Source of the DNA: Rhodococcus rhodochrous
GTDB lineage: Bacteria; Actinomycetota; Actinomycetes; Mycobacteriales; Mycobacteriaceae
DNA length: 64,000 bases
Direction of reading: 5' to 3'
Assembly: GCF_014854695.1 (NCBI RefSeq)
Contig: NZ_CP027557.1
Span: 434,001-498,000, forward strand
Part shown: positions 1-64,000 of the stretch, one piece after another
How positions within the stretch are numbered: the first letter of the stretch is position 1
Layout of the letters: the number at the start of each line of letters is the position of its first letter
Program-made: the position numbers and the translations under genes
The notes under the pieces: model-generated
Databases searched by the model: none
What the model was told of the DNA's origin: nothing
Seen by the model: only the letters and a program-made list of their open reading frames with translations

Positions 1-38
1 CGTGCCCGCACTCCCGCCCCGTCACGAGAGGATCATCG

Positions 39-1637
39 ATGGTTCCCCCCTCTGTCGTTTCCGAAGCGGTCGGCTCCGACGCCACCCGCTTCCGCAGCAA
101 CAACTGGAACAATCAGGTGGCGCGCCACGCCCTGATGATTCCCGATCGCACGGCCTTCCGATTCCGCGGCGAGACCATCACCTGGTCGCAGTTGAATACG
201 CGTGTCGAGAAGCTCGCCGATGCACTCTCGCGTCGCGGCATCGGCTTCGGCGACCGCGTCATCATCCTCATGCTCAACCGTCCGGAGTACGTCGAGATCG
301 TGCTCGCGGCCAACGCCCTCGGTGCCATCGCCGTGCCGGTGAACTTCCGCCTCACCGCACCCGAGGTCGCCTTCCTCGTGGGTGATTCCGGCGCGAAGGC
401 GATCGTCGCGGAGGGGCCGCTCGTCCCGCTCGCCGCCGCCGCGCGTGGCCAGGCGGAGGGCATCGAACTGTCCATCACGGTCGGAGTCGAGCCGGAAGGC
501 GACTCGCTCTCCTACGAGGCACTCGTCGCCGAAGAGGGCGAACCCCACCCGCCGGTGGAGATCCCGAACGACACGCCCGCGCTCATCATGTACACCTCGG
601 GCACGACGGGCCGGCCCAAGGGCGCCGTGCTCACCCACTCCAATCTCGAAGCGCAGTCGCTCACCTGCATCCGGGCCTTCCGCCTGTTCGACGAATCGGG
701 CATCGGTTTCTGCGCGTCGCCGATGTTCCACATCGCGGCCCTCGGCTCGATCGCGCCGAGCCTGATGCTCGGCACGCCCACCGTCATCCACCCGGTCGGC
801 GCTTTCGACCCGGAGGAACTGCTCGACGTGCTCGAGGCCGAGAACGTCACCAGCCTGTTCCTCGTGCCGGTGCAGTGGCAGGCGATGTGTGCCGCGCAGC
901 AGGCCAAGCCGCGGAAGCTGAAGCTGCGCAACATCTCCTGGGGTGCGGCACCGAGCTCCGACACGATCCTGCGGGCCATGGCGGAGACCTTCCCCGACGC
1001 CTTCAACGTGGCGGTCTTCGGCCAGACCGAGATGTCGCCCATCACCTGTGTGCTCGACGGCGACGACGCCATCCGCAAGCTCGGCTCCGTGGGCCGGGTC
1101 ATCCCCACCATCCAGGCGCGTGTGGTCGACGACGAGATGAACGACGTCGCCCCTGGCGAGGTCGGCGAGATCGTCTACCGCGGTCCCACCATGATGCGCG
1201 AGTACTGGAACAACCCCACCGCCACCAGCGAAGCGTTCTACGGCGGATGGTTCCACTCCGGCGACCTCGTGCGCGTGGACGAAGAGGGCTTCGTCTACGT
1301 CGTCGACCGCAAGAAGGACATGATCATCTCGGGCGGCGAGAACATCTACTGCGCCGAGGTCGAGAACGTCCTGTTCGGGCATCCCAAGGTGCTCGAGGCC
1401 GCGGTCATCGGTCGCCCCGACGCGAAGTGGGGCGAGGTGCCCGTCGCCGTCGTCGCGCTGAAGCCCGGCAACGACGACCTCACCCTCGACGAGCTCCAGC
1501 CGTACCTGAACGAGCACCTCGCGCGGTACAAGCACCCCAAGGAGGTCGTGATCGTCGACGCCCTGCCGCGCAACGCGAGCGGCAAGGTCGTCAAGGGTGA
1601 GCTCCGCGGCGGTCTCCCCGCCGTTACCCAGGGCTGA
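39..1637 (+). CDS. Acyl-CoA synthetase (long-chain fatty acid-CoA ligase family)
   Basis: A 532-residue ATP-dependent acyl-CoA ligase of the ANL superfamily, predicted to activate a carboxylic acid as acyl-AMP and then as the CoA thioester. Visible motifs are the P-loop YTSGTTGRPKGA near residue 187, the GQTE adenine motif near 327, the hinge region VDRKKDMIISGGENIY near 421, and the C-terminal lysine in NASGKVVKGEL near residue 517. The length is normal for a FadD-type enzyme. The ATG follows GAGAGGATC. The substrate cannot be read from sequence; medium- or long-chain fatty acids or an aromatic/steroid side-chain acid are all possible. A strong hairpin terminator follows. Confidence 0.93.
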   Translation: MVPPSVVSEAVGSDATRFRSNNWNNQVARHALMIPDRTAFRFRGETITWSQLNTRVEKLADALSRRGIGFGDRVIILMLNRPEYVEIVLAANALGAIAVPVNFRLTAPEVAFLVGDSGAKAIVAEGPLVPLAAAARGQAEGIELSITVGVEPEGDSLSYEALVAEEGEPHPPVEIPNDTPALIMYTSGTTGRPKGAVLTHSNLEAQSLTCIRAFRLFDESGIGFCASPMFHIAALGSIAPSLMLGTPTVIHPVGAFDPEELLDVLEAENVTSLFLVPVQWQAMCAAQQAKPRKLKLRNISWGAAPSSDTILRAMAETFPDAFNVAVFGQTEMSPITCVLDGDDAIRKLGSVGRVIPTIQARVVDDEMNDVAPGEVGEIVYRGPTMMREYWNNPTATSEAFYGGWFHSGDLVRVDEEGFVYVVDRKKDMIISGGENIYCAEVENVLFGHPKVLEAAVIGRPDAKWGEVPVAVVALKPGNDDLTLDELQPYLNEHLARYKHPKEVVIVDALPRNASGKVVKGELRGGLPAVTQG

Positions 1638-1660
1638 TCCCCGGCGCACTCCTCGTACGA

Positions 1661-1702
1661 ACGAACGGGGACCGGACCACTACGGTCCGTGTCCCCGTTC
1701 GT
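1661..1702 (+). terminator. Intrinsic terminator after the acyl-CoA synthetase
   Basis: The arms at 1661-1678 and 1684-1702 form an 18-bp stem with one bulged base and the 5-nt loop ACTAC. It starts 24 nt after the stop codon. There is no long T tract, as is usual in actinobacteria. Confidence 0.75.
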
Positions 1703-1783
1703 CGTCGTTCGGCGGCGGATCGGTGAGGCCGCGTCGGGAGAACCGTTGAACTACTGGAAGAAGTTGTTGGAAGGACTGGGCGG

Positions 1784-2332
1784 ATGACACCGACCGATGC
1801 CCCCACCGGGAACGACACCGAATCCGCAGCGGAGTCGCGCGATGCTGTTGCGATCACCCGTTCCGGCGCGGGCCGGTGGGTCACCGCCGCGGTCGTCGTG
1901 GTGCTGCTCGCGGCCGCCGGTTTCTTCGGATTCCGTTGGTGGCAGGCCGAACAGGACGCCGCGCTGTGCGACGACGCGATCGCGCAGGCCCGCGAGTACG
2001 CAGTGGCCCTCGGCACCTACGACTACCGCTCGTTCGACGACAACCTCACCGCCGTGACGTCCAACGCCACCGAGGAATTCGCCTCCCGGTACGAGGAGGT
2101 CGCCGGAGACCTGCGAGAACTCGTCGCGAACGGGGAGGGCACGTCGGCGGCGCGTGCCGAGCATGCCGGTCTCGAGAGCTTCGACGGCGATGTCGCGACG
2201 GTGCTGGTCTTCCTCGATCAGGACGTGAAGAACGTCGTCGTACCGGAGGGACGCACCGACGCGACCCGCTTCGTCATCACGTTGAAGCGGGTCGACGACC
2301 GGTGGTTGCTCGACGGGGCCGACGCGCGGTAG
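1784..2332 (+). CDS. Mce-associated-type membrane protein
   Basis: A 182-residue protein with a polar N-terminus of about 35 residues, one transmembrane segment (about 36-56, VVVVLLAAAGFFGF) and an extracytoplasmic domain of about 125 residues. This topology and the C-terminal pattern FVITLKRVDDRWLLDG are typical of the Mce-associated proteins that accompany mce lipid-import loci in mycolate actinobacteria. No mce operon lies nearby, so it is an orphan. The ATG at 1784 follows GGAAGGA at a good distance. The function is unknown; a scaffold or lipid-transport accessory role is inferred only from the family. Confidence 0.7.
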   Translation: MTPTDAPTGNDTESAAESRDAVAITRSGAGRWVTAAVVVVLLAAAGFFGFRWWQAEQDAALCDDAIAQAREYAVALGTYDYRSFDDNLTAVTSNATEEFASRYEEVAGDLRELVANGEGTSAARAEHAGLESFDGDVATVLVFLDQDVKNVVVPEGRTDATRFVITLKRVDDRWLLDGADAR

Positions 2333-2380
2333 CGCGGGCCCGGCTCCGTCGTAGCGGAACATCGAGCGTGCCGGGAGCGG

Positions 2381-3529
2381 TCAGGCCTCGGTGAGCGTCT
2401 TCGATGCCGTGTCATCCGGACTCGCATCGGCCTCGCGCGGGACGGTGAAGGTCGCAGCGACAGAGGCGATCGCGACGACGAAGCACGCCACGGTATACCA
2501 CAGGCTGCCGATCGGGTCGCCTGCCTCGGTGACCCCGTCGACGGCGGAGAACCAGTCGGGCAGAGCGCTGATCCACAGCACGGCCATCACGGCGAGATAG
2601 GCGATGGCGTACCAGCGGACGAGGTCGTTCGAATAGAGCCGATCGGTGGGTGTGTTCCGCAGCCGGGACCACTGGCGCGAGAGCACGTAGATCGCCACGA
2701 TCGACAGGATCACGAGTTCGGCCGCGTAGATCGTCGCCCGAACCGTCGTGCTGCCCATGCCGATCACGGTCGCCGGCGCCGGGAGGATCACCACACCCAC
2801 GGACGCGAGAAGTCCGACGGTGATCGTGCGCCAGGTCAGTTCGAGGCCGCCGAAGGTGCGCCCCGCGTCGATGTGCCGGCCGACGAAGAACTGCGCGCAG
2901 AATGCCAGCGACATCGGCCACAGGGCGGCGAAGACCACGACGCTCGGGAGCGGAACGGAGTCGAAGAAGGGCTGGTTGATCGGGTTGTCGAGCGACCACT
3001 CCCACCACCGCAGCTGCGGTCCGAGGTGATCGAAGATCTCGTAGAAGGCGTGGTGGACGAAGCCCACGCAGACGGCGCCGACGACGGTGCCGTACTGCCG
3101 GAACACCCCGAGCATCCGGACGATTTCGAACGCGATCGTCGCCATCATCGGGTAGATGGCGATGATGTACAGCGGCAGACGTCCCCACATGAACTCGACG
3201 GTGAACACGTTGTGCGCGAACATCGTGTCGAGGTAGTCCTCCACGCCGAAGGCGTCGGGGAAGTACAGCAGCGGTTCGATGATGAACAGGAACGCGAGCG
3301 TACCGAGCCAGACGACGAGGTTCGTGGCGTCACCGGTGCGCCGCAGCCGGACGATCGCGTACACGAGCATCAGCACCGCCCCGAGCACGATGGTCGCCTC
3401 GAGGACGGGCAGCGTCCAGTTCTCCAGCGCGAACGGACTGCGCAGTTCGAAGATCCCACCGGCTTCGTCGCACGAGAATCCGAGGCGGGTCGAGAGGTTC
3501 TCGAAGGTGGGCGAGCACAGATCGGACAT
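2381..3529 (-). CDS. Polytopic membrane protein of unknown function
   Basis: A 382-residue protein with about 8-9 hydrophobic segments spread over the whole length, e.g. TLPVLEATIVLGAVLMLVYA, NLVVWLGTLAFLFIIEPLLY and VVVFAALWPMSLAFCAQFFV. I recognise no family. Its start codon overlaps the stop of the upstream Metal_hydrol gene (ATGA at 3529), so the two are translationally coupled and probably work together. The reading frame continues upstream, but MSDLCSPTFENL at 3529 is preferred because it sits exactly on the overlap. A diiron protein paired with an integral membrane protein suggests lipid or membrane-associated chemistry, which is inference. Confidence 0.75.
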   Translation of the reverse strand: MSDLCSPTFENLSTRLGFSCDEAGGIFELRSPFALENWTLPVLEATIVLGAVLMLVYAIVRLRRTGDATNLVVWLGTLAFLFIIEPLLYFPDAFGVEDYLDTMFAHNVFTVEFMWGRLPLYIIAIYPMMATIAFEIVRMLGVFRQYGTVVGAVCVGFVHHAFYEIFDHLGPQLRWWEWSLDNPINQPFFDSVPLPSVVVFAALWPMSLAFCAQFFVGRHIDAGRTFGGLELTWRTITVGLLASVGVVILPAPATVIGMGSTTVRATIYAAELVILSIVAIYVLSRQWSRLRNTPTDRLYSNDLVRWYAIAYLAVMAVLWISALPDWFSAVDGVTEAGDPIGSLWYTVACFVVAIASVAATFTVPREADASPDDTASKTLTEA

Positions 3530-4464
3530 CAGTTGTTCCTCCCGCCCACGGTTTCCGCCGTGTACCACTGCGAGACGTCGTAGCCTTCGTCGAATCGGCG
3601 GAACCACACGTCGGCGAGCGCCGGCAGCTTCTCGTGGTCGGGATTGTGCTTGGGCATCTGGCTGCGGACGATGCCCACCAGCGCGACGAGCTGTTCGCCG
3701 AGCGGCAGGACGTCGAAGGCGCGCGGCATCGGGCCGTGGTCCTCGTACCGCAGGAACGGCAACCGGCGCCGCAGGTTCTGCTTGCGGCGGTACGACGCGA
3801 ACATCGACATCGCGTCGATCTTCCGTTCCTCCAGCGGCACATGCTTGTTGAATCCCTCGCATGCGATGGCGATGACGTCGAGCACGTGCTTGAACACCGA
3901 GGGGGCCTGACGCATGCGGTACAGATCGCTGCCGACCACCGCGTCGAAGATGATGAGCGCCGAACTGCGGTGTTCGACCTCCTCGACGAAATGCCAGATG
4001 AACAACGACGCGACCCGGTCGTCGCCGGGGCGGAAGAGAGCCGAGTCGTTGTCGAGCATGAGCTTGAAGACGGGGGTGAAGGTCGCCTCGAGGTCGGCGG
4101 TGTACGCGAGGCGGTACTCGGCGGAGGTCTCGGCGGTGAGCTTGTCGAAGGCGCCGATGACGTCGTCGAGCGTCTCCTGCAGTCCCGGATAGCTCTTGAT
4201 CAGACCCTTCACGTGTTGCCGGTGGGCGGTGGAGTGCTGCCCCTCCTGGTACATGAAGGCGTTGGCCTCTTCGAGGACCTCGGGATCGGTGATGCGCGGG
4301 GTGATCTCACGGATCATGTTCACGATCATCTTCTCGAAACCGATCGCGAGGAACGAGACGGCGTTGGCCATGCTCGAGAAGGCCGGATTCTCCTCGTTCC
4401 ACAGGAACGGCACGTCGTAATCCGCGAATGCGAAGCGCATCTTGCGGACCTGCAGGTTCGTCAT
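3529..4464 (-). CDS. Metal-dependent hydrolase family protein (Metal_hydrol, PF10118-like)
   Basis: A 311-residue helical protein of the predicted metal-dependent hydrolase family. Putative metal ligands are visible as EEANAFMYQEGQHSTAH (about residues 66-82) and WHFVEEVEHRSSA (about 159-171), a ferritin-like E..EH arrangement. The family is uncharacterised biochemically. MTNLQVRKM at 4464 is chosen as start because GAGGT lies 8 nt upstream; an in-frame upstream start at 4569 would run into the operator at 4567-4592. It is the first gene of a two-gene unit with the membrane protein and is divergent from a TetR regulator, its likely controller. Confidence 0.8.
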   Translation of the reverse strand: MTNLQVRKMRFAFADYDVPFLWNEENPAFSSMANAVSFLAIGFEKMIVNMIREITPRITDPEVLEEANAFMYQEGQHSTAHRQHVKGLIKSYPGLQETLDDVIGAFDKLTAETSAEYRLAYTADLEATFTPVFKLMLDNDSALFRPGDDRVASLFIWHFVEEVEHRSSALIIFDAVVGSDLYRMRQAPSVFKHVLDVIAIACEGFNKHVPLEERKIDAMSMFASYRRKQNLRRRLPFLRYEDHGPMPRAFDVLPLGEQLVALVGIVRSQMPKHNPDHEKLPALADVWFRRFDEGYDVSQWYTAETVGGRNN

Positions 4465-4566
4465 GGGGCGGTACCTCGTCTCGTCGACACCGGGCTGGTT
4501 GTGGACCTGGTTGGGACACGGTTGGGGAGGACCTCGGAAGAGCCGGGAGGCCCCGATCGGCGTGAC

Positions 4567-4592
4567 CATACACGAAATGCGTCATGTGTATG
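4567..4592. promoter_or_regulatory. Inverted repeat, candidate TetR operator in divergent promoter region
   Basis: CATACAC (4567-4573), 12 bp, then GTGTATG (4586-4592): a perfect 7-bp inverted repeat between the divergent Metal_hydrol and tetR genes. The sequence TATGAT at 4589-4594 overlaps the right arm and looks like a -10 element reading toward tetR. This geometry suits autoregulation and control of the divergent pair. It is inferred from position and symmetry only. Confidence 0.55.
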
Positions 4593-4697
4593 ATAGGTGT
4601 CCCATCCGCTCACGGGAGTCCGTTTCGGACCACATCCACCGAGGTCGGCCGTGTTACCGTCGGGCCCTCTCCAGGCGACGGTTCGAGGAAGCGCGAA

Positions 4698-5357
4698 GTG
4701 GCACGTAGACGTGGGTGGGGCGGGAGTCCTCCCGCCGACGACGAAGAGGCGTCGCAGCGGATCGTTGCCGCTGCCGTCGACCTGATCGACCGGACCGGCG
4801 CGGAGATCAGCATCGCCGACGTGGCCCAGTCCCTCGGCGTGATCCGCCAGACGGTCTACCGCTACTTCCCGAGCGCCGACGCCCTCATGCGCGCGGCCGC
4901 CATCGCATCGGTCGAAGGGTTCCTGGAACGACTGACCCGGCAGGTCGCGGGCCTCGACGATCCGGTCGAGGCCATGACCGAAGGCGTGGTCTACACGCTC
5001 GCGGAGGTGCGTCGCACCCCGCACCTCGGCATCCTGCTGTCGAGCACCTACTCGAACCCGCATCCCGAGGAGATCGCGTCGGAAGAGGCGTGGATGTTCG
5101 GCATGGCGATGATCAAGCGGTTCGACGTCGACTGGGAGAAACACGGCTACGACGACGACTCCCTCGCGGAATTGGTCGAATACGTGCTGCGCACGATGCA
5201 GTCGTTCTTCGTCTCACCGGGAACGCCGCCACGCTCCGACGACGATCTGCGCCGCTACCTGCGGCGATGGATGGGGACGGCGATCCTCGCCCAGCGCGGG
5301 TGGGATCCCGACAACCCCGCGGAGGGCGACCGTTCTCCCGTAGAGTCCGGTTCGTGA
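4698..5357 (+). CDS. TetR-family transcriptional regulator
   Basis: A 219-residue regulator. The N-terminal helix-turn-helix is clear: residues about 20-67, ASQRIVAAAVDLIDRTG, then ISIDVAQ-like ISIADVAQSLGV and RQTVYRYFPSADAL. The C-terminal ligand-binding region is divergent. The GTG at 4698 is chosen because GAGGAA precedes it and the HTH then begins at the usual distance. The stop overlaps the GTG of the rhodanese gene (GTGA), so the two are co-translated. The divergent Metal_hydrol/membrane pair and the inverted repeat at 4567-4592 are the likely targets. Confidence 0.87.
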   Translation: MARRRGWGGSPPADDEEASQRIVAAAVDLIDRTGAEISIADVAQSLGVIRQTVYRYFPSADALMRAAAIASVEGFLERLTRQVAGLDDPVEAMTEGVVYTLAEVRRTPHLGILLSSTYSNPHPEEIASEEAWMFGMAMIKRFDVDWEKHGYDDDSLAELVEYVLRTMQSFFVSPGTPPRSDDDLRRYLRRWMGTAILAQRGWDPDNPAEGDRSPVESGS

Positions 5358-5824
5358 CGAGCGACGAGCAGCAGATCAGGCGTGCCGATCGCACACGCGA
5401 CGGCGACCCGCAGAACATTCCCCGCCCGCTGGAGGGTGAAGCCGACCGCATGGTGGTGGAGACGACCTGGGGTGAGGTGCAGCCACTGCAGGTGGCGGCG
5501 GGCGTGGCGACCGTCGGTGAACTCGAGGTGATCGAACTGCTCGACCGGGGCGCTGCGCTCGTCGACACGCGGGTGCCCGATTCCCGGAGCGGAGTGAGCC
5601 TCCCCGGCGCCGTGAACATCCCGCACGACGACATCGTCGAGAGGAAGGGCGAGCTCGACACCGCCCGGACGACGATCGTCTTCTGCAACGGTCCCCAGTG
5701 CCCTCAGTCGCCCGATGCGATCCGGAAGCTGATCGATGCCGGATATCCCGCGTCCGCGCTCGCCTACTACCGCGGAGGGCTGCACGACTGGGCGACTCTG
5801 GGCTTCCCCCTCGCCTCGGTCTGA
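5354..5824 (+). CDS. Rhodanese-like domain protein
   Basis: A 156-residue protein with a single rhodanese domain (about residues 50-155). The active-site loop is CNGPQCPQS, and the surrounding LVDTR, PGAVNIPH and YYRGGLHDWATLGFPL are typical of the family. Rhodaneses carry a persulfide on the loop cysteine and move sulfane sulfur or sense redox state. The about 45 N-terminal residues are polar and unassigned. The GTG at 5354 overlaps the tetR stop by 4 bp. Confidence 0.85.
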   Translation: MTSDEQQIRRADRTRDGDPQNIPRPLEGEADRMVVETTWGEVQPLQVAAGVATVGELEVIELLDRGAALVDTRVPDSRSGVSLPGAVNIPHDDIVERKGELDTARTTIVFCNGPQCPQSPDAIRKLIDAGYPASALAYYRGGLHDWATLGFPLASV

Positions 5825-5842
5825 CCGGGTCGCGGAAAAGGC

Positions 5843-5871
5843 TTGCGTTCGCACTGTGACGTAGCTAACAT
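5843..5871 (+). promoter_or_regulatory. Promoter with overlapping Crp/GlxR-like site
   Basis: A TTGCGT -35 (5843-5848), 17-bp spacer and TAACAT -10 (5866-5871) precede the epoxide hydrolase leader. TGTGACGTAGCTAACA (5855-5870) matches the Crp/GlxR consensus TGTGA-N6-TCACA at 9 of 10 fixed positions and covers the -10, a position expected for repression. A nearly identical element lies upstream of whiB4. Confidence 0.5.
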
Positions 5872-5877
5872 CGAAGG

Positions 5878-6048
5878 TGCGAATCGAGCTTATAAGACGT
5901 CCGCGGACGACAGAGAGAAGCTCGTGAAGCAGAGATCCGGCCCGGAGAACGCGTAAAGCGAATCACCGGGCCGAACCCCTGTTCAGGGGAGGATTCGCGG
6001 TCGAATCCCGGGTCGGTACCGATCACCGCGACTACAGAAGGGGACGGG
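5878..6048 (+). promoter_or_regulatory. Long structured 5' leader upstream of the epoxide hydrolase
   Basis: The predicted transcript start near 5878 leaves about 170 nt of untranslated leader. It contains four possible stems: CGTCCGCGGACG (5898-5909), CGGCCCGG/CCGGGCCG (5938-5945 with 5966-5973), CCCCT/AGGGG (5976-5980 with 5985-5989) and GGATTCG/CGAATCC (5991-5997 with 6002-6008). A possible 10-codon open frame (GTG at 5923 to TAA at 5955) preceded by GAGAGAAG overlaps the second stem. I could not match this to a known riboswitch class. Confidence 0.4.
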
Positions 6049-6891
6049 GTGGGGGAGCGCATCACGACCGTCGAGAGGGACGGACTCCGGTTCGACATCC
6101 GCGACGACGGGCCGATCGACGGCGAACCCATCGTTCTTCTGCACGGATTCCCGCAGGACTCCCGATCCTGGGAGGCGGTCGCACCTCACCTGCACGCCGC
6201 GGGGTATCGCACCTTCGCCCCGGATCAGCGCGGCTACTCGCCCGGTGCCCGACCACCCCGCCGCCGTGACTACAGCCTCGACCTGCTCGTCGACGACGTC
6301 GCGGCGCTCATCGAATCGGTGCCCGGTGGTCGCGCGCACGTCGTCGGCCACGACTGGGGGTCCGCCGTCGCGTGGGCGCTCGCGGAGCAGCGTCCCGATC
6401 TCGTCCGCACCATGACGGCGGTGTCCGTTCCGCATCCGGCGGCGTTCATGCGCTCGTTCGTCACCAGCGGTCAGCTGCTGCGCTCGTGGTACATGCTCGT
6501 CTTCCAGCTGCCCTGGATCCCGGAGACCCTGCTGAGCAGGGAGAAGGTCGCGCGGCAGTTGCTGCACGGCACCGGCCAGCCGTCCGCCGCCACCGACCGC
6601 GATGTCGCGCGGTTGAAGGACCGCGCCGCGGTGCGGGCCGGCATCAACTGGTATCGGGCGGTGCCCCTGTCGAATCCGAAGTCGTCCTTCGGGAAGATCA
6701 CCGTGCCCGCACTCATGGTGTGGAGCGACAAGGACACTGCGATCGGATCCGCCGGGGTCGACGCGACCGCCCGCTACGTCAGTGGGCCGTACCGACGGGA
6801 AACGCTCGTCGGCACGAGCCACTGGATTCCCGACGAGGAGCCGGAGAAGCTCGCGCGGCTGGTCCTCGAACACATCGCCGCGCACGGCTGA
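6049..6891 (+). CDS. Alpha/beta hydrolase, epoxide hydrolase-like
   Basis: A 280-residue alpha/beta hydrolase. The oxyanion motif HGFPQDS (about 32-38), the nucleophile elbow GHDWGS with Asp102 as nucleophile, a later WSDKDTAIG acid segment and the base in TSHWIPDEEPEKL together indicate the epoxide hydrolase / haloalkane dehalogenase group rather than a serine esterase. Epoxide hydrolases add water to an oxirane to give a diol; the substrate is unknown. The GTG at 6049 follows AGAAGGGGA. A long hairpin-rich leader and a Crp-like promoter precede it, and no co-directional partner follows. Confidence 0.86.
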   Translation: MGERITTVERDGLRFDIRDDGPIDGEPIVLLHGFPQDSRSWEAVAPHLHAAGYRTFAPDQRGYSPGARPPRRRDYSLDLLVDDVAALIESVPGGRAHVVGHDWGSAVAWALAEQRPDLVRTMTAVSVPHPAAFMRSFVTSGQLLRSWYMLVFQLPWIPETLLSREKVARQLLHGTGQPSAATDRDVARLKDRAAVRAGINWYRAVPLSNPKSSFGKITVPALMVWSDKDTAIGSAGVDATARYVSGPYRRETLVGTSHWIPDEEPEKLARLVLEHIAAHG

Positions 6892-6895
6892 TCAC

Positions 6896-7606
6896 TCAGG
6901 CGCGCAACCGTTCCTGCCGCAGCAGGTCGACCTCGGGCAGATCCAGCGGCGGCAGCGAGTCGACTCCCAGAGCGCGCATCAGGAGATGATCGGCGAGCTC
7001 GGGATTGCGGGCGAGCACGGGACCGTGCAGATAGGTGCCGATCACCGAACCCTGCACGGCACCTTCGAGCCCGTCGCCCACACCGTTGCCGACACCGCGG
7101 TCGACGCGGCCGAGCCCGGTGGCGTCGGATCCGAGAGTCGTTCCACCACGGTGGTTCTCGAATCCGGTCAGTGGTCGAGTGACGCCGGACAGCGTGGGGC
7201 GGATGACGATCTCGCCGATCGCGCGGGTCTGCTGCGGCGAGGTGGTCGCGTCGAGGATGCCCACACCGTCGACGCGTTCGCCCGAGGACGTCTCGTACCA
7301 GTGGCCGAGCACCTGGATCGCGGCGCAGATGGCCAGCACGGGCGCTCCACGTTCGGCGGCGCGCTGCAATCCCGGATAGCGCTGCAGGTGCCGTGTGGCC
7401 AGTCGCTGCGCGGCGTCCTCGGCGCCACCGAGGGTGTAGAGATCGAGAGACTCGGGGACGGGATCGTTCAGTCCGATCTCGACGATCTCGGCGTCGTGAC
7501 CGCGCATCCGCAGGCGCTGGCGCAGCACCAGGGCATTGCCGCCGTCGCCGTAGGTGCCCATCACGTCGGGCAGGACGAGTCCGATGCGGACGGTCGACTC
7601 AGACAT
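6896..7606 (-). CDS. gatD: Lipid II isoglutaminyl synthase, glutamine amidotransferase subunit GatD
   Basis: A 236-residue class I glutaminase-like subunit. The catalytic cysteine lies in LAICAAIQVLG and the histidine in GTYLHGPVLARNPELADHLL. With MurT it amidates the alpha-carboxyl of D-Glu in the lipid II stem peptide, which is needed for normal cross-linking. The start MSESTVRIG at 7606 overlaps the murT stop by 8 bp, so the two subunits are translationally coupled. The order matches Rv3712-Rv3713. Confidence 0.92.
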   Translation of the reverse strand: MSESTVRIGLVLPDVMGTYGDGGNALVLRQRLRMRGHDAEIVEIGLNDPVPESLDLYTLGGAEDAAQRLATRHLQRYPGLQRAAERGAPVLAICAAIQVLGHWYETSSGERVDGVGILDATTSPQQTRAIGEIVIRPTLSGVTRPLTGFENHRGGTTLGSDATGLGRVDRGVGNGVGDGLEGAVQGSVIGTYLHGPVLARNPELADHLLMRALGVDSLPPLDLPEVDLLRQERLRA

Positions 7607-8852
7607 GGGCAGCTCTCCTGGCGATGGCAGTGTTGAGATCGCGGAACGCGGTGTAGTTGGCGAGCACCTCCACACGACCGGGAGGGCACGAGGCGATGGC
7701 CTTCAGCGGATCCGGTACCAGGGTGTGCTCGACACCCGCGTAGGTCAGGCGGACGGCGAGATCGGTGCCGCGTTCGCCCGCTGCCACCACCTGCACGCCT
7801 TCGAAGTGTTCGAAGCGCACGTCCCACAGCCACGACAGGTCCTCGCCGTCGGGCACCTGACCGTTGACGGCGATCACCAGGCCGTCGACGGTCGGGTCGA
7901 TCATCGACAGGGCCTCCTGCCAGCCGGCGGGGTTCTTCGCGAGCAGCATGTGTACCGAGTGCGGCCCGACCTGCACGGTCTTGTAGCGACCGGCGACCTC
8001 TTCGACGACCGAGGCGGCCGCGACGGCCTTCGCCGGATCGGCGCCGAGGGCAACGGCGGCCGCGACCGCCTGGGCGGCGTTGCCCCGGTTGGCGCGACCG
8101 GGCAGGGTCAGCTTCAGCGGGAGGACGAGGCCGTCCGGCCCGTACAGGCTCTCGTCGTCGACCCACCAGTCCGGTGTCGGCCGCGCGAAGTCGGAGCCCG
8201 TGCTGTACCAGTGGTCGCCCTCGCGGACGATGGGCTCGCCCGTGCGCGGGCAGCTCACCGAGTCGTTGGCCCAACCGGCGCCGGCGGCGACCCACACGAC
8301 GTTCGGGTTGTCGTAGGCGGCGGACGTGACGAGCACGTCGTCGCAGTTCGCGACGATCACCGCGTCGGGATGCCGCTTCAGGCCCTCGCGCAGCTTCCGC
8401 TCGATCATGTTGATCTCGCCGACCCGGTCGAGCTGGTCGCGGGTGAGGTTGAGCAGCACGATCGCGCGGGGCGCGAGGGCGTCGGCGACATGCGGGGTAT
8501 GGAGTTCGTCGACCTCGATCGCGGCGAGCGGCGCCCGGAGGTCGGTGGCGAGCGCGGCGACGATCCCGGCGTCCATGTTCGCGCCGTCGGCCTGGGTGAC
8601 GACCGCATCGATGGTCTCGAGCGCGGCTGCGGTCATGCGGGTCGTCGTGGACTTGCCGTTCGTCCCGGTGACGAGCACGGTCTGCCGGCCGTGGCCGAGC
8701 TGCTTCATCAGTGCCGGGTCGATCTTCAGGGCGACGAGCCCTCCGATCATCGAGCCCTTACCGCGTCCGGCCTTCTGGGACGCCCACGCGGCGGCTCGGG
8801 CTGCGCGCAGTGCGAGCCGTCCACGTGCGGTGATTCCTGTGCTGGTTCCCAC
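7599..8852 (-). CDS. murT: Lipid II isoglutaminyl synthase, Mur-ligase-like subunit MurT
   Basis: A 417-residue Mur-ligase homologue with the ATP-binding loop VTGTNGKSTTTR (about residue 60) and the C-terminal DUF1727 region ending in NYTAFRDLN. It activates the D-Glu carboxylate while GatD supplies ammonia. The Cys4 zinc ribbon of Staphylococcus MurT is not visible here; only one cysteine remains, in SCPRTGEP. The GTG at 8852 begins VGTSTGITARGRLALRAARAA, which matches the usual N-terminus. It overlaps the 3' end of the EamA gene by 106 bp in another frame, so the exact start is less certain. Confidence 0.9.
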   Translation of the reverse strand: MGTSTGITARGRLALRAARAAAWASQKAGRGKGSMIGGLVALKIDPALMKQLGHGRQTVLVTGTNGKSTTTRMTAAALETIDAVVTQADGANMDAGIVAALATDLRAPLAAIEVDELHTPHVADALAPRAIVLLNLTRDQLDRVGEINMIERKLREGLKRHPDAVIVANCDDVLVTSAAYDNPNVVWVAAGAGWANDSVSCPRTGEPIVREGDHWYSTGSDFARPTPDWWVDDESLYGPDGLVLPLKLTLPGRANRGNAAQAVAAAVALGADPAKAVAAASVVEEVAGRYKTVQVGPHSVHMLLAKNPAGWQEALSMIDPTVDGLVIAVNGQVPDGEDLSWLWDVRFEHFEGVQVVAAGERGTDLAVRLTYAGVEHTLVPDPLKAIASCPPGRVEVLANYTAFRDLNTAIARRAAHV

Positions 8853-9784
8853 GTCGGCGAGTGTTCCACAGGCGTGGGAGCGTTGTGTCGCCGGAGGAGC
8901 GTCCTGCTCGTCACACTGCGGTGTCCGCCCTGGGCGGCGAGGGCTCCGACGATGACGATCACACCGCCGATCAGGGAGGACGGTGCCGGGCGCTCGCCGA
9001 GCGTGATCCACGCGACGGTGAACCCGACGACCGGCACCATGAGGGAGAGCGGAGCGACGGTCCCGGCGGGATAGCGCGACAGCAGCGAGGCGTAGATGCC
9101 GGTGCCGGCGATCGTGCCCGCCAGGACGACGTAGGTGAGTCCGGCCAGCGCCAGGCCTCCGTCCACGGTGGTGACGGCGCTGCCGAGGGTGGACCAGGCC
9201 TGCGGGCCCTCGACGAACCAGGAGATCCCGAAGAAGGGGAGCACGGGCACGACGCACATCCACAGCATCAGGCGCATGGGGTCGGAGGCGCCCGCCTTGC
9301 GGGTCGCGATGTTGCCGACCGCCCACGACAGACCGGCCAGCAACGCGAGGGTCATGGGGAGCAGGCTCGCGTCCGCGGCGCCTTGCCCCACGGCGACGAT
9401 CACCATGCCGGACACGGCGACGACGAGACCGGCGAGGCGGATTCCGTCGAGCCGTTCGCGCAGGAACAGTGCGGCGAGCAGGACGGTGAAGGGCGCGGAC
9501 GACTGCAGTACAAGGGACGCGAGGCCCGTGGGTAGACCGGCCTCCATCGCCCAGAACAGGAAGGCGAACTGGGCGAAGCCGAACCCGGCGCCGTAGAGCA
9601 GGAGCCAACGCAGGGGAACGGCGGGTCGCGGGACGAACAGCAGGACCGGGACGGCGATGATCGCGAAGCGCAGGCCGGCGAAGAAGAACGGCGGGAAGTG
9701 GTCGAGACCCAGTCTGATCGCGAGGAAGTTGCATCCCCAGAGCACCACGACGGTGAGTGCGAGCAGACGGTCCCGGAACGACAT
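8747..9784 (-). CDS. EamA-family (DMT) transporter
   Basis: A 345-residue member of the drug/metabolite transporter superfamily with ten predicted transmembrane helices in two EamA repeats: repeat one about residues 5-135 (LTVVVLWGCNFLAIRLG), repeat two about 150-285 (LLAGLSWAVGNIATRKAG). About 50 C-terminal residues are polar and overlap murT. The substrate is unknown; amino acid or metabolite export is typical. The start MSFRDRLLAL is at 9784. A divergent LysR gene 72 bp away is its probable regulator, the classical arrangement for an exporter with its sensor. Confidence 0.85.
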   Translation of the reverse strand: MSFRDRLLALTVVVLWGCNFLAIRLGLDHFPPFFFAGLRFAIIAVPVLLFVPRPAVPLRWLLLYGAGFGFAQFAFLFWAMEAGLPTGLASLVLQSSAPFTVLLAALFLRERLDGIRLAGLVVAVSGMVIVAVGQGAADASLLPMTLALLAGLSWAVGNIATRKAGASDPMRLMLWMCVVPVLPFFGISWFVEGPQAWSTLGSAVTTVDGGLALAGLTYVVLAGTIAGTGIYASLLSRYPAGTVAPLSLMVPVVGFTVAWITLGERPAPSSLIGGVIVIVGALAAQGGHRSVTSRTLLRRHNAPTPVEHSPTWEPAQESPHVDGSHCAQPEPPRGRPRRPDAVRAR

Positions 9785-9804
9785 GCCGTCAATTCTTTGC
9801 TCAG

Positions 9805-9831
9805 GAAACAATCAGGACAAGCGAATGTTTC
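9805..9831. promoter_or_regulatory. Inverted repeat between eamA and lysR, candidate LysR operator
   Basis: GAAACA (9805-9810), 15 bp, then TGTTTC (9826-9831) inside the 72-bp divergent intergenic region. Size and position suit a LysR-type recognition site controlling the divergent transporter, but no experimental motif was available for comparison. Confidence 0.45.
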
Positions 9832-9856
9832 TGAAGAAAATGTGTAGCTTTACTAC

Positions 9857-10753
9857 ATGGATGTCGTGCGATTGCGGATACTGCGCGAACTCGCCGACCG
9901 CGGAACCGTGGCCGCGACCGCCGCAGCGTTGTCGATGACACCGTCGGCCGTCTCACAGCAGCTCAAGGTGCTCGCCCGGGAGGCGGGAGTGCCCCTGCTC
10001 GAACCCGACGGCCGGCGTCTGCGGTTCACCGATGCGGGTCGTGCGCTCGTGGTGCGCGCCGACGAGGTGCTCGACGCCCTCGATCGGGCCGCCGACGAGA
10101 TGACCGCCTATGCGCGGTCGCCCCGCGGACGGGTGCGCGTGGCGTCGTTCCCCTCCGGAGCGGCGCTCCTGCTGCCGGCCGTGCTCGAGGCGGCCGGGGC
10201 GATCGGCGTCGAGTTGGACGTGAGCGACGAGGACGTCCCGGCCTCGGCCGCACCCGCCCTGCTCGCCGACTACGACGTGGTGCTCACCCACCGCGACGAG
10301 CGTTCGGCGCCGCTGTCCGGCCCACGTGTCCACGTCGAGACGCTCATGCGCGAACCGATCGATGTCGTCCTCCCTCCCGGGCACCGGCTCGCGGCGCAGG
10401 ACCGCGTGCAGGTCGACGAACTGGTGGGGGAGGGCTGGATCAGCGTGCGGGGTGGCTTCCCCGTCGACGACGTGTTGCTCTCCGTCGCGGCGGTGACGGG
10501 CATCCGAGCGCGGGTTGTGCACCGCATCAACGACTTCCGTGTCATCGAGGAACTTGTCGCGGCGGGGCACGGGGTGGCCCTGTTGCCGCGGTATTCGGTT
10601 CTGCATCCGGCATTGGTGCGTCTGCCGCTGGCCGGTGTGCGTGCGGCGCGGATCTACGAGCTCGTCACCCGCCCGGGGGCGGCGCGCCGGCCCGCCGTGG
10701 GTGCAGTGCTCGACAGCTTCCGGGCCGCGGCGGCACGGAAGCTGTCGATGTGA
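9857..10753 (+). CDS. LysR-family transcriptional regulator
   Basis: A 298-residue LysR regulator. The winged HTH occupies residues 1-60 (LRILRELADRGTVAATAAALSMTPSAVSQQLKVLAREAG), with a periplasmic-binding-protein-like effector domain from about 90 to 290. The start MDVVRLRILREL is at 9857. It is divergent from the EamA transporter and probably senses a transported metabolite. It converges on the SHOCT protein gene. Confidence 0.9.
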   Translation: MDVVRLRILRELADRGTVAATAAALSMTPSAVSQQLKVLAREAGVPLLEPDGRRLRFTDAGRALVVRADEVLDALDRAADEMTAYARSPRGRVRVASFPSGAALLLPAVLEAAGAIGVELDVSDEDVPASAAPALLADYDVVLTHRDERSAPLSGPRVHVETLMREPIDVVLPPGHRLAAQDRVQVDELVGEGWISVRGGFPVDDVLLSVAAVTGIRARVVHRINDFRVIEELVAAGHGVALLPRYSVLHPALVRLPLAGVRAARIYELVTRPGAARRPAVGAVLDSFRAAAARKLSM

Positions 10754-10775
10754 ACGAACGGGTCATCGCGCGGGA

Positions 10776-11150
10776 TCAGGCGAGTGCCTTGGCCTTCAGT
10801 GCGTCGAACTCGGTCTGGTCGATGACACCCTCGTCGAGCAGCTTCTTCGCGTCGGCGATGTGCTCGGCGGGCGACTTGCCGGCGACCGAGCGGATGTAGT
10901 CGTCCTGCACGGCCTTGTACTGCGCGGCCTCCTTCGCGGACCGCTCGGCCATTCCGGTGCCGTGGACGATCAGATAGATCAGGCCCGTCAGCCACGGGAA
11001 GACGAACAGGAAGACGATCCAGATCGCTTTGACCCAGCCGGACTGTTCGCGGTTGCGGAACAGATCGCCGATGATCATCCACAGCATGATCAGGTACGCG
11101 ATGAATGCGAAGCAGACGACGATGTACCAGATGATGTCCATGAATTCCAT
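10776..11150 (-). CDS. PLDc_N/SHOCT-domain membrane protein
   Basis: A 124-residue protein with two N-terminal transmembrane segments (about 5-27 and 40-62, with the NREQSGWVKAIWIVFLFVFPWLTGLIYLI pattern of phospholipase-D-nuclease N-terminal domains) and a C-terminal SHOCT motif (about 90-124, IADAKKLLDEGVIDQTEFDALKAKAL). Such small proteins are common in actinobacteria and often stress-linked, but their role is unknown. The ATG at 11150 is chosen because GGAG lies 7 nt upstream; an upstream in-frame GTG at 11156 has no room for a ribosome site. Confidence 0.8.
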   Translation of the reverse strand: MEFMDIIWYIVVCFAFIAYLIMLWMIIGDLFRNREQSGWVKAIWIVFLFVFPWLTGLIYLIVHGTGMAERSAKEAAQYKAVQDDYIRSVAGKSPAEHIADAKKLLDEGVIDQTEFDALKAKALA

Positions 11151-11337
11151 ACGCACACTCCGGGTTCGAGCAGAACGACTCTGCGGGACGAGAATTGCGG
11201 AATTCGACGGATATCACCCGTGAACGGGTTCGTTCTCGTCGAACATTCGGAACTGTATCTTTCCGGAGAGTGCGGTAATTGCCCGAAACGGTATTTGCGA
11301 GATGAATTGTCGGGGTGAAAATTCCCGAAAACGACGA

Positions 11338-11367
11338 ATGCGGTGGACCCTGATGGGCCCACCGCAT
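11338..11367 (-). terminator. Intrinsic terminator after leuA
   Basis: A 13-bp stem (11338-11350 with 11355-11367, one mismatch) and the 4-nt loop TGAT, beginning 17 nt past the leuA stop. Confidence 0.7.
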
Positions 11368-11383
11368 CCGGTTCGGAGACGGA

Positions 11384-13462
<2,079 letters not shown>

Positions 13463-13467
13463 CTAGC

Positions 13468-13518
13468 GTTACCGAACGTAACTCCCGCAACATCAGTAAC
13501 ACCGGTATCTCCGGTAAC
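13468..13518 (+). promoter_or_regulatory. Three GTAAC repeats at 18-bp spacing before the DUF4185 gene
   Basis: GTAAC occurs at 13478, 13496 and 13514, exactly 18 bp apart, each followed by a C-rich tail. The first forms an inverted repeat with GTTAC at 13468-13472. Face-of-helix spacing and position just upstream of the start codon suggest a regulator array, but the binding protein is unknown. Confidence 0.35.
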
Positions 13519-13540
13519 ACGATGGGTGAAGGGCGTATCG

Positions 13541-14809
13541 ATGGGATCGTTGCGCACGGCGATTGCCGGATCGTGCAGTGCACTGCTCGCACTCGGACTC
13601 ATGGCGGTCTCCGCCCCCGCCGCGCACGGCGAACCCTGCGACTCGGGACTCCCCGGCTCGGGTTCGGGCTCCGGATCCTTCGGCACGGGATCATCAGGAC
13701 CGCGGCTCGGAAGCAGCGGATCGGGGAGTGGAGGACTCGCACCCGAAGGCCCGCAGGGACCGCTACCGGCACTCGGCCCGGGCCCCACCAGCACCGTCGC
13801 CTGGGTGACCGGCCCGCGCAGCCCCAACAGGACCTACGACAGGTTCTCCATCTCGGGAACCGACCTCGGCATCATGTGGGACAACGGTGCGCAGGGCGAG
13901 GACCGTCAGGTCCTCATGGCCTTCGGCGACACCTTCGGCGACTGCTCGCTGCCCGACCAGCAGTGGCGCCACAACGTCCTCATGCGCACCACCGACGCCG
14001 ATCTCTCCGACGGCATCGACGTGCCCGATCCGGTGCCCGGCGACCCACGTGCGGGTTCCCCCGTCCTGCCCTCCGCGCCCGACATCTCCCGCGAACTCGT
14101 GGGCAGCCTCGCACTCGACGGCGTCGAGATCACCGTGATCCCCACGGCCGGCATCGCCGTCGACGGCGTTCAATACGTCAACTTCATGTCGGTGCGGTCG
14201 TGGGGCGACCACGGCGAGTGGTGGACCAACGCGTCGATGATCGCGACCTCGACCGACAACGGGGAGACCTGGCAGCTCGACCCGGCGACGGCGCGGATCA
14301 ACCTGCCGCTCGACGTGCCCACGGTGCAGCAGTTGTCCACCGGGAACGAGAACTTCCAGCAGCACGCCTACATCCGCCACGAGGGATACGTCTACGACTT
14401 CGGCACACCGCAGGGCCGGTTCGGCGCGGCCTTCGTCTCGCGCGTTCCCGAGACCGCTCTGCTGGATCTGGCCGCCTACGAGTACTGGAGCGGCGACGGC
14501 TGGGTGCCCGGCGACGCCGCCGCGGCCACCCCGGTCGTGCCACCCGCCGTCGGGGAGATGTCGGTGCAGTTCCTGGGCGGCGAGTTCGTCATGCTCTACG
14601 GCAACGAGGCGAACGGCACGATCGAGATGAGGACGTCCGTGAGACCCGAGGGGCCGTGGAGCGAGGCCCGCGTGCTGGTCACCCACCGTCAGATCGGTGG
14701 TCTCTACGCTCCGTTCATCCACCCGTGGTCCACGGATACGGACCTCTACTTCACCGCCTCACGGTGGGGCGACTACAACGTCATGCTGTTGCGCACGACA
14801 CTTTCCTGA
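13541..14809 (+). CDS. Secreted DUF4185-domain protein
   Basis: A 422-residue exported protein. Residues 1-32 form a Sec signal peptide (GSLRTAIAGSCSALLALGLMAVSAPAAHG). A Gly/Ser-rich low-complexity stretch (about 35-75) follows, then a beta-propeller-like DUF4185 domain (about 85-420) with recurring NENF, SWGDHGEWWTNAS and FIHPWSTDTDLYFTASRWG blocks. DUF4185 proteins resemble five-bladed glycoside-hydrolase-type propellers, but no activity is established. The ATG at 13541 is chosen because GAAGGG lies 7 nt upstream; an upstream GTG at 13526 would spoil the signal peptide only slightly. Confidence 0.82.
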   Translation: MGSLRTAIAGSCSALLALGLMAVSAPAAHGEPCDSGLPGSGSGSGSFGTGSSGPRLGSSGSGSGGLAPEGPQGPLPALGPGPTSTVAWVTGPRSPNRTYDRFSISGTDLGIMWDNGAQGEDRQVLMAFGDTFGDCSLPDQQWRHNVLMRTTDADLSDGIDVPDPVPGDPRAGSPVLPSAPDISRELVGSLALDGVEITVIPTAGIAVDGVQYVNFMSVRSWGDHGEWWTNASMIATSTDNGETWQLDPATARINLPLDVPTVQQLSTGNENFQQHAYIRHEGYVYDFGTPQGRFGAAFVSRVPETALLDLAAYEYWSGDGWVPGDAAAATPVVPPAVGEMSVQFLGGEFVMLYGNEANGTIEMRTSVRPEGPWSEARVLVTHRQIGGLYAPFIHPWSTDTDLYFTASRWGDYNVMLLRTTLS

Positions 14810-14887
14810 GACGCCCCGGGTCGATGGAAGCCGCGGTCGGTAAGCTGGGCCACTGGACTTGTTCCCGAAACCCGGAGGTTGGCCAGC

Positions 14888-17187
<2,300 letters not shown>

Positions 17188-17208
17188 GGCTCTTCGGACC
17201 TGCTCGGC

Positions 17209-17242
17209 GGAGCGGGTGGACCTCTTCGGGTCCACCCGCTCC
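17209..17242 (+). terminator. Intrinsic terminator after asd
   Basis: A perfect 14-bp stem (17209-17222 with 17229-17242) with the 6-nt loop TCTTCG, 21 nt past the asd stop. Confidence 0.82.
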
Positions 17243-17248
17243 GTCGCG

Positions 17249-17276
17249 TTTCGGGCCTGATCCGGTAGGCCCGAAA
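17249..17276 (+). terminator. Second tandem terminator after asd
   Basis: A perfect 10-bp stem TTTCGGGCCT/AGGCCCGAAA (17249-17258 with 17267-17276) followed by TATTT. Together with the first hairpin it isolates the lysC-asd operon from the tetR operon. Confidence 0.72.
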
Positions 17277-17281
17277 TATTT

Positions 17282-17303
17282 ACAAGCAGTCTGGACTGTT
17301 TGT
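17282..17303. promoter_or_regulatory. 22-bp palindrome, TetR operator candidate
   Basis: ACAAGCAGTC-TG-GACTGTTTGT at 17282-17303 is a 10+2+10 palindrome with one mismatch. It overlaps a TGGACT -35 (17292-17297) that pairs at 17 bp with TACGCT (17315-17320); the start would fall at or just before the GTG at 17328. This is the typical setting for TetR autorepression. Confidence 0.65.
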
Positions 17304-17327
17304 TGTTTTCCCGTTACGCTGCGAAGC

Positions 17328-17906
17328 GTGATCCAGGACACTGCGCCGAACGGTGGTCGCACCCAGGCGCAACGCACAGCCGCGACGCGAGCCAAGCTGC
17401 TCGACGCCGCGGTCGACTCGCTCGTCGAGCACGGCTATTCGGGAACCAGCACGCAGGGCATCGCCAAACGTGCCGGAGTCTCGCGAGGCGCCCAACTCCA
17501 CCACTTCCCGACGAAGGAGAGCCTCGTCGTCGCGGCGGTCGAGCACCTCGTCGACAAGCGGCTGCAGGAGATCCTCGAGACACGACCCGACCCGGAGCAC
17601 GGCTTCGAAGCGCTCATGGACGCCTTCTCCGGCCCGCTCTTCGCCGCAGCGCTCGAACTGTGGGTCGCGGCGCGGACCGATTCGTCCCTGCACGAGGCGA
17701 TGATCCCGCTCGAACGCAAGGTGTCGGACGCGCTCCGCACGGGTTGCCTGGAGATCATGGGCGACAGGGTCTCGCCCGAGCACATCGACCTCAGCATCGA
17801 AATCGCCCGGGGCTTCGCCGTCTCGGCCCTGATGCGTACCCCCGAATCCGATCGAGAATTCCGGGAGCGCCTGCTCCCGGTCTGGAAGGCGCTGGTGATG
17901 AAATGA
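17328..17906 (+). CDS. TetR-family regulator of the monooxygenase operon
   Basis: A 192-residue TetR protein. The HTH (about residues 12-58) reads TAATRAKLLDAAVDSLVEHGYSGTSTQGIAKRAGVSRGAQLHHFPTKESL. The C-terminal domain is of the common TetR_C type. The GTG at 17328 is preferred: the HTH is then at the normal distance and the transcript would be leaderless. The last codons overlap the BVMO start (ATGA). It probably represses the four-gene operon from the palindrome at 17282-17303, with a ketone or steroid as inducer, which is inference. Confidence 0.9.
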   Translation: MIQDTAPNGGRTQAQRTAATRAKLLDAAVDSLVEHGYSGTSTQGIAKRAGVSRGAQLHHFPTKESLVVAAVEHLVDKRLQEILETRPDPEHGFEALMDAFSGPLFAAALELWVAARTDSSLHEAMIPLERKVSDALRTGCLEIMGDRVSPEHIDLSIEIARGFAVSALMRTPESDREFRERLLPVWKALVMK

Positions 17907-19408
17907 GTCTCGCACTGCTTCCCGATCACGTGCACACGCTCGTCGTCGGCGCGGGCTTCGGCGGCATCGGTATGACTGCAACACTGTTGCGCGAGAACCC
18001 CGACGCCGACGTCCTCGTCCTCGAGCGCGGTGACGACGTCGGCGGAACCTGGCGCGTGAACACCTATCCCGGTGCCGCATGCGATGTTCCGAGCGCGCTG
18101 TACTCGTTCTCCTTCGCGCCAGAACCCGATTGGTCGCGAGCGCACGGCACCCAGGAGGAGATCTACGCGTACCTTCGCCGTGTGGCACGTGAGCAGGGCG
18201 TGACCGACCGGACGATGTTCGGATGCGAACTGCGCGAGGCCCAGTGGGACGCCGAGCGTGCCGTGTGGCGGATCTCCACCTCCCGCGGCGACCTGACCGC
18301 CGACGTGCTCGTCGCCGCGACCGGCGCCCTCTCCACACCCACATACCCGAAGGTTCCCGGCCTGGAGTTGTTCCGCGGCAAGAAGTTCCACTCGGCCGAA
18401 TGGGATCACGACCATGACCTCACGGGTGAGCGTGTCGCCGTCATCGGTACCGGAGCGTCTGCCATCCAGTTCGTGCCGGCGATCGTCGACCGCGTCGAAC
18501 ATCTCACGCTGTTCCAGCGCACCGCCTCCTGGGTGATGCCCAAGCACGACCACGTCATCGCGCGGTCGGTCCGCACGCTCTACCGGCGCTTCCCCGTGGC
18601 CCAGAAGCTCATGCGCGGATTCGTGTACGGACAGAAGGAGATCTACGTCGTCGGCATGACGAAGTCCTTCGCCCGCAAGTACTTCTTGCCGCTGTTCGAG
18701 GTCCGGGCTCGCCGGGTGCTGCGCAAGAGCGTGCGCGATCCCGAACTGCGCAAGCGCCTGACCCCCGATTTCGCGATCACCTGCAAGCGGATCCTGTTGT
18801 CCAACGACTGGTTCCCGGCCATCACCCGCCCGAAGGTGGACGTGGTGTCCTCCGGTCTGGCGGCGGTCACCGAGAACGGTGTCGTCGACGACAAGGGCAC
18901 CGAGTATCCGGTCGACACCATCATCTTCGGTACCGGTTTCACGCCGACGGAACCGCCGGTCGCGCATCATATCCGCGGTGGCGACGGCCGCACCCTCGCC
19001 GAGACGTGGGACGGCAGCCCCTCGGCCTATCTCGGTATCACCGTGCCCGGCTTCCCCAACCTGTTCCTCATGTACGGCCCCAACACCAATCTCGGCCACA
19101 GCTCGATCGTGTACATGCTCGAATCGCAGGCCAACTACATCTCCGACGCGCTGCGCACGATGGAGCGTCGCGGAATCTCGGCCGTGGAGGTGCGCGACGA
19201 CGCGGTGCGCCGCTACACCGCCGATCTCGACCCGGCGTTGAACAACACGGTCTGGAACCAGGGTGGTTGCAGCAGCTGGTACATCGACGAGAAGGGCCGC
19301 AACTCCGTGATGTGGCCGACCTTCACGTGGCAGTACCGGGCGAGGACCAAGCAGTTCGACCCGGAGAGCTACACCGAGTACCGCGCGACGGCAGGAGCGA
19401 GCGCATGA
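17903..19408 (+). CDS. Baeyer-Villiger-type flavin monooxygenase
   Basis: A 501-residue class B flavoprotein monooxygenase. The FAD motif VVGAGFGGIG is at 14-23, the BVMO fingerprint FRGKKFHSAEW at 157-167 (F157, G159, H163, W167), and the NADPH Rossmann motif VIGTGASAIQ at about 177. Such enzymes insert oxygen next to a carbonyl using NADPH and O2. The ketone substrate is unknown. Its ATG overlaps the tetR stop and its stop overlaps the GMC oxidase ATG, so all are translationally coupled. An alcohol-to-ketone-to-ester sequence with the next gene is plausible. Confidence 0.9.
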   Translation: MSLALLPDHVHTLVVGAGFGGIGMTATLLRENPDADVLVLERGDDVGGTWRVNTYPGAACDVPSALYSFSFAPEPDWSRAHGTQEEIYAYLRRVAREQGVTDRTMFGCELREAQWDAERAVWRISTSRGDLTADVLVAATGALSTPTYPKVPGLELFRGKKFHSAEWDHDHDLTGERVAVIGTGASAIQFVPAIVDRVEHLTLFQRTASWVMPKHDHVIARSVRTLYRRFPVAQKLMRGFVYGQKEIYVVGMTKSFARKYFLPLFEVRARRVLRKSVRDPELRKRLTPDFAITCKRILLSNDWFPAITRPKVDVVSSGLAAVTENGVVDDKGTEYPVDTIIFGTGFTPTEPPVAHHIRGGDGRTLAETWDGSPSAYLGITVPGFPNLFLMYGPNTNLGHSSIVYMLESQANYISDALRTMERRGISAVEVRDDAVRRYTADLDPALNNTVWNQGGCSSWYIDEKGRNSVMWPTFTWQYRARTKQFDPESYTEYRATAGASA

Positions 19409-21117
19409 CCCATTACGACGTCCTCGTCATCGGATCCGGATTCGGCGGCAGCGTGGCAGCACTGCGCGCCACGGAGAAGGGATACAAGGTAGGAGTTCTC
19501 GAGGCCGGGCGGCGCTTCGAGGACGACGAGCTGCCCGAGACGAGCTGGCGGCTGCGCAAGTACCTGTGGGCTCCGCAGCTGGGGTGCTACGGGGTGCAGC
19601 GCATGCACCTGCTGCCCAACGTGCTCGTCATGGCCGGAGCGGGTGTGGGTGGCGGGTCGCTGAACTACGCCAACACCCTGTACAAGCCGCCGACGCCCTT
19701 CTTCCGCGACCCGCAGTGGGGTCACATCACCGACTGGGAAGCGGAACTGACCCCGTACTACGACCAGGCGGCACGGATGCTCGGCGTCCGTCCCAATCCC
19801 AGCACCACGCCCGCGGACGAGGTGATGCGTCAGGTCGCCGACGAGATGGGTGTCGGCCACACCTACACGACCACCCCGGTCGGTGTGTTCTTCGACGAAC
19901 CCGGTAAGACGGTGCCCGACCCGTTCTTCGGCGGAGCCGGCCCCGACCGCACCGGCTGCACCGAGTGCGGCAGCTGCATGACGGGTTGCCGTGTGGGAGC
20001 GAAGAACACGCTCGTCAAGAACTACCTCTACCTCGCGGAGAAGGCCGGCGCGCACATCCACGCCCTCACGACGGTGACCCGTGTGGTGCCCCGTGCCGGC
20101 GGCGGGTACGAGGTCCACACCCGCAGCACCGACGGCATCAGGAAGCGCCGCAAGATCTTCACGGCCGACCAGGTGGTGATCGCGGCCGGTACCTACGGCA
20201 CGGCGCGCCTGCTGCTCGCGAGCCGCGAAACCGGCGACCTGCCGAACCTGTCGCCGGCTCTCGGCACCGTGGTGCGCACCAACTCCGAGGCGGTGCTCGC
20301 CGCGACCGCGCAGGACCGCGTCGTCGACTACACGCAGGGTGTGGCCATCACGTCGTCCTTCCACCCCGACGACCACACCCACATCGAACCGGTGCGGTAC
20401 GGCAAGGGCAGCAACCTGATCGGCCTGCTGCAGGCGCTGCTCGTCGACGGTGGCACGCGGATGCCGCGACTGCTGAAGTTCTTCGGTGTCGCCGCGAAGA
20501 ATCCCGCTGCCTTCCTCCGCTCCCTGTCGGTGCGGAACTGGTCGGAGCGCACGGTCATCGCTCTCGTGATGCAGACCGACGACAATTCGCTCGAGCTCGC
20601 GACCCGGCGCACGCCGATCGGCCGCGGCCTGACCAGCAAGCAGGGACCGGGCACCCCGCCGCCCGAGTGGATCCCGGTGGGCCACGAGGCGGTTCGCCGC
20701 GTCGCCGACAAGATCGACGGTGACGCCGGCGGTTCGATCGCCGATCTGTTCAACATCCCGATGACCGCGCACTTCCTCGGCGGATGCGCGATCGGCGATT
20801 CGCCGCGTACCGGCACCGTCGACCCGTACCTGCGGGTCTACGGACACGAGGGTCTGCACGTCGTCGACGGCTCCGCGGTGAGCGCCAACCTCGGCGTGAA
20901 CCCGTCCCTCACGATCACCGCGCAGGCCGAACGTGCGCTGGCGCTGTGGCCGAACAAGGGGGAGAAGGACAACCGCCCCCCGCTGGGGTCGGCCTACGAA
21001 CCCGTGCAGCCCGTGCCGCCCGTGCGACCGGCCGTGCCCGTCGAGGCTCCGGCGGCGCTGCGACTGCCCATCACCCCCGTTCGGAAGGAGAGCGCCCGTG
21101 CTCTGGACAGTGCCTGA
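19405..21117 (+). CDS. GMC-type FAD oxidoreductase, ChoD (cholesterol oxidase)-like
   Basis: A 570-residue GMC oxidoreductase. The FAD motif VIGSGFGGSVAALRATEKGYKVGVLEAGRRF is N-terminal, followed by GAGVGGGSLNYANTLY, a cysteine cluster CTECGSCMTGC (about 190-200), and the C-terminal THFLGG-like TAHFLGGCAIGDSP and SANLGVNPSLTITAQAER. These blocks closely resemble M. tuberculosis ChoD (Rv3409c) as I recall it. Annotated as cholesterol oxidase, ChoD itself has uncertain sterol activity, so sterol or other hydroxy-compound oxidation remains open. It has no signal peptide, so it is cytoplasmic. Confidence 0.85.
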   Translation: MTHYDVLVIGSGFGGSVAALRATEKGYKVGVLEAGRRFEDDELPETSWRLRKYLWAPQLGCYGVQRMHLLPNVLVMAGAGVGGGSLNYANTLYKPPTPFFRDPQWGHITDWEAELTPYYDQAARMLGVRPNPSTTPADEVMRQVADEMGVGHTYTTTPVGVFFDEPGKTVPDPFFGGAGPDRTGCTECGSCMTGCRVGAKNTLVKNYLYLAEKAGAHIHALTTVTRVVPRAGGGYEVHTRSTDGIRKRRKIFTADQVVIAAGTYGTARLLLASRETGDLPNLSPALGTVVRTNSEAVLAATAQDRVVDYTQGVAITSSFHPDDHTHIEPVRYGKGSNLIGLLQALLVDGGTRMPRLLKFFGVAAKNPAAFLRSLSVRNWSERTVIALVMQTDDNSLELATRRTPIGRGLTSKQGPGTPPPEWIPVGHEAVRRVADKIDGDAGGSIADLFNIPMTAHFLGGCAIGDSPRTGTVDPYLRVYGHEGLHVVDGSAVSANLGVNPSLTITAQAERALALWPNKGEKDNRPPLGSAYEPVQPVPPVRPAVPVEAPAALRLPITPVRKESARALDSA

Positions 21118-21742
21118 GAGCGAGGACGAACGCACCGACTATCCGGTCTCGCCGCCACCACCCTGGCCGGCCGCCGTGCGGGCCACCCTGTGGTGGCATC
21201 GCAGCACCCCGGATGCCGCCCAGTACGGGCCGACCGGCGCGATCCTGCCCATCACGCTCGCGATGATGGTCGACTATCTCGACTCGCCGGTCGGGCCGTA
21301 CCGCGAGGTGCTGGCCAGCCCGGTGCTGCGTCGTGGCCTGATCCCGGCGATGGCGGTGCCGTTCATCGCCGTCGACTCCGAGCCGTCGGTGCACGGTGGT
21401 CGCGAGCACTGGAAGCTGCCGAAGGTGCTCGCGAAGTTCGACGGCGACGTCCTCGGCGACTTCTCCGCGACCGGCGCCCGATGGAGCGTGGCCACCTCGG
21501 CCGCGCCGAAGGGTCCGGAACTGCCGATCGCGGGTGGGCTGACCTTCGCCCAGCCGATCCCCGGTGGCGCCGTCGAACGTGCCACCGCCCGGTTGCGGGG
21601 GAAGTTCCGCTACGCGCGGGTGACCGTCGCGGCGGAGGGACCGACGCTGAGCCGCTGGCTGCGCCCGGGCACCCACCACGGCATCGTCATCACCTCCGGG
21701 CGGATGTCCACGGGCGCGTCGCGAGTCGTGTCGCGCATGTAG
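21098..21742 (+). CDS. Acetoacetate decarboxylase-like protein
   Basis: A 214-residue protein with the ADC fold: [50 protein letters not shown] and a C-terminal HHGIVI-type strand. The Glu-His-Trp-x-Leu-Pro-Lys stretch contains the lysine candidate for Schiff-base chemistry, but many family members are not decarboxylases. The GTG at 21098 follows GGAAGGAG, overlapping the ChoD-like gene by 20 bp. It is the last gene of the tetR operon and may process a keto-acid product. Confidence 0.75.
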
Positions 21743-21764
21743 GTCAGCGCCGCATCGATCCTTT

Positions 21765-21783
21765 TCTTGACTTATTCCAGAAA
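21765..21783 (+). promoter_or_regulatory. FurA box overlapping the furA promoter
   Basis: TCTTGACTTATTCCAGAAA (21765-21783) fits the mycobacterial/streptomycete FurA box TCTTGACTnATTCCAGAAA. It contains the -35 TTGACT (21767-21772); CATACT (21789-21794) is 16 bp downstream as -10, so the start is at or next to the furA ATG (21802). This predicts FurA autorepression and a leaderless message. Confidence 0.82.
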
Positions 21784-21801
21784 AGGGGCATACTTGGTGT
21801 C

Positions 21802-22236
21802 ATGCAACAAGGACACGAGCATCACTTCGACCCCAAGGAGCAACTGCGCTCCGTGGGTCTGCGGGTGACCGCTCCCCGCGTTGCCGTACTGAGAACCGTT
21901 GCCGAGCATCCGCATTCCGATGCGGACGGAATCGCCGCCCACGTGCGCGACGAACTCGGCTCGGTGTCGACGCAGGCCGTGTACGACGTACTCAAGGCAT
22001 GCGTGGGGAACGGGTTGCTCCGTCGGATCGAACCGGCCGGATCACCCGCGCGGTACGAAACCCGCATCGGCGACAACCACCACCACCTCGTGTGCCGCGC
22101 CTGCGGCGCGGTCGTCGACATCGACTGCGTCGTCGGGGCCGCACCCTGCCTGACGCCGTCCGACGACCACGGCTTCGTCATCGACGAAGCAGAGGTCACC
22201 TTCTGGGGCCTGTGCCCCGACTGTCGCGCCGACTAG
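21802..22236 (+). CDS. furA: Fur-family redox/iron repressor FurA
   Basis: A 144-residue Fur protein. The DNA-binding wing-helix covers residues 10-85 ([64 protein letters not shown]), then the metal site [17 protein letters not shown] and a closing CPDC. FurA in actinobacteria represses itself and the adjacent catalase gene and is inactivated by peroxide. Here the partner is a monofunctional catalase rather than katG. The FurA box lies directly upstream. Confidence 0.93.
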
Positions 22237-22330
22237 CGCCCACTCGCTTCACCGGTGGTCCGGTCCCTCCGCGGGCCGAACCACCGGCTTCGTGTCCCGA
22301 GACCCGGAACACACGTATTCGGAGGTCATC

Positions 22331-23791
22331 ATGACGAATGCCCGTTACACCACGAACAATGTCGGTATCCCCGTCGCCAGCGACAACGAGTCGCTGACCG
22401 CGGGTACCCAGGGACCGATCCTGCTCCACGACCACTACCTGGTCGAGAAGCTCGCACACTTCAACCGCGAGCGGGTGCCCGAGCGTGTCGTGCACGCCAA
22501 GGGCGCCGGCGCGTTCGGTGAGCTCGTCGTCACCGAGGACGTCTCCGCCTACACGAAGGCGAAGCTGTTCCAGCCGGGCGCGAAAACCGAGATGCTGGCA
22601 CGCTTCTCGACGGTCGCCGGTGAGCAGGGCAGCCCCGACACCTGGCGCGACCCGCGCGGTTTCGCCCTGAAGTTCTACACCGAGGACGGGAACTACGACC
22701 TCGTCGGCAACAACACGCCGATCTTCTTCATCAAGGACCCGATCAAGTTCCCCGACTTCATCCACTCGCAGAAGCGTCTGCCCGGCTCCGGCCTGCGCGA
22801 CCACACCATGCAGTGGGACTTCTGGACCCTGCGCCCCGAGACGGCACACCAGGTCACCTGGCTGATGGGTGACCGTGGCCTGCCGCGCACGTGGCGCCAC
22901 ATGGACGGCTTCGGTTCGCACACCTACCAGTGGATCAACGCCGACGGTGAGCGCTTCTGGGTGAAGTACCATTTCAAGACCGACCAGGGCATCGAGTTCC
23001 TCACCCAGGACGAGGCCGACCGCCTCGCCGGCTCGGATCCCGACTACCACCGCGCCGACCTCTACAAGGCGATCGAGCGCGGCGAGTTCCCGAGCTGGAC
23101 GCTCCACGTGCAGATCATGCCGGTCGCGGAGGCGGAGAATTACCGGTTCAACCCGTTCGACCTGACCAAGGTGTGGTCGCAGAAGGACTACCCGTTGATC
23201 AAGGTCGGCACCATGACGCTGAACCGCAACCCGCGCAACTTCTTCGCGGAGATCGAGCAGGCCGCGTTCGCCCCGTCGAACGTCGTGCCGGGCATCGGTT
23301 TCTCGCCCGACAAGATGCTGCTCGGCCGCGTGTTCTCCTACGCCGACGCCCACCGCTACCGCATCGGCGTCAACCACGCCCAGCTGCCGGTGAACTCCGC
23401 GAAGGCCGCCCGTGTCGACTCCTACAGCAAGGAGGGCAACATGGCCTACACCTTCAACGATCCGCAGACCCCGGTCTACGCACCGAACAGCTTCGGCGGT
23501 CCGCACGCCGATCCCGAGCGGGCCGGTGACGAAGGTCTGTGGAACTTCGGAACCGAGGCCGTGCGTGCGGGATACGTGCAGCATCCCGAGGACGACGACT
23601 TCGGTCAGGCGGGCACCCTCGTCCGCGACGTGATGGACGACGCGGCACGCGAACGCCTCGTGAACAACATCGTCGGACACGTCCTCGGCGGTACCTCGGA
23701 GGCGCTCTACGAGCGGATCTTCGAGTACTGGCGCAATGTCGACGAGGAGCTCGGCAAGCGGGTCGAGGCGGGCGTGCGCGCCGGAGCCTGA
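22331..23791 (+). CDS. katA: Monofunctional heme catalase
   Basis: A 486-residue catalase converting hydrogen peroxide to water and oxygen. The distal histidine is in [15 protein letters not shown] (about residue 56), the asparagine in [14 protein letters not shown], and the proximal heme tyrosine in [17 protein letters not shown]. The ATG at 22331 has the perfect GGAGGT 5 nt upstream. It lies 94 bp after furA and is expected to be co-expressed or FurA-regulated. Confidence 0.95.
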
Positions 23792-23818
23792 CCCGTCACC
23801 GGGGGAGATGGGGCGGGA

Positions 23819-23881
23819 TCAGAGCAGTCCCCACCAGTAGATCAGGGCTGCCAGCGCCAGCACGATCAGCGTGGTGTCCAT
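23819..23881 (-). CDS. Putative 20-residue membrane microprotein
   Basis: A 20-codon frame, MDTTLIVLALAALIYWWGLL, preceded by GGAGGGAGAG 4 nt from the ATG, an unusually strong ribosome site for chance. After an acidic start the whole peptide is one hydrophobic helix with a Tyr-Trp-Trp end, like single-span regulators such as KdpF, though no target complex is adjacent. It converges with katA. Two strong hairpins lie upstream on the same strand. Its expression is untested. Confidence 0.5.
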   Translation of the reverse strand: MDTTLIVLALAALIYWWGLL

Positions 23882-23917
23882 GTCGCTCTCCCTCCATCCG
23901 ACGGCAACAACTCCATC

Positions 23918-23935
23918 TTCCTCGCAAACGAGGAA
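23918..23935 (-). other. Hairpin upstream of the microprotein
   Basis: TTCCTCG (23918-23924), loop CAAA, CGAGGAA (23929-23935): a perfect 7-bp stem 37 nt before the microprotein start on the minus strand. It could also form in read-through transcript from katA on the plus strand. Confidence 0.5.
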
Positions 23936-23941
23936 TCCGGC

Positions 23942-23993
23942 ACAGACGGCAGGGCCGTCCACCTCTCCGGTGGGCGGCCCTGCCGGCGTCTGT
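23942..23993. terminator. Long hairpin between katA/microprotein and the DUF457 gene
   Basis: The arms 23942-23963 and 23969-23993 pair over about 22 bp with a small bulge and one G-T, loop TCTCC. It could terminate katA read-through on the plus strand, or act as an upstream attenuator or leader structure for the microprotein on the minus strand. Confidence 0.55.
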
Positions 23994-24121
23994 CGAACAT
24001 ATCGGCTGTTCGAACACGCGTGTGACAGCTGTGTCGGCTGTGGTTGTTAGGTTGGAGATCCGGGCCGGCGTCGTCACGCGGGGTCGGGTTCGCGCTTGTT
24101 CGTCGAAAGGTGTTGTCCGAC

Positions 24122-24955
24122 ATGGTGATGGGTCCTACCCATGCAGTATCCGGGGCGCTGGTGGGGCTCGTCGTCGCCGATCTGCTTCCTCCCGACTGGG
24201 GTGCACCCGCATCCACCGCGGAGACCTTCGCCTTCGCGGCGGTGTGTTCGGGGGCGGCCCTGCTTCCGGATCTCGACACGGCCCAGTCGACGGTCGCGAG
24301 GTCGTTCGGGCCCGTGAGCCAGGCCTTCGCCAAGGGCATCGACGCGGTCTCGCTCGGCTACTACTCGCTCACCAAGGGCAGCCGCGACCGGAAGCGGCGC
24401 GGCGGGCACCGCACCATGACGCACACCGCGCTGTTCGCGGCGCTGCTCGGCGCCGGAGTCTCGGCGCTCGTCGCGAGCTTCGGCCGGGAGGCGATCATCG
24501 GGGTCCTGTTCGTCACTCTCGGTCTCGCACTGCGCGGGTTGTTCGGGTCGTGGGCGAAGAAGCGTGGGTGGGTGGTCGTCACCCTGAGCGCGGCAGTGCT
24601 GTCGATCCTGTCGTGGACGTGGTTCCCGCAGGAGGTCGCGTCGACGGGCCTGGGGGTCGCGGTGGCCCTCGGATGCGCGACGCACTGTCTCGGCGACGCC
24701 ATCACCAAGGAGGGCATCCCCTTCCTCGCTCCGTTCGTGCCCTGGCGCGGGTCGCGCTGGTGGGAGATCAAGCTGCCGTCGGCGTTGTCCATCCGTGCGG
24801 GTGGCCCGTTCGAGCTCGGCATTCTCGGTCCGGCCCTCACCGTGGCGGCGGTCGCGATGGCGGTCTGGTCGGTCGACGGAGCTCCCGAACACATCCTCGG
24901 CACGTTGGAGGCGTCGGGTCTGTCGTTCTGGAGCGAGGGCGCCGCACACCGGTAG
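24122..24955 (+). CDS. DUF457 (YdjM-like) membrane-bound metal-dependent hydrolase
   Basis: A 277-residue integral membrane protein. The N-terminal GPTHAVSGALVG and the LLPDLDTAQS, GGHRTMTHT and THCLGDAIT motifs supply the His/Asp residues that define the DUF457/LexA-binding-related YdjM family. About five transmembrane helices lie in between. The biochemical reaction is unproven. MVMGPTH at 24122 is 9 nt after AAGGTG; ATG 24128 is an alternative. Confidence 0.85.
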   Translation: MVMGPTHAVSGALVGLVVADLLPPDWGAPASTAETFAFAAVCSGAALLPDLDTAQSTVARSFGPVSQAFAKGIDAVSLGYYSLTKGSRDRKRRGGHRTMTHTALFAALLGAGVSALVASFGREAIIGVLFVTLGLALRGLFGSWAKKRGWVVVTLSAAVLSILSWTWFPQEVASTGLGVAVALGCATHCLGDAITKEGIPFLAPFVPWRGSRWWEIKLPSALSIRAGGPFELGILGPALTVAAVAMAVWSVDGAPEHILGTLEASGLSFWSEGAAHR

Positions 24956-24972
24956 CGGCACTGGAGAATAAA

Positions 24973-24986
24973 AAGAACTTGTTCTA
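24973..24986. promoter_or_regulatory. KstR-like operator upstream of the cholesterol oxidase
   Basis: AAGAACTTGTTCTA at 24973-24986 matches the KstR motif TnnAACnnGTTnnA at all positions except the first. Its core AGAAC-TT-GTTCT is a perfect palindrome. KstR is the TetR repressor of cholesterol catabolism in Mycobacterium and Rhodococcus, released by a steroid CoA thioester. It sits 46 bp before the GTG of the downstream oxidase. Confidence 0.68.
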
Positions 24987-25031
24987 TTTTTGCGGAGTCC
25001 GTGCCCGCAGAACAGAACGGAACCCGCCCTC

Positions 25032-26780
25032 GTGAGCGCTCGAGCCTCTGGTCCCACCCTCAGCCGTCGCGGTCTTCTCGGAGCAGCCGCGGGAGCAGCC
25101 GTCCTTGCAGGCACGGGATGGACGCTCGCGGGTGCGGTACCGCTCGGCGACCCGGCCGCGACGATCCCCGCGCCGCCGGACTTCCCGGCCGACATCCCGC
25201 TCTCGCAGCAACAGTTCGTCAACTGGGCGAAGACCATCCGGTTCGACGCGGTGTGGACCGCGACCGCGCGCACCGCCGACGACGTCGTCCGCCTCGCGAA
25301 CTGGGCACACGCCCACGGCTTCCGGATCCGTCCCCGAGGATCGATGCACAGCTGGAGTCCGCTCACCCTCGAGGCCGGGCAGGACATCGAGAACGTCGTG
25401 CTGGTCGACACCATGTCGCAGCTGAACCAGGTCGTCGTCGACGCGGGCGCCGCACCTCCGCGCGTGACGGCCGGCGGTGGCGCGAGCATCGAAGCGATCC
25501 TCACCGCGCTCGAAGCCAACGGACTCGGCTGGGCCAACTCGCCCGCCATCGGCGACATCTCCATCGCAGGGGCACTGTCGATCGGTGCCCACGGCGCCAC
25601 CTATCCGGCAGCGGGGGAGACGGTGATCCCCGGCCAGTCGTTCGGCTCCCTGTCCAATCTCGTCCTGGCCCTGACCGCCGTGGTGTGGAACCCGTCGGCC
25701 GGTGCCTACGAACTCCGCGAGTTCCGCCGCGCCGACCCGGAGATCGGACCCCTGCTCGCCCACCTCGGACGCACCTTCGTCACCTCCGTGACGTTGCAGG
25801 CCGGAGCGAACTACCGGGTGCGCTGCCAGAGCTTCACCGACATCCCGTGGCGCGAACTGTTCGCACCGCCCGGCTCGCCGGGACGCACCTTCGAGCGCTA
25901 CGTCGAGGAGCACGGGCGGGTCGAGGCGATCTGGTTCCCCTTCACCGAGACGCCCTGGCTCAAGATCTGGTCGGTCTCCCCGGAGAAGCCCGCCGCCTCC
26001 CGTGAGGTGCAGGGCCCGTACAACTACTACTTCTCGGACAGCCTGCCCGAGGAACTCACCGACCTGCTCGGCCAGGTCGTGCGCGGTGCCCAGGGCGTCA
26101 CACCGGCCTTCGGTGCGTCGCAGTTCGGTGCAGTGGCCGCGGGACTCGCAGCGACCGGCACGAACGATCTGTGGGGTTGGTCCAAGGACCTGCTGTTCTA
26201 CCTGCGCGCCGCGACCCTGCGCGTGGTCGCCGGTGGCGGTGTCGTCGTGACGAGACGCGACAACATCGCCCGCGTCATCAACGAGTTCACGACGTGGTTG
26301 CACGAGCGGATGACGCATTACGCCTCGCTCGGTCAGTACCCCGTGAACATGCCGTTCGAGGTACGTCTGTGCAAGGTCGACGACGCCGACGAGGTGCTCG
26401 TCGACGCCGCCGGGGTGCCCGACCTGTCGCCGGTGCGTCCCCGCCCCGACCGGCCCGACTGGGACACCGCGATCTGGATGAACGTGGTCTCGATCCCCGG
26501 AACGGCCGGGATGCCGGCCTTCTTCCGCGAGATGGAGCAGTGGATGGCCGCCCATTATTCGGGCGACTATGCAACCTTCCGGTCCGAGTGGTCGAAGGGC
26601 TGGGCGTTCGACGATCAGGGCGGCTACCGCGACCCCGGTTTCCTCGGGGACACGGTGCCGGCCATGTACCGCACCGGATTGCCGTCCGGGCAGGGCTGGG
26701 ACGCCGCGCTCGCGGCCTTCGAGCAGTACGACCCGCATCGGGTGTTCAGCAACCGGTTCCTCGACCGCCTGCTGCCCTGA
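25032..26780 (+). CDS. Tat-exported VAO-family cholesterol oxidase (type II, covalent FAD)
   Basis: A 582-residue flavin oxidase. Residues 1-34 are a twin-arginine signal (LSRRGLLGAAAGAAVLAGTGWTLAG). The FAD_binding_4 domain spans about 70-240, with RPRGSMHSWSP at 101-111; His106 is the expected covalent FAD ligand by analogy to the Brevibacterium type II enzyme. The C-terminal half matches the cholesterol-oxidase substrate-binding domain. It would oxidise 3-beta-hydroxysterols to 3-keto-4-ene products outside the membrane. The KstR-like box upstream fits this. The GTG at 25032 is chosen for the signal peptide; a TTG at 24990 is less likely. Confidence 0.87.
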   Translation: MSARASGPTLSRRGLLGAAAGAAVLAGTGWTLAGAVPLGDPAATIPAPPDFPADIPLSQQQFVNWAKTIRFDAVWTATARTADDVVRLANWAHAHGFRIRPRGSMHSWSPLTLEAGQDIENVVLVDTMSQLNQVVVDAGAAPPRVTAGGGASIEAILTALEANGLGWANSPAIGDISIAGALSIGAHGATYPAAGETVIPGQSFGSLSNLVLALTAVVWNPSAGAYELREFRRADPEIGPLLAHLGRTFVTSVTLQAGANYRVRCQSFTDIPWRELFAPPGSPGRTFERYVEEHGRVEAIWFPFTETPWLKIWSVSPEKPAASREVQGPYNYYFSDSLPEELTDLLGQVVRGAQGVTPAFGASQFGAVAAGLAATGTNDLWGWSKDLLFYLRAATLRVVAGGGVVVTRRDNIARVINEFTTWLHERMTHYASLGQYPVNMPFEVRLCKVDDADEVLVDAAGVPDLSPVRPRPDRPDWDTAIWMNVVSIPGTAGMPAFFREMEQWMAAHYSGDYATFRSEWSKGWAFDDQGGYRDPGFLGDTVPAMYRTGLPSGQGWDAALAAFEQYDPHRVFSNRFLDRLLP

Positions 26781-26798
26781 TCGTCGACGAACGATGAA

Positions 26799-28832
26799 TC
26801 AGTCCTCGTCGGAGTCCATCGGTAACGGTCCCGGCTGCTCCGTCTGCTGAGGAGCGGCGGGAACCCATACCCGTAGCGGCTGCACCACCTCGCCGTAGAA
26901 GGCGTCGGCCGACGACGTCACGCTCGTGATGAAGCCGGTCGCGGTACCGGACGAGCGGCGGCTGCCCAGCGGGAACGTCTGCTCGAGAGTGAAGGACACG
27001 ATGTCGCCGGCGCGACCCTCGGTGAGGACTCGAGGGTCGGTACGCACGGTGTCGAGATGTTCACACGCTTCGTTGCCACGCTCGGAGAACACCGCTTCGA
27101 GCTGCACGTTCCCAGGTGCGGTCTTCAACTGCTTGACCAGCCACGACACCCGCTTGCGTGATGTCCCTTCGTCAGGTGCATCGACGGTCGTGCGACAGCG
27201 GACCTTGTTGGTACGCAGGTCCGCCGAGACCACGAGATCACCTGCGGTATCCGGAATTCGCAGCACGGCTTCGAAGACTCCGTCGGTCGCGAGGCGGTCG
27301 GCGACGTGGGCGTTCCGTGCGTCCGGATCGGTCGCGAAGCGGCGCGGCAGCACATGTGTCACCGGGACGCCGAGTTCTGCGGTGAACCGGAGCGCCAGGT
27401 GGCGAGCCAACGCGACCCAGGTGCTCGCAACGGCGAGCGCCTTGGAGTCACCGGCCCGGAGTGTGCCCGCGGTGACGGCGTCGCGAACAGCGACCCAGTG
27501 GCGTCCCATATCGACGAATTCCGAGACCCCACTGCGAGGGTGATCGATATAGCGCAGGAACTCACGCAGGATCCAGTCCTGGAGATCGCTCTCCAGTTCG
27601 CCGTGGGACAGCACCATGCGTGCTTCGTGAGCGATCTCCGCCCATGCGATGTGCCGAAGCGAGACCTTGGTGAGCTTGCGCCGGTCCACTGCGACGGGCA
27701 GTTCCCCTGCAGAGGCGGGAATGTCGTTGGAGATGCTGACAACGACGTCGTACTTCTTGCGACGCGCGACATCGAGGTAGTTCTCGAGCTGTTCACGCTT
27801 GAGTTTGCCGTTGCCCGTCTTCACCTCGACCAGGGCCGTCCACCGTCGGTTTCCTCGCGCGACCTTGAGTACCGCATCGGGTACCACCCGCGATTCACCT
27901 CGCTCGTACGGCACCTCCAAGTAACCCTCGAAAGCGCCGGCGGGAGCGCCGAGACGAAGGCACACGGCACGAGCGAACGGGGGCACTGCCTGCATGGTCG
28001 CGACGAGCGCGGAAGTCGCTCGACGTTCCTGTTCGTCACCCGCACCGATTCCGGCTACGGAGAAGAGGCGCGCGGGTTGCCAGCTCTCCTGCTCGGCTTG
28101 GGAGAAGGTGATCGGCTTCGGCTTCCGGGCAGCTCGTTTGGTCGTACGTACGCCGGACTGCTTTCGTGCGGGAGTGGCGGTCGTCGCGGCAGGAGCGGGC
28201 TCGGGAGTCTGCGGAGGAACGGTGATTTCCTCATCTGACGAGACCGAAGTCGTCGAGGGAGGAGTCCGGTCGTCGTCCTCGGTGGCGTCGTCCTCGGTGG
28301 CGTCGTCCACCTCCACGCCGTAGTCCTGTGCCAGTCCGGCCAGACCGGATGCCCATCCCTGTCCGATCGCACGGACCTTCCAGACGCTGTCCCGGCGGTA
28401 GACCTCGCCGAACACGAATGCGGATTCGGTGTTCGCGTCCGCAGTGATGTACTCGGCCACGGGGCGACCTGTCGGATCCACGACCCGCAGGGTCAGCTTG
28501 CCGAGGTCGCCGAAGGTGCCGCCGTAGAGGCTTCCTGCCAAGGCGATCGTGTGTACATCGTCGGGCACCGTCGCGAGATCGATGCTGATACGTGCCTGCG
28601 CGCCTTCCTCCGTCGCTCCGTTCCCCAGAAAACGGACGGAACCGTCGGCCGATTCCGGCTGGTTGTAGAAGACGAAATCCGCGTCGGACCTCACCTTGCC
28701 CGAATCCGCGAGGAGCAACGCCGAGGCATCGACCTCGGTGTCCGCTTCCGTCCAGCCCAGGACGATGTCGACTTGCGAGACATCTGTCGGAAGCGGCATG
28801 TTCTGCCCCTTGACGAGAACCGGGAAATCCAT
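26799..28832 (-). CDS. TerD-domain protein fused to a PD-(D/E)XK nuclease-like domain
   Basis: A 677-residue fusion. Residues 1-178 are a complete TerD domain (LVKGQNMPLP, WTEADTEVDASALLL, SDADFVFYNQP, QGWASGLAGLAQDYGVEVDD), a calcium-binding stress fold. Residues 179-250 form an acidic, Thr/Pro-rich then Lys/Arg-rich linker. Residues about 255-370 carry a PD-(D/E)XK nuclease pattern: acidic helix DEQERRA (266-272), VVPDAV with D319, ALVEVKTG with E336-K338, and QLENYLD (348-354). The remaining 300 residues are unassigned. MDFPVLVKG at 28832 has AAGGTG upstream. It has no close partner; a stress-activated or defence nuclease is inferred. Confidence 0.78.
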   Translation of the reverse strand: MDFPVLVKGQNMPLPTDVSQVDIVLGWTEADTEVDASALLLADSGKVRSDADFVFYNQPESADGSVRFLGNGATEEGAQARISIDLATVPDDVHTIALAGSLYGGTFGDLGKLTLRVVDPTGRPVAEYITADANTESAFVFGEVYRRDSVWKVRAIGQGWASGLAGLAQDYGVEVDDATEDDATEDDDRTPPSTTSVSSDEEITVPPQTPEPAPAATTATPARKQSGVRTTKRAARKPKPITFSQAEQESWQPARLFSVAGIGAGDEQERRATSALVATMQAVPPFARAVCLRLGAPAGAFEGYLEVPYERGESRVVPDAVLKVARGNRRWTALVEVKTGNGKLKREQLENYLDVARRKKYDVVVSISNDIPASAGELPVAVDRRKLTKVSLRHIAWAEIAHEARMVLSHGELESDLQDWILREFLRYIDHPRSGVSEFVDMGRHWVAVRDAVTAGTLRAGDSKALAVASTWVALARHLALRFTAELGVPVTHVLPRRFATDPDARNAHVADRLATDGVFEAVLRIPDTAGDLVVSADLRTNKVRCRTTVDAPDEGTSRKRVSWLVKQLKTAPGNVQLEAVFSERGNEACEHLDTVRTDPRVLTEGRAGDIVSFTLEQTFPLGSRRSSGTATGFITSVTSSADAFYGEVVQPLRVWVPAAPQQTEQPGPLPMDSDED

Positions 28833-28970
28833 CGGGGCACCTTCGTTCCAGTGTCGGTCGTGCGCGCGATATCGAGCGCTACGGACACATCGAAGGGAAC
28901 GGCTCCGATGTTTCACGGTGCACGCGAGTAGCTCGTCAGGACCGGGATGCGCCGCAGCAGTCGGCCTGCC

Positions 28971-29597
28971 TCAGCACCCCGTGTGCGAGAAGGCCCGCAT
29001 ATAGCCGGCGGTCTGGTAGGCATACGCCCACGCCCAGTACGACAGGGCGATGTCGGCAGGGCTGGCGGCCATGATGAGCTCGCCGTCGAAACATCGGTCG
29101 AGGATGAAGCGTGCGCGGGAGACGTGCGGCACGAAGGTCACGACGATGACGCTCTCCCAGCCGCGCTGCTCCGCGAGTCGACGCAGTTCCATCGCTTCAC
29201 CGCGCGTGGTCGGCGGATCCGGCTCGAAGCACGTGACGGGGAATTCGTAACGCGGGTGGTCGCACAGGTCCGTCAACCAGACGTCCTTCGTGCCGTTGGG
29301 ATTCGACACCACGACCTCGGGTGCGAAGCCTTCGAGTGCGAGTTCGAGCGCGTAGGGATAGCGCTCGTAGATCGCACCGCCGAGGACGAAGATCGCATCG
29401 GCCCGGCGATACGGGCTGAGGTTCTCGATCTCGATCTGCGGGGCCACGTAGACGGGCACTCCCGCGGCGATGAACGCGCACGCGACGAGCACGAGGACGG
29501 CGAGCCACCGTCGTCGCCGTGGTCGTGGCCTGGTGAGGGTGGAACCTCCGGAGTTCTCCGGCGCGTCCTGCTGGGAGGCCCTGTGTCGTCGCGTCAT
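28971..29597 (-). CDS. DUF218 (YdcF/SanA-like) membrane-anchored protein
   Basis: A 208-residue protein with a basic N-terminus, one transmembrane anchor (about 32-50, WLAVLVLVACAFIAAGVPVYV) and a DUF218 domain (about 65-195) with ADAIFVLGGAIYERYPYALEL, TTRGEAMELRRLAEQRGW and VVTFVPHVSRARFIL. DUF218 proteins such as SanA and ElyC influence envelope lipid-carrier metabolism, but the reaction is unsettled. MTRRHRAS at 29597 is the chosen start. It is transcribed from an AT-rich promoter region at 29669-29696. Confidence 0.8.
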   Translation of the reverse strand: MTRRHRASQQDAPENSGGSTLTRPRPRRRRWLAVLVLVACAFIAAGVPVYVAPQIEIENLSPYRRADAIFVLGGAIYERYPYALELALEGFAPEVVVSNPNGTKDVWLTDLCDHPRYEFPVTCFEPDPPTTRGEAMELRRLAEQRGWESVIVVTFVPHVSRARFILDRCFDGELIMAASPADIALSYWAWAYAYQTAGYMRAFSHTGC

Positions 29598-29668
29598 CCG
29601 CTGATTTCCGTTCCCCCCGACCGGAGCCGGAGCGTCTCGCGAGTGCGGTGCCACGTTTCAGTTTAGGG

Positions 29669-29696
29669 CATATAAGTCTGTTTTTCAGGCTCAAAA
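29669..29696 (-). promoter_or_regulatory. Predicted promoter of the DUF218 gene
   Basis: On the minus strand, TTTTGA (29691-29696), a 16-bp spacer and TATATG (29669-29674), in an AT-rich patch unusual for this genome. The remainder of the 29697-29913 gap holds no gene I can support. Confidence 0.4.
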
Positions 29697-29913
29697 CAAA
29701 CTTGAAGAATCTTTTGCTGATGAACGGTGCTCGCTTTCCTCGCGGGCGCAGATCGAGAGGGCTACTCCGTGAGGCGATGGCGGCGAAGAACGAACCGTCC
29801 AAGAGGAACGGGACGGATTGATGTTCGTGAACGATCCGCCATTCGTCGCCCATCGGTCGAGACCGCTCTTGTCACTCGGATTCATCGGAAGTCACGTCGG
29901 GACCGAGAATGCA

Positions 29914-29951
29914 GTCAGGGCACCTTCTCCGTGAGGAGAAAGTGCCCTGAC
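29914..29951 (-). terminator. Terminator downstream of tRNA-Pro
   Basis: GTCAGGGCACCTTCTCC (29914-29930) pairs with 29935-29951 over 17 positions with one mismatch, loop GTGA, 15 nt after the tRNA 3' end on the minus strand. Confidence 0.78.
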
Positions 29952-29966
29952 GAGTTCTTCCACGAG

Positions 29967-30040
<74 letters not shown>

Positions 30041-30094
30041 TATTGAACCTCGGTCAGCTTACAACACGAGGCCGCAGAAGATTAAATCGGCTGG

Positions 30095-31048
30095 TCAGCG
30101 ACGTAACCCGGCGCGCTCGGCCGCATCACCGCTGGCCTGCTGCGCGGTGTCGCGCGAGGCCGGAACGAGGGTGAGCAGAGTGGCCTCCGGACGGCAGAAG
30201 AACCGGGCAGGAGCGAACGGCGAGGTGCCGATGCCCGCAGAGACGTGCAGTCGCATGCGGGCACCCCAGCGCGACGCGCCCTTCACCCGCGACCGGTCGA
30301 TCCCGCAGTTGGTCACCAGCGCGCCGTAGAACGGCAGGCACAGCTGACCGCCGTGGGTGTGGCCCGCGAGGACGAGGTCGTAGCCGTCCTCGGCGAAGCG
30401 ATCGAGCACCCGCGGCTCGGGGGAGTGCGTCATGCCCAGCCGCAGATCGGCCGAGGGATCGGCTGCGCCGGCGATCGTCTCGTACCGGTCGCGGTCGAGA
30501 TGCGGGTCGTCGACACCACCGACGGCGATGCGCACGCCGCCGACCTCGATGTCGCGGCGCACGTGCGTCATGTCCTGCCAGCCACGCTCGGTGAACGCCG
30601 CACGCAGGTCGCCCCACGGGAGCGGAGGACCGTAGACGCGGTCGTGCTCCTTGTCGAAGTAGGCGAGCGGGTTCTTCAGCACGGGAGCGAAGTAGTCGTT
30701 GCTCCCGAAGACGAACAGACCCGGGCGGGCGAGGAGTCCGCCCAGCGCCTGGACGACGGCCGGAACGGCCTTCGGATGCGACAGGTTGTCGCCCGTGTTC
30801 ACGACGAGGTCGGGCTCGAGGCCGTCGAGCTCGCGCAACCAGTTCTGTTTCAGCTTCTGGTTGGGAGTCATGTGCAGGTCGCTGATGTGCAGGACCCGCA
30901 GTGTCGACGCACCGGGCGCGAGCACCGGCACCGTGACCTCGCGAAGAGTGAACGCGTTCCGTTCGATCAGCGTGGCGTAACCGAGGCCGAGAGCGGCGGC
31001 GCCGGCAGCACCGAGGGTGACACGGCGAATTGCAGACAGGTCAGGCAC
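30095..31048 (-). CDS. Metallophosphoesterase (Rv3683-like)
   Basis: A 317-residue calcineurin-like phosphoesterase. The metal-binding motifs are HISDLHM (about 61), NTGDN (about 90), GSNDYF (about 122) and GHTHGGQL (about 240). A hydrophobic N-terminal segment suggests membrane attachment. It lies next to ponA2 as in mycobacteria. The substrate is unknown. The start is uncertain: GTG 31048 (VPDLSAIRR) has GGAG only 2 nt away and an upstream GTG is possible. Confidence 0.85.
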   Translation of the reverse strand: MPDLSAIRRVTLGAAGAAALGLGYATLIERNAFTLREVTVPVLAPGASTLRVLHISDLHMTPNQKLKQNWLRELDGLEPDLVVNTGDNLSHPKAVPAVVQALGGLLARPGLFVFGSNDYFAPVLKNPLAYFDKEHDRVYGPPLPWGDLRAAFTERGWQDMTHVRRDIEVGGVRIAVGGVDDPHLDRDRYETIAGAADPSADLRLGMTHSPEPRVLDRFAEDGYDLVLAGHTHGGQLCLPFYGALVTNCGIDRSRVKGASRWGARMRLHVSAGIGTSPFAPARFFCRPEATLLTLVPASRDTAQQASGDAAERAGLRR

Positions 31049-31114
31049 TTCTCCAGCGTACCGCCGTGCGTGGACCTCGCACGTGGTTCGCCTGCCCCGC
31101 GTAGCGTTTCCGGC

Positions 31115-31591
31115 ATGAGCGACACCACATCCTCCCTCGAATCCAGGCTGCGGACGGACCTGACCGCAGCGATGAAGGACAAGGACAAGCTGCGGACCGA
31201 GACGCTCCGGATGCTGCTCGCGGCGATCCGGAACAAGGCGGTGTCCGGCAAGGAGGCGCGTGAGCTGTCCGACGACGAGGTGCTCGAGGTCCTCGCGAAG
31301 GAGTCGAAGAAGCGGGGCGAGGCCGCCGAGATCTACACCGAGAACGGACGCGGCGAGCTCGCGGCCAAGGAGCACGCCGAGGCGCGGATCATCGACGAGT
31401 ACCTGCCCACCCCGCTGACCGATGCCGAGCTCGTCGACGTCGTCGACACCGCGCTCGCGCGCGTCGCGGAGGAACTCGGCGCGCGGCCGGGTCCGAAGAA
31501 CATGGGCCAGGTGATGAAGGCCGCTACCGAGATCGCGGCAGGCAAGGCCGACGGCAAGCGCCTGTCCGCAGCCGTGCGTTCACGCCTGTAA
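31115..31591 (+). CDS. GatB/YqeY domain-containing protein
   Basis: A 158-residue YqeY-family protein, all-helical, with the typical LRMLLAAIRNKAV, IIDEYLP and PGPKNMGQVMKA segments. The domain resembles the tRNA-binding C-terminal part of GatB, but a role in tRNA-dependent amidation is unproven. It is divergent from the phosphoesterase and converges on ponA2. Confidence 0.88.
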   Translation: MSDTTSSLESRLRTDLTAAMKDKDKLRTETLRMLLAAIRNKAVSGKEARELSDDEVLEVLAKESKKRGEAAEIYTENGRGELAAKEHAEARIIDEYLPTPLTDAELVDVVDTALARVAEELGARPGPKNMGQVMKAATEIAAGKADGKRLSAAVRSRL

Positions 31592-31611
31592 CCGAACGGA
31601 AGCCCTGCGGC

Positions 31612-34056
31612 TCAGTTGTCGGGGCGGCTCGGTGTCGTCGTGGGAGTGGACTCCTCCTCCGCCGGCGGACTCGACTCGCTCTGCTCGAGCTCACGTCCCG
31701 GGATGGGCGCGGGCGTCGACCGGCGGGTCGTGTCGGGCACTTCGCGGTCGCGCGGGCGGGCCGGGGTGGCGCTCGTGGTGGGAGCCACGCGGACCGATCC
31801 GTCGCTGATGAACAGCGTGACCGTCGATCCCGGGACGGCCGAGCCGCTCGGGGACGTACCCGTCACCGTTCCGGCGCGTTCCTCACCGGCGATCGTGGCC
31901 TCCGAGACCGAGAATCCGGCGTCCTGCAGTCGCTGCACAGCGCGGTCCTTCGACAGGCCCGTCACGTCCGGAACCTGGGCGTTGCCCGCGCCGCGGACGT
32001 ACCGGGGATCGGGGGCGGGCAGCTCGATGGAACCGAACTTGTTCGCCACCGGCAGCATCGCCGAGAACCACGTCCGCGCCGGTTCGGTACCGCCGAAGAG
32101 GTTGCCGTCGTAGCAGGGGCGGACCGGACCCGAGCAGATCTGGCCGGGGGTGGGGGAGTCGCCGTAGGTGTAGACCACACCGGCGAACCGGTTGGTGAAG
32201 CCGAGGAAGGCCGAGGACATGTGCGACTCCGTCGTACCGGTCTTCGCCGCGACCGGCAGGTTCCAGCCCACCGACCCCGCGGCACCCGAAGCGGTACCGC
32301 CGGCGGAGGTGTCCTTGCTCATCGCCGTCGCGAGGGTGTCGGCGAGACCGGGCTCGACCACCTGCTCACACGCCTGCTGCGTGATCGGCACGGGCTTGCC
32401 CTCGCGGTCGAACACTTCCTCGATCGGGCTGGGCGGGCACCACTTGCCGTGCGAGGCGAGTGTCGCCGCGACGTTCGACAGCTCCAGCGCGTTGATCCAC
32501 GTCGGCCCGAGCGTGTACGAGCCGAGGTGCTGGTCCTTCTGCATCTCGGCCATCGACTGGTCGCCGAAGCCGGAGGTGCGGGGCTGCAGGTACGACCGCA
32601 GGCCCAGGCGCACCGACATGTCGACAACCGCGTCGACGCCGGTGGCCTCGATGAGCTTGACGAACGCCGTGTTCGGCGACTGTGCCAGCGCGTCGGTCAC
32701 CGACAGTCGCGACGGATAGGGGGCGGCGTTCTCGACGCAGTAGTAGTTGGCCGGGCAACCGCGGGCACCGCCGTCGCCCAGACCGCGGGCGTTGTAGCGG
32801 GACGGGACGTCGAGCACGGCAGAGGTGCCGAGACCCTGTTCCATGGCGGCGGCGACGGTGAAGATCTTGAAGATCGACCCGGCGCCGTGACCGGCCAGCG
32901 AGTAGGGCTGCGGCTGGACCGTCTCCTTGGCCTCGGCGTCGAGACCGAACTTGCGGCTCGACCCCATGGCGAGGACCTTGTGCGAATCCTGGCCCGGCTC
33001 GATCACGTTCATCACCGAGGCCACGTCGTCGACGGTGGGGCTGGTGAACCGGTCGAGCGACTCCTTGACGGAGTTCTGGACCTCGGGGTCGAGGGTCGTG
33101 CGGATGAGATATCCGCCCCGGTCGATCTGCTCGCGCGACAGGCCGGAGTTCTCGAGGTACTGCAGCGCGTACTCGCAGAAGTAGCCGCGGTCGTCGGCGG
33201 CGATGCAGCCGCGGGGGAGCGTGTTGGGCTCGGGCAGCACGCCGAGCGGCAGTTCCTTCGCAGCGCGGATCTCGTCGGCGCGCTCCGGAATGTTGTCGAT
33301 CATCGTGTCGAGCACGATGTTGCGACGGGCGAGCACACCGTCGGGATTGGTGTACGGGTTCAGCGCCGAGCTGGACTGCACCATGCCCGCGAGCATCGCG
33401 GCTTGCGGGATGTTCAGGTCCTTCGCGTCGATGCCGAAGTAGGTCTGGGCGGCGTCCTGGATGCCGAACGACCCGTTGCCGAAGGGGACGAGGTTCAGAT
33501 AGCGGGTGAGGATCTCGTCCTTGGTGAGCTGATCGTCGAGGGTCAGCGCCATGCGGATCTCACGGATCTTGCGGGCCGGCGTCGTCTCGATCGCCGCGCG
33601 GCGTTCGGCGTCGGTCTTCGCGATCACGTGCAGCAGGTAGTTCTTGACGTACTGCTGGTCGATCGTGGAGGCGCCCTGCTCGACCTGACCGCTCGTGGTG
33701 TTGGTGAGGAACGCGCGGATCGTGCCCTGCCAGTCGACGCCCTGGTGCTCGGGGAACCGCTTGTCCTCGATCGAGACGATCGCCAGCTTCATCTCGTTGG
33801 AGATCTGGTCGCTGGGCACCTCGAAGCGACGCTGGTCGTAGAGCCACGCGATCGGCTCGCCCGCCTTGTCGACCATGGTCGTCACGGCTGGGACGACACC
33901 TTCGACGAGCTCTGCGGAACTGTTGTCGACGGTGTCCGCGGCGCGGTTCGAGACGTACCCGAATCCACCCGCTGCGGGGAAGAGCATCCCTGCTACGAGA
34001 ACGCCGCCGAGGGCCGTGCAACCAGCGAGCTTCGCCACCGTTCTTCGGATCGACAC
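31612..34056 (-). CDS. ponA2: Bifunctional penicillin-binding protein PonA2 (class A PBP)
   Basis: An 814-residue class A PBP. An N-terminal transmembrane anchor (about 10-32) is followed by the glycosyltransferase domain (about 70-250, with SIEDKRFPEHQGVDW and GASTIDQQYVKN), the transpeptidase domain (about 330-640, serine motif GSIFK, SPN, KTGTTE) and one PASTA repeat (about 675-740, VPDVTGLSKDRAVQRLQDAGFSV) before a Pro/Thr-rich tail. It polymerises and cross-links peptidoglycan. The whiB4 neighbour identifies it as PonA2, needed for stress and dormancy survival in mycobacteria. The GTG start has only a weak ribosome site. Confidence 0.94.
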   Translation of the reverse strand: MSIRRTVAKLAGCTALGGVLVAGMLFPAAGGFGYVSNRAADTVDNSSAELVEGVVPAVTTMVDKAGEPIAWLYDQRRFEVPSDQISNEMKLAIVSIEDKRFPEHQGVDWQGTIRAFLTNTTSGQVEQGASTIDQQYVKNYLLHVIAKTDAERRAAIETTPARKIREIRMALTLDDQLTKDEILTRYLNLVPFGNGSFGIQDAAQTYFGIDAKDLNIPQAAMLAGMVQSSSALNPYTNPDGVLARRNIVLDTMIDNIPERADEIRAAKELPLGVLPEPNTLPRGCIAADDRGYFCEYALQYLENSGLSREQIDRGGYLIRTTLDPEVQNSVKESLDRFTSPTVDDVASVMNVIEPGQDSHKVLAMGSSRKFGLDAEAKETVQPQPYSLAGHGAGSIFKIFTVAAAMEQGLGTSAVLDVPSRYNARGLGDGGARGCPANYYCVENAAPYPSRLSVTDALAQSPNTAFVKLIEATGVDAVVDMSVRLGLRSYLQPRTSGFGDQSMAEMQKDQHLGSYTLGPTWINALELSNVAATLASHGKWCPPSPIEEVFDREGKPVPITQQACEQVVEPGLADTLATAMSKDTSAGGTASGAAGSVGWNLPVAAKTGTTESHMSSAFLGFTNRFAGVVYTYGDSPTPGQICSGPVRPCYDGNLFGGTEPARTWFSAMLPVANKFGSIELPAPDPRYVRGAGNAQVPDVTGLSKDRAVQRLQDAGFSVSEATIAGEERAGTVTGTSPSGSAVPGSTVTLFISDGSVRVAPTTSATPARPRDREVPDTTRRSTPAPIPGRELEQSESSPPAEEESTPTTTPSRPDN

Positions 34057-34183
34057 GCCTACACACTACGTGGCGGGGGACCGGCCGGCCGTTTCCAGGG
34101 AGCGGGCGTGGCACGACGGGCGCTGTGAAAACGCCTCCGACGTGCAACTTTGTACGTACGTACCAGAAAAGGTTTCGTTCGCC

Positions 34184-34239
34184 TTGCGCGTGGGCATCAG
34201 TTTACCTAGATTGAGACATCAGTGTGACGCAGATAACAC
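34184..34239 (+). promoter_or_regulatory. whiB4 promoter region with Crp/GlxR-like site
   Basis: Two overlapping promoters are possible: TTGCGC (34184-34189)-17-TAGATT (34207-34212), and TTGAGA (34211-34216)-17-TAACAC (34234-34239). TGTGACGCAGATAACA (34223-34238) matches Crp/GlxR at 9 of 10 fixed bases and is 14 of 16 identical to the element at 5855-5870. Confidence 0.5.
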
Positions 34240-34331
34240 CTTGACGGGCAGGTTTCGCGCCGTCGCGGCACACGGGCGGCGCAGACCTCGAACACCGCGA
34301 ACCGGCGTTCGGAAAGTAAAGGGGCAACTGA

Positions 34332-34655
34332 ATGCACATGACCACCCCGACGACCCGACTCGACGTCGATCAGGCCGAAGCGCGCATCGCTTGGGTCTCC
34401 AAGGCTCGCTGCCGCGAAGTCGATCCCGATGAACTGTTCGTGCGTGGCGCAGCACAGCGCAAGGCTGCGGTGATCTGCCGGCACTGCCCGGTGATGCTCG
34501 AGTGCGGGGCGGACGCCCTCGACAACCGTGTCGAGTTCGGCGTGTGGGGAGGCATGACGGAGCGGCAGCGTCGTGCTCTCCTCAAGCAGCATCCCGAGGT
34601 CGAGTCCTGGGCCGATTTCTTCCAGGCGCAGCGACAGCACCAGAGCGCGGTCTAG
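34332..34655 (+). CDS. whiB4: WhiB4 iron-sulfur redox regulator
   Basis: A 107-residue WhiB protein. Four cluster cysteines, C27, C49, C52 and C58 (C-x21-C-x2-C-x5-C), and the GVWGG turn (70-74) precede the basic tail TERQRR. WhiB4 carries a [4Fe-4S] cluster, senses oxygen and nitric oxide, and represses antioxidant genes in M. tuberculosis; its identity rests on the ponA2 neighbourhood. The ATG at 34332 follows AAAGGGG. Confidence 0.93.
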   Translation: MHMTTPTTRLDVDQAEARIAWVSKARCREVDPDELFVRGAAQRKAAVICRHCPVMLECGADALDNRVEFGVWGGMTERQRRALLKQHPEVESWADFFQAQRQHQSAV

Positions 34656-34688
34656 TCACCACCTCACCGGTACGAACCGCCGAGATCA

Positions 34689-34719
34689 TGACCCGCGAGA
34701 CATCACGCCTCGCGGGTCA
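34689..34719 (+). terminator. whiB4 terminator overlapping the convergent gene end
   Basis: TGACCCGCGAG (34689-34699) pairs with CTCGCGGGTCA (34709-34719), an 11-bp perfect stem. The stop codon of the convergent ATPase gene lies in the loop. Confidence 0.65.
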
Positions 34720-35833
34720 ATTGCTCACCCACCGCCCGCAGCGCCTCGAGATCCGAGACCTCGAAGGGCAGCGAGGGCACCCCGACCACGGGGACGGCGG
34801 GATTCGCCGCGGTGAAGTTGCGTAGCAACCGCAGCTCCCGCTTGGCGATCACGGCCCGGTGCGCGTGGATGCGGAGAACGGCCTCCGCGGCCTTCGCGTC
34901 CACGCCCTCCTCCTCGGCGAGCTGGTCCGCTGCGGCGAGGGCGTGATCGGACGGCAGCGCCGACAGTGTCGGATGGGTGCGGTTGAGCACCAGGCCCGAC
35001 AGCGGCATGCGATCGCCCGAGAGTCGCTCGACGAAGAACGACGCCTCGCGCAGCGCATCGGGTTCGGGTGCCGCGACCACCATGAAGTGGGTTCCCGGCT
35101 GCTGCAGCAACCGGTAGGTGCGGTTGGCGCGCTCGCGGAAGCCCCCGAACATCGAGTCCAGCGACTGCACGAAGGCCGACGCGTCCGACAGCATCTGGCT
35201 CCCGACGATCGTCGAGACCGCCTTGAGCGCGAGCCCCATCGCGCCGGTCACCAGGCGGCCGAAGCCACGCCCGGGTGCAGTGAAGATCCGGATCATCCGG
35301 CCGTCGAGGAAGGCTCCGAGCCGCTGGGGAGCGTCGAGGAAATCGAGCGCGTTCCGGGACGGCGGGGTGTCGACGATGATGAGATCCCACTCGTCGCTCT
35401 GCGCGAGCTGACCGAGCTTCTCCATCGCCATGTACTCCTGCGTGCCGGAGAAGGACGACGCCACGGTCTGATAGAAGGGGTTGTCGAGGATCTGCTGCGC
35501 CTTCTCCGGCGTCGAGTGCTCGAGCACCATGTCGTCGAAGGTGCGACGCATGTTGAGCATCATCGCGTGCAGCTCGCCCTTCGCCTCCGGCCCGAGCTCC
35601 ACCTTCTGCGGGGAGTTGTCGAGCGAGGCGACCCCGAGGGCCTGCGCCAGTCGCCGCGCCGGGTCGATCGTGAGCACCACGACGCTGCGGCCCCGCTCGG
35701 CCGCGCGCAACGCGAGCGCCGCGGCGGTGGTCGTCTTGCCGACACCTCCCGATCCGCAGCACACGATCACCCGGGACGAGCGGTCGTCCAGGATGCGGCC
35801 GACGTCGAGGGCCTTCCGGATCGGTGCGCTCAT
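34703..35833 (-). CDS. ArsA/GET3-like ATPase, second subunit (Rv3680/BagB-like)
   Basis: A 376-residue deviant-Walker-A ATPase ([18 protein letters not shown] near 26-43), with [15 protein letters not shown] as switch region. It pairs with the preceding gene, whose stop overlaps its ATG (ATGA at 35833). In M. tuberculosis the pair Rv3679-Rv3680 forms a complex linked to cell-envelope and glycerol/oxidative stress tolerance rather than arsenite export. No arsenite-binding cysteines or ArsB partner are present, which agrees. Confidence 0.88.
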
Positions 35834-36849
35834 CGGACACCCTGCTCGGCGAGGGCGTCGGCGAGTTCGTAGAGGCCACCGAGATCGACACCGTCGGCCA
35901 GGGCCGGTAGGGACATGCGTGCCACCTTCACTTCGTCGAGTTGAGCGGCGCTCACCTGTTGCGCCTGGAGTACCGCGGCGTGCTCGATGGTCTCGGTCAG
36001 CAGGCCGGCGAAATCGTCGTCGGACAGCTTGATGGACACCTTCTCCAGGGTCGTCCGGACCGCGGGCCCCGCGATGCGGCCGGCGGCGACGTCGTCGACG
36101 AGTTCCTCGGGCAGGTGTTCGGGGGCGGTGCGGTTGACGATCACCGTGCCCATCCGGAGATCGGCGGCCTCGAGTTCGTCCACCGCGTCGGCCGTCTCCT
36201 GCACCGGCAGAGCCTCGAGCAGGGTCACCAGGTGGACCACGGTCTGGTCGGAGTGCAGCAGCCGGACCACGCCCTCGCTCTGCGACCGGATCGGACCGGA
36301 CTTCGCGAGATCGGCCATGGCCTTGGTGACGTCGAGGAAGCTGCCGATGCGGCCGGTAGGCGGGGAATCGACGACGACCGCGTCGTAGACGGGGGTACCC
36401 GACGCGTCGGTCCGCACCACCGTCTCCTTGATCTTGCCGGTGAGGATCACGTCGCGCAGACCCGGCGCGAGCGTGGTCACGAACTCGATCGCCCCCATCC
36501 GTCGCATCGCGCGACCTGCGAATCCGAGGTTGTAGAACATGTCGAGGTATTCGAGGAAGGCCGCCTCGATGTCGATCGCGAGAGCCGACACCTCCCCGCC
36601 ACCCGGCGCGGTCGCGATCTTCGTCTCGACCGGCGGGAGCGGCGGGACGTCGAACAGCTGCGCGATGCCCTGACGTCCCTCGGTCTCGACGAGCAGGACC
36701 TTGCGACCTCCGGCGGCGAGCGCCAGCGCGAGCGCCGCGGCCACGGTGGACTTCCCGGTGCCACCCTTGCCGGACACGAAGTGCAGTCGCGCCTGGGCGG
36801 CGCCTGCCGGCCATTCGCCGGAATGTGATGTCGGAGATGCCACGATCAC
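35830..36849 (-). CDS. ArsA/GET3-like ATPase, first subunit (Rv3679/BagA-like)
   Basis: A 339-residue ATPase with Walker [21 protein letters not shown] (about 24-43), [15 protein letters not shown] and switch [21 protein letters not shown]. The two proteins form a heteromeric P-loop complex. The start is GTG 36849 ([11 protein letters not shown]) or 36843; TATAGG just upstream suggests a leaderless message. The divergent DUF4177 and ridA genes are the same neighbours as in mycobacteria. Confidence 0.88.
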
Positions 36850-36896
36850 GAGCCTATAAGTCGTGGACGGTGAACGGTGCCGGATAGGGTCAGGAC

Positions 36897-37061
36897 ATGA
36901 GTGAAACCACCACATGGGAATACGCAACCGTGCCGCTGCTCACGCACGCGACCAAGCAGATCCTCGACCAGTGGGGTGCCGACGGCTGGGAGCTCGTCAC
37001 CGTCCTGCCCGGCCCCACCGGTGAGCAGCACGTCGCCTACCTCAAGCGTCCGAAGGGCTGA
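36897..37061 (+). CDS. DUF4177 small protein
   Basis: A 54-residue protein, MSETTTWEYATVPLL, with WGADGWELVTVLP and QHVAYLKRPKG, the complete DUF4177 pattern. Its role is unknown. It starts at an ATG following GTCAGGAC and ends 3 bp before ridA, so the two are co-transcribed. Its mycobacterial counterpart is the small gene Rv3678A. Confidence 0.85.
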   Translation: MSETTTWEYATVPLLTHATKQILDQWGADGWELVTVLPGPTGEQHVAYLKRPKG

Positions 37062-37064
37062 CCC

Positions 37065-37529
37065 GTGTCGCACAACACCTGGAGCGCACGCCTGACCGAA
37101 CTCGGCATCACCCTGCCGCCGGTCGCCGCCCCGGTGGCGGCCTACGTGCCCGCCGTCCGCAACGGCGACGTCGTCTACACCTCCGGTCAGCTGCCGCTGG
37201 TCGACGGGAAGCTGACGCACACCGGCAAGGTGGGTGCCGAAGTGTCGGCGGAGGAGGCGAAGACCGCGGCCCGCACCGCCGCGCTCAACGCGCTCGCCGC
37301 CGTTGATGCTCTCGTCGGACTCGACAACATCGCGAGCGTCGTGAAGGTCGTCGGCTTCGTGGCGTCCGCCGAGGGCTTCACCGGTCAGCCCGGCGTCATC
37401 AACGGCGCGTCGGAACTGCTCGGGGAGATCTTCGGTGAGGTCGGTGCGCATGCCCGCTCGGCCGTCGGCGTCGCCGAACTGCCCCTCGGCGCTCCCGTCG
37501 AGGTCGAGCTGATGGTGGAAGTACGCTGA
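37065..37529 (+). CDS. RidA/YjgF-family protein
   Basis: A 154-residue member of the Rid family with VYTSGQLPLVDG, and NALAAVDALVGLDNIASVVKVVGFVAS and RSAVGVAELPLGAPVEVELM. Rid proteins hydrolyse reactive enamine/imine intermediates to ketoacids and ammonia. The catalytic arginine is in HARSAVG. The GTG at 37065 follows the DUF4177 stop closely. Confidence 0.9.
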   Translation: MSHNTWSARLTELGITLPPVAAPVAAYVPAVRNGDVVYTSGQLPLVDGKLTHTGKVGAEVSAEEAKTAARTAALNALAAVDALVGLDNIASVVKVVGFVASAEGFTGQPGVINGASELLGEIFGEVGAHARSAVGVAELPLGAPVEVELMVEVR

Positions 37530-37587
37530 CGCCACCCTCCCCGACCGAGGGCGGCTCCCGACGGACCCGACACGAGAGGCACAAGTG

Positions 37588-38376
37588 ATGGCGCTGGTCC
37601 ACCCCGCCTACGCGCAGTTGCGGCAGGTCACCGAGAACGCCGCGGTGATCCTGGCCGAGAACCCCTCGATCATGTCCCTCGAGGGAACGAACACCTGGAT
37701 CCTCCGGGCGCCCGGCAGCGATGAGTGCGTCGTGGTCGATCCGGGTCCCCTCGACGAAGGGCATCTCGAGCGGATCGCGCAGGTGCCGGTGGCGGCGACC
37801 CTCATCAGTCACCGCCACTTCGACCACACCGAGGGTGCCGAGCGTTTCTCGCAGCTCGCGGAATGCCCGGTGCACGCGGTGCTGCCGGAACACCGCCACG
37901 GCGGTGGGCAGCAACTGTCCGACGGCGACGTCGTCGAGGCAGCGGGTCTGCGCATCCGGGTCGTCGCGACCCCGGGGCACACCGCCGACTCGCTGTCGTT
38001 CGTGATCGAACAGGACCGCAGTGTGCTCACTGCCGACACCATCCTCGGCCGCGGTACGACCGTGCTCGACGACTCCGACGGCGACCTCGGCGACTACCTG
38101 CGGTCGCTGAGGTCGCTCATCGGACTCGGCGGCGGCTACACGGTGCTGCCCGGGCACGGCCCCGAGCTGCCCGACCTCGAGACGATCGCGCGGGAGTACC
38201 TCGCACACCGGGAAGGCCGGCTCGAGCAGGTGCGCGGTGCACTGCGCACCCTCGGCACCGACGCCTCCGCGCGGCAGGTCGTCGAGCACGTCTACGCCGA
38301 CGTCGACCCCTCGCTGTGGGGTGCGGCGGAGAAGTCGGTCAACGTGCAGCTGGAGTACCTGCGCAGCCACAGCTGA
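37588..38376 (+). CDS. Metallo-beta-lactamase-fold hydrolase (Rv3677c-like)
   Basis: A 262-residue MBL-fold protein. The metal motif is SHRHFDHTEGAERF (first His-x-His-x-Asp-His reads H-R-H-F-D-H), followed by TPGHTADS, LTADTILGRG and LPGHGPELPD, each supplying metal ligands. Such proteins resemble LACTB2-type ribonucleases or glyoxalase II-like thioesterases; the substrate is unknown. The ATG at 37588 (GTG at 37585 also possible) follows GAGAGG. It forms an operon with ridA. Confidence 0.87.
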   Translation: MALVHPAYAQLRQVTENAAVILAENPSIMSLEGTNTWILRAPGSDECVVVDPGPLDEGHLERIAQVPVAATLISHRHFDHTEGAERFSQLAECPVHAVLPEHRHGGGQQLSDGDVVEAAGLRIRVVATPGHTADSLSFVIEQDRSVLTADTILGRGTTVLDDSDGDLGDYLRSLRSLIGLGGGYTVLPGHGPELPDLETIAREYLAHREGRLEQVRGALRTLGTDASARQVVEHVYADVDPSLWGAAEKSVNVQLEYLRSHS

Positions 38377-38411
38377 ACCGGAGCAACCACGGCCGGCTGA
38401 GGTGAGACACA

Positions 38412-38446
38412 CGAAAGGCCGGGACGCAGAGCGTCCCGGCCTTTCG
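38412..38446. terminator. Bidirectional terminator between the MBL gene and crp
   Basis: A perfect 16-bp stem CGAAAGGCCGGGACGC/GCGTCCCGGCCTTTCG (38412-38427 with 38431-38446), loop AGA, between convergent genes. Confidence 0.85.
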
Positions 38447-38458
38447 GCGATCCGTGGG

Positions 38459-39133
38459 TCAGCGAGCGCGACGCGCCAGACGCTCCGAGTCGGAGATCAG
38501 CACGCTCTTGCCCTCGAGACGCAGCCAGCCGCGGTGCGCGAAGTCGGCCAGGGCCTTGTTCACGGTCTCGCGGGACGCGCCGACGAGCTGCGCGATCTCT
38601 TCCTGCGTCAGGTCGTGCGTGACACGCAGGGCGCCGGCCTCCTGGGTGCCGAAACGCTGGGCGAGCTGCAGCAGCGCCTTGGCGACACGACCGGGGACGT
38701 CGGTGAAGATCAGGTCGGCGAGGCTGTTGTTGGTGCGACGCAGACGACGGGCCAGCACGCGGAGGAGCTGCTCGGCGATCTCGGGGCGCTGGTCGATCCA
38801 TGCCTTGAGCGCGTCGCGGTCCATGCTCACGGCGCGCACCTCGGTGACGGTGGTGGCGGTGGAGGTGCGCGGACCCGGGTCGAAGATCGACAGCTCGCCG
38901 AACATGTCGGACGGGCCCATGATCGTCAGGAGGTTCTCGCGGCCGTCGGGCGAACGACGCCCGAGCTTCACCTTGCCGGAGACGATGATGTACAGCCGGT
39001 CGCCGGGTTCACCCTCGTTGAAGATGACATGGCCGCGCGGGAAATCTACAGGCTGAAGCTCTTTGATCAGCGCCGCAACCGCCGAGGGCTCGACTCCTTG
39101 GAAGATGCCTGCTCTGGCCAGGACCTCGTCCAC
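38459..39133 (-). CDS. crp: cAMP receptor protein Crp/GlxR
   Basis: A 224-residue global regulator. The cyclic-nucleotide pocket spans residues 20-115 with [22 protein letters not shown] as phosphate-binding cassette; the dimer helix follows, then the HTH (about 170-200, [24 protein letters not shown]). It corresponds to Rv3676 and to GlxR of Corynebacterium. The GTG at 39133 has GGAG 6 nt upstream. Matching TGTGA-N6-TCACA-like sites are visible upstream of the epoxide hydrolase, whiB4, acs and dppA genes in this window. Confidence 0.95.
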
Positions 39134-39324
39134 GTGCGCTCCTTTTGGGAATGATTCGTCATCTACTGCCGGGTCTGCACGTCGACGGACTTCCCGGGCA
39201 GGTCACCTGTCAGGCGTACGAGCGCCCAGTCTATCGTGCGCGCTGCACGAGTGAGTGACCGATACCACGGAAACGGTCGACGAACCCGATCATCGGCACT
39301 ACGAGGCTACCGGCAGGTAGTCGT

Positions 39325-39597
39325 TCAGCTGGCGCGGCGCGCGCGCAGATGGCCGTCCGAATCGTCTGCGCCGTCGGCGCTCGGTCCGCGGCGACGGCGA
39401 CGCTGGAAGCGGGCCAGGGCCCCGGGGAAACCTTCACGAGCGAGTGCCGCGACATCGGCCTGGTCCGCCTTGTCGAGGAACTCCTCCACTTCCTGCTCAC
39501 GGACGGACAACCGACTCAAGCGCGCTTCGACACGTTCCATGGACAGTGCGAACAACATGAGCAGCACCGGGAAGAGGACGACAGCAAGAGCTTGCAT
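39325..39597 (-). CDS. Small membrane protein (Rv3675-like)
   Basis: A 90-residue protein with an N-terminal transmembrane helix (1-20, MQALAVVLFPVLLMLFALSM), an amphipathic helical stretch ERVEARLSRLSVREQEVEEFLDKADQADV and a basic RRRRRG tail. Its function is unknown, but a protein of this kind sits between crp and nth in mycobacteria too. Divergent from nth. Confidence 0.75.
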   Translation of the reverse strand: MQALAVVLFPVLLMLFALSMERVEARLSRLSVREQEVEEFLDKADQADVAALAREGFPGALARFQRRRRRGPSADGADDSDGHLRARRAS

Positions 39598-39669
39598 ACC
39601 CGGAAGTAAACACCGGAAAGATCTCGGAAGAGACACGGGGCCGGATCCTGGGGAGAGTGTTTACGTAGA

Positions 39670-40464
39670 GTGGATCAGGTGCATGCCACCCAGTCCGAGA
39701 GCCCCGAGACGGCCCCGCGCCGAGTGACCGGAAAGGCTCGCGGACCGGAGTCGCGCCTGGCCCTCGTCCGTCGCGCACGACGGATGAACCGACGCCTCGC
39801 CGAGGCCTTCCCGCACGTCTACTGCGAGCTGGACTTCACGAATCCGCTCGAGCTCGCCGTCGCCACGATCCTGTCGGCACAGTGCACGGATGTGCGGGTC
39901 AACCAGGTGACTCCCGCTCTGTTCGCCCGGTATCCCGACGCCCGCGCGTACGCGGAGGCCGACCGCGCCGAGCTCGAGGAGTACATCCGCTCGACCGGCT
40001 TCTACCGCAACAAGGCCAACTCGCTCATCGGTCTCGGTCAGGCTCTGCTCGAGCGGCACGACGGCGAGGTGCCGGCCCGCCTGAAGGATCTCGTCGCGCT
40101 GCCCGGCATCGGCCGCAAGACCGCCAACGTCATCCTCGGCAACGCCTTCGATGTGCCGGGTATCACGGTCGACACCCACTTCCAGCGGCTCGTGCGTCGC
40201 TGGGAATGGACCGACGAGACCGATCCGGTCAAGATCGAGCACGCGGTGGGTGCGCTCATCGAGCGCAAGGAGTGGACACTGCTGTCCCATCGCGTGATCT
40301 TCCACGGTCGGCGCGTGTGCCACGCACGCAAGCCGGCATGCGGGGTGTGTGTCCTCGCGAAGGACTGCCCCTCCTACGGGACCGGGCCCACCGATCCGCA
40401 GACCGCGGCCGCGCTGGTGAAGGGACCGGAGACCGAGCACCTGCTCGAGCTGGCCGGGCGGTGA
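39670..40464 (+). CDS. nth: Endonuclease III
   Basis: A 264-residue base-excision repair glycosylase/AP lyase for oxidised pyrimidines. The helix-hairpin-helix is [14 protein letters not shown] with the catalytic lysine, followed by TVDTHFQRL containing the catalytic aspartate, and the C-terminal iron-sulfur motif C-x6-C-x2-C-x5-C ([17 protein letters not shown]). The start is GTG 39670 or 39679; TACGTA at 39662-39667 as -10 would favour the second. First gene of a four-gene operon. Confidence 0.95.
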
Positions 40465-40468
40465 CGGA

Positions 40469-41140
40469 GTGCGTCCTTCCACAGCAGGCCGCTGGAGCCT
40501 GGCAGCCCTCGTCGTCGTCATCGCGTTGATCGTCGCCATCTGGCCGCGCGACCGCAGCGACCCTCCGCCGGCCACCGGTTCGGGACCGGCCACTTCCTCG
40601 GCCGCACCCGTGGACCGCCGACCCCAGGACGACGCGCAGGCCCTCGCTCCGCTGCGGGAGACCGCCGCGCTGGATCCGTGCCCGCAGCCGGGCGCGTCCT
40701 CGCCCGCTCCCGCCGGCCCGCTCGCCGGGCTGGTCTTCGAGTGCGTGGGCGACGGTTCCTCCGTCGACCTCGCGGCCGCCCTCGCCGGAAAGCCCGCCGT
40801 GGTGAACCTGTGGGCCTGGTGGTGCGCTCCCTGCGCCGAGGAACTACCGGTTCTCCAGGACTACGCCGCCCGGGTGGGCGAGGAGGTCACCGTCGTCACC
40901 GTCCACACCGACCCGAACGAGTCGAACGCCCTCGGCCGGCTCGCCGACTACGACGTGCATCTGCCGGGTGTGCAGGACGGCTCGGGTCGCGTGCAGGCCG
41001 CGGTCGGTGCGCCCGCCGTCCTTCCCGTGACGGTGCTGCTCCGCGCCGACGGATCGGTCGCCGCGGTGCTCCCTATCCCGTTCCGGTCGGCCGACGAGGT
41101 CGCTTCGGTCGTCGAGGAGCATCTGGGGGTGGCCGCATGA
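40469..41140 (+). CDS. TlpA-like thioredoxin-fold exported protein (Rv3673c-like)
   Basis: A 223-residue envelope thiol-disulfide protein. The N-terminal anchor is WSLAALVVVIALIVAIWP (9-26), then a Pro/Ala-rich linker (27-75) and a thioredoxin fold with WAWWCAPCAEELPVL, the WCxxC redox site, and a cis-proline region APAVLPVTVL. It lies 4 bp after nth and its stop overlaps the nudix ATG. It probably reduces or oxidises cell-wall proteins such as MarP, encoded two genes downstream; that link is inferred. Confidence 0.87.
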   Translation: MRPSTAGRWSLAALVVVIALIVAIWPRDRSDPPPATGSGPATSSAAPVDRRPQDDAQALAPLRETAALDPCPQPGASSPAPAGPLAGLVFECVGDGSSVDLAAALAGKPAVVNLWAWWCAPCAEELPVLQDYAARVGEEVTVVTVHTDPNESNALGRLADYDVHLPGVQDGSGRVQAAVGAPAVLPVTVLLRADGSVAAVLPIPFRSADEVASVVEEHLGVAA

Positions 41141-41835
41141 TCCCCGAATGGCTCCGGCGTGTCGCCTCGGTGTCGCCGACCGACCCGCACGGTCTCAACC
41201 CGATCCTGAACCGCCGCGCGCCGCGCGACGCGCGGGTGCGGCAGGCCTCGGTGCTGGTGCTGTTCGGCGGGTCGCCCGAGGCCGATCCGATCGCCCGCGG
41301 CGGACTTCCTGCCGACGCCGACGTCCTGCTCACCCAGCGCGCCGCGACGTTGCGGCAGCACAGTGGACAGGTGGCCTTTCCCGGAGGCGCCGCCGATCCC
41401 GAGGACTACGGTGCCATCCACACCGCACTGCGTGAAGCGGAGGAGGAGACCGGCCTGGATCCGTCCGGGATCCGGCCGCTCGCCGTGCTCCCCGAACTGT
41501 TCATCCCGCCTTCCGGCTTCGACGTGACCCCCGTGGTCGCCTACTGGGAGACCCCGAGCCCCGTCGGCGTGGTCGACCCGCAGGAGGCGACCCGCGTGGT
41601 CCGGGTGTCGCTGCACGAGTTGCTCGACCCCGACAACCGTTTCCAGGTCCGGCACCGGCTGGGCTATCAGGGCCCGGCATTCCAGGTGGACGGGATGCTG
41701 GTCTGGGGTTTCACCGCGGGTGTGCTCGCGGGTCTGTTCGCGGTGTCGGGGTGGGAGATCGAGTGGGATCACCACGATGTCCGTGACCTCGACGTCGTAC
41801 TCGCCGAACTGGAGACGGGGGTGGTCGAATCATGA
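41137..41835 (+). CDS. Nudix hydrolase, CoA pyrophosphatase type
   Basis: A 232-residue Nudix protein. The segment LLTQRAATLRQHSGQVAFPGG is the NuCoA signature of coenzyme A diphosphatases, and G-x5-E-type Nudix box GGAADPEDYGAIHTALREAEEETGL follows. Such enzymes cleave CoA or acyl-CoA to phosphopantetheine and 3',5'-ADP. It overlaps both neighbours by 4 bp (ATGA), as in Rv3672c. Confidence 0.9.
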   Translation: MIPEWLRRVASVSPTDPHGLNPILNRRAPRDARVRQASVLVLFGGSPEADPIARGGLPADADVLLTQRAATLRQHSGQVAFPGGAADPEDYGAIHTALREAEEETGLDPSGIRPLAVLPELFIPPSGFDVTPVVAYWETPSPVGVVDPQEATRVVRVSLHELLDPDNRFQVRHRLGYQGPAFQVDGMLVWGFTAGVLAGLFAVSGWEIEWDHHDVRDLDVVLAELETGVVES

Positions 41836-43019
41836 CCGGATCGGGCTGGATCGATCTGATCATCGTGGTGATCGTCCTGATCGCCGCGTCCTCCGGACTC
41901 CGGCAGGGAGCCGTCGCCTCGGCGCTGGCCTTCCTGGGCGTGCTGCTCGGTGCGGTCGCGGGCATCCTCATCGCCCCGCACGTGCTCGTGCACATCGACG
42001 ACGCGCGCATGCGCATCCTCGCCGGGATCGCTCTGATCGTGGTGCTGGTGGTGATCGGCGAGGTGGCCGGCATGGTGCTCGGACGTGCCGCGCGCAGCGG
42101 CATCCACAGTCCGGGTGCGCGGGCGGTGGACAGCGTCGTCGGCGCCGGTCTGCAGTCGGTCGCGGTGCTCGTCGCCGCGTGGCTGCTCGCCATCCCGCTG
42201 ACCGCCACGACCCAGCCCGCCGTCTCCGCGGCCGTGCGAGGCTCCCAGGTGCTCGGGACCGTCGACGATGTCGCCCCCGACTGGATGCGCGCGATCCCCA
42301 ACGAGTTCTCGGCGCTGCTCGACACCTCGGGTCTGCCCGAGGTGATCGGGCCGTTCGGGCGCACCCCGATCGCCGAGGTGGAGGCACCCGACGGTGGTCT
42401 CCTCGAAGGATCGGTCCCGGCCCGGCTGCAGACGAGCGTGCTGCGCATCAACGGCGTCGCACCCAGCTGCCAGAAGGCGCTCGAAGGATCCGGTTTCGTC
42501 GTGGCCCCCGAACGGGTGATGACGAACGCGCACGTCGTGGCCGGAACCGCGGCGGTGACCGTCGATACGGAGAGCGGCCCGCTCGATGCGACCGTCGTGC
42601 TCTTCGATCCGGAGGTGGACGTCGCGATCCTCGCGGTGCCGGGACTGACCGCGCAGCCGCTGGGGTTCGCCCCGGAGCCGGCGGAGTCGGGTGACGACGC
42701 GATCGTGCTCGGCTACCCGGGCGGTGGCCCGTACACGGCGAGCGCGGCGCGGATCCGCGAGACGCTCGACCTGCAGGGCCCGGACATCTACCGCGGAGGA
42801 ACCGTCGAACGCGAGGTGTACACGGTGCGCGGCACGATCCGGCAGGGCAACTCGGGTGGTCCGCTGGTCGATCCGTCCGGCAGCGTCCTCGGGATGGTCT
42901 TCGGCGCGGCGGTCGACGACACCGACACCGGTTTCGTTCTCACCGGCGCGGAGGTGAGCCGGCAACTGGAGATGGCCGGAGTGAATCAGCCGGTCGCGAC
43001 CGGCGCCTGCATCGTCTGA
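41832..43019 (+). CDS. marP: Membrane serine protease MarP (acid resistance)
   Basis: A 395-residue protein. An N-terminal CvpA-like domain with four transmembrane helices (1-125) leads to a linker and a trypsin-like periplasmic protease (about 195-395). The catalytic triad is His234 (TNAHVV), Asp263 (PEVDVAIL) and Ser341 (GNSGGP). Cys213 and Cys393 match the disulfide that stabilises M. tuberculosis MarP (Rv3671c). There it preserves intrabacterial pH in acid. Last gene of the nth operon. Confidence 0.93.
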   Translation: MTGSGWIDLIIVVIVLIAASSGLRQGAVASALAFLGVLLGAVAGILIAPHVLVHIDDARMRILAGIALIVVLVVIGEVAGMVLGRAARSGIHSPGARAVDSVVGAGLQSVAVLVAAWLLAIPLTATTQPAVSAAVRGSQVLGTVDDVAPDWMRAIPNEFSALLDTSGLPEVIGPFGRTPIAEVEAPDGGLLEGSVPARLQTSVLRINGVAPSCQKALEGSGFVVAPERVMTNAHVVAGTAAVTVDTESGPLDATVVLFDPEVDVAILAVPGLTAQPLGFAPEPAESGDDAIVLGYPGGGPYTASAARIRETLDLQGPDIYRGGTVEREVYTVRGTIRQGNSGGPLVDPSGSVLGMVFGAAVDDTDTGFVLTGAEVSRQLEMAGVNQPVATGACIV

Positions 43020-43021
43020 CG

Positions 43022-43046
43022 CCTGCCCGTCCGGCGGACGGGCAGG
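43022..43046. terminator. Bidirectional terminator between marP and ephE
   Basis: CCTGCCCGTCC/GGACGGGCAGG (43022-43032 with 43036-43046), loop GGC; starts 2 nt after the marP stop and abuts the convergent ephE stop. Confidence 0.8.
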
Positions 43047-43982
43047 TCAGTCGAGTCCACGGACGAAGTCGGCGAGCAGTCCCGTCACCGCTTCGGGTTT
43101 CTCCTGGTGGGCGTAGTGGCCGGCCCCGTCGACGAATTTCAGGATCCGTCCGGGGGCGTGGCGCACGCAGCGCCGCAGGGTCGCGGCGAGCACGTAGGGA
43201 TCCAGCGCGCCGTGCAGTTGCAGGATCGGCAGGGTGAGCTCGACGTCCATGGCCTTCATGAAACGGCGACCGTCGGGACGCCACTGGCTGCGGAACGCCC
43301 AGCGTTGGTATTCGAGGGTCAGGTGCGCCGTGCCCGGGATGCGGATCGCGGTGCGCAACCGGTCGACGACGTCGGCGAACTCGTCGGTGCGACGCCAGTC
43401 CGGGCCGCACCGCACACGCAGCAGCCGTTCGATCTCCAGGCCGTTGTCGCGGACCAGTTTCCGTTCGGGACGCCACGGCAGCTGGTAGGCGAGGAAGGTC
43501 GGCAGCAGAGCGTTGCGTTGCGCGCGGTCGCGCAGGGTCGCGTCGCGCAGCGAGATGGGGTGCGGGGAGTCGACGACCGCGATCGCCCGCACGACATGGG
43601 GATGGAGCACCGCGGTCGCCCAGCACACGAGGCCGCCGTCGGCGTGGCCCACGAGGATCGCCTCGGTGTGCCCGAGCGCACGGATCAGTCCCGCGATGTC
43701 GTTCGAGAGCGTCCAGCCGTCGTATCCGCGCGGCGGCTTGTCCGTGTCGCCGTAACCGCGCAGGTCCACCGCGACCGCCCGGTAACCGAGATCGGCGAAG
43801 GCGGTGAGCTGGTGACGCCACGACCACCACAGGTCGGCGAAGCCGTGCACGAACACCACGAGCGGTGTGTCCGGGTCGTGCGGGCCGGCTTCGACGGCAT
43901 GGAAACGGATGCCGTTGGCGTGGATGTCTCGATGCGTCCACGGTCCGGGATACCGGACCGTGGACGGGTCGGGGACGGGCAC
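43047..43982 (-). CDS. ephE: Alpha/beta hydrolase, epoxide hydrolase EphE-like
   Basis: A 311-residue alpha/beta hydrolase. HGFADLWWSWR gives the oxyanion region and VGHADGGLV the nucleophile elbow with Asp115, so the enzyme follows the epoxide hydrolase mechanism; the base is in GAGHYAHQEKPE. The position matches ephE (Rv3670). The GTG at 43982 lies 16 bp after the holin-like gene, in the nhaA operon. Confidence 0.86.
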   Translation of the reverse strand: MPVPDPSTVRYPGPWTHRDIHANGIRFHAVEAGPHDPDTPLVVFVHGFADLWWSWRHQLTAFADLGYRAVAVDLRGYGDTDKPPRGYDGWTLSNDIAGLIRALGHTEAILVGHADGGLVCWATAVLHPHVVRAIAVVDSPHPISLRDATLRDRAQRNALLPTFLAYQLPWRPERKLVRDNGLEIERLLRVRCGPDWRRTDEFADVVDRLRTAIRIPGTAHLTLEYQRWAFRSQWRPDGRRFMKAMDVELTLPILQLHGALDPYVLAATLRRCVRHAPGRILKFVDGAGHYAHQEKPEAVTGLLADFVRGLD

Positions 43983-43998
43983 TGACGGTTCCGGTTCG

Positions 43999-44514
43999 TC
44001 AGCGGGTGGCGTGACGCGGCGCGGCGTGGCGCGGGCCGTCCGAGTCGTGTCCGTCCTGGCTGCTCGGGAGGATCGACGCGGTCTGCTTGAGCGAGTCGAT
44101 GGTCTTGTTGGGCGCGCGCAACTTGCGGACCCGCATGTAGCCGATCAGGGCCAGCAGGCCCGTCACCACCAGCATGATCAGGAAGACGATGAGGAAGGCG
44201 AGCCAGCGCGCCACCCAGACGTCGAGGAGTTCGGCGAGAAAGAAGAAGAAGAAGAACGAACTGAAGGTCAGCACGGCGAGCGCGAGGATGAAGAACAGGC
44301 TGCCCTGCACGCCCTTCTTGACCTCACCGGTCACCTCTGCCTTGGCGAGCTGGACTTCGGCGCGGAACAGTGTGGACAGCTGCGTCGCGGCGTCGCGCAC
44401 CAGTTCGCCCACACTGGCGTCGCGGGGTGTCGGAGCGTCCACCTTCGTCAACGGGATCCCCGAGATGCTCGACGGGACTCCGTTCTCCGGACGATTCGCG
44501 TTCGTCACGCTCAC
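43999..44514 (-). CDS. Phage-holin-family (Phage_holin_3_6) membrane protein
   Basis: A 171-residue protein. The N-terminus contains SVGELVRDAATQLSTLFRAEVQLAKAEVTGEVK, the hallmark of the phage_holin_3_6/DUF1469 family; two transmembrane helices follow (about 83-105 and 112-136), then a His/Arg-rich tail. Despite the name it is a chromosomal envelope protein (Rv3669-like) of unknown role, not part of a prophage. Its GTG shares one base with the nhaA stop (TAGTG). Confidence 0.85.
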   Translation of the reverse strand: MSVTNANRPENGVPSSISGIPLTKVDAPTPRDASVGELVRDAATQLSTLFRAEVQLAKAEVTGEVKKGVQGSLFFILALAVLTFSSFFFFFFLAELLDVWVARWLAFLIVFLIMLVVTGLLALIGYMRVRKLRAPNKTIDSLKQTASILPSSQDGHDSDGPRHAAPRHATR

Positions 44515-45791
44515 TACTCGACCCCTTCGGTTGGTTCGTTCCGTTGGCGGTGGGCGCGCCCACGCCGTAACAGTAGCGCCGACCCGAGGAGAGAGGCGAT
44601 CAATGACGTCACCAGCACGGCGGCCTTGGCGATCTCGGCGGCCTCTCCGGTCAGCGACAACTCGGTGATCAGCAGACTCACGGTGAACCCGATCGCGCCG
44701 AGCACGGCAAGGGCGAGGACGTCGCCCCACTGCAGCCCGGTCGGTTTCGTCGCCACCCGGAAACGGATGGCCACCCACGTGCTGCCGAAGATGCCGACGG
44801 TCTTGCCGACGAGCAGACCGAGGACGATGGCGAGGCCGACGGGGTCGGTGAAGACGTTGCCGAGCATCTCGGCGCCGATGGGAACACCCGAGGCGAACAA
44901 CGCGAAGATCGGGACGCACAGACCCGCCGACCACGGCTGGAGGCGGTGGGCGAGCCGCTCGGCGGGCCCGTAGTCCTCTCCGGGATCGGTGCGGACGCGG
45001 GTGAGGAGGCCGAGGAGGACCCCGGCGACGGTCGCGTGGATACCGGCGCTGTGCATCGCGTACCAGGTGAACAATGCGAGCGGCACGTACAGCCACGGGG
45101 TGGTGATGCGCTTCTTCTGCGCGAACCAGTACGCCGCTGCCGCGGCCACCGTCGCGAGCATCCAGCCGAGCGCGAGACCGGAGGTGAACAGGATCGCGAT
45201 GAGTGCGATGCCGATGAGGTCGTCGACGACGGCCAGGCTCAGCAGGAAGACCCGGGCGCTGGTGGGGATGCGCGAACCGGTGAGTGCGAGCACGCCGAGA
45301 GCGAAGGCGATGTCGGTCGCGACCGGGATCGCCCAGCCCCGGTCCATGCCGGGGGTTCCCCAGCCCACGGCGGCCGCGATGAGGGCCGGCAGCAGCACAC
45401 CGCCGCAGGCCGCGATGACCGGCAGGATCGCCTTCCTGCGGTCGGCGAGTTCGCCGATGACCAGTTCGCGCTTGAGTTCGAGGCCGGCGACGAAGAAGAA
45501 GACCGCGAGCAGTCCGTCCTTCGCCCACGTCCCGAGCGACAGGTGCAGGTGGAGGAACTCCGGTCCGATCTCGAAGTCGCGCAGCGCGGTGTAGGAGTCG
45601 CCGAAGGGGGAGTTGATCCAGATCAGCGCGATCGCGGCGGCGACGAGCAGCAGTGAACCGCCGACGGTCTCGGCGCGGAGATAGCGGTTCAGGGAACTGG
45701 TCCAGGTAACGGAGGAGGTGTCGGACACGGGCGTCTTTCGCTGGGCGGATACGGGCACGGGCGAACCGTCGCCGACCAGACTTCCCGGCAC
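44514..45791 (-). CDS. nhaA: Na+/H+ antiporter NhaA
   Basis: A 425-residue antiporter with about 12 helices. The conserved aspartates are in ATDIAFALGVLAL (about 145) and LLSLAVVDDLIGIALIA (two adjacent Asp, about 173-174). It exchanges Na+ for H+ and sets cytosolic pH, consistent with the acid-resistance neighbours. The start is uncertain: GTG 45791 gives the longest form, GTG 45728 (VSDTSSVTW) a more typical length. First gene of the nhaA-holin-ephE unit. Confidence 0.92.
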   Translation of the reverse strand: MPGSLVGDGSPVPVSAQRKTPVSDTSSVTWTSSLNRYLRAETVGGSLLLVAAAIALIWINSPFGDSYTALRDFEIGPEFLHLHLSLGTWAKDGLLAVFFFVAGLELKRELVIGELADRRKAILPVIAACGGVLLPALIAAAVGWGTPGMDRGWAIPVATDIAFALGVLALTGSRIPTSARVFLLSLAVVDDLIGIALIAILFTSGLALGWMLATVAAAAAYWFAQKKRITTPWLYVPLALFTWYAMHSAGIHATVAGVLLGLLTRVRTDPGEDYGPAERLAHRLQPWSAGLCVPIFALFASGVPIGAEMLGNVFTDPVGLAIVLGLLVGKTVGIFGSTWVAIRFRVATKPTGLQWGDVLALAVLGAIGFTVSLLITELSLTGEAAEIAKAAVLVTSLIASLLGSALLLRRGRAHRQRNEPTEGVE

Positions 45792-45929
45792 ACCGGGGAA
45801 GAGTCTAACGCCGGACGGGGGGCGTCCGTAGGAGTGTCCGATTTGCGGTGGGCGGAAACTCGGGTGTTCACTTTTCCTAGTAAGTGGGATCTTGTCTCAG
45901 AATGTGAGTGGAGTAGTGGGGATGGTTCA

Positions 45930-47300
45930 GTGAGCACATCGGTCGGAGTGGAGGACGGCGGCTCCTCGCTCGTCGCAGGCGTTCCTCGCCGGCGCATCGT
46001 CGTCGCCAGCATGGTCGGCACGTCCATCGAGTTCTACGACTTCTACATCTATGCGACAGCCGCCGTCTCGGTCTTCCCGCACCTGTTCTTCCCGCAGGGC
46101 AACAGCACGACCGCGCTGCTCGCCTCCCTCGCGACCTTCGGCATCGCCTTCGTCGCCCGTCCGGTCGGATCCGTGGTCTTCGGACACTTCGGCGACCGCA
46201 TCGGCCGCAAGGTCACCCTCGTCGGCTCGCTCCTGACGATGGGCATCGCGACCTTCCTCATCGGCCTGCTGCCGACCTACCACCAGGCCGGGCTCATCGC
46301 CCCGGCGTTGCTGGCGCTCATGCGTTTCTGCCAGGGTCTGGGTCTCGGTGGGGAATGGTCGGGGGCGGCGCTGCTCGCCACCGAGACGGCCGAACCCGGC
46401 AAGCGCGCCTGGGCGGCGATGTGGCCGCAGCTCGGCGCGCCCATCGGCTTCATCGGAGCCAACGGTCTGTTCCTGATCATCACGCTGGCGCTCGGCCACG
46501 ACAACGGTGATCCCGACCTGTCGAGTGCCTTCCTCGAATGGGGCTGGCGCATCCCGTTCCTGCTCAGCGCCATCATGGTGATCATCGGCCTGTACGTGCG
46601 GCTCAAGCTCGAGGAGACGCCGGTCTTCGCCAAGGCCGTCGCCGAGGGCAAGAAGGTCAAGACGCCTCTCGCCGAGGTGTTCAAGACCAGCTGGCGTCAG
46701 CTGATCATCGGCACCTTCGTCATGCTCGCGACGTACACGCTCTTCTACATCATGACCACCTGGGTCCTGAGCTTCGGAACGGGCAAGACCCCCGCCGAAG
46801 GCGGCCACGGTGCCGGATTCCAGTACGCGGACTTCCTCGTGCTGCAGCTGGTCGCGGTGCTGTTCTTCGCCGCGGCCGTGCCCCTCGCCGGATGGCTCGC
46901 CGACCGCTACGGCCGCCGCTCGACCCTGCTCGTCGTCACGGGCGCGATCATGGTGTTCGGCCTGTGCTTCCAGTTCCTGCTGTCGAGCGACGGCATGAGC
47001 TCCGGCCGCATGCTGTTCTTCCTCATCGTCGGCATGCTGCTCATGGGTCTGACCTTCGGGCCGCAGAGCGCGATCCTGCCCGAGCTGTTCCCGACGAACG
47101 TCCGCTACACCGGCTCCGGGATCTCCTACAACGTCTCGAGCATCCTCGGTGCCGCCGTCGCCCCGTTCATCGCGACCTGGCTCGCCACGAGCTACGGCGT
47201 CGGCTGGGTGGGCATCTACCTGCTCATCGCCGCGGCGACGACCTTCGTCGCGCTGCTCATCGTCAAGGAGACGCGCGACCGGTCGCTCGACGAGGTGTAG
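45930..47300 (+). CDS. MFS transporter, metabolite:H+ symporter (MHS) family
   Basis: A 456-residue major facilitator with 12 helices. GTSIEFYDFYIYATAA, FGHFGDRIGRK and GLGLGGEWSGAALL are characteristic of the MHS subfamily (ProP, ShiA, KgtP-like). It imports a carboxylate or osmolyte by proton symport; the substrate is unknown. The GTG at 45930 is 8 nt after GGGGA. Adjacent convergent acs makes a carboxylate plausible but unproven. Confidence 0.9.
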   Translation: MSTSVGVEDGGSSLVAGVPRRRIVVASMVGTSIEFYDFYIYATAAVSVFPHLFFPQGNSTTALLASLATFGIAFVARPVGSVVFGHFGDRIGRKVTLVGSLLTMGIATFLIGLLPTYHQAGLIAPALLALMRFCQGLGLGGEWSGAALLATETAEPGKRAWAAMWPQLGAPIGFIGANGLFLIITLALGHDNGDPDLSSAFLEWGWRIPFLLSAIMVIIGLYVRLKLEETPVFAKAVAEGKKVKTPLAEVFKTSWRQLIIGTFVMLATYTLFYIMTTWVLSFGTGKTPAEGGHGAGFQYADFLVLQLVAVLFFAAAVPLAGWLADRYGRRSTLLVVTGAIMVFGLCFQFLLSSDGMSSGRMLFFLIVGMLLMGLTFGPQSAILPELFPTNVRYTGSGISYNVSSILGAAVAPFIATWLATSYGVGWVGIYLLIAAATTFVALLIVKETRDRSLDEV

Positions 47301-47313
47301 TCGTACCGACAGC

Positions 47314-47352
47314 GAAAGGCCCCTTCCGGATCCGATCCGGAAGGGGCCTTTC
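47314..47352. terminator. Bidirectional terminator between the MFS gene and acs
   Basis: A perfect 19-bp inverted repeat (47314-47332 with 47334-47352) with one central base, rich in GGCC and ending with CTTTC in both directions, between convergent genes. Confidence 0.88.
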
Positions 47353-47363
47353 CTCGTGCGGAA

Positions 47364-49295
<1,932 letters not shown>

Positions 49296-49335
49296 GATGC
49301 GGGGCCTCTTTCCGGGATGGTTCCATTCGGGCTCT

Positions 49336-49351
49336 TGTGAGCGTAATCATC
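49336..49351 (-). promoter_or_regulatory. Crp/GlxR-like site upstream of acs
   Basis: TGTGAGCGTAATCATC matches TGTGA-N6-TCACA at 8 of 10 fixed bases. Its position 41-56 bp before the acs start suits control of acetate activation by cAMP. Confidence 0.5.
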
Positions 49352-49493
49352 TGTGACCGGCACCGCACCGTTGCATCGATATGCAACCCCGTCACTTTCG
49401 CTCATCGGTCGAATTCGCGCGACGAACGGCATTCGGGCACGACCGGTGAACCTCTCGTCCGTCCACCGCATGCGCGCCGGTACCGTCGTCGGC

Positions 49494-50243
49494 GTGACCG
49501 ACCCTCTTCAGCCTCTCGTCGACCTTCCGGGCGTACGCGACGCCGCCGACCGTGCCCGCGACGCGCTCGCAGAGGTGCATCGCCACCGAACCAATCGGCG
49601 TGGCTGGGCGAACACCGCCGCGGAGGCATCGGTGCGGGCCGCCCGCGCCTCGGCGTCGATCGACGGCGGATCGATGGAACTTCCGCAGCCGGGGGAGAGC
49701 GGCGACCCGATCCTGGCCGGAGCACTGCGGGTCGCGCAGTCGCTCGACGGTGATGCGCTCGGCAACATGGTCGCGACGTGGCGACGTGCCCCGCTGCAGG
49801 CGCTCGCCCGCCTGCACCTGCTCGCTGCCGCGGATCTGGTGGAGGACGCCGAGGAACTGGGTCGTCCGCGGACGGAACCGGGGGTCGCCGAGCGTCTCGA
49901 CGGGCTCGCGCAACTCGTCACGGGCGGGACGAACGCGCCGGCGCCGGTTCTCGCTGCGGTAGTGCACGGTGAACTGTCCGTTCTGAAGCCGTTCGGTGTC
50001 GCCGACGGCATCGTCGCGCGGGCCGCGTCCCGGCTCGTGTGCGTCGCGTCCGGACTCGACACGCGCAATCTGGGCGTACCCGAGGTCCACTGGATGCGCC
50101 GACTGCAGGCCTACCGCGACGGGGTCGACGGATTCGGGGCGGGAACCGTGGAGGGCGTCGGCGGCTGGGTGCTCTTCTGCTGCGGGTCGCTCGAAGCCGG
50201 GGCTCGTGAGGCCGGCTCGATCGCCGAGGCGTTCGCCGGCTGA
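49494..50243 (+). CDS. Degenerate Fic-fold protein (Rv3662c-like)
   Basis: A 249-residue protein. ASASIDGGS (52-60) resembles the Fic inhibitory motif SxxxE(G/N), and HGELSVLKPFGVADGIVARAASR (158-180) aligns with Fic HPFxDGNGRxxR. The catalytic His is replaced by Lys165 and the Gly-Asn-Gly turn by Asp-Gly-Ile-Val, so AMP transfer looks impossible. A structural or binding role is likely. The GTG at 49494 lacks a ribosome site and may be leaderless (TACCGT 7 bp before); an in-frame ATG at 49470 is an alternative. Confidence 0.65.
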   Translation: MTDPLQPLVDLPGVRDAADRARDALAEVHRHRTNRRGWANTAAEASVRAARASASIDGGSMELPQPGESGDPILAGALRVAQSLDGDALGNMVATWRRAPLQALARLHLLAAADLVEDAEELGRPRTEPGVAERLDGLAQLVTGGTNAPAPVLAAVVHGELSVLKPFGVADGIVARAASRLVCVASGLDTRNLGVPEVHWMRRLQAYRDGVDGFGAGTVEGVGGWVLFCCGSLEAGAREAGSIAEAFAG

Positions 50244-50284
50244 GTGCCGGGGGCTTCGCCGGCCGGGGCATCCCCGTCAAACTT

Positions 50285-50312
50285 CTGCACGCGAAACCCC
50301 CTGCACGCGAAA
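50285..50312. repeat. Direct repeat CTGCACGCGAAA x2
   Basis: CTGCACGCGAAA at 50285-50296 and 50301-50312, separated by CCCC, between the Fic-like gene and the end of the predicted Ms1-like RNA. Confidence 0.6.
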
Positions 50313-50612
50313 GCGGGTGGCATATCGATCGAGATCGATTCCGCCACCCGCTAGCACGGACGGTCCGAGTTACCATGCGTGCTGAAATGGGTTGTGATTC
50401 AACGGCCTCGGCGATGATCCGGGTATCGTCGATTCGTCCTCGCAACGGGTGCGGGGAACTCGTCTTCGAAAATCCGGAACTCGCAGGCCCACAACACTCG
50501 TGCCCTTATAGTGGCATCGGCTTCGCGTGGGTACTCGGTGTCCGTGCTGGGAAGAACAGTCGGGAGATCGAATCTTCTCTTCCGATTCGGTCTTGGCCTT
50601 CCGTCCTTCCGT
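50305..50612 (-). ncRNA. Predicted Ms1/MTS2823-type 6S-like RNA
   Basis: A gene-free interval of about 450 bp between the Rv3662c-like and Rv3661-like genes, exactly the place of the abundant MTS2823/Ms1 RNA of mycobacteria, which binds RNA polymerase core. Predicted length is about 308 nt, as for Ms1. GAGTTAC (50611-50617) and GGACGG (50601-50606) near the 5' end are complementary to 50367-50373 and 50358-50363 near the 3' end, allowing a long-range closing stem. A promoter lies upstream and a terminator hairpin at the end. It is on the HAD-gene strand, as in M. tuberculosis. The assignment is by position and structure, not by alignment. Confidence 0.72.
50312..50352 (-). terminator. Terminator hairpin at the end of the Ms1-like RNA
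   Basis: AGCGGGTGGC (50312-50321) pairs with GCCACCCGCT (50343-50352); the loop contains an ATCGAT palindrome. On the minus strand TTTCGCG follows. It may also terminate the convergent Fic-like gene. Confidence 0.6.
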
Positions 50613-50618
50613 AACTCC

Positions 50619-50647
50619 TTTCTACCCCGTCCGCGAGATGTCGGCAA
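50619..50647 (-). promoter_or_regulatory. Predicted promoter of the Ms1-like RNA
   Basis: On the minus strand TTGCCG (50642-50647), a 17-bp spacer and TAGAAA (50619-50624), giving a start near 50612-50618. Confidence 0.5.
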
Positions 50648-50699
50648 GCCCCCGACGGCAATGCTTCGTTTTCGATTTCGCGGTGAGCGGCCCTGAGTG

Positions 50700-51548
50700 T
50701 CAACGCATCCGGCGCTTGGCCAGTCGGCGGGTGGCACCCAGTATCAGTGCCGTTGCTCCGAGGGTCGCGGCGAGCGTCGCCAGGGCGCGCGGTGACGGAC
50801 GGGCACGACGTCCGAGTGGTACGGGCCGAGCGAAAGTGAGAACGGGCCAACCATTTTCGGTTGCCGCCCGGCGCAGCGGGCGGTCGGGGTTGACCGCGCG
50901 CGGATTGCCGACCTCGAGCAACATCGGCAGGTCGGTGGCCGAATCGGAGTACGCGTAGCTGCGGGAGAGGTCGTAGCCGTACTGCTCGGCGAGCTCGCGG
51001 ATCGCGACCGCCTTCGCCTCCCCGAAGCAGTAGAACTCGAGCTCGCCGGCGTACCGGCCGTCGACGATCCGCATCCGGCTCCCTGTGCTGTGGGAGGCAC
51101 CGAGTGTCCGGGCGATCGGAGTCACCACCTCCTGGCCGGACGCGGACACGATGATCACGTCGTGACCGCGGGCCCGATGATCGGCGATCAGGTCCTTCGC
51201 CTCCGCGTAGACGAGCGGCGTCACGACGTCCTGCAGGGTCTTCTCGACGATCGATCCGACCTGCTCGACATCCCATCCCTTGCACATGTGTGCGATGTGT
51301 TCGCGCATCCGGTCCACCCGGGCCTGATCGGCCGCCGACAACAGGTAGAGGAGCTGGGCGTAGGTGCTCTGCAGCACGGCCCGACGGCTGAGGAGACCCT
51401 CCTCGAAGAACGGCCGGGTGAACGCCAGCACGCTGGACTTGGCGATGACGGTCTTGTCGAGATCGAAGAACGCTGCGATGCGAGCCGAATCCGGTGAGCC
51501 CCCCGTCGACGGGGCCGGTCGGGACGGATTCACGGACGTGTCGGTCAC
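50700..51548 (-). CDS. HAD-superfamily hydrolase (HAD-IB, Rv3661-like)
   Basis: A 282-residue phosphatase-like protein. FFDLDKTV holds the nucleophile and acid aspartates, VSASGQ is motif II and YSDSATDLPML motif IV; the C-terminal ALATLAATLGATALIL segment is a hydrophobic tail. Members of this SerB-related subgroup act on phosphoserine-like or lipid phosphates, unspecified here. The GTG at 51548 (VTDTSVNPSR) is the chosen start. It lies between the two RNA genes. Confidence 0.85.
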   Translation of the reverse strand: MTDTSVNPSRPAPSTGGSPDSARIAAFFDLDKTVIAKSSVLAFTRPFFEEGLLSRRAVLQSTYAQLLYLLSAADQARVDRMREHIAHMCKGWDVEQVGSIVEKTLQDVVTPLVYAEAKDLIADHRARGHDVIIVSASGQEVVTPIARTLGASHSTGSRMRIVDGRYAGELEFYCFGEAKAVAIRELAEQYGYDLSRSYAYSDSATDLPMLLEVGNPRAVNPDRPLRRAATENGWPVLTFARPVPLGRRARPSPRALATLAATLGATALILGATRRLAKRRMR

Positions 51549-51587
51549 GATCACCACAATAGGGGCGCGCCGCGCCGGTGTTTGAAG

Positions 51588-51618
51588 TTGCAAGTAGTCA
51601 CGCCTAACGGTGTACTAT
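51588..51618 (+). promoter_or_regulatory. Predicted 6C RNA promoter
   Basis: TTGCAA (51588-51593) and TGTACT (51611-51616, 17-bp spacer) or TACTAT (51613-51618, 19 bp) place the start near 51624. Confidence 0.5.
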
Positions 51619-51623
51619 CGCGA

Positions 51624-51720
51624 ATGCCCGGGTCGATACTCGGGTTGTGTTCAGCCCGACCCCCCGGGGCTGAACGCAGACGGCCCTCGCCTCCTCCCCC
51701 CTGGCGAGGGCTGTCGCTTT
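51624..51720 (+). ncRNA. 6C RNA (B11-type small RNA)
   Basis: About 95 nt with two stem-loops whose loops are C-rich: GTTCAGCCC/GGGCTGAAC (51649-51657 with 51667-51675) around a run of six C, and GCCCTCGCC/GGCGAGGGC (51683-51691 with 51703-51711) around TCCTCCCCCCT. This is the defining pattern of actinobacterial 6C RNA, and its position upstream of ssd, on the same strand and behind the HAD gene, equals that of B11 in M. tuberculosis. The TTT after the second stem marks the end. Confidence 0.85.
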
Positions 51721-51898
51721 GTGTGAGGGCCTTTCCCATACGTCTTCGTACTGTCTTCTACACCCGCCGACCTGCGCACAGGTGCGACGAGGGTGCGCAC
51801 GGCCGGGTTGTCCACAGGCCCCCGATTCATCCACAGGCGGGGCTTCCGAGGCCGTTCCCCCGGCGCTCACGACCCCGCAGCGGGGCAGCCTGTCGGGC

Positions 51899-52969
51899 AT
51901 GAACGACATCCTCGGACTGGTCGACGATCCTGCGCTGGTCGCCGACCTCCGTCGCGTGGTCGCGGCGGCCGATCGCACGCTGCACGAGATGTCCGTGCCG
52001 GTGCCCCGCAGGGCGTGGACCGACGCGGCGATCGTCGTCCTCGACGCGTCCGCAGCAGCGGCATGCGCGGCCGGATATCCCCGCCGCCCCGGCGTGATCC
52101 TCGTGTGCAGCGGGACGGCCGGCCTGGCGGACTGGCAGGCCGCCGCGACCGTCGGCGCCGAACACGTCCTCGCCCTCCCGTCCGAGGAGGTGGAACTGCT
52201 CTCGATCGTCGCAGCCGCCGACGAGCCCTCGACCGGTGCCGGTACTGTCCTCGCGGTCGTCGGAGGATGCGGGGGAGCGGGCGCGTCGTCCTTCGCCGCC
52301 GCACTGGCCTGGGCCGCGGGGAACGACGAACGACGCGACACCCTGCTCGTCGACGCCGATCCGTTCGGCGCGGGACTCGACGTCCTGACCGGTCTCGAGG
52401 AGCGTCCGGGAGTGCGGTGGTCCGGTCTCACCGTCGACGGCGGACGAATCTCCGCGCGTGCCCTGCGCGACGCCGTGCCCGTATGGGCATCCGGGGTGGG
52501 CGTCCTGTCGACCGACCGCGAGAACACCGATCGGCTCACCGCCGTCGCCGCAGAGTCGGTCGTCGACGGGGTACGCGGAGCGGGAGCAACCGTCGTCTGC
52601 GATGTGGGGCGCAGCTTCGACCCGGTCGCCGACGCGGTGATCGCACTGGCCGACCTCACCGTGGTCGTCGTGCCGGCCCGGATCGGTGCGGTGCTCTCCG
52701 CTGCCCGGGTCGCCCGCACGCTCGCGGCGCGGGGTGAGCCCGCCGGAGTCGTCGTCCGCGGACCTGCACCCGGGGGCCTGCGAGCCGTCGACGTGGCCGA
52801 CGCGGTGGGCCTGAACGTGCTCACTTCGATGCGTCCCGAGCCGGGCCTGAGCGAGATGCTCGAACGCGGTGGCCTACGGCTGCGGCCACGCTCGCCGTTG
52901 CTCGGTGCGGCGCACGACGTGCTGGCGGCCGTGGAGGCCGACCGCGCCGGCCCGGGACGTGCGGCATGA
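51899..52969 (+). CDS. ssd: Septum-site determining/CpaE-like ParA-family protein Ssd
   Basis: A 356-residue MinD/CpaE-type protein heading the tad cluster. An N-terminal receiver-like domain (1-110) precedes a P-loop ATPase fold (about 115-340). The Walker A region reads VVGGCGGAGASSFAAALA, lacking the signature lysines, so ATP hydrolysis is doubtful. DTLLVDADPFGAGLDVLTG is the Walker A'-like strand. It would localise the pilus machine; M. tuberculosis Ssd affects division. The ATG at 51899 overlaps nothing; the stop overlaps tadA (ATGA). Confidence 0.87.
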   Translation: MNDILGLVDDPALVADLRRVVAAADRTLHEMSVPVPRRAWTDAAIVVLDASAAAACAAGYPRRPGVILVCSGTAGLADWQAAATVGAEHVLALPSEEVELLSIVAAADEPSTGAGTVLAVVGGCGGAGASSFAAALAWAAGNDERRDTLLVDADPFGAGLDVLTGLEERPGVRWSGLTVDGGRISARALRDAVPVWASGVGVLSTDRENTDRLTAVAAESVVDGVRGAGATVVCDVGRSFDPVADAVIALADLTVVVVPARIGAVLSAARVARTLAARGEPAGVVVRGPAPGGLRAVDVADAVGLNVLTSMRPEPGLSEMLERGGLRLRPRSPLLGAAHDVLAAVEADRAGPGRAA

Positions 52970-54138
52970 CCGGGATCCTCGGGGACGATCTCCTCTCGCG
53001 GGTCCGCGACCGTCTGGCCGACGAGACGGGGGAGCTCACTCCGGCCCGCGTCGCCGCGGCCCTGCGCGCGGAATCCGGGGGAGTGCTCGGAGACTCCGAT
53101 CTGCTTGCGGCACTGCGGCATCTGCAGACCGAACTGACCGGAGCGGGCCCGCTCGAGGCTCTGCTGGCAGACCCGGCGGTGACCGACGTGCTCGTCACCG
53201 CACCCGACCGGGTCTGGGTGGATCGCGGCAACGGACTGCACCTGACCGAGGTCACCTTCCCCGACGAGGCCGCGGTCCGACGACTCGCTCAGCGACTGGC
53301 ACTGTTCGCCGGGCGTCGGCTCGACGACGCTCAGATGTGGGTCGACGGCAGGTTGCCCGGGCACGGTGAGTTCGGTGTCCGACTGCACGCGGTCCTCTCT
53401 CCGGTCGCGCAGGCCGGGACGTGCCTGTCGCTGCGGGTCCTGCGACCCGCGACCCAGGGACTCGAAGCACTGCGGGATCGCGGTGCGGTCTCCGGGGCCG
53501 CCTACCGGTTGCTGCTGCGCATCGTTCGCGCGCGTCTGGCCTTCCTCGTCGTCGGCGGTACGGGTGCGGGGAAGACGACGATGCTCGCGGCGCTGCTCGG
53601 CGCGGTGGACCCGACCGAACGCATCGTCTGCGTCGAGGACGCCGCCGAACTGGTCCCGGCCCACCCGCACGTGGTGCGCCTCGTGGCACGGGCACCCAAT
53701 GTGGAGGGCGTCGGTGAGGTCACCGTCCGCGATCTCGTGCGGCAGGCGCTGCGGATGCGACCGGACCGCATCGTCATCGGTGAGGTGAGGGGCGCCGAGG
53801 TCGTCGATCTTCTCACCGCGCTGAACACGGGTCACGACGGTGGTGCCGGGACCGTGCACGCCAATTCGCCCGACGAAGTGCCCGCGCGGCTCGAGGCCCT
53901 TGCCGCGCTCGGCGGTCTCGACCGGGCGGCGCTGCACAGCCAGTTCGTCGCAGCGGTGCAGGTGATTCTGCACGTCCACCGCGGCAGCGACGGAGTGCGA
54001 CGTCTCGTGGGGATCGGCGTGGTCGAGCGGGACCCCGTCGCGGGCGTGATCGTCACGCCCGCATGGACCCACGACAGGGGCGACGAGCACGGCATGGACA
54101 CCCTCGAACGGATCCTGCGTCGACGGGACGCGCCGTGA
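52966..54138 (+). CDS. tadA: TadA/CpaF-type secretion ATPase
   Basis: A 390-residue type IV pilus/Flp secretion ATPase. Walker A is VVGGTGAGKTTMLAALL (about 195-211), with the Asp box DAAELVP and GTVHANSPDEVPARLEALAALGG as the conserved nucleotide-proximal segment. It powers Flp pilin assembly or a related secretion. It overlaps ssd and tadB by 4 bp each. Confidence 0.93.
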   Translation: MTGILGDDLLSRVRDRLADETGELTPARVAAALRAESGGVLGDSDLLAALRHLQTELTGAGPLEALLADPAVTDVLVTAPDRVWVDRGNGLHLTEVTFPDEAAVRRLAQRLALFAGRRLDDAQMWVDGRLPGHGEFGVRLHAVLSPVAQAGTCLSLRVLRPATQGLEALRDRGAVSGAAYRLLLRIVRARLAFLVVGGTGAGKTTMLAALLGAVDPTERIVCVEDAAELVPAHPHVVRLVARAPNVEGVGEVTVRDLVRQALRMRPDRIVIGEVRGAEVVDLLTALNTGHDGGAGTVHANSPDEVPARLEALAALGGLDRAALHSQFVAAVQVILHVHRGSDGVRRLVGIGVVERDPVAGVIVTPAWTHDRGDEHGMDTLERILRRRDAP

Positions 54139-54938
54139 ACGCGACGCTCCTGTGCCTCGCGGCGGCGCTGTTCGTCCTGCCGTCGTCCTCGGCCCGCCGT
54201 CGACTGCGACGCGGGGTGCCCGACGCGGCGCCGCGCCCGATACCGCGCGCCCTCGTCGCCGGGGTGGTGGTCGTCGTGCTCACGACGGTTGTGGTGTGGG
54301 CGGGGATCACGCCGGCCGTGGCCGGCGCGACCGTCGCGGCGACCGTGGTGGGGCGTCGTCGATCGCGTCGTCGCGCTGCGGAGCTCGATCGGCAACGGCG
54401 GATGTTGCTGTCGGGACTCGACACCGTGATCGCGGATCTGCGGGTGGGGACGCATCCCGCCGACGCGTGCGAGACGGCGGCTCGGGAGACGGCCGGGTCC
54501 GTCGCCGGTGCCTTCCGGGTCGCTGCGGCCCGGGCGCGACTCGGCGGGTCGGCGGCACACGGATTACGATCTGCTGCAGCATCGTCGGACGGCGATGGCG
54601 TCGCCGACAGTCTGGACCGTGTTGCCGACGCGTGGGCGGTCTCCGACCGTCACGGTCTCGCTCTCGCCGAACTGCTCGGGGCCGCGCGCGTCGATCTGGC
54701 CGCGCGTATGCGGATCCGTGCCCGTACGGAGGCAGGTCTCGCCGGCGCGCGGGCCACGGCGACGGTCCTGGCGGGACTGCCGGTGCTCGGGGTGGGTCTC
54801 GGGCAACTCATGGGCGCCGCTCCGCTCGGCATCCTTCTCACCGGTGGGCTCGGCGGCGTCATGCTCGTGGTGGGCACTGCGCTGGTCTGTGCGGGTCTGT
54901 TGTGGACGGATCGGATCGCGGCACGGGTGGGGACATGA
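54135..54938 (+). CDS. tadB: TadB-like type II secretion F-domain membrane protein
   Basis: A 267-residue inner-membrane platform protein with an N-terminal helix pair (1-72), a cytosolic T2SF-F domain (about 90-210, LLSGLDTVIADLRVGTHPADACE, SLDRVADAWAVSDRHGLALAELL) and two C-terminal helices. It is short and GC-rich like other actinobacterial Tad platforms. The GTG overlaps the tadA stop (GTGA). Confidence 0.87.
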   Translation: MNATLLCLAAALFVLPSSSARRRLRRGVPDAAPRPIPRALVAGVVVVVLTTVVVWAGITPAVAGATVAATVVGRRRSRRRAAELDRQRRMLLSGLDTVIADLRVGTHPADACETAARETAGSVAGAFRVAAARARLGGSAAHGLRSAAASSDGDGVADSLDRVADAWAVSDRHGLALAELLGAARVDLAARMRIRARTEAGLAGARATATVLAGLPVLGVGLGQLMGAAPLGILLTGGLGGVMLVVGTALVCAGLLWTDRIAARVGT

Positions 54939-55510
54939 GCGCGACGTGGGCGGTGTTGCTGGGAGCGGCCTCGCTCGTCGTCGCGCCGACACCTCGTGGA
55001 ACCACCCGCTTGTTCTCCACGAGAACCCTTGCCGATCAGTCGGATACAACTACACCCGAGACCGACCCGCACGCGCTTCCCGCCGCCTTCGATCTCTTCG
55101 CGGCGTGCCTGCGCGCAGGGATGCCCGCCGGTTCTGCGGCGCGGGTCGTCGCGGAGTCTGCTCCACCCGACCTCGCGGCGGCGTTGCGGAGAGGAGCCGA
55201 CCGATTGGCGCTCGGAGCCGATCCGGCCGATGCGTGGGGAGGTTCGGGAGCGGTCGACGCGCTGGACGATTTCGCCCGCGCGGCACGACGATCCGCGAAA
55301 TCCGGTGCGCCCCTGTCGGACATCGTCGCCGAACTCGCGGTCCGGCATCGCGCCGAGACGGAGGACCGGGTGGCTGCCGAGATCGATCGGGCCGGAGTGC
55401 TCGTGAGCGGGCCGCTCGGTCTGTGTTTTCTGCCTGCTTTCGTGTGCCTGGGCATCGTGCCGGTCGTCGTCGGCCTGGCGCGGGACGTCCTGGGTGCGGG
55501 GCTGATGTGA
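54935..55510 (+). CDS. tadC: TadC-like type II secretion F-domain membrane protein
   Basis: A 191-residue second platform protein. HALPAAFDLFAACLRAGMPAGSAARVVAES and FARAARRSAKSGAPLSDIVAELAVRHRAE match the T2SF-F repeat; a C-terminal helix pair follows. ATGA overlap with tadB. Confidence 0.87.
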   Translation: MSATWAVLLGAASLVVAPTPRGTTRLFSTRTLADQSDTTTPETDPHALPAAFDLFAACLRAGMPAGSAARVVAESAPPDLAAALRRGADRLALGADPADAWGGSGAVDALDDFARAARRSAKSGAPLSDIVAELAVRHRAETEDRVAAEIDRAGVLVSGPLGLCFLPAFVCLGIVPVVVGLARDVLGAGLM

Positions 55511-55556
55511 ACGTCGGCGCGGACGGTCCGCGCCGCACGGATGGGAGGGACGGAAG

Positions 55557-55775
55557 ATGGGGAAACGAACACCGGACGCAGGGCTCGCACGTGGCCTGCG
55601 TGGTCGTCTCGGCGGGCTCGTCGTGCAGGACGACGGCATGTCGACGGCGGAATATGCGATCGGGACCATTGCGGCGGCGGCTTTCGGGGCGGTGCTGTAC
55701 ACCGTGGTGACCGGTGATTCGATCGTGTCCGCGCTGACGGGCATCGTCGAGCGTGCCCTGAACACGGCGGTGTGA
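55557..55775 (+). CDS. Flp-like pilin (DUF4244)
   Basis: A 72-residue pilin candidate. After a basic leader, DDGMSTAEYAIGTIAAAAFGAVLYTVV has the G/M-S-T-A-E-Y processing-like motif and the hydrophobic stalk of type IVb pilins. DUF4244 proteins always accompany actinobacterial tad clusters. The ATG at 55557 is preceded by GGAGGGACGGAAG. It is the probable structural subunit. Confidence 0.88.
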   Translation: MGKRTPDAGLARGLRGRLGGLVVQDDGMSTAEYAIGTIAAAAFGAVLYTVVTGDSIVSALTGIVERALNTAV

Positions 55776-55784
55776 CACCGAAGC

Positions 55785-56159
55785 ATGCGAAAGATGCTCG
55801 GACGACGCTGGTTACGTGCCTTCGTTCGTGAGGACGAAGGCGGGGTCACCGTCGAAGCGGCTCTCGCCGTCGCGAGCCTGGTCACGGTGCTCGTACTGTG
55901 CCTCGGTGCGGTGCTGGGCATCGCGTACCAGGTGCGGTGCCATGACGCCGCCCGCGAAGCCGCCCGCCTCGCTGCGCGGGGAGACCAGGCGAGGGCGATC
56001 GAGGTGGCCATGCGAGTCGCGCCTCCGGACGCACGCGTGGCGGTACGCGAGGAGGGAGATCTGATCGTGGCGGTCGTGACCGCGGAGAGTCCGCTGCTCC
56101 CGTTGCTGACCCTCACGGCCGAGGCGGTGGCGGTGCGCGAGCCGGAAGGAACGCGATGA
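55785..56159 (+). CDS. tadE: TadE-like pseudopilin
   Basis: A 124-residue protein with the TadE motif EDEGGVTVEAALAVASLVTVLVLCLGAVLGIAYQ (17-50), the helix that anchors minor pilins, and a short C-terminal domain. It comes 9 bp after the flp gene. Confidence 0.87.
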   Translation: MRKMLGRRWLRAFVREDEGGVTVEAALAVASLVTVLVLCLGAVLGIAYQVRCHDAAREAARLAARGDQARAIEVAMRVAPPDARVAVREEGDLIVAVVTAESPLLPLLTLTAEAVAVREPEGTR

Positions 56160-56515
56160 GGTCGGGCCCCTCCCTCCTCGGCGACGACGGGAGCGCGAGT
56201 GTGATCGGCTGCGCCGTGATGGCCGGCCTCATCGCGATCACGGCCACGTTGCTGCACGTCGGGTCGGTCGTCGTCGCACGTCATCGTGCGCAGGCGGCGG
56301 CCGACCTGGCGGCGGTGGCGGTCGCCTCGGCACTGGACCGCGGGGTCGTGGAGGCCTGCGAGGCGAGCGAGGTGATCACCACACGGATGCGAGTGCGATT
56401 GCGGCGCTGCGAGATCCACGAGTGGGATGCGCTCGTCGAGGTCACCGCTGCGGTGTCGGCCCTCTTCGACGGGAAGGAGGCGACGGCCGTCGCGCGAGCC
56501 GGTCCTGCCCGATGA
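56156..56515 (+). CDS. TadE/TadG-like secretion-related protein (Rv3654c-like)
   Basis: A 119-residue protein with the start GDDGSASVIGCAVMAGLIAITATLLHVGSVVVARHRAQAAADLAAVAVAS typical of the TIGR03816 Tad-like family (flp-pilus assembly TadG N-terminus). It overlaps tadE by 4 bp (ATGA) and ends the cluster. M. tuberculosis Rv3654c has been linked to host-cell effects, not established here. Confidence 0.82.
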   Translation: MRSGPSLLGDDGSASVIGCAVMAGLIAITATLLHVGSVVVARHRAQAAADLAAVAVASALDRGVVEACEASEVITTRMRVRLRRCEIHEWDALVEVTAAVSALFDGKEATAVARAGPAR

Positions 56516-56959
56516 GGCCGTCGGCGGGTCGCTCGCGGCCGTATCCAGCGGATTCGCGCTCATTGCTTACCTGTGCTTATTATGTGTGACGGTCGTCATA
56601 GACGATTGTGGACACAGTGGTGGTGGACGAAGCAATTCCGGTTCCCGGTCGGGCAGCGGTAAGGGGTGCGGGAGCGGATGTAGTGCGGGGATGAGGGTCG
56701 GTTCCGTGGTCGGAACCCTTTCGCATCGACGTATCCGGCAGGCGACGTGTGTTCCTGTCTGATTACGAAGGTATTTCGTTCGTTCTTTTCCGGTCCCCCG
56801 ATCGGGGGACGCCGCGTGACGGACTCTCGAAGTGTGTCCAGAGTCCCCCGGCATTCCGGGCTGCACATCGTTCGCACTGTGGCCCACACCGACACCGCGG
56901 ACCATCGCGGCCTGCGCGGACGGCGACCCCGTCCCGCGGGAACTGAGGGAGGATCGATC
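56516..56959 (+). promoter_or_regulatory. Long upstream region of dppA
   Basis: A 444-bp gap without a supported gene. It holds a Crp/GlxR-like site TGTGACGGTCGTCATA (56585-56600) next to a TATTAT -10-like hexamer (56578-56583), a perfect 18-bp palindrome GTCCCCCGATCGGGGGAC (56793-56810), and the stem GGACTCT/AGAGTCC (56821-56827 with 56840-56846). This suggests a regulated promoter and a structured leader of up to about 350 nt. No known riboswitch was recognised. Confidence 0.5.
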
Positions 56960-58573
56960 TTGAGGGTCAAGCGCGTAATCGCGGCCGTGTCGGCAGGCTT
57001 CGTGGCTGCCGGCCTGCTCGCGGCATGTGGGGGCGGCAGCGCTTCCGGTGCCGAGGGCGTCTACAGCCTGCACATCATGCAGCCCGAGAACCCGCTGGTT
57101 CCGGGCAACACCACCGAGAGCGAGGGCAATCAGGTCCTCAAGTCACTGTTCACGCCGCTGGTGCGCTACAACGACGAGACCAGCGACGTGGAGTACACCG
57201 GCGTCGCGAAATCGGTCGAGTCCGAGGACCAGATGACCTGGACCATCGAACTGAACGAGGGCTGGACGTTCCACGACGGAACTCCCGTCACCGCGAAGTC
57301 GTATGTCGACGCGTGGAACTACACCGCTCTGAGCACCAACGCGTACGGCGCCTCGTACTTCTTCGAGAACGTCAAGGGATACGACGAGCTGCAAGCCGCC
57401 GACGGTGCCGAGCCCGCCGCGACCACCATGTCGGGCCTCGAGGCCGTGAACGACACGACGATCTCCGTCGAGCTGAAGGAACCGTTCGCGATCTTCCCGG
57501 TCACCCTCGGGTACACCGCGTTCTACCCTCTGCCCGAGGTGTTCTTCGACGACCCCGAGGCGTTCGGTCGCCGTCCGATCGGCAACGGCCCGTTCAAGGC
57601 AGACGAGGACTTCGTCGACGGTCAGGGCTTCACCGTGACCAAGTACGAGGAGTACGCCGGCGACAACCCGGCGCAGGCCGAGGGCGTGCAGTTCAAGGTC
57701 TACACCGAACTGACCACCGCCTACACCGACGTCCAGGCCGGCGGCCTCGACGTGCTGCTGGACCTGCCGCCGGACGCCTGGGCCACCGCCCGCGACCAGT
57801 TCGGTGATCGCTACGTCGAGCGCGCCCGCCCCGACATCACCGCGCTCTCGTTCCCGACCTACGACGAGCGTTTCGCCGACCCGCGTGTCCGCGAAGCATT
57901 CTCGATGGCGATCGATCGTCAGGCCATCACCACGGCCATCTTCACCGACACCCGCACGCCGGCGGCCTCCTTCGGGTCGCCCGTCGTCGAGGGCTACCGC
58001 GAGGACGCCTGCGGCGCCAAGTGCGAGCTGAACGTCGAGCAGGCCAACAAGCTGCTCGACGAGGCCGGCTTCGATCGCAGCCGGCCGGTCGATCTGTGGT
58101 TCAACGCCGGAGCCGGGCACGACCAGTGGATGACCGCGATCGGCAACCAGCTCCGCAGCAATCTCGGTGTCGAGTACGTGCTTCGCGGCGACCTGCAGTT
58201 CGCGCAGTACCTGCCGCTGCAGGACGACAAGGGCATGACCGGTCCGTTCCGGATGGGCTGGATCATGGACTACCCGTCGCTGTACAACTTCCTGGCTCCC
58301 GTCTACAGCACGGCCGCGATGCCGCCGGCCGGGTCGAACATGACCTTCTACAGCAACCCCGAGTTCGACGGGGCCCTGTCGGCCGGTAACAACGCCGACA
58401 CCCTCGACGAGGCCACGGTGGAATACCAGCGCGCCGAGGACATCCTGTTCCGCGACCTGCCCGCCACGCCGCTCTTCTACGGACTGAACCAGGCCGTGAC
58501 GAGCGACCGGGTCGACAACGTGAAGATCGACGCGTTCGGTGACATCGTGACCGAAGAGGTCACGGTCGGCTGA
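56960..58573 (+). CDS. dppA: Peptide ABC transporter substrate-binding lipoprotein
   Basis: A 537-residue SBP_bac_5 lipoprotein. The signal peptide ends with lipobox LLAACGGG (Cys about residue 23), so it is anchored by lipid. The domain contains GWTFHDGTPVTAKSYVDAWNY and VREAFSMAIDRQAI, characteristic of dipeptide/oligopeptide binders. TTG at 56960 is used as the start because GGAGG lies 7 nt upstream and the lipobox is then at the normal distance. A 16-bp hairpin follows before dppB. Confidence 0.92.
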   Translation: MRVKRVIAAVSAGFVAAGLLAACGGGSASGAEGVYSLHIMQPENPLVPGNTTESEGNQVLKSLFTPLVRYNDETSDVEYTGVAKSVESEDQMTWTIELNEGWTFHDGTPVTAKSYVDAWNYTALSTNAYGASYFFENVKGYDELQAADGAEPAATTMSGLEAVNDTTISVELKEPFAIFPVTLGYTAFYPLPEVFFDDPEAFGRRPIGNGPFKADEDFVDGQGFTVTKYEEYAGDNPAQAEGVQFKVYTELTTAYTDVQAGGLDVLLDLPPDAWATARDQFGDRYVERARPDITALSFPTYDERFADPRVREAFSMAIDRQAITTAIFTDTRTPAASFGSPVVEGYREDACGAKCELNVEQANKLLDEAGFDRSRPVDLWFNAGAGHDQWMTAIGNQLRSNLGVEYVLRGDLQFAQYLPLQDDKGMTGPFRMGWIMDYPSLYNFLAPVYSTAAMPPAGSNMTFYSNPEFDGALSAGNNADTLDEATVEYQRAEDILFRDLPATPLFYGLNQAVTSDRVDNVKIDAFGDIVTEEVTVG

Positions 58574-58580
58574 GTGACGA

Positions 58581-58618
58581 GTGGTGGGGTGTCCCGCGCA
58601 GACGGGACACCCCACCAC
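58581..58618 (+). terminator. Intra-operon hairpin between dppA and dppB
   Basis: A perfect 16-bp stem (58581-58596 with 58603-58618) with loop CGCAGA, 7 nt past the dppA stop. It likely stops most transcripts or stabilises the dppA message, giving more binding protein than permease. Confidence 0.8.
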
Positions 58619-58654
58619 CCGTGTAGGACGTTCTGTTCCGTATAGGAGAACCCA

Positions 58655-59578
58655 GTGGGTCGCTTCATCACGCGCCGAGTGCTGTTGACCGTTCCGGTCC
58701 TGATCGGCGCCTCGTTCCTCATCTTCGCGATGGTCTACGCCCTTCCGGGCGATCCCATTCGCGCGCTGGCGGGCGATCGCCCGCTCGCTCCCGCGGTCGT
58801 GGCGCAGCTTCGCGCCCAGTACAACCTCGACGATCCGTTCTTCGTCCAGTACATCAAGTACGTCGGTGGACTGTTCCAGGGCGACTTCGGATCCGACTTC
58901 TCCGGTAGGCCGGTGCTGGACACCATCTCGCAGCGGCTGCCGGTCACCATCCAGCTGACCGCGGTGGCCGTGGTCTTCGAGATTCTCATCGGCGTCACGG
59001 CCGGTGTGCTCGCAGCGCTGCGCCGCAATTCCTTCTTCGACAATCTCGTGCTCGTCTCGTCGACGCTGCTCGTCTCGATCCCGGTGTTCGTCCTCGGCTT
59101 CGTCTCGCAGTACGTCCTGGGATACAAGCTGGGTCTGTTCCCGATCGCCGGTATCAACGACGGCTGGTACAGCTACCTGTTGCCCGGTCTGGTGCTCGCA
59201 TCCCTGTCGATGGCCTACGTGGCACGACTGACGCGCACCGCGGTCTCGGAGTCGATGGCGGCCGATTACATCCGCACCGCCCGCTCCAAGGGCGTCGGAT
59301 ACAGCCGCATCGTGACCCGGCATGCCCTGCGCAACAGCCTCATCCCGGTCGTGACGTTCATCGGTGCCGACATCGGGGCGTTGCTCGGCGGCGCGATCAT
59401 CACCGAGTCCGTGTTCAACATTCCCGGGCTCGGCCGCGCCATCTTCGACGCTGTGCAGAACCAGGAAGGTGCAGTGGTCGTCGGCATCGTCACGCTGATG
59501 GTCTTCTTCTACATCTTCTTCAATCTCGTCGTGGACGTGCTGTACGCATTCCTCGACCCACGGATCAGATACGAGTAG
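58655..59578 (+). CDS. dppB: Peptide ABC transporter permease DppB
   Basis: A 307-residue BPD_transp_1 permease with six helices. The EAA loop is SMAADYIRTARSKGVGYSRIVTRHALRNSLIPV. The N-terminus ITRRVLLTVPVLIGASFLIF is typical of DppB/OppB. The GTG at 58655 follows AGGAGAA. The stop shares bases with the next start (TAGTG). Confidence 0.93.
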   Translation: MGRFITRRVLLTVPVLIGASFLIFAMVYALPGDPIRALAGDRPLAPAVVAQLRAQYNLDDPFFVQYIKYVGGLFQGDFGSDFSGRPVLDTISQRLPVTIQLTAVAVVFEILIGVTAGVLAALRRNSFFDNLVLVSSTLLVSIPVFVLGFVSQYVLGYKLGLFPIAGINDGWYSYLLPGLVLASLSMAYVARLTRTAVSESMAADYIRTARSKGVGYSRIVTRHALRNSLIPVVTFIGADIGALLGGAIITESVFNIPGLGRAIFDAVQNQEGAVVVGIVTLMVFFYIFFNLVVDVLYAFLDPRIRYE

Positions 59579-60525
59579 TGGTGATGGATTCCAATAACGC
59601 CGAGGCCGCCCGCCAGCACGCCGTGCAGGAAGGTGAGCCGGGAAATGTCGTGACCGGTGAGGCCGTCGAGCTCGTCGGCCAGGCGAGTCTGTGGGGCAAC
59701 GCGTGGAAGAAGCTGCGCCGCAGCGCGTTCTTCTGGTTCGGAGCCGTCATCACGATCGTCCTCGTCGCGATGGCGGTGGTGCCGCAGGTGTTCGCCCGCG
59801 GGATCGATCCGCGGGCCTGCGACCTGTCGGACACCCGTCTCCCACCCAGCGCGGAGCACTGGTTCGGAACGGATCTGCAGGGCTGCGACTACTACGCCAA
59901 CGTCGTCTACGGCGCCCGCGTGTCGCTGTCCATCGGTCTGCTGGCCGTCATCGGTGTGCTGGTCATCGGTGTCCTGATCGGTTCGCTCGCAGGATATTTC
60001 GGAGGAATCCTCGACAGCGTGCTGGCGCGGTTCACCGATGTATTCTTCGGCATCCCGCTCCTGCTCGGCGCGCTCGTGCTGCTGACCGTGACCAGTGAGA
60101 GGACGGCCCTGACGGTCGCGATGGCGCTGATCGCCTTCGGCTGGATGACCGCGATGCGCCTGGTGCGGTCGTCGGTCATCGCGGTCAAGGGCAGTGAGTA
60201 CGTCCAGGCGGCGCAGGTGCTCGGCGCGTCGACCTTCCGCATCCTCGTCCGGCACATCCTGCCGAACGCCCTGACCCCGGTGCTGGTGTACGCCACCGTC
60301 GCCGTCGGTACGTTCATCGCGGCCGAGGCTGCGCTGTCGTATCTCGGTATCGGTCTGCAGATGCCGGCCATGTCCTGGGGCCTGCAGATCAACCTGGGTC
60401 AGAGCTACCTCTCCACCTCGCCGCATCTGGTGCTGTTCCCGGCAGGATTCCTATCGGTCACGGTGCTGGCCTTCATTCTCATGGGTGATGCGCTGCGCGA
60501 TGCGCTCGACCCGAAACGGAGCTGA
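59578..60525 (+). CDS. dppC: Peptide ABC transporter permease DppC
   Basis: A 315-residue permease with a cytosolic N-terminal extension (1-45), the DppC/OppC signature HWFGTDLQGCDYYANVVYGARVSL, and the EAA loop GSEYVQAAQVLGASTFRILVRHILPN. GTG 59578 overlaps the dppB stop; ATG 59584 is an alternative start. Confidence 0.92.
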   Translation: MVMDSNNAEAARQHAVQEGEPGNVVTGEAVELVGQASLWGNAWKKLRRSAFFWFGAVITIVLVAMAVVPQVFARGIDPRACDLSDTRLPPSAEHWFGTDLQGCDYYANVVYGARVSLSIGLLAVIGVLVIGVLIGSLAGYFGGILDSVLARFTDVFFGIPLLLGALVLLTVTSERTALTVAMALIAFGWMTAMRLVRSSVIAVKGSEYVQAAQVLGASTFRILVRHILPNALTPVLVYATVAVGTFIAAEAALSYLGIGLQMPAMSWGLQINLGQSYLSTSPHLVLFPAGFLSVTVLAFILMGDALRDALDPKRS

Positions 60526-60529
60526 CGCA

Positions 60530-62242
60530 ATGAGTCTCGATACGCGCGAGAAGACCACCCCCGGCGCCCCGATCCTGGAGGTCTCCGGTCTGACCATCGA
60601 CTTCGAGGTGGACCGGACCTGGCGGACCGCCGTGCGCGACGTCTCGTTCGAGGTGGCGCGCGGAGAGATCGTGGCGATCGTCGGCGAATCCGGTTCGGGT
60701 AAGTCGACGACCGCCATGGCGGTACCGGGTCTGCTCGCCGACAACAGCCGGGTCGACGGCAGCATCACCCTCGATGGGCGCGAGCTCGTCGGTCTGACGG
60801 AACGCGAGCTGAACTCGGTGCGCGGCAAGGACATCGCCGTGATCTTCCAGGAGCCGATGACGGCTCTCAATCCCGTCTACACGATCGGGTGGCAGATCAC
60901 CGAGGCCATCCGGGCGCACGCCGACGTGACGAAAGCCGAGGCGAAGGAGCGCGTGGTCGAGCTGCTGCGTCTCGTCGACATGCCCGAACCCGAGAAGCGC
61001 GTCGGCTACTACCCGCACCAGCTCTCCGGCGGTCAGCGTCAGCGCGCGATGATCGCGCAGGCCCTGGCATCCGAGCCGTCGGTGCTCATCGCCGACGAAC
61101 CCACCACCGCTCTCGACGTGACGGTGCAGGCGGAAATCCTGCAGCTCATGCGCGACCTGCGCGAGCGGGTGGACGCGGCGATCGTGCTCATCACGCACGA
61201 CATGGGTGTGGTCGCCGACATGGCCGACCGCATCATCGTCATGCGCGACGGTGCGATCGTCGAGCAGGGGACGTCGGATCGGATCTTCGGCACGCCGGAG
61301 CACGCCTACACCCGCGAACTGCTCGCCTCGGTGCCCCACCTCGGCTCGCGCGCCGGTGAGGTGGGTGCCGACGACACTCCGGACGTGCAGTACGCGCTCC
61401 GGTTCGTCGACGCGGTGATCGAGTACCCCGGTGCCCGACGCAACAGCGGCTTCCGCGCCGTGGACGGGGTGAGTCTCGACATCGAACCCGGTGAGGTCGT
61501 CGGGCTCGTCGGCGAATCGGGCTCGGGTAAGTCGACCATCGGCAAGGCCGCGGTCGGCCTGGTCGGGCTGCACTCGGGTTCGTTGTCCGTCGGCGGTGTG
61601 GACATCACGAAGATGTCGGCGCGCGACCTGCGTCCTGTACGCCGCAAGATCGGCATCGTCTTCCAGGATCCGGGTTCGTCGCTCAATCCGCGGTGGCCGA
61701 TCGGACAGTCCATCGCCGAGCCGATGCTGCTGCACACCGAGATGGACCGCACGCAGCGGGACAAGAAGGTCGAAGAACTCCTCGATCAGGTCCATCTGCC
61801 CCGCGACATGCGCAACCGCTATCCGCACCAGCTCTCCGGCGGACAGCGTCAGCGGGTCGGCATCGCCCGGGCCCTCGCGCTCGAACCGACACTGCTGATC
61901 GCGGACGAACCCACCTCCGCGCTCGACGTGTCGGTGCAGGCCAAGGTGCTCGAGCTGTTCCGGGAACTGCAGCGTGAGTACGGCTTCGCGTGCCTGTTCA
62001 TCAGCCACGACCTGGCCGTCGTCGAGGTGCTCGCCCGTCGCATCGCCGTGATGCGCGCCGGCAGACTCGTCGAGTTCGACCGGACCGATCGCATCCTGCG
62101 TTCGCCGTCGGATCCGTACACCAAGCGACTGCTGGCGGCCGTTCCCGTCCCGGATCCGGCCGAGCAGGCGCGCCGCCGCGAGGCGCGTGCCGCGCTGCTG
62201 GCCGCCGAACGCGCCGAGGCCGGAGGCGCGCCGGTGGCCTGA
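60530..62242 (+). CDS. dppD: Peptide ABC transporter fused dual ATPase DppD/DppF-type
   Basis: A 570-residue protein with two ABC domains in one chain. The first has Walker A GESGSGKSTTAM (about 52), LSGGQRQRAMIAQAL and DEPTTALD; the second Walker A GESGSGKSTIGK (about 330), LSGGQRQRVGIARAL and DEPTSALD. Such fusions replace separate DppD and DppF. ATG 60530 comes 4 bp after dppC. Both sites look intact. Confidence 0.94.
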   Translation: MSLDTREKTTPGAPILEVSGLTIDFEVDRTWRTAVRDVSFEVARGEIVAIVGESGSGKSTTAMAVPGLLADNSRVDGSITLDGRELVGLTERELNSVRGKDIAVIFQEPMTALNPVYTIGWQITEAIRAHADVTKAEAKERVVELLRLVDMPEPEKRVGYYPHQLSGGQRQRAMIAQALASEPSVLIADEPTTALDVTVQAEILQLMRDLRERVDAAIVLITHDMGVVADMADRIIVMRDGAIVEQGTSDRIFGTPEHAYTRELLASVPHLGSRAGEVGADDTPDVQYALRFVDAVIEYPGARRNSGFRAVDGVSLDIEPGEVVGLVGESGSGKSTIGKAAVGLVGLHSGSLSVGGVDITKMSARDLRPVRRKIGIVFQDPGSSLNPRWPIGQSIAEPMLLHTEMDRTQRDKKVEELLDQVHLPRDMRNRYPHQLSGGQRQRVGIARALALEPTLLIADEPTSALDVSVQAKVLELFRELQREYGFACLFISHDLAVVEVLARRIAVMRAGRLVEFDRTDRILRSPSDPYTKRLLAAVPVPDPAEQARRREARAALLAAERAEAGGAPVA

Positions 62243-62249
62243 ACCGGCG

Positions 62250-64000
62250 TCACCCCCCGATCGCAGCGAGGACGGCACCGAGGACGCCGACCGCACCGGC
62301 CTTGTCGAGAGGATCGTTGCCGTTCCCGCACTTGGGAGAGTACACGCACGACGGGCATCCGGCGGCGCACTCGCACGCCGCGACCGCATCGCGGGTCGCG
62401 GTGAGCCACTTGGTGATCCGGTGGTATCCGCGTTCGGCGAATCCGGCACCGCCGGGCTGTCCGTCGTAGACGAAGACGGTGGGCAGCCCGATGTCGGGGT
62501 GCAGGTCGGTGGAGACACCGCCGATGTCGCCGCGATCGCACGTCGCGAGCAGGGGGAGCAGACCGATCGCGGCATGCTCGGCGGCGTGGAGTGCGCCGGG
62601 CACGCGATCGGGGGTCACCCCGATCCGGTCGAGCAGGTCGGGGTCGATCGTGTACATCACCGCGCGGGTGTCGAGCGTGTGCTCCGGCATGTCGAGGGGG
62701 ATCTGGTCGAGCACCTCCCCGGACGGCAGGCGGCGCAGATAGCCGACCACGCGATGCGTCACCTCGACCCCCACGGACGCGACCGTGACGGGCCCGAACT
62801 CGCGGTATTCGTCGACGGAGATGCAGCAGATGTCGGTGATCTCGCGTGCGCTCGTCGACCATTCCGGGTCCTCGGCGTGCACGAGGGCGATGCCGTCGTC
62901 GAGATACAACTCGTCGACGACGAAGGTTTCGCCCTGGTGCAGGTGCACCGCCCCGGGGTGAACGGTCGCGGGGGCGCGGGCGGCATCGACGGTGCCGAGC
63001 ATGCGACCGGTGTCGCCCTCGACGATCGAGACCTGGTGGCCGATCCCGCCGCGGATCTCGACATCGCCGTGCGGTTGCGTTCCCGGGGTGACGAACCAGC
63101 CGTGCGGGCGGCGCCGGATCAGTCCCTGCTCCGCGAGGTCCGTGAGGACGTCGAGCGCGCCGAACTCCTCGACCTCGGCATCGTTGAGCGGCAGTTCCGA
63201 TGCAGCGCAGAGGAGTTGGGGTCCGAGCACGTACGGATTGTTCGGATCGGTGACCGTCGCCTCGACCGGCCGGTCGAGCAGTGCCTGCGGATGGTGCACG
63301 AGATAGGTGTCGAGCGGATCGTCCCGCGCGACCAGCACGACGAGCGAACCCTGCCCGCGGCGGCCGGCGCGACCGCCCTGCTGCCGGAAGGACGCGACCG
63401 TGCCCGGGAATCCGGCGACGATCACCGCGTCCAGACCGGCGATGTCCACTCCGAGTTCGAGGGCGTTGGTGCTGGCGACGCCGAGCAGACGGCCGTCGGA
63501 GAGAGCGGCCTCGAGATCGCGCCGATCCTCGGCGAGGTAGCCCGCTCGGTAGGCCGCCACCCGGTCGACGAGATCCGGTGCCGCCTCGGCGAGAAGCCGG
63601 CGTGCACCCATGGCCGTGAGCTCGGCGCCGTGACGCGACCGGACGAACGCCAGGGTGCGGGCACCTTCGACGACGAGGTCGGCGAGAAGACGCGCGGCCT
63701 CGGTCCCGGCGGCCCGCCGCACCGGAGCGCCGTGTTCGCCCGTGAGTTCGCGCAGCAGGGGCGGCTCCCACATCGCGACGGTGCGGGGTCCGTGCGGCGA
63801 ACCGTCCTCGGTGACCTCGCGGCAGGGTGCTCCGATGAGCCGGGACGCCGCCACCCCCGGTTCCGCGGTCGTCGCGGAGGCGAGGACGAAGACGGGATCG
63901 GCGCCGTACCGGCGGGCGACGCGCCGGAGCCGACGCAGGATCAGTGCGACGTGCGAGCCGAACACACCCCGATAGGAGTGGCATTCGTCGACGACGACGT
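62250..64000 (-). CDS. SftH/MrfA-type superfamily II DNA helicase (partial)
   Basis: A 3' portion of about 583 residues; the 5' end lies beyond the window. The Walker B box VVVDECHS starts at the window edge (63998-63975), followed by SATT motif III, and helicase motifs ALELGVDIAGLDAVI and QQGGRAGRRGQGSL. The C-terminal DUF1998-type region ends with a tetracysteine CECAAGCPSCVYSPKCGNGN. This is the domain order of M. smegmatis SftH / B. subtilis MrfA 3'-5' helicases in DNA repair. Only 7 bp separate it from the convergent dpp operon. Confidence 0.85.
   Translation of the reverse strand, partial: VVVDECHSYRGVFGSHVALILRRLRRVARRYGADPVFVLASATTAEPGVAASRLIGAPCREVTEDGSPHGPRTVAMWEPPLLRELTGEHGAPVRRAAGTEAARLLADLVVEGARTLAFVRSRHGAELTAMGARRLLAEAAPDLVDRVAAYRAGYLAEDRRDLEAALSDGRLLGVASTNALELGVDIAGLDAVIVAGFPGTVASFRQQGGRAGRRGQGSLVVLVARDDPLDTYLVHHPQALLDRPVEATVTDPNNPYVLGPQLLCAASELPLNDAEVEEFGALDVLTDLAEQGLIRRRPHGWFVTPGTQPHGDVEIRGGIGHQVSIVEGDTGRMLGTVDAARAPATVHPGAVHLHQGETFVVDELYLDDGIALVHAEDPEWSTSAREITDICCISVDEYREFGPVTVASVGVEVTHRVVGYLRRLPSGEVLDQIPLDMPEHTLDTRAVMYTIDPDLLDRIGVTPDRVPGALHAAEHAAIGLLPLLATCDRGDIGGVSTDLHPDIGLPTVFVYDGQPGGAGFAERGYHRITKWLTATRDAVAACECAAGCPSCVYSPKCGNGNDPLDKAGAVGVLGAVLAAIGG

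Follow-up and report, generated by a model that had tools for sequence, protein, structure and literature searches.

An Ms1 RNA gene of Rhodococcus and a CRP-type palindrome in the Ms1 promoters of many relatives

The minus strand of the window (the whole 64,000-nucleotide stretch of DNA analysed) carries at 50612-50305 a gene that, judged by its sequence, is Ms1, a known kind of RNA. When the whole window was searched against Rfam, three matches exceeded their gathering scores, and Ms1 was the best of them (RF02566, minus strand 50612-50305; model positions 1-304, 166.2 bits, cut-off 162, E = 2.1e-42); the margin over the cut-off is small (4 bits), yet most matches in the family fall under it. 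The original prediction had proposed an Ms1/MTS2823-type RNA here and named a covariance search as its own test, which was run and which this full-length match passes. The gene is located at 484 kb on the 5.46-Mb contig, minus strand, and a genome search found no second Ms1, the next RF02566 matches reaching 16.9 and 15.1 bits.

We consider it highly probable (about 0.93) that the locus as a whole is a chromosomal Ms1 with its own promoter, a rod-like fold, core binding by homology and a loss of CRP input, the basis computed here being homology, fold with covariation, promoter conservation, synteny and single copy. On this explanation, Ms1 would probably be transcribed alone from a TTGCCG-17-TAGAAA promoter, and its RNA would form a long double-stranded rod that contains an internal bubble and lies between a 5' hairpin and a 3' terminal hairpin. 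By homology, it would bind sigma-free RNA polymerase core and keep up the polymerase stock in stationary phase; these two properties, binding to core and abundance in stationary phase, are inferred from studies of M. smegmatis, M. tuberculosis, S. coelicolor and R. erythropolis. In many relatives, Ms1 would be repressed by a cAMP-CRP box in the spacer that blocks polymerase, and the window's genus, which we take to be Rhodococcus sensu stricto, would have lost this input to Ms1 and kept CRP. The features on which this account draws are as follows.

50642..50647, minus strand: -35 element TTGCCG, conserved in the genus
50625..50641, minus strand: promoter spacer of 17 bases, the site of a CRP-type palindrome in most relatives compared outside the genus and without it in the genus
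50619..50624, minus strand: -10 element TAGAAA, conserved in the genus (TACAAA in some congeners)
50305..50612, minus strand: Ms1 RNA gene, 308 nt, from RF02566, fold energy and covariation over 43 sequences
50550..50610, minus strand: 5' hairpin (hairpin 1) of the minimum-energy fold, with a closing stem of 10 pairs (50610-50601 with 50550-50559)
50540..50548, minus strand: 5' arm of the long closing stem in the minimum-energy fold, pairing with 50353-50361
50353..50361, minus strand: 3' arm of the long closing stem, from the minimum-energy fold and covariation
50312..50352, minus strand: 3' terminal hairpin, a probable terminator with a weak T run, from fold and covariation
50700..51593, minus strand, start codon provisional: HAD-IB family hydrolase (Rv3661-like; TIGR01490, 198.5 bits, cut-off 98.3)
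49353..50243, plus strand: Rv3662c-like protein, convergent neighbour, with a homologue beside 53 of 55 canonical loci
38459..39133, minus strand: Crp/GlxR-type regulator (cNMP_binding 92.3 bits and HTH_Crp_2 62.2 bits, both over cut-off)

Identity, neighbours and fold of the RNA

The gap between Rv3662c-like and Rv3661-like genes in which the RNA had been placed is present as described, with exactly 456 bases (50244-50699) between the open reading frames ending at 50243 and 50700. The upstream neighbour, the HAD hydrolase, has a homologue in the 1.5-kb flanks at 53 of the 55 canonical Ms1 loci, a count that omits the overlapping L071 and the weak matches without either neighbour (L046 and L067-L070). 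The window's gene has the conserved neighbours of Ms1, chiefly the HAD-IB hydrolase; the Rv3662c-like protein has no match in Pfam or NCBIfam. According to PMC4191392, Ms1 lies near the replication origin and is transcribed towards it in 84% of cases. A 6C RNA (RF01066; 51645-51719, plus strand, 74.9 bits, cut-off 47) is located between the HAD-IB and Ssd genes, one gene from Ms1, a position described for mycobacteria and Streptomyces in PMC6582537, and a tRNA gene (RF00005, 65.2 bits) was found at 29967-30040 on the minus strand.

The gene shares with M. smegmatis Ms1/MTS2823 (RF02566) its full-length covariance match, fold, length (~304-308 nt), first-base A, promoter layout and HAD neighbour. 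It differs within the RF02566 family in that its match is 144 bits under the best family hit (310.2 bits, G099) and its spacer is without the CRP-type box seen in many relatives.

Folded alone, the RNA has a minimum free energy of -139.1 kcal/mol; shuffled sequences average -102.6 (z = -6.19), and none of 100 did as well. An RNAalifold consensus from 43 family Ms1 sequences (43 of the 55 canonical loci) comprises 69 pairs, with standard pairs in 95.4% of 2959 cells and both-side changes in 37 of the 69 pairs; shuffles give 23.8, and none of 500 was as high. Sliding the partner by 1-3 columns lowered pairing to 34-39%, a control that favours the consensus because the consensus came from the same alignment. 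Both-side changes affect 6 of the 9 pairs of the long closing stem (helix 3), while the outer helix of the terminal hairpin (helix 11) has 10 pairs, 4 invariant and 6 with both-side changes, and 98.1% of its cells are paired. The hairpin end predicted about 308 nt downstream is found at 50352-50312, supported by fold and covariation; a simple terminator scan gave 0 calls (chance 0.6), and the hairpin has a short T run only. The RNA has the rod-like fold, internal bubble and end hairpins with covariation of an Ms1.

Published descriptions of 6S RNA (RF00013) likewise show a polymerase-binding rod with an internal bubble, and the genome has no RNA over the 6S cut-off, as would suit a true 6S RNA that binds the sigma-A holoenzyme and templates product RNAs. 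We regard this identity as very improbable and rejected 6S membership on covariance: the best RF00013 match of the genome lies elsewhere and reaches only 17.2 bits against a cut-off of 46.4, while sequence, length and fold agree with Ms1 end to end. Furthermore, 6S binds holoenzyme, whereas Ms1 or its homologue binds the core without primary sigma in M. smegmatis, M. tuberculosis and S. coelicolor (PMC4191392, PMC11077062, PMC9130861). The label '6S-like' used in the original prediction is apt in the published sense of a shape resembling 6S, not as membership of the 6S family, and Ms1 is the assignment we retain.

Promoter and crossing pairings

The predicted 5' end of Ms1 is the A at 50612, which is also the first base of the Rfam match, and the minus-strand order is TTGCCG (50647-50642), the 17-base spacer, TAGAAA (50624-50619) and this A. 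The letters of the promoter TTGCCG-17-TAGAAA are present as had been claimed, and its hexamers are 95% identical to the window across the genus (mean over 17 sequences of the genus, counting the window itself, as for the other identities given here). Identity is 88% for the RNA and 63% for the spacer; upstream of the promoter it is 45% (33 bases), and past the RNA 39% (60 bases), so the RNA and the promoter hexamers are conserved beyond their surroundings. A generic sigma-70 promoter scan called 0 sites (chance 0.1), missing this promoter because the two hexamers agree with the sigma-70 consensus at only 8 of 12 positions and the -10 element is without the final T. A putative promoter of its own with a start A, and a probable terminator ~304 nt downstream, give the locus the layout of Ms1. 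Published work reports that Ms1 rises ~130-fold in stationary phase, leaves open the sigma factor or regulator of its promoter, and reports LexA at the M. tuberculosis Ms1 locus (PMC4191392); other regulators are therefore possible.

Two pairs of complementary segments joining the ends of the RNA had also been put forward as crossing pairings, which might represent alternative states or a pseudoknot in a switching RNA. Both exist letter for letter in the window, but as structure they are unsupported. In the first (50617-50611 with 50373-50367), 5 of the 7 five-prime bases are upstream of the predicted start and 2 at or downstream of it, so that it could form in the RNA only if transcription began further upstream. 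As aligned across the 17 genus sequences, this pairing is complete (7/7) in 8 but loses at least one pair in 9 (6/7 in 5, 2-4/7 in 4); a one-base shift restores it in 3 of those 4 poorly paired sequences (GTGTTAC with GTAACAC), a compensatory change that speaks in its favour. The second pairing (50606-50601 with 50363-50358) is intact (6/6) in 2 of 17 genus sequences, the window being one of them, and most of its bases are otherwise engaged in the minimum-energy fold, where hairpin 1 takes up its 5' side and the closing stem takes up 4 of the 6 bases of its 3' side. On the start position, the 2/17 conservation and the competing minimum-energy stems, we rejected a pseudoknot or switch, which we consider scarcely credible. 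What stands of the earlier observation is the gap, the promoter and the end hairpin, and of its interpretation the Ms1 identity; neither pairing stands as structure, nor do the alternative states.

Occurrence and compact copies

Full-length Ms1 matches were found in 17 of 18 genomes of the window's genus, the miss being a 75%-complete assembly, and 182 of 201 family genomes have a match at E ≤ 1. Most family members fall short of the RF02566 gathering score of 162 bits, which 37 of 201 genomes pass. One genus with 2-3 Mb genomes, probably Corynebacterium, accounts for 15 of the 19 family genomes without an Ms1 match, and Corynebacterium is described as being without Ms1 in PMC9130861. The window's gene is ordinary, because Ms1 has already been published in Rhodococcus, as well as in Nocardia and others (PMC4191392, PMC9130861). 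The Ms1 of R. erythropolis and other Rhodococcus is the same RNA in the published neighbourhood, and in R. erythropolis it is abundant in stationary phase, where it gives a prominent band (PMC9130861).

Sixteen genomes with two RF02566 matches were re-searched; 7 have a second full-length match (44.8-107 bits, 246-260 nt), and in the other 9 the second match reaches at most 29.1 bits or is gone. These compact copies (as in R. jostii, Smaragdicoccus and a Rhodococcus plasmid) belong to the same RNA family, mostly with a 5' ACGG start, and have a similar -35/-10 layout, but they differ from the window's Ms1 in being ~250 nt long, without the ~45-nt apical arm and without the HAD neighbour (0 of 7 loci in 1.5-kb flanks); none was found in this genome. 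The compact loci (L060-L066, L152-L154, L156 and L159) are often on Rhodococcus plasmids, with cmscan confirming copies on four Rhodococcus plasmids (74-106 bits) and on the 54.9-kb R. antarcticus plasmid (44.8 bits). The genus of G195, which we infer to be the R. opacus/jostii group, has compact Ms1 in 10 of 28 genomes, with at least one copy each. Counts by genome and by plasmid overlap, because the copies of G208/G209 coincide with those of pRB98 (R. oxybenzonivorans) and the R. pseudokoreensis plasmid. The compact form was rejected as a new find, since PMC9569102 already mentions that an additional Ms1 occurs in two mycobacteria, in R. jostii RHA1, in Smaragdicoccus and on a Rhodococcus plasmid, and the copies here appear to be the same as those.

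On pRB98, the compact Ms1 has plasmid-borne mihF, Lsr2 and cold-shock protein genes in its vicinity, and a weak cspA thermoregulator match (40.2 bits, cut-off 78) is located at a plasmid cold-shock gene (L153:3666-3978, minus strand). Three short Ms1 copies and no canonical one were seen in G212 (74% complete), and two short copies besides the canonical one in G209; several plasmids or assembly effects could account for these multiples. A blastn search of the phage collection with the window and one short copy as queries gave no phage-borne Ms1 at E ≤ 0.01.

Two records filed as plasmids, NZ_LR134469.1 and NZ_LN868939.1 (L155, L158), carry canonical Ms1, and L155, with HAD-IB and Ssd genes beside Ms1, is probably a mislabelled chromosomal contig. 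As plasmid-borne copies we rejected that of N. farcinica (H6), a full-length canonical match on a 2.66 Mb record in a stretch without annotation, and that of Tsukamurella (H7), whose record resembles a chromosomal contig, with HAD-IB and Ssd next to Ms1. Blastn matches on pRho-G13, pROB01 and R. opacus strain 9 (L157, L160, L161) were also set aside, unconfirmed by cmscan at E ≤ 0.01; nhmmer matched L157 over the 5' part only (45.8 bits, model positions 2-133) and gave no match to L160 or L161 at E ≤ 1e-5.

The CRP-type palindrome in the spacer

Promoters were compared over the 45 bases preceding each predicted start, for all canonical Ms1 genes that nhmmer scored at 90 bits or more in the loci collected, leaving out duplicates, matches starting past model position 6, short copies and L071. 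Each was scored by its best match to TGTGA-N6-TCACA at ten fixed positions, with a box called at 8/10 or more. Outside the window's genus, 70 of 96 Ms1 promoters have this CRP-type palindrome, compared with 0 of 96, 96, 96, 96 and 95 in five other 45-base segments of the same loci, such box counts not being independent events because the sequences are related. A looser pass, with no 90-bit floor and slightly different de-duplication, gave 72 of 97 promoters. In 72 of 75 cases (duplicates kept), the box begins five bases past the C of CTTG and, its start being fixed in this way, lies within the -35/-10 spacer. The window's genus has the box in 0 of 16 distinct promoters (from 19 loci), and the best palindrome match between -45 and -1 of the window's own Ms1 promoter is only 5/10.

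Of at least 541 confirmed loci, the named ones are the 80 that rank highest by HAD similarity. Among the matches listed, scores of at least 8 were obtained for 13/13 Nocardia, 2/2 Tsukamurella, 2/2 Williamsia and 8/8 Mycolicibacterium-labelled promoters. The ten Rhodococcus- or Prescottella-named loci of other groups among the matches listed score 7-9 (8 of the 10 at 8 or more), in contrast to the window's genus, and their Ms1 is 74-79% identical to that of the window, compared with 81-99% for genus members. CRP control is not universal, since 14 of 22 Mycobacterium-labelled promoters among the matches listed score only 5-6 and 4 of 13 in a second Mycobacterium set (g29) score 6-7, the other 9 scoring at least 8. 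Most compact-Ms1 promoters keep TTGC and TAGA-like elements, and 1 of 11, the R. antarcticus plasmid copy, has a box of 8 or more (start sites of L064 and L065 extrapolated).

The window's Crp/GlxR-type gene is ~11 kb from Ms1, and kin of its protein are the candidate regulator of Ms1 in relatives. Perfect TGTGA-N6-TCACA occurs at 10 sites in the window's own genome, while two control patterns, the reversed motif and a second palindrome with identical composition, occur at none; with the crp gene in the window, this suggests the loss of one site rather than of CRP. Within the window, 3 sites match CRP at 9/10, which is about chance expectation by a rough estimate.

The palindrome overlaps the promoter and is locked in position, features that would equally suit a sigma-factor or DNA-structure signal, or the site of another CRP/FNR-type protein. 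We think this unlikely, although less so than the alternatives rejected above, as the palindrome agrees with the CRP consensus TGTGA-N6-TCACA of E. coli, to which the M. tuberculosis motif is said to be similar (PMC4117774). Promoters without the palindrome keep similar -35/-10 elements, which argues that it is not needed for promoter recognition. If it is a CRP site, CRP would repress Ms1 in the box-bearing relatives, and the window's genus would have lost that control. CRP binding near a start site goes with repression, and CRP sites were reported upstream of three small RNAs (PMC4117774); CRP dependence has been described for another small RNA, MTS0997 (PMC3207917). A spacer CRP box in Ms1 promoters is apparently new: the literature searched, in which coverage of subscription journals is incomplete, yielded no earlier account of any CRP site there. 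Among the small RNAs of the CRP-site study cited above, ncRv13660c is presumably the neighbouring 6C RNA rather than the Ms1 homologue.

The gene itself adds little, and what is likeliest to interest specialists is the spacer operator together with its absence here: a position-locked box in most relatives compared, absent here despite CRP, offers a natural comparison on the open question of how the promoter is regulated. We hold it possible, at slightly short of even odds, that Ms1 is a direct cAMP-CRP target across Mycobacteriales whose operator was lost separately in the window's genus, in most compact copies and in many Mycobacterium species. If this is true, CRP in the 17-base spacer would shut Ms1 off in growing cells, and the stock of sigma-free polymerase would have been uncoupled from cAMP several times.
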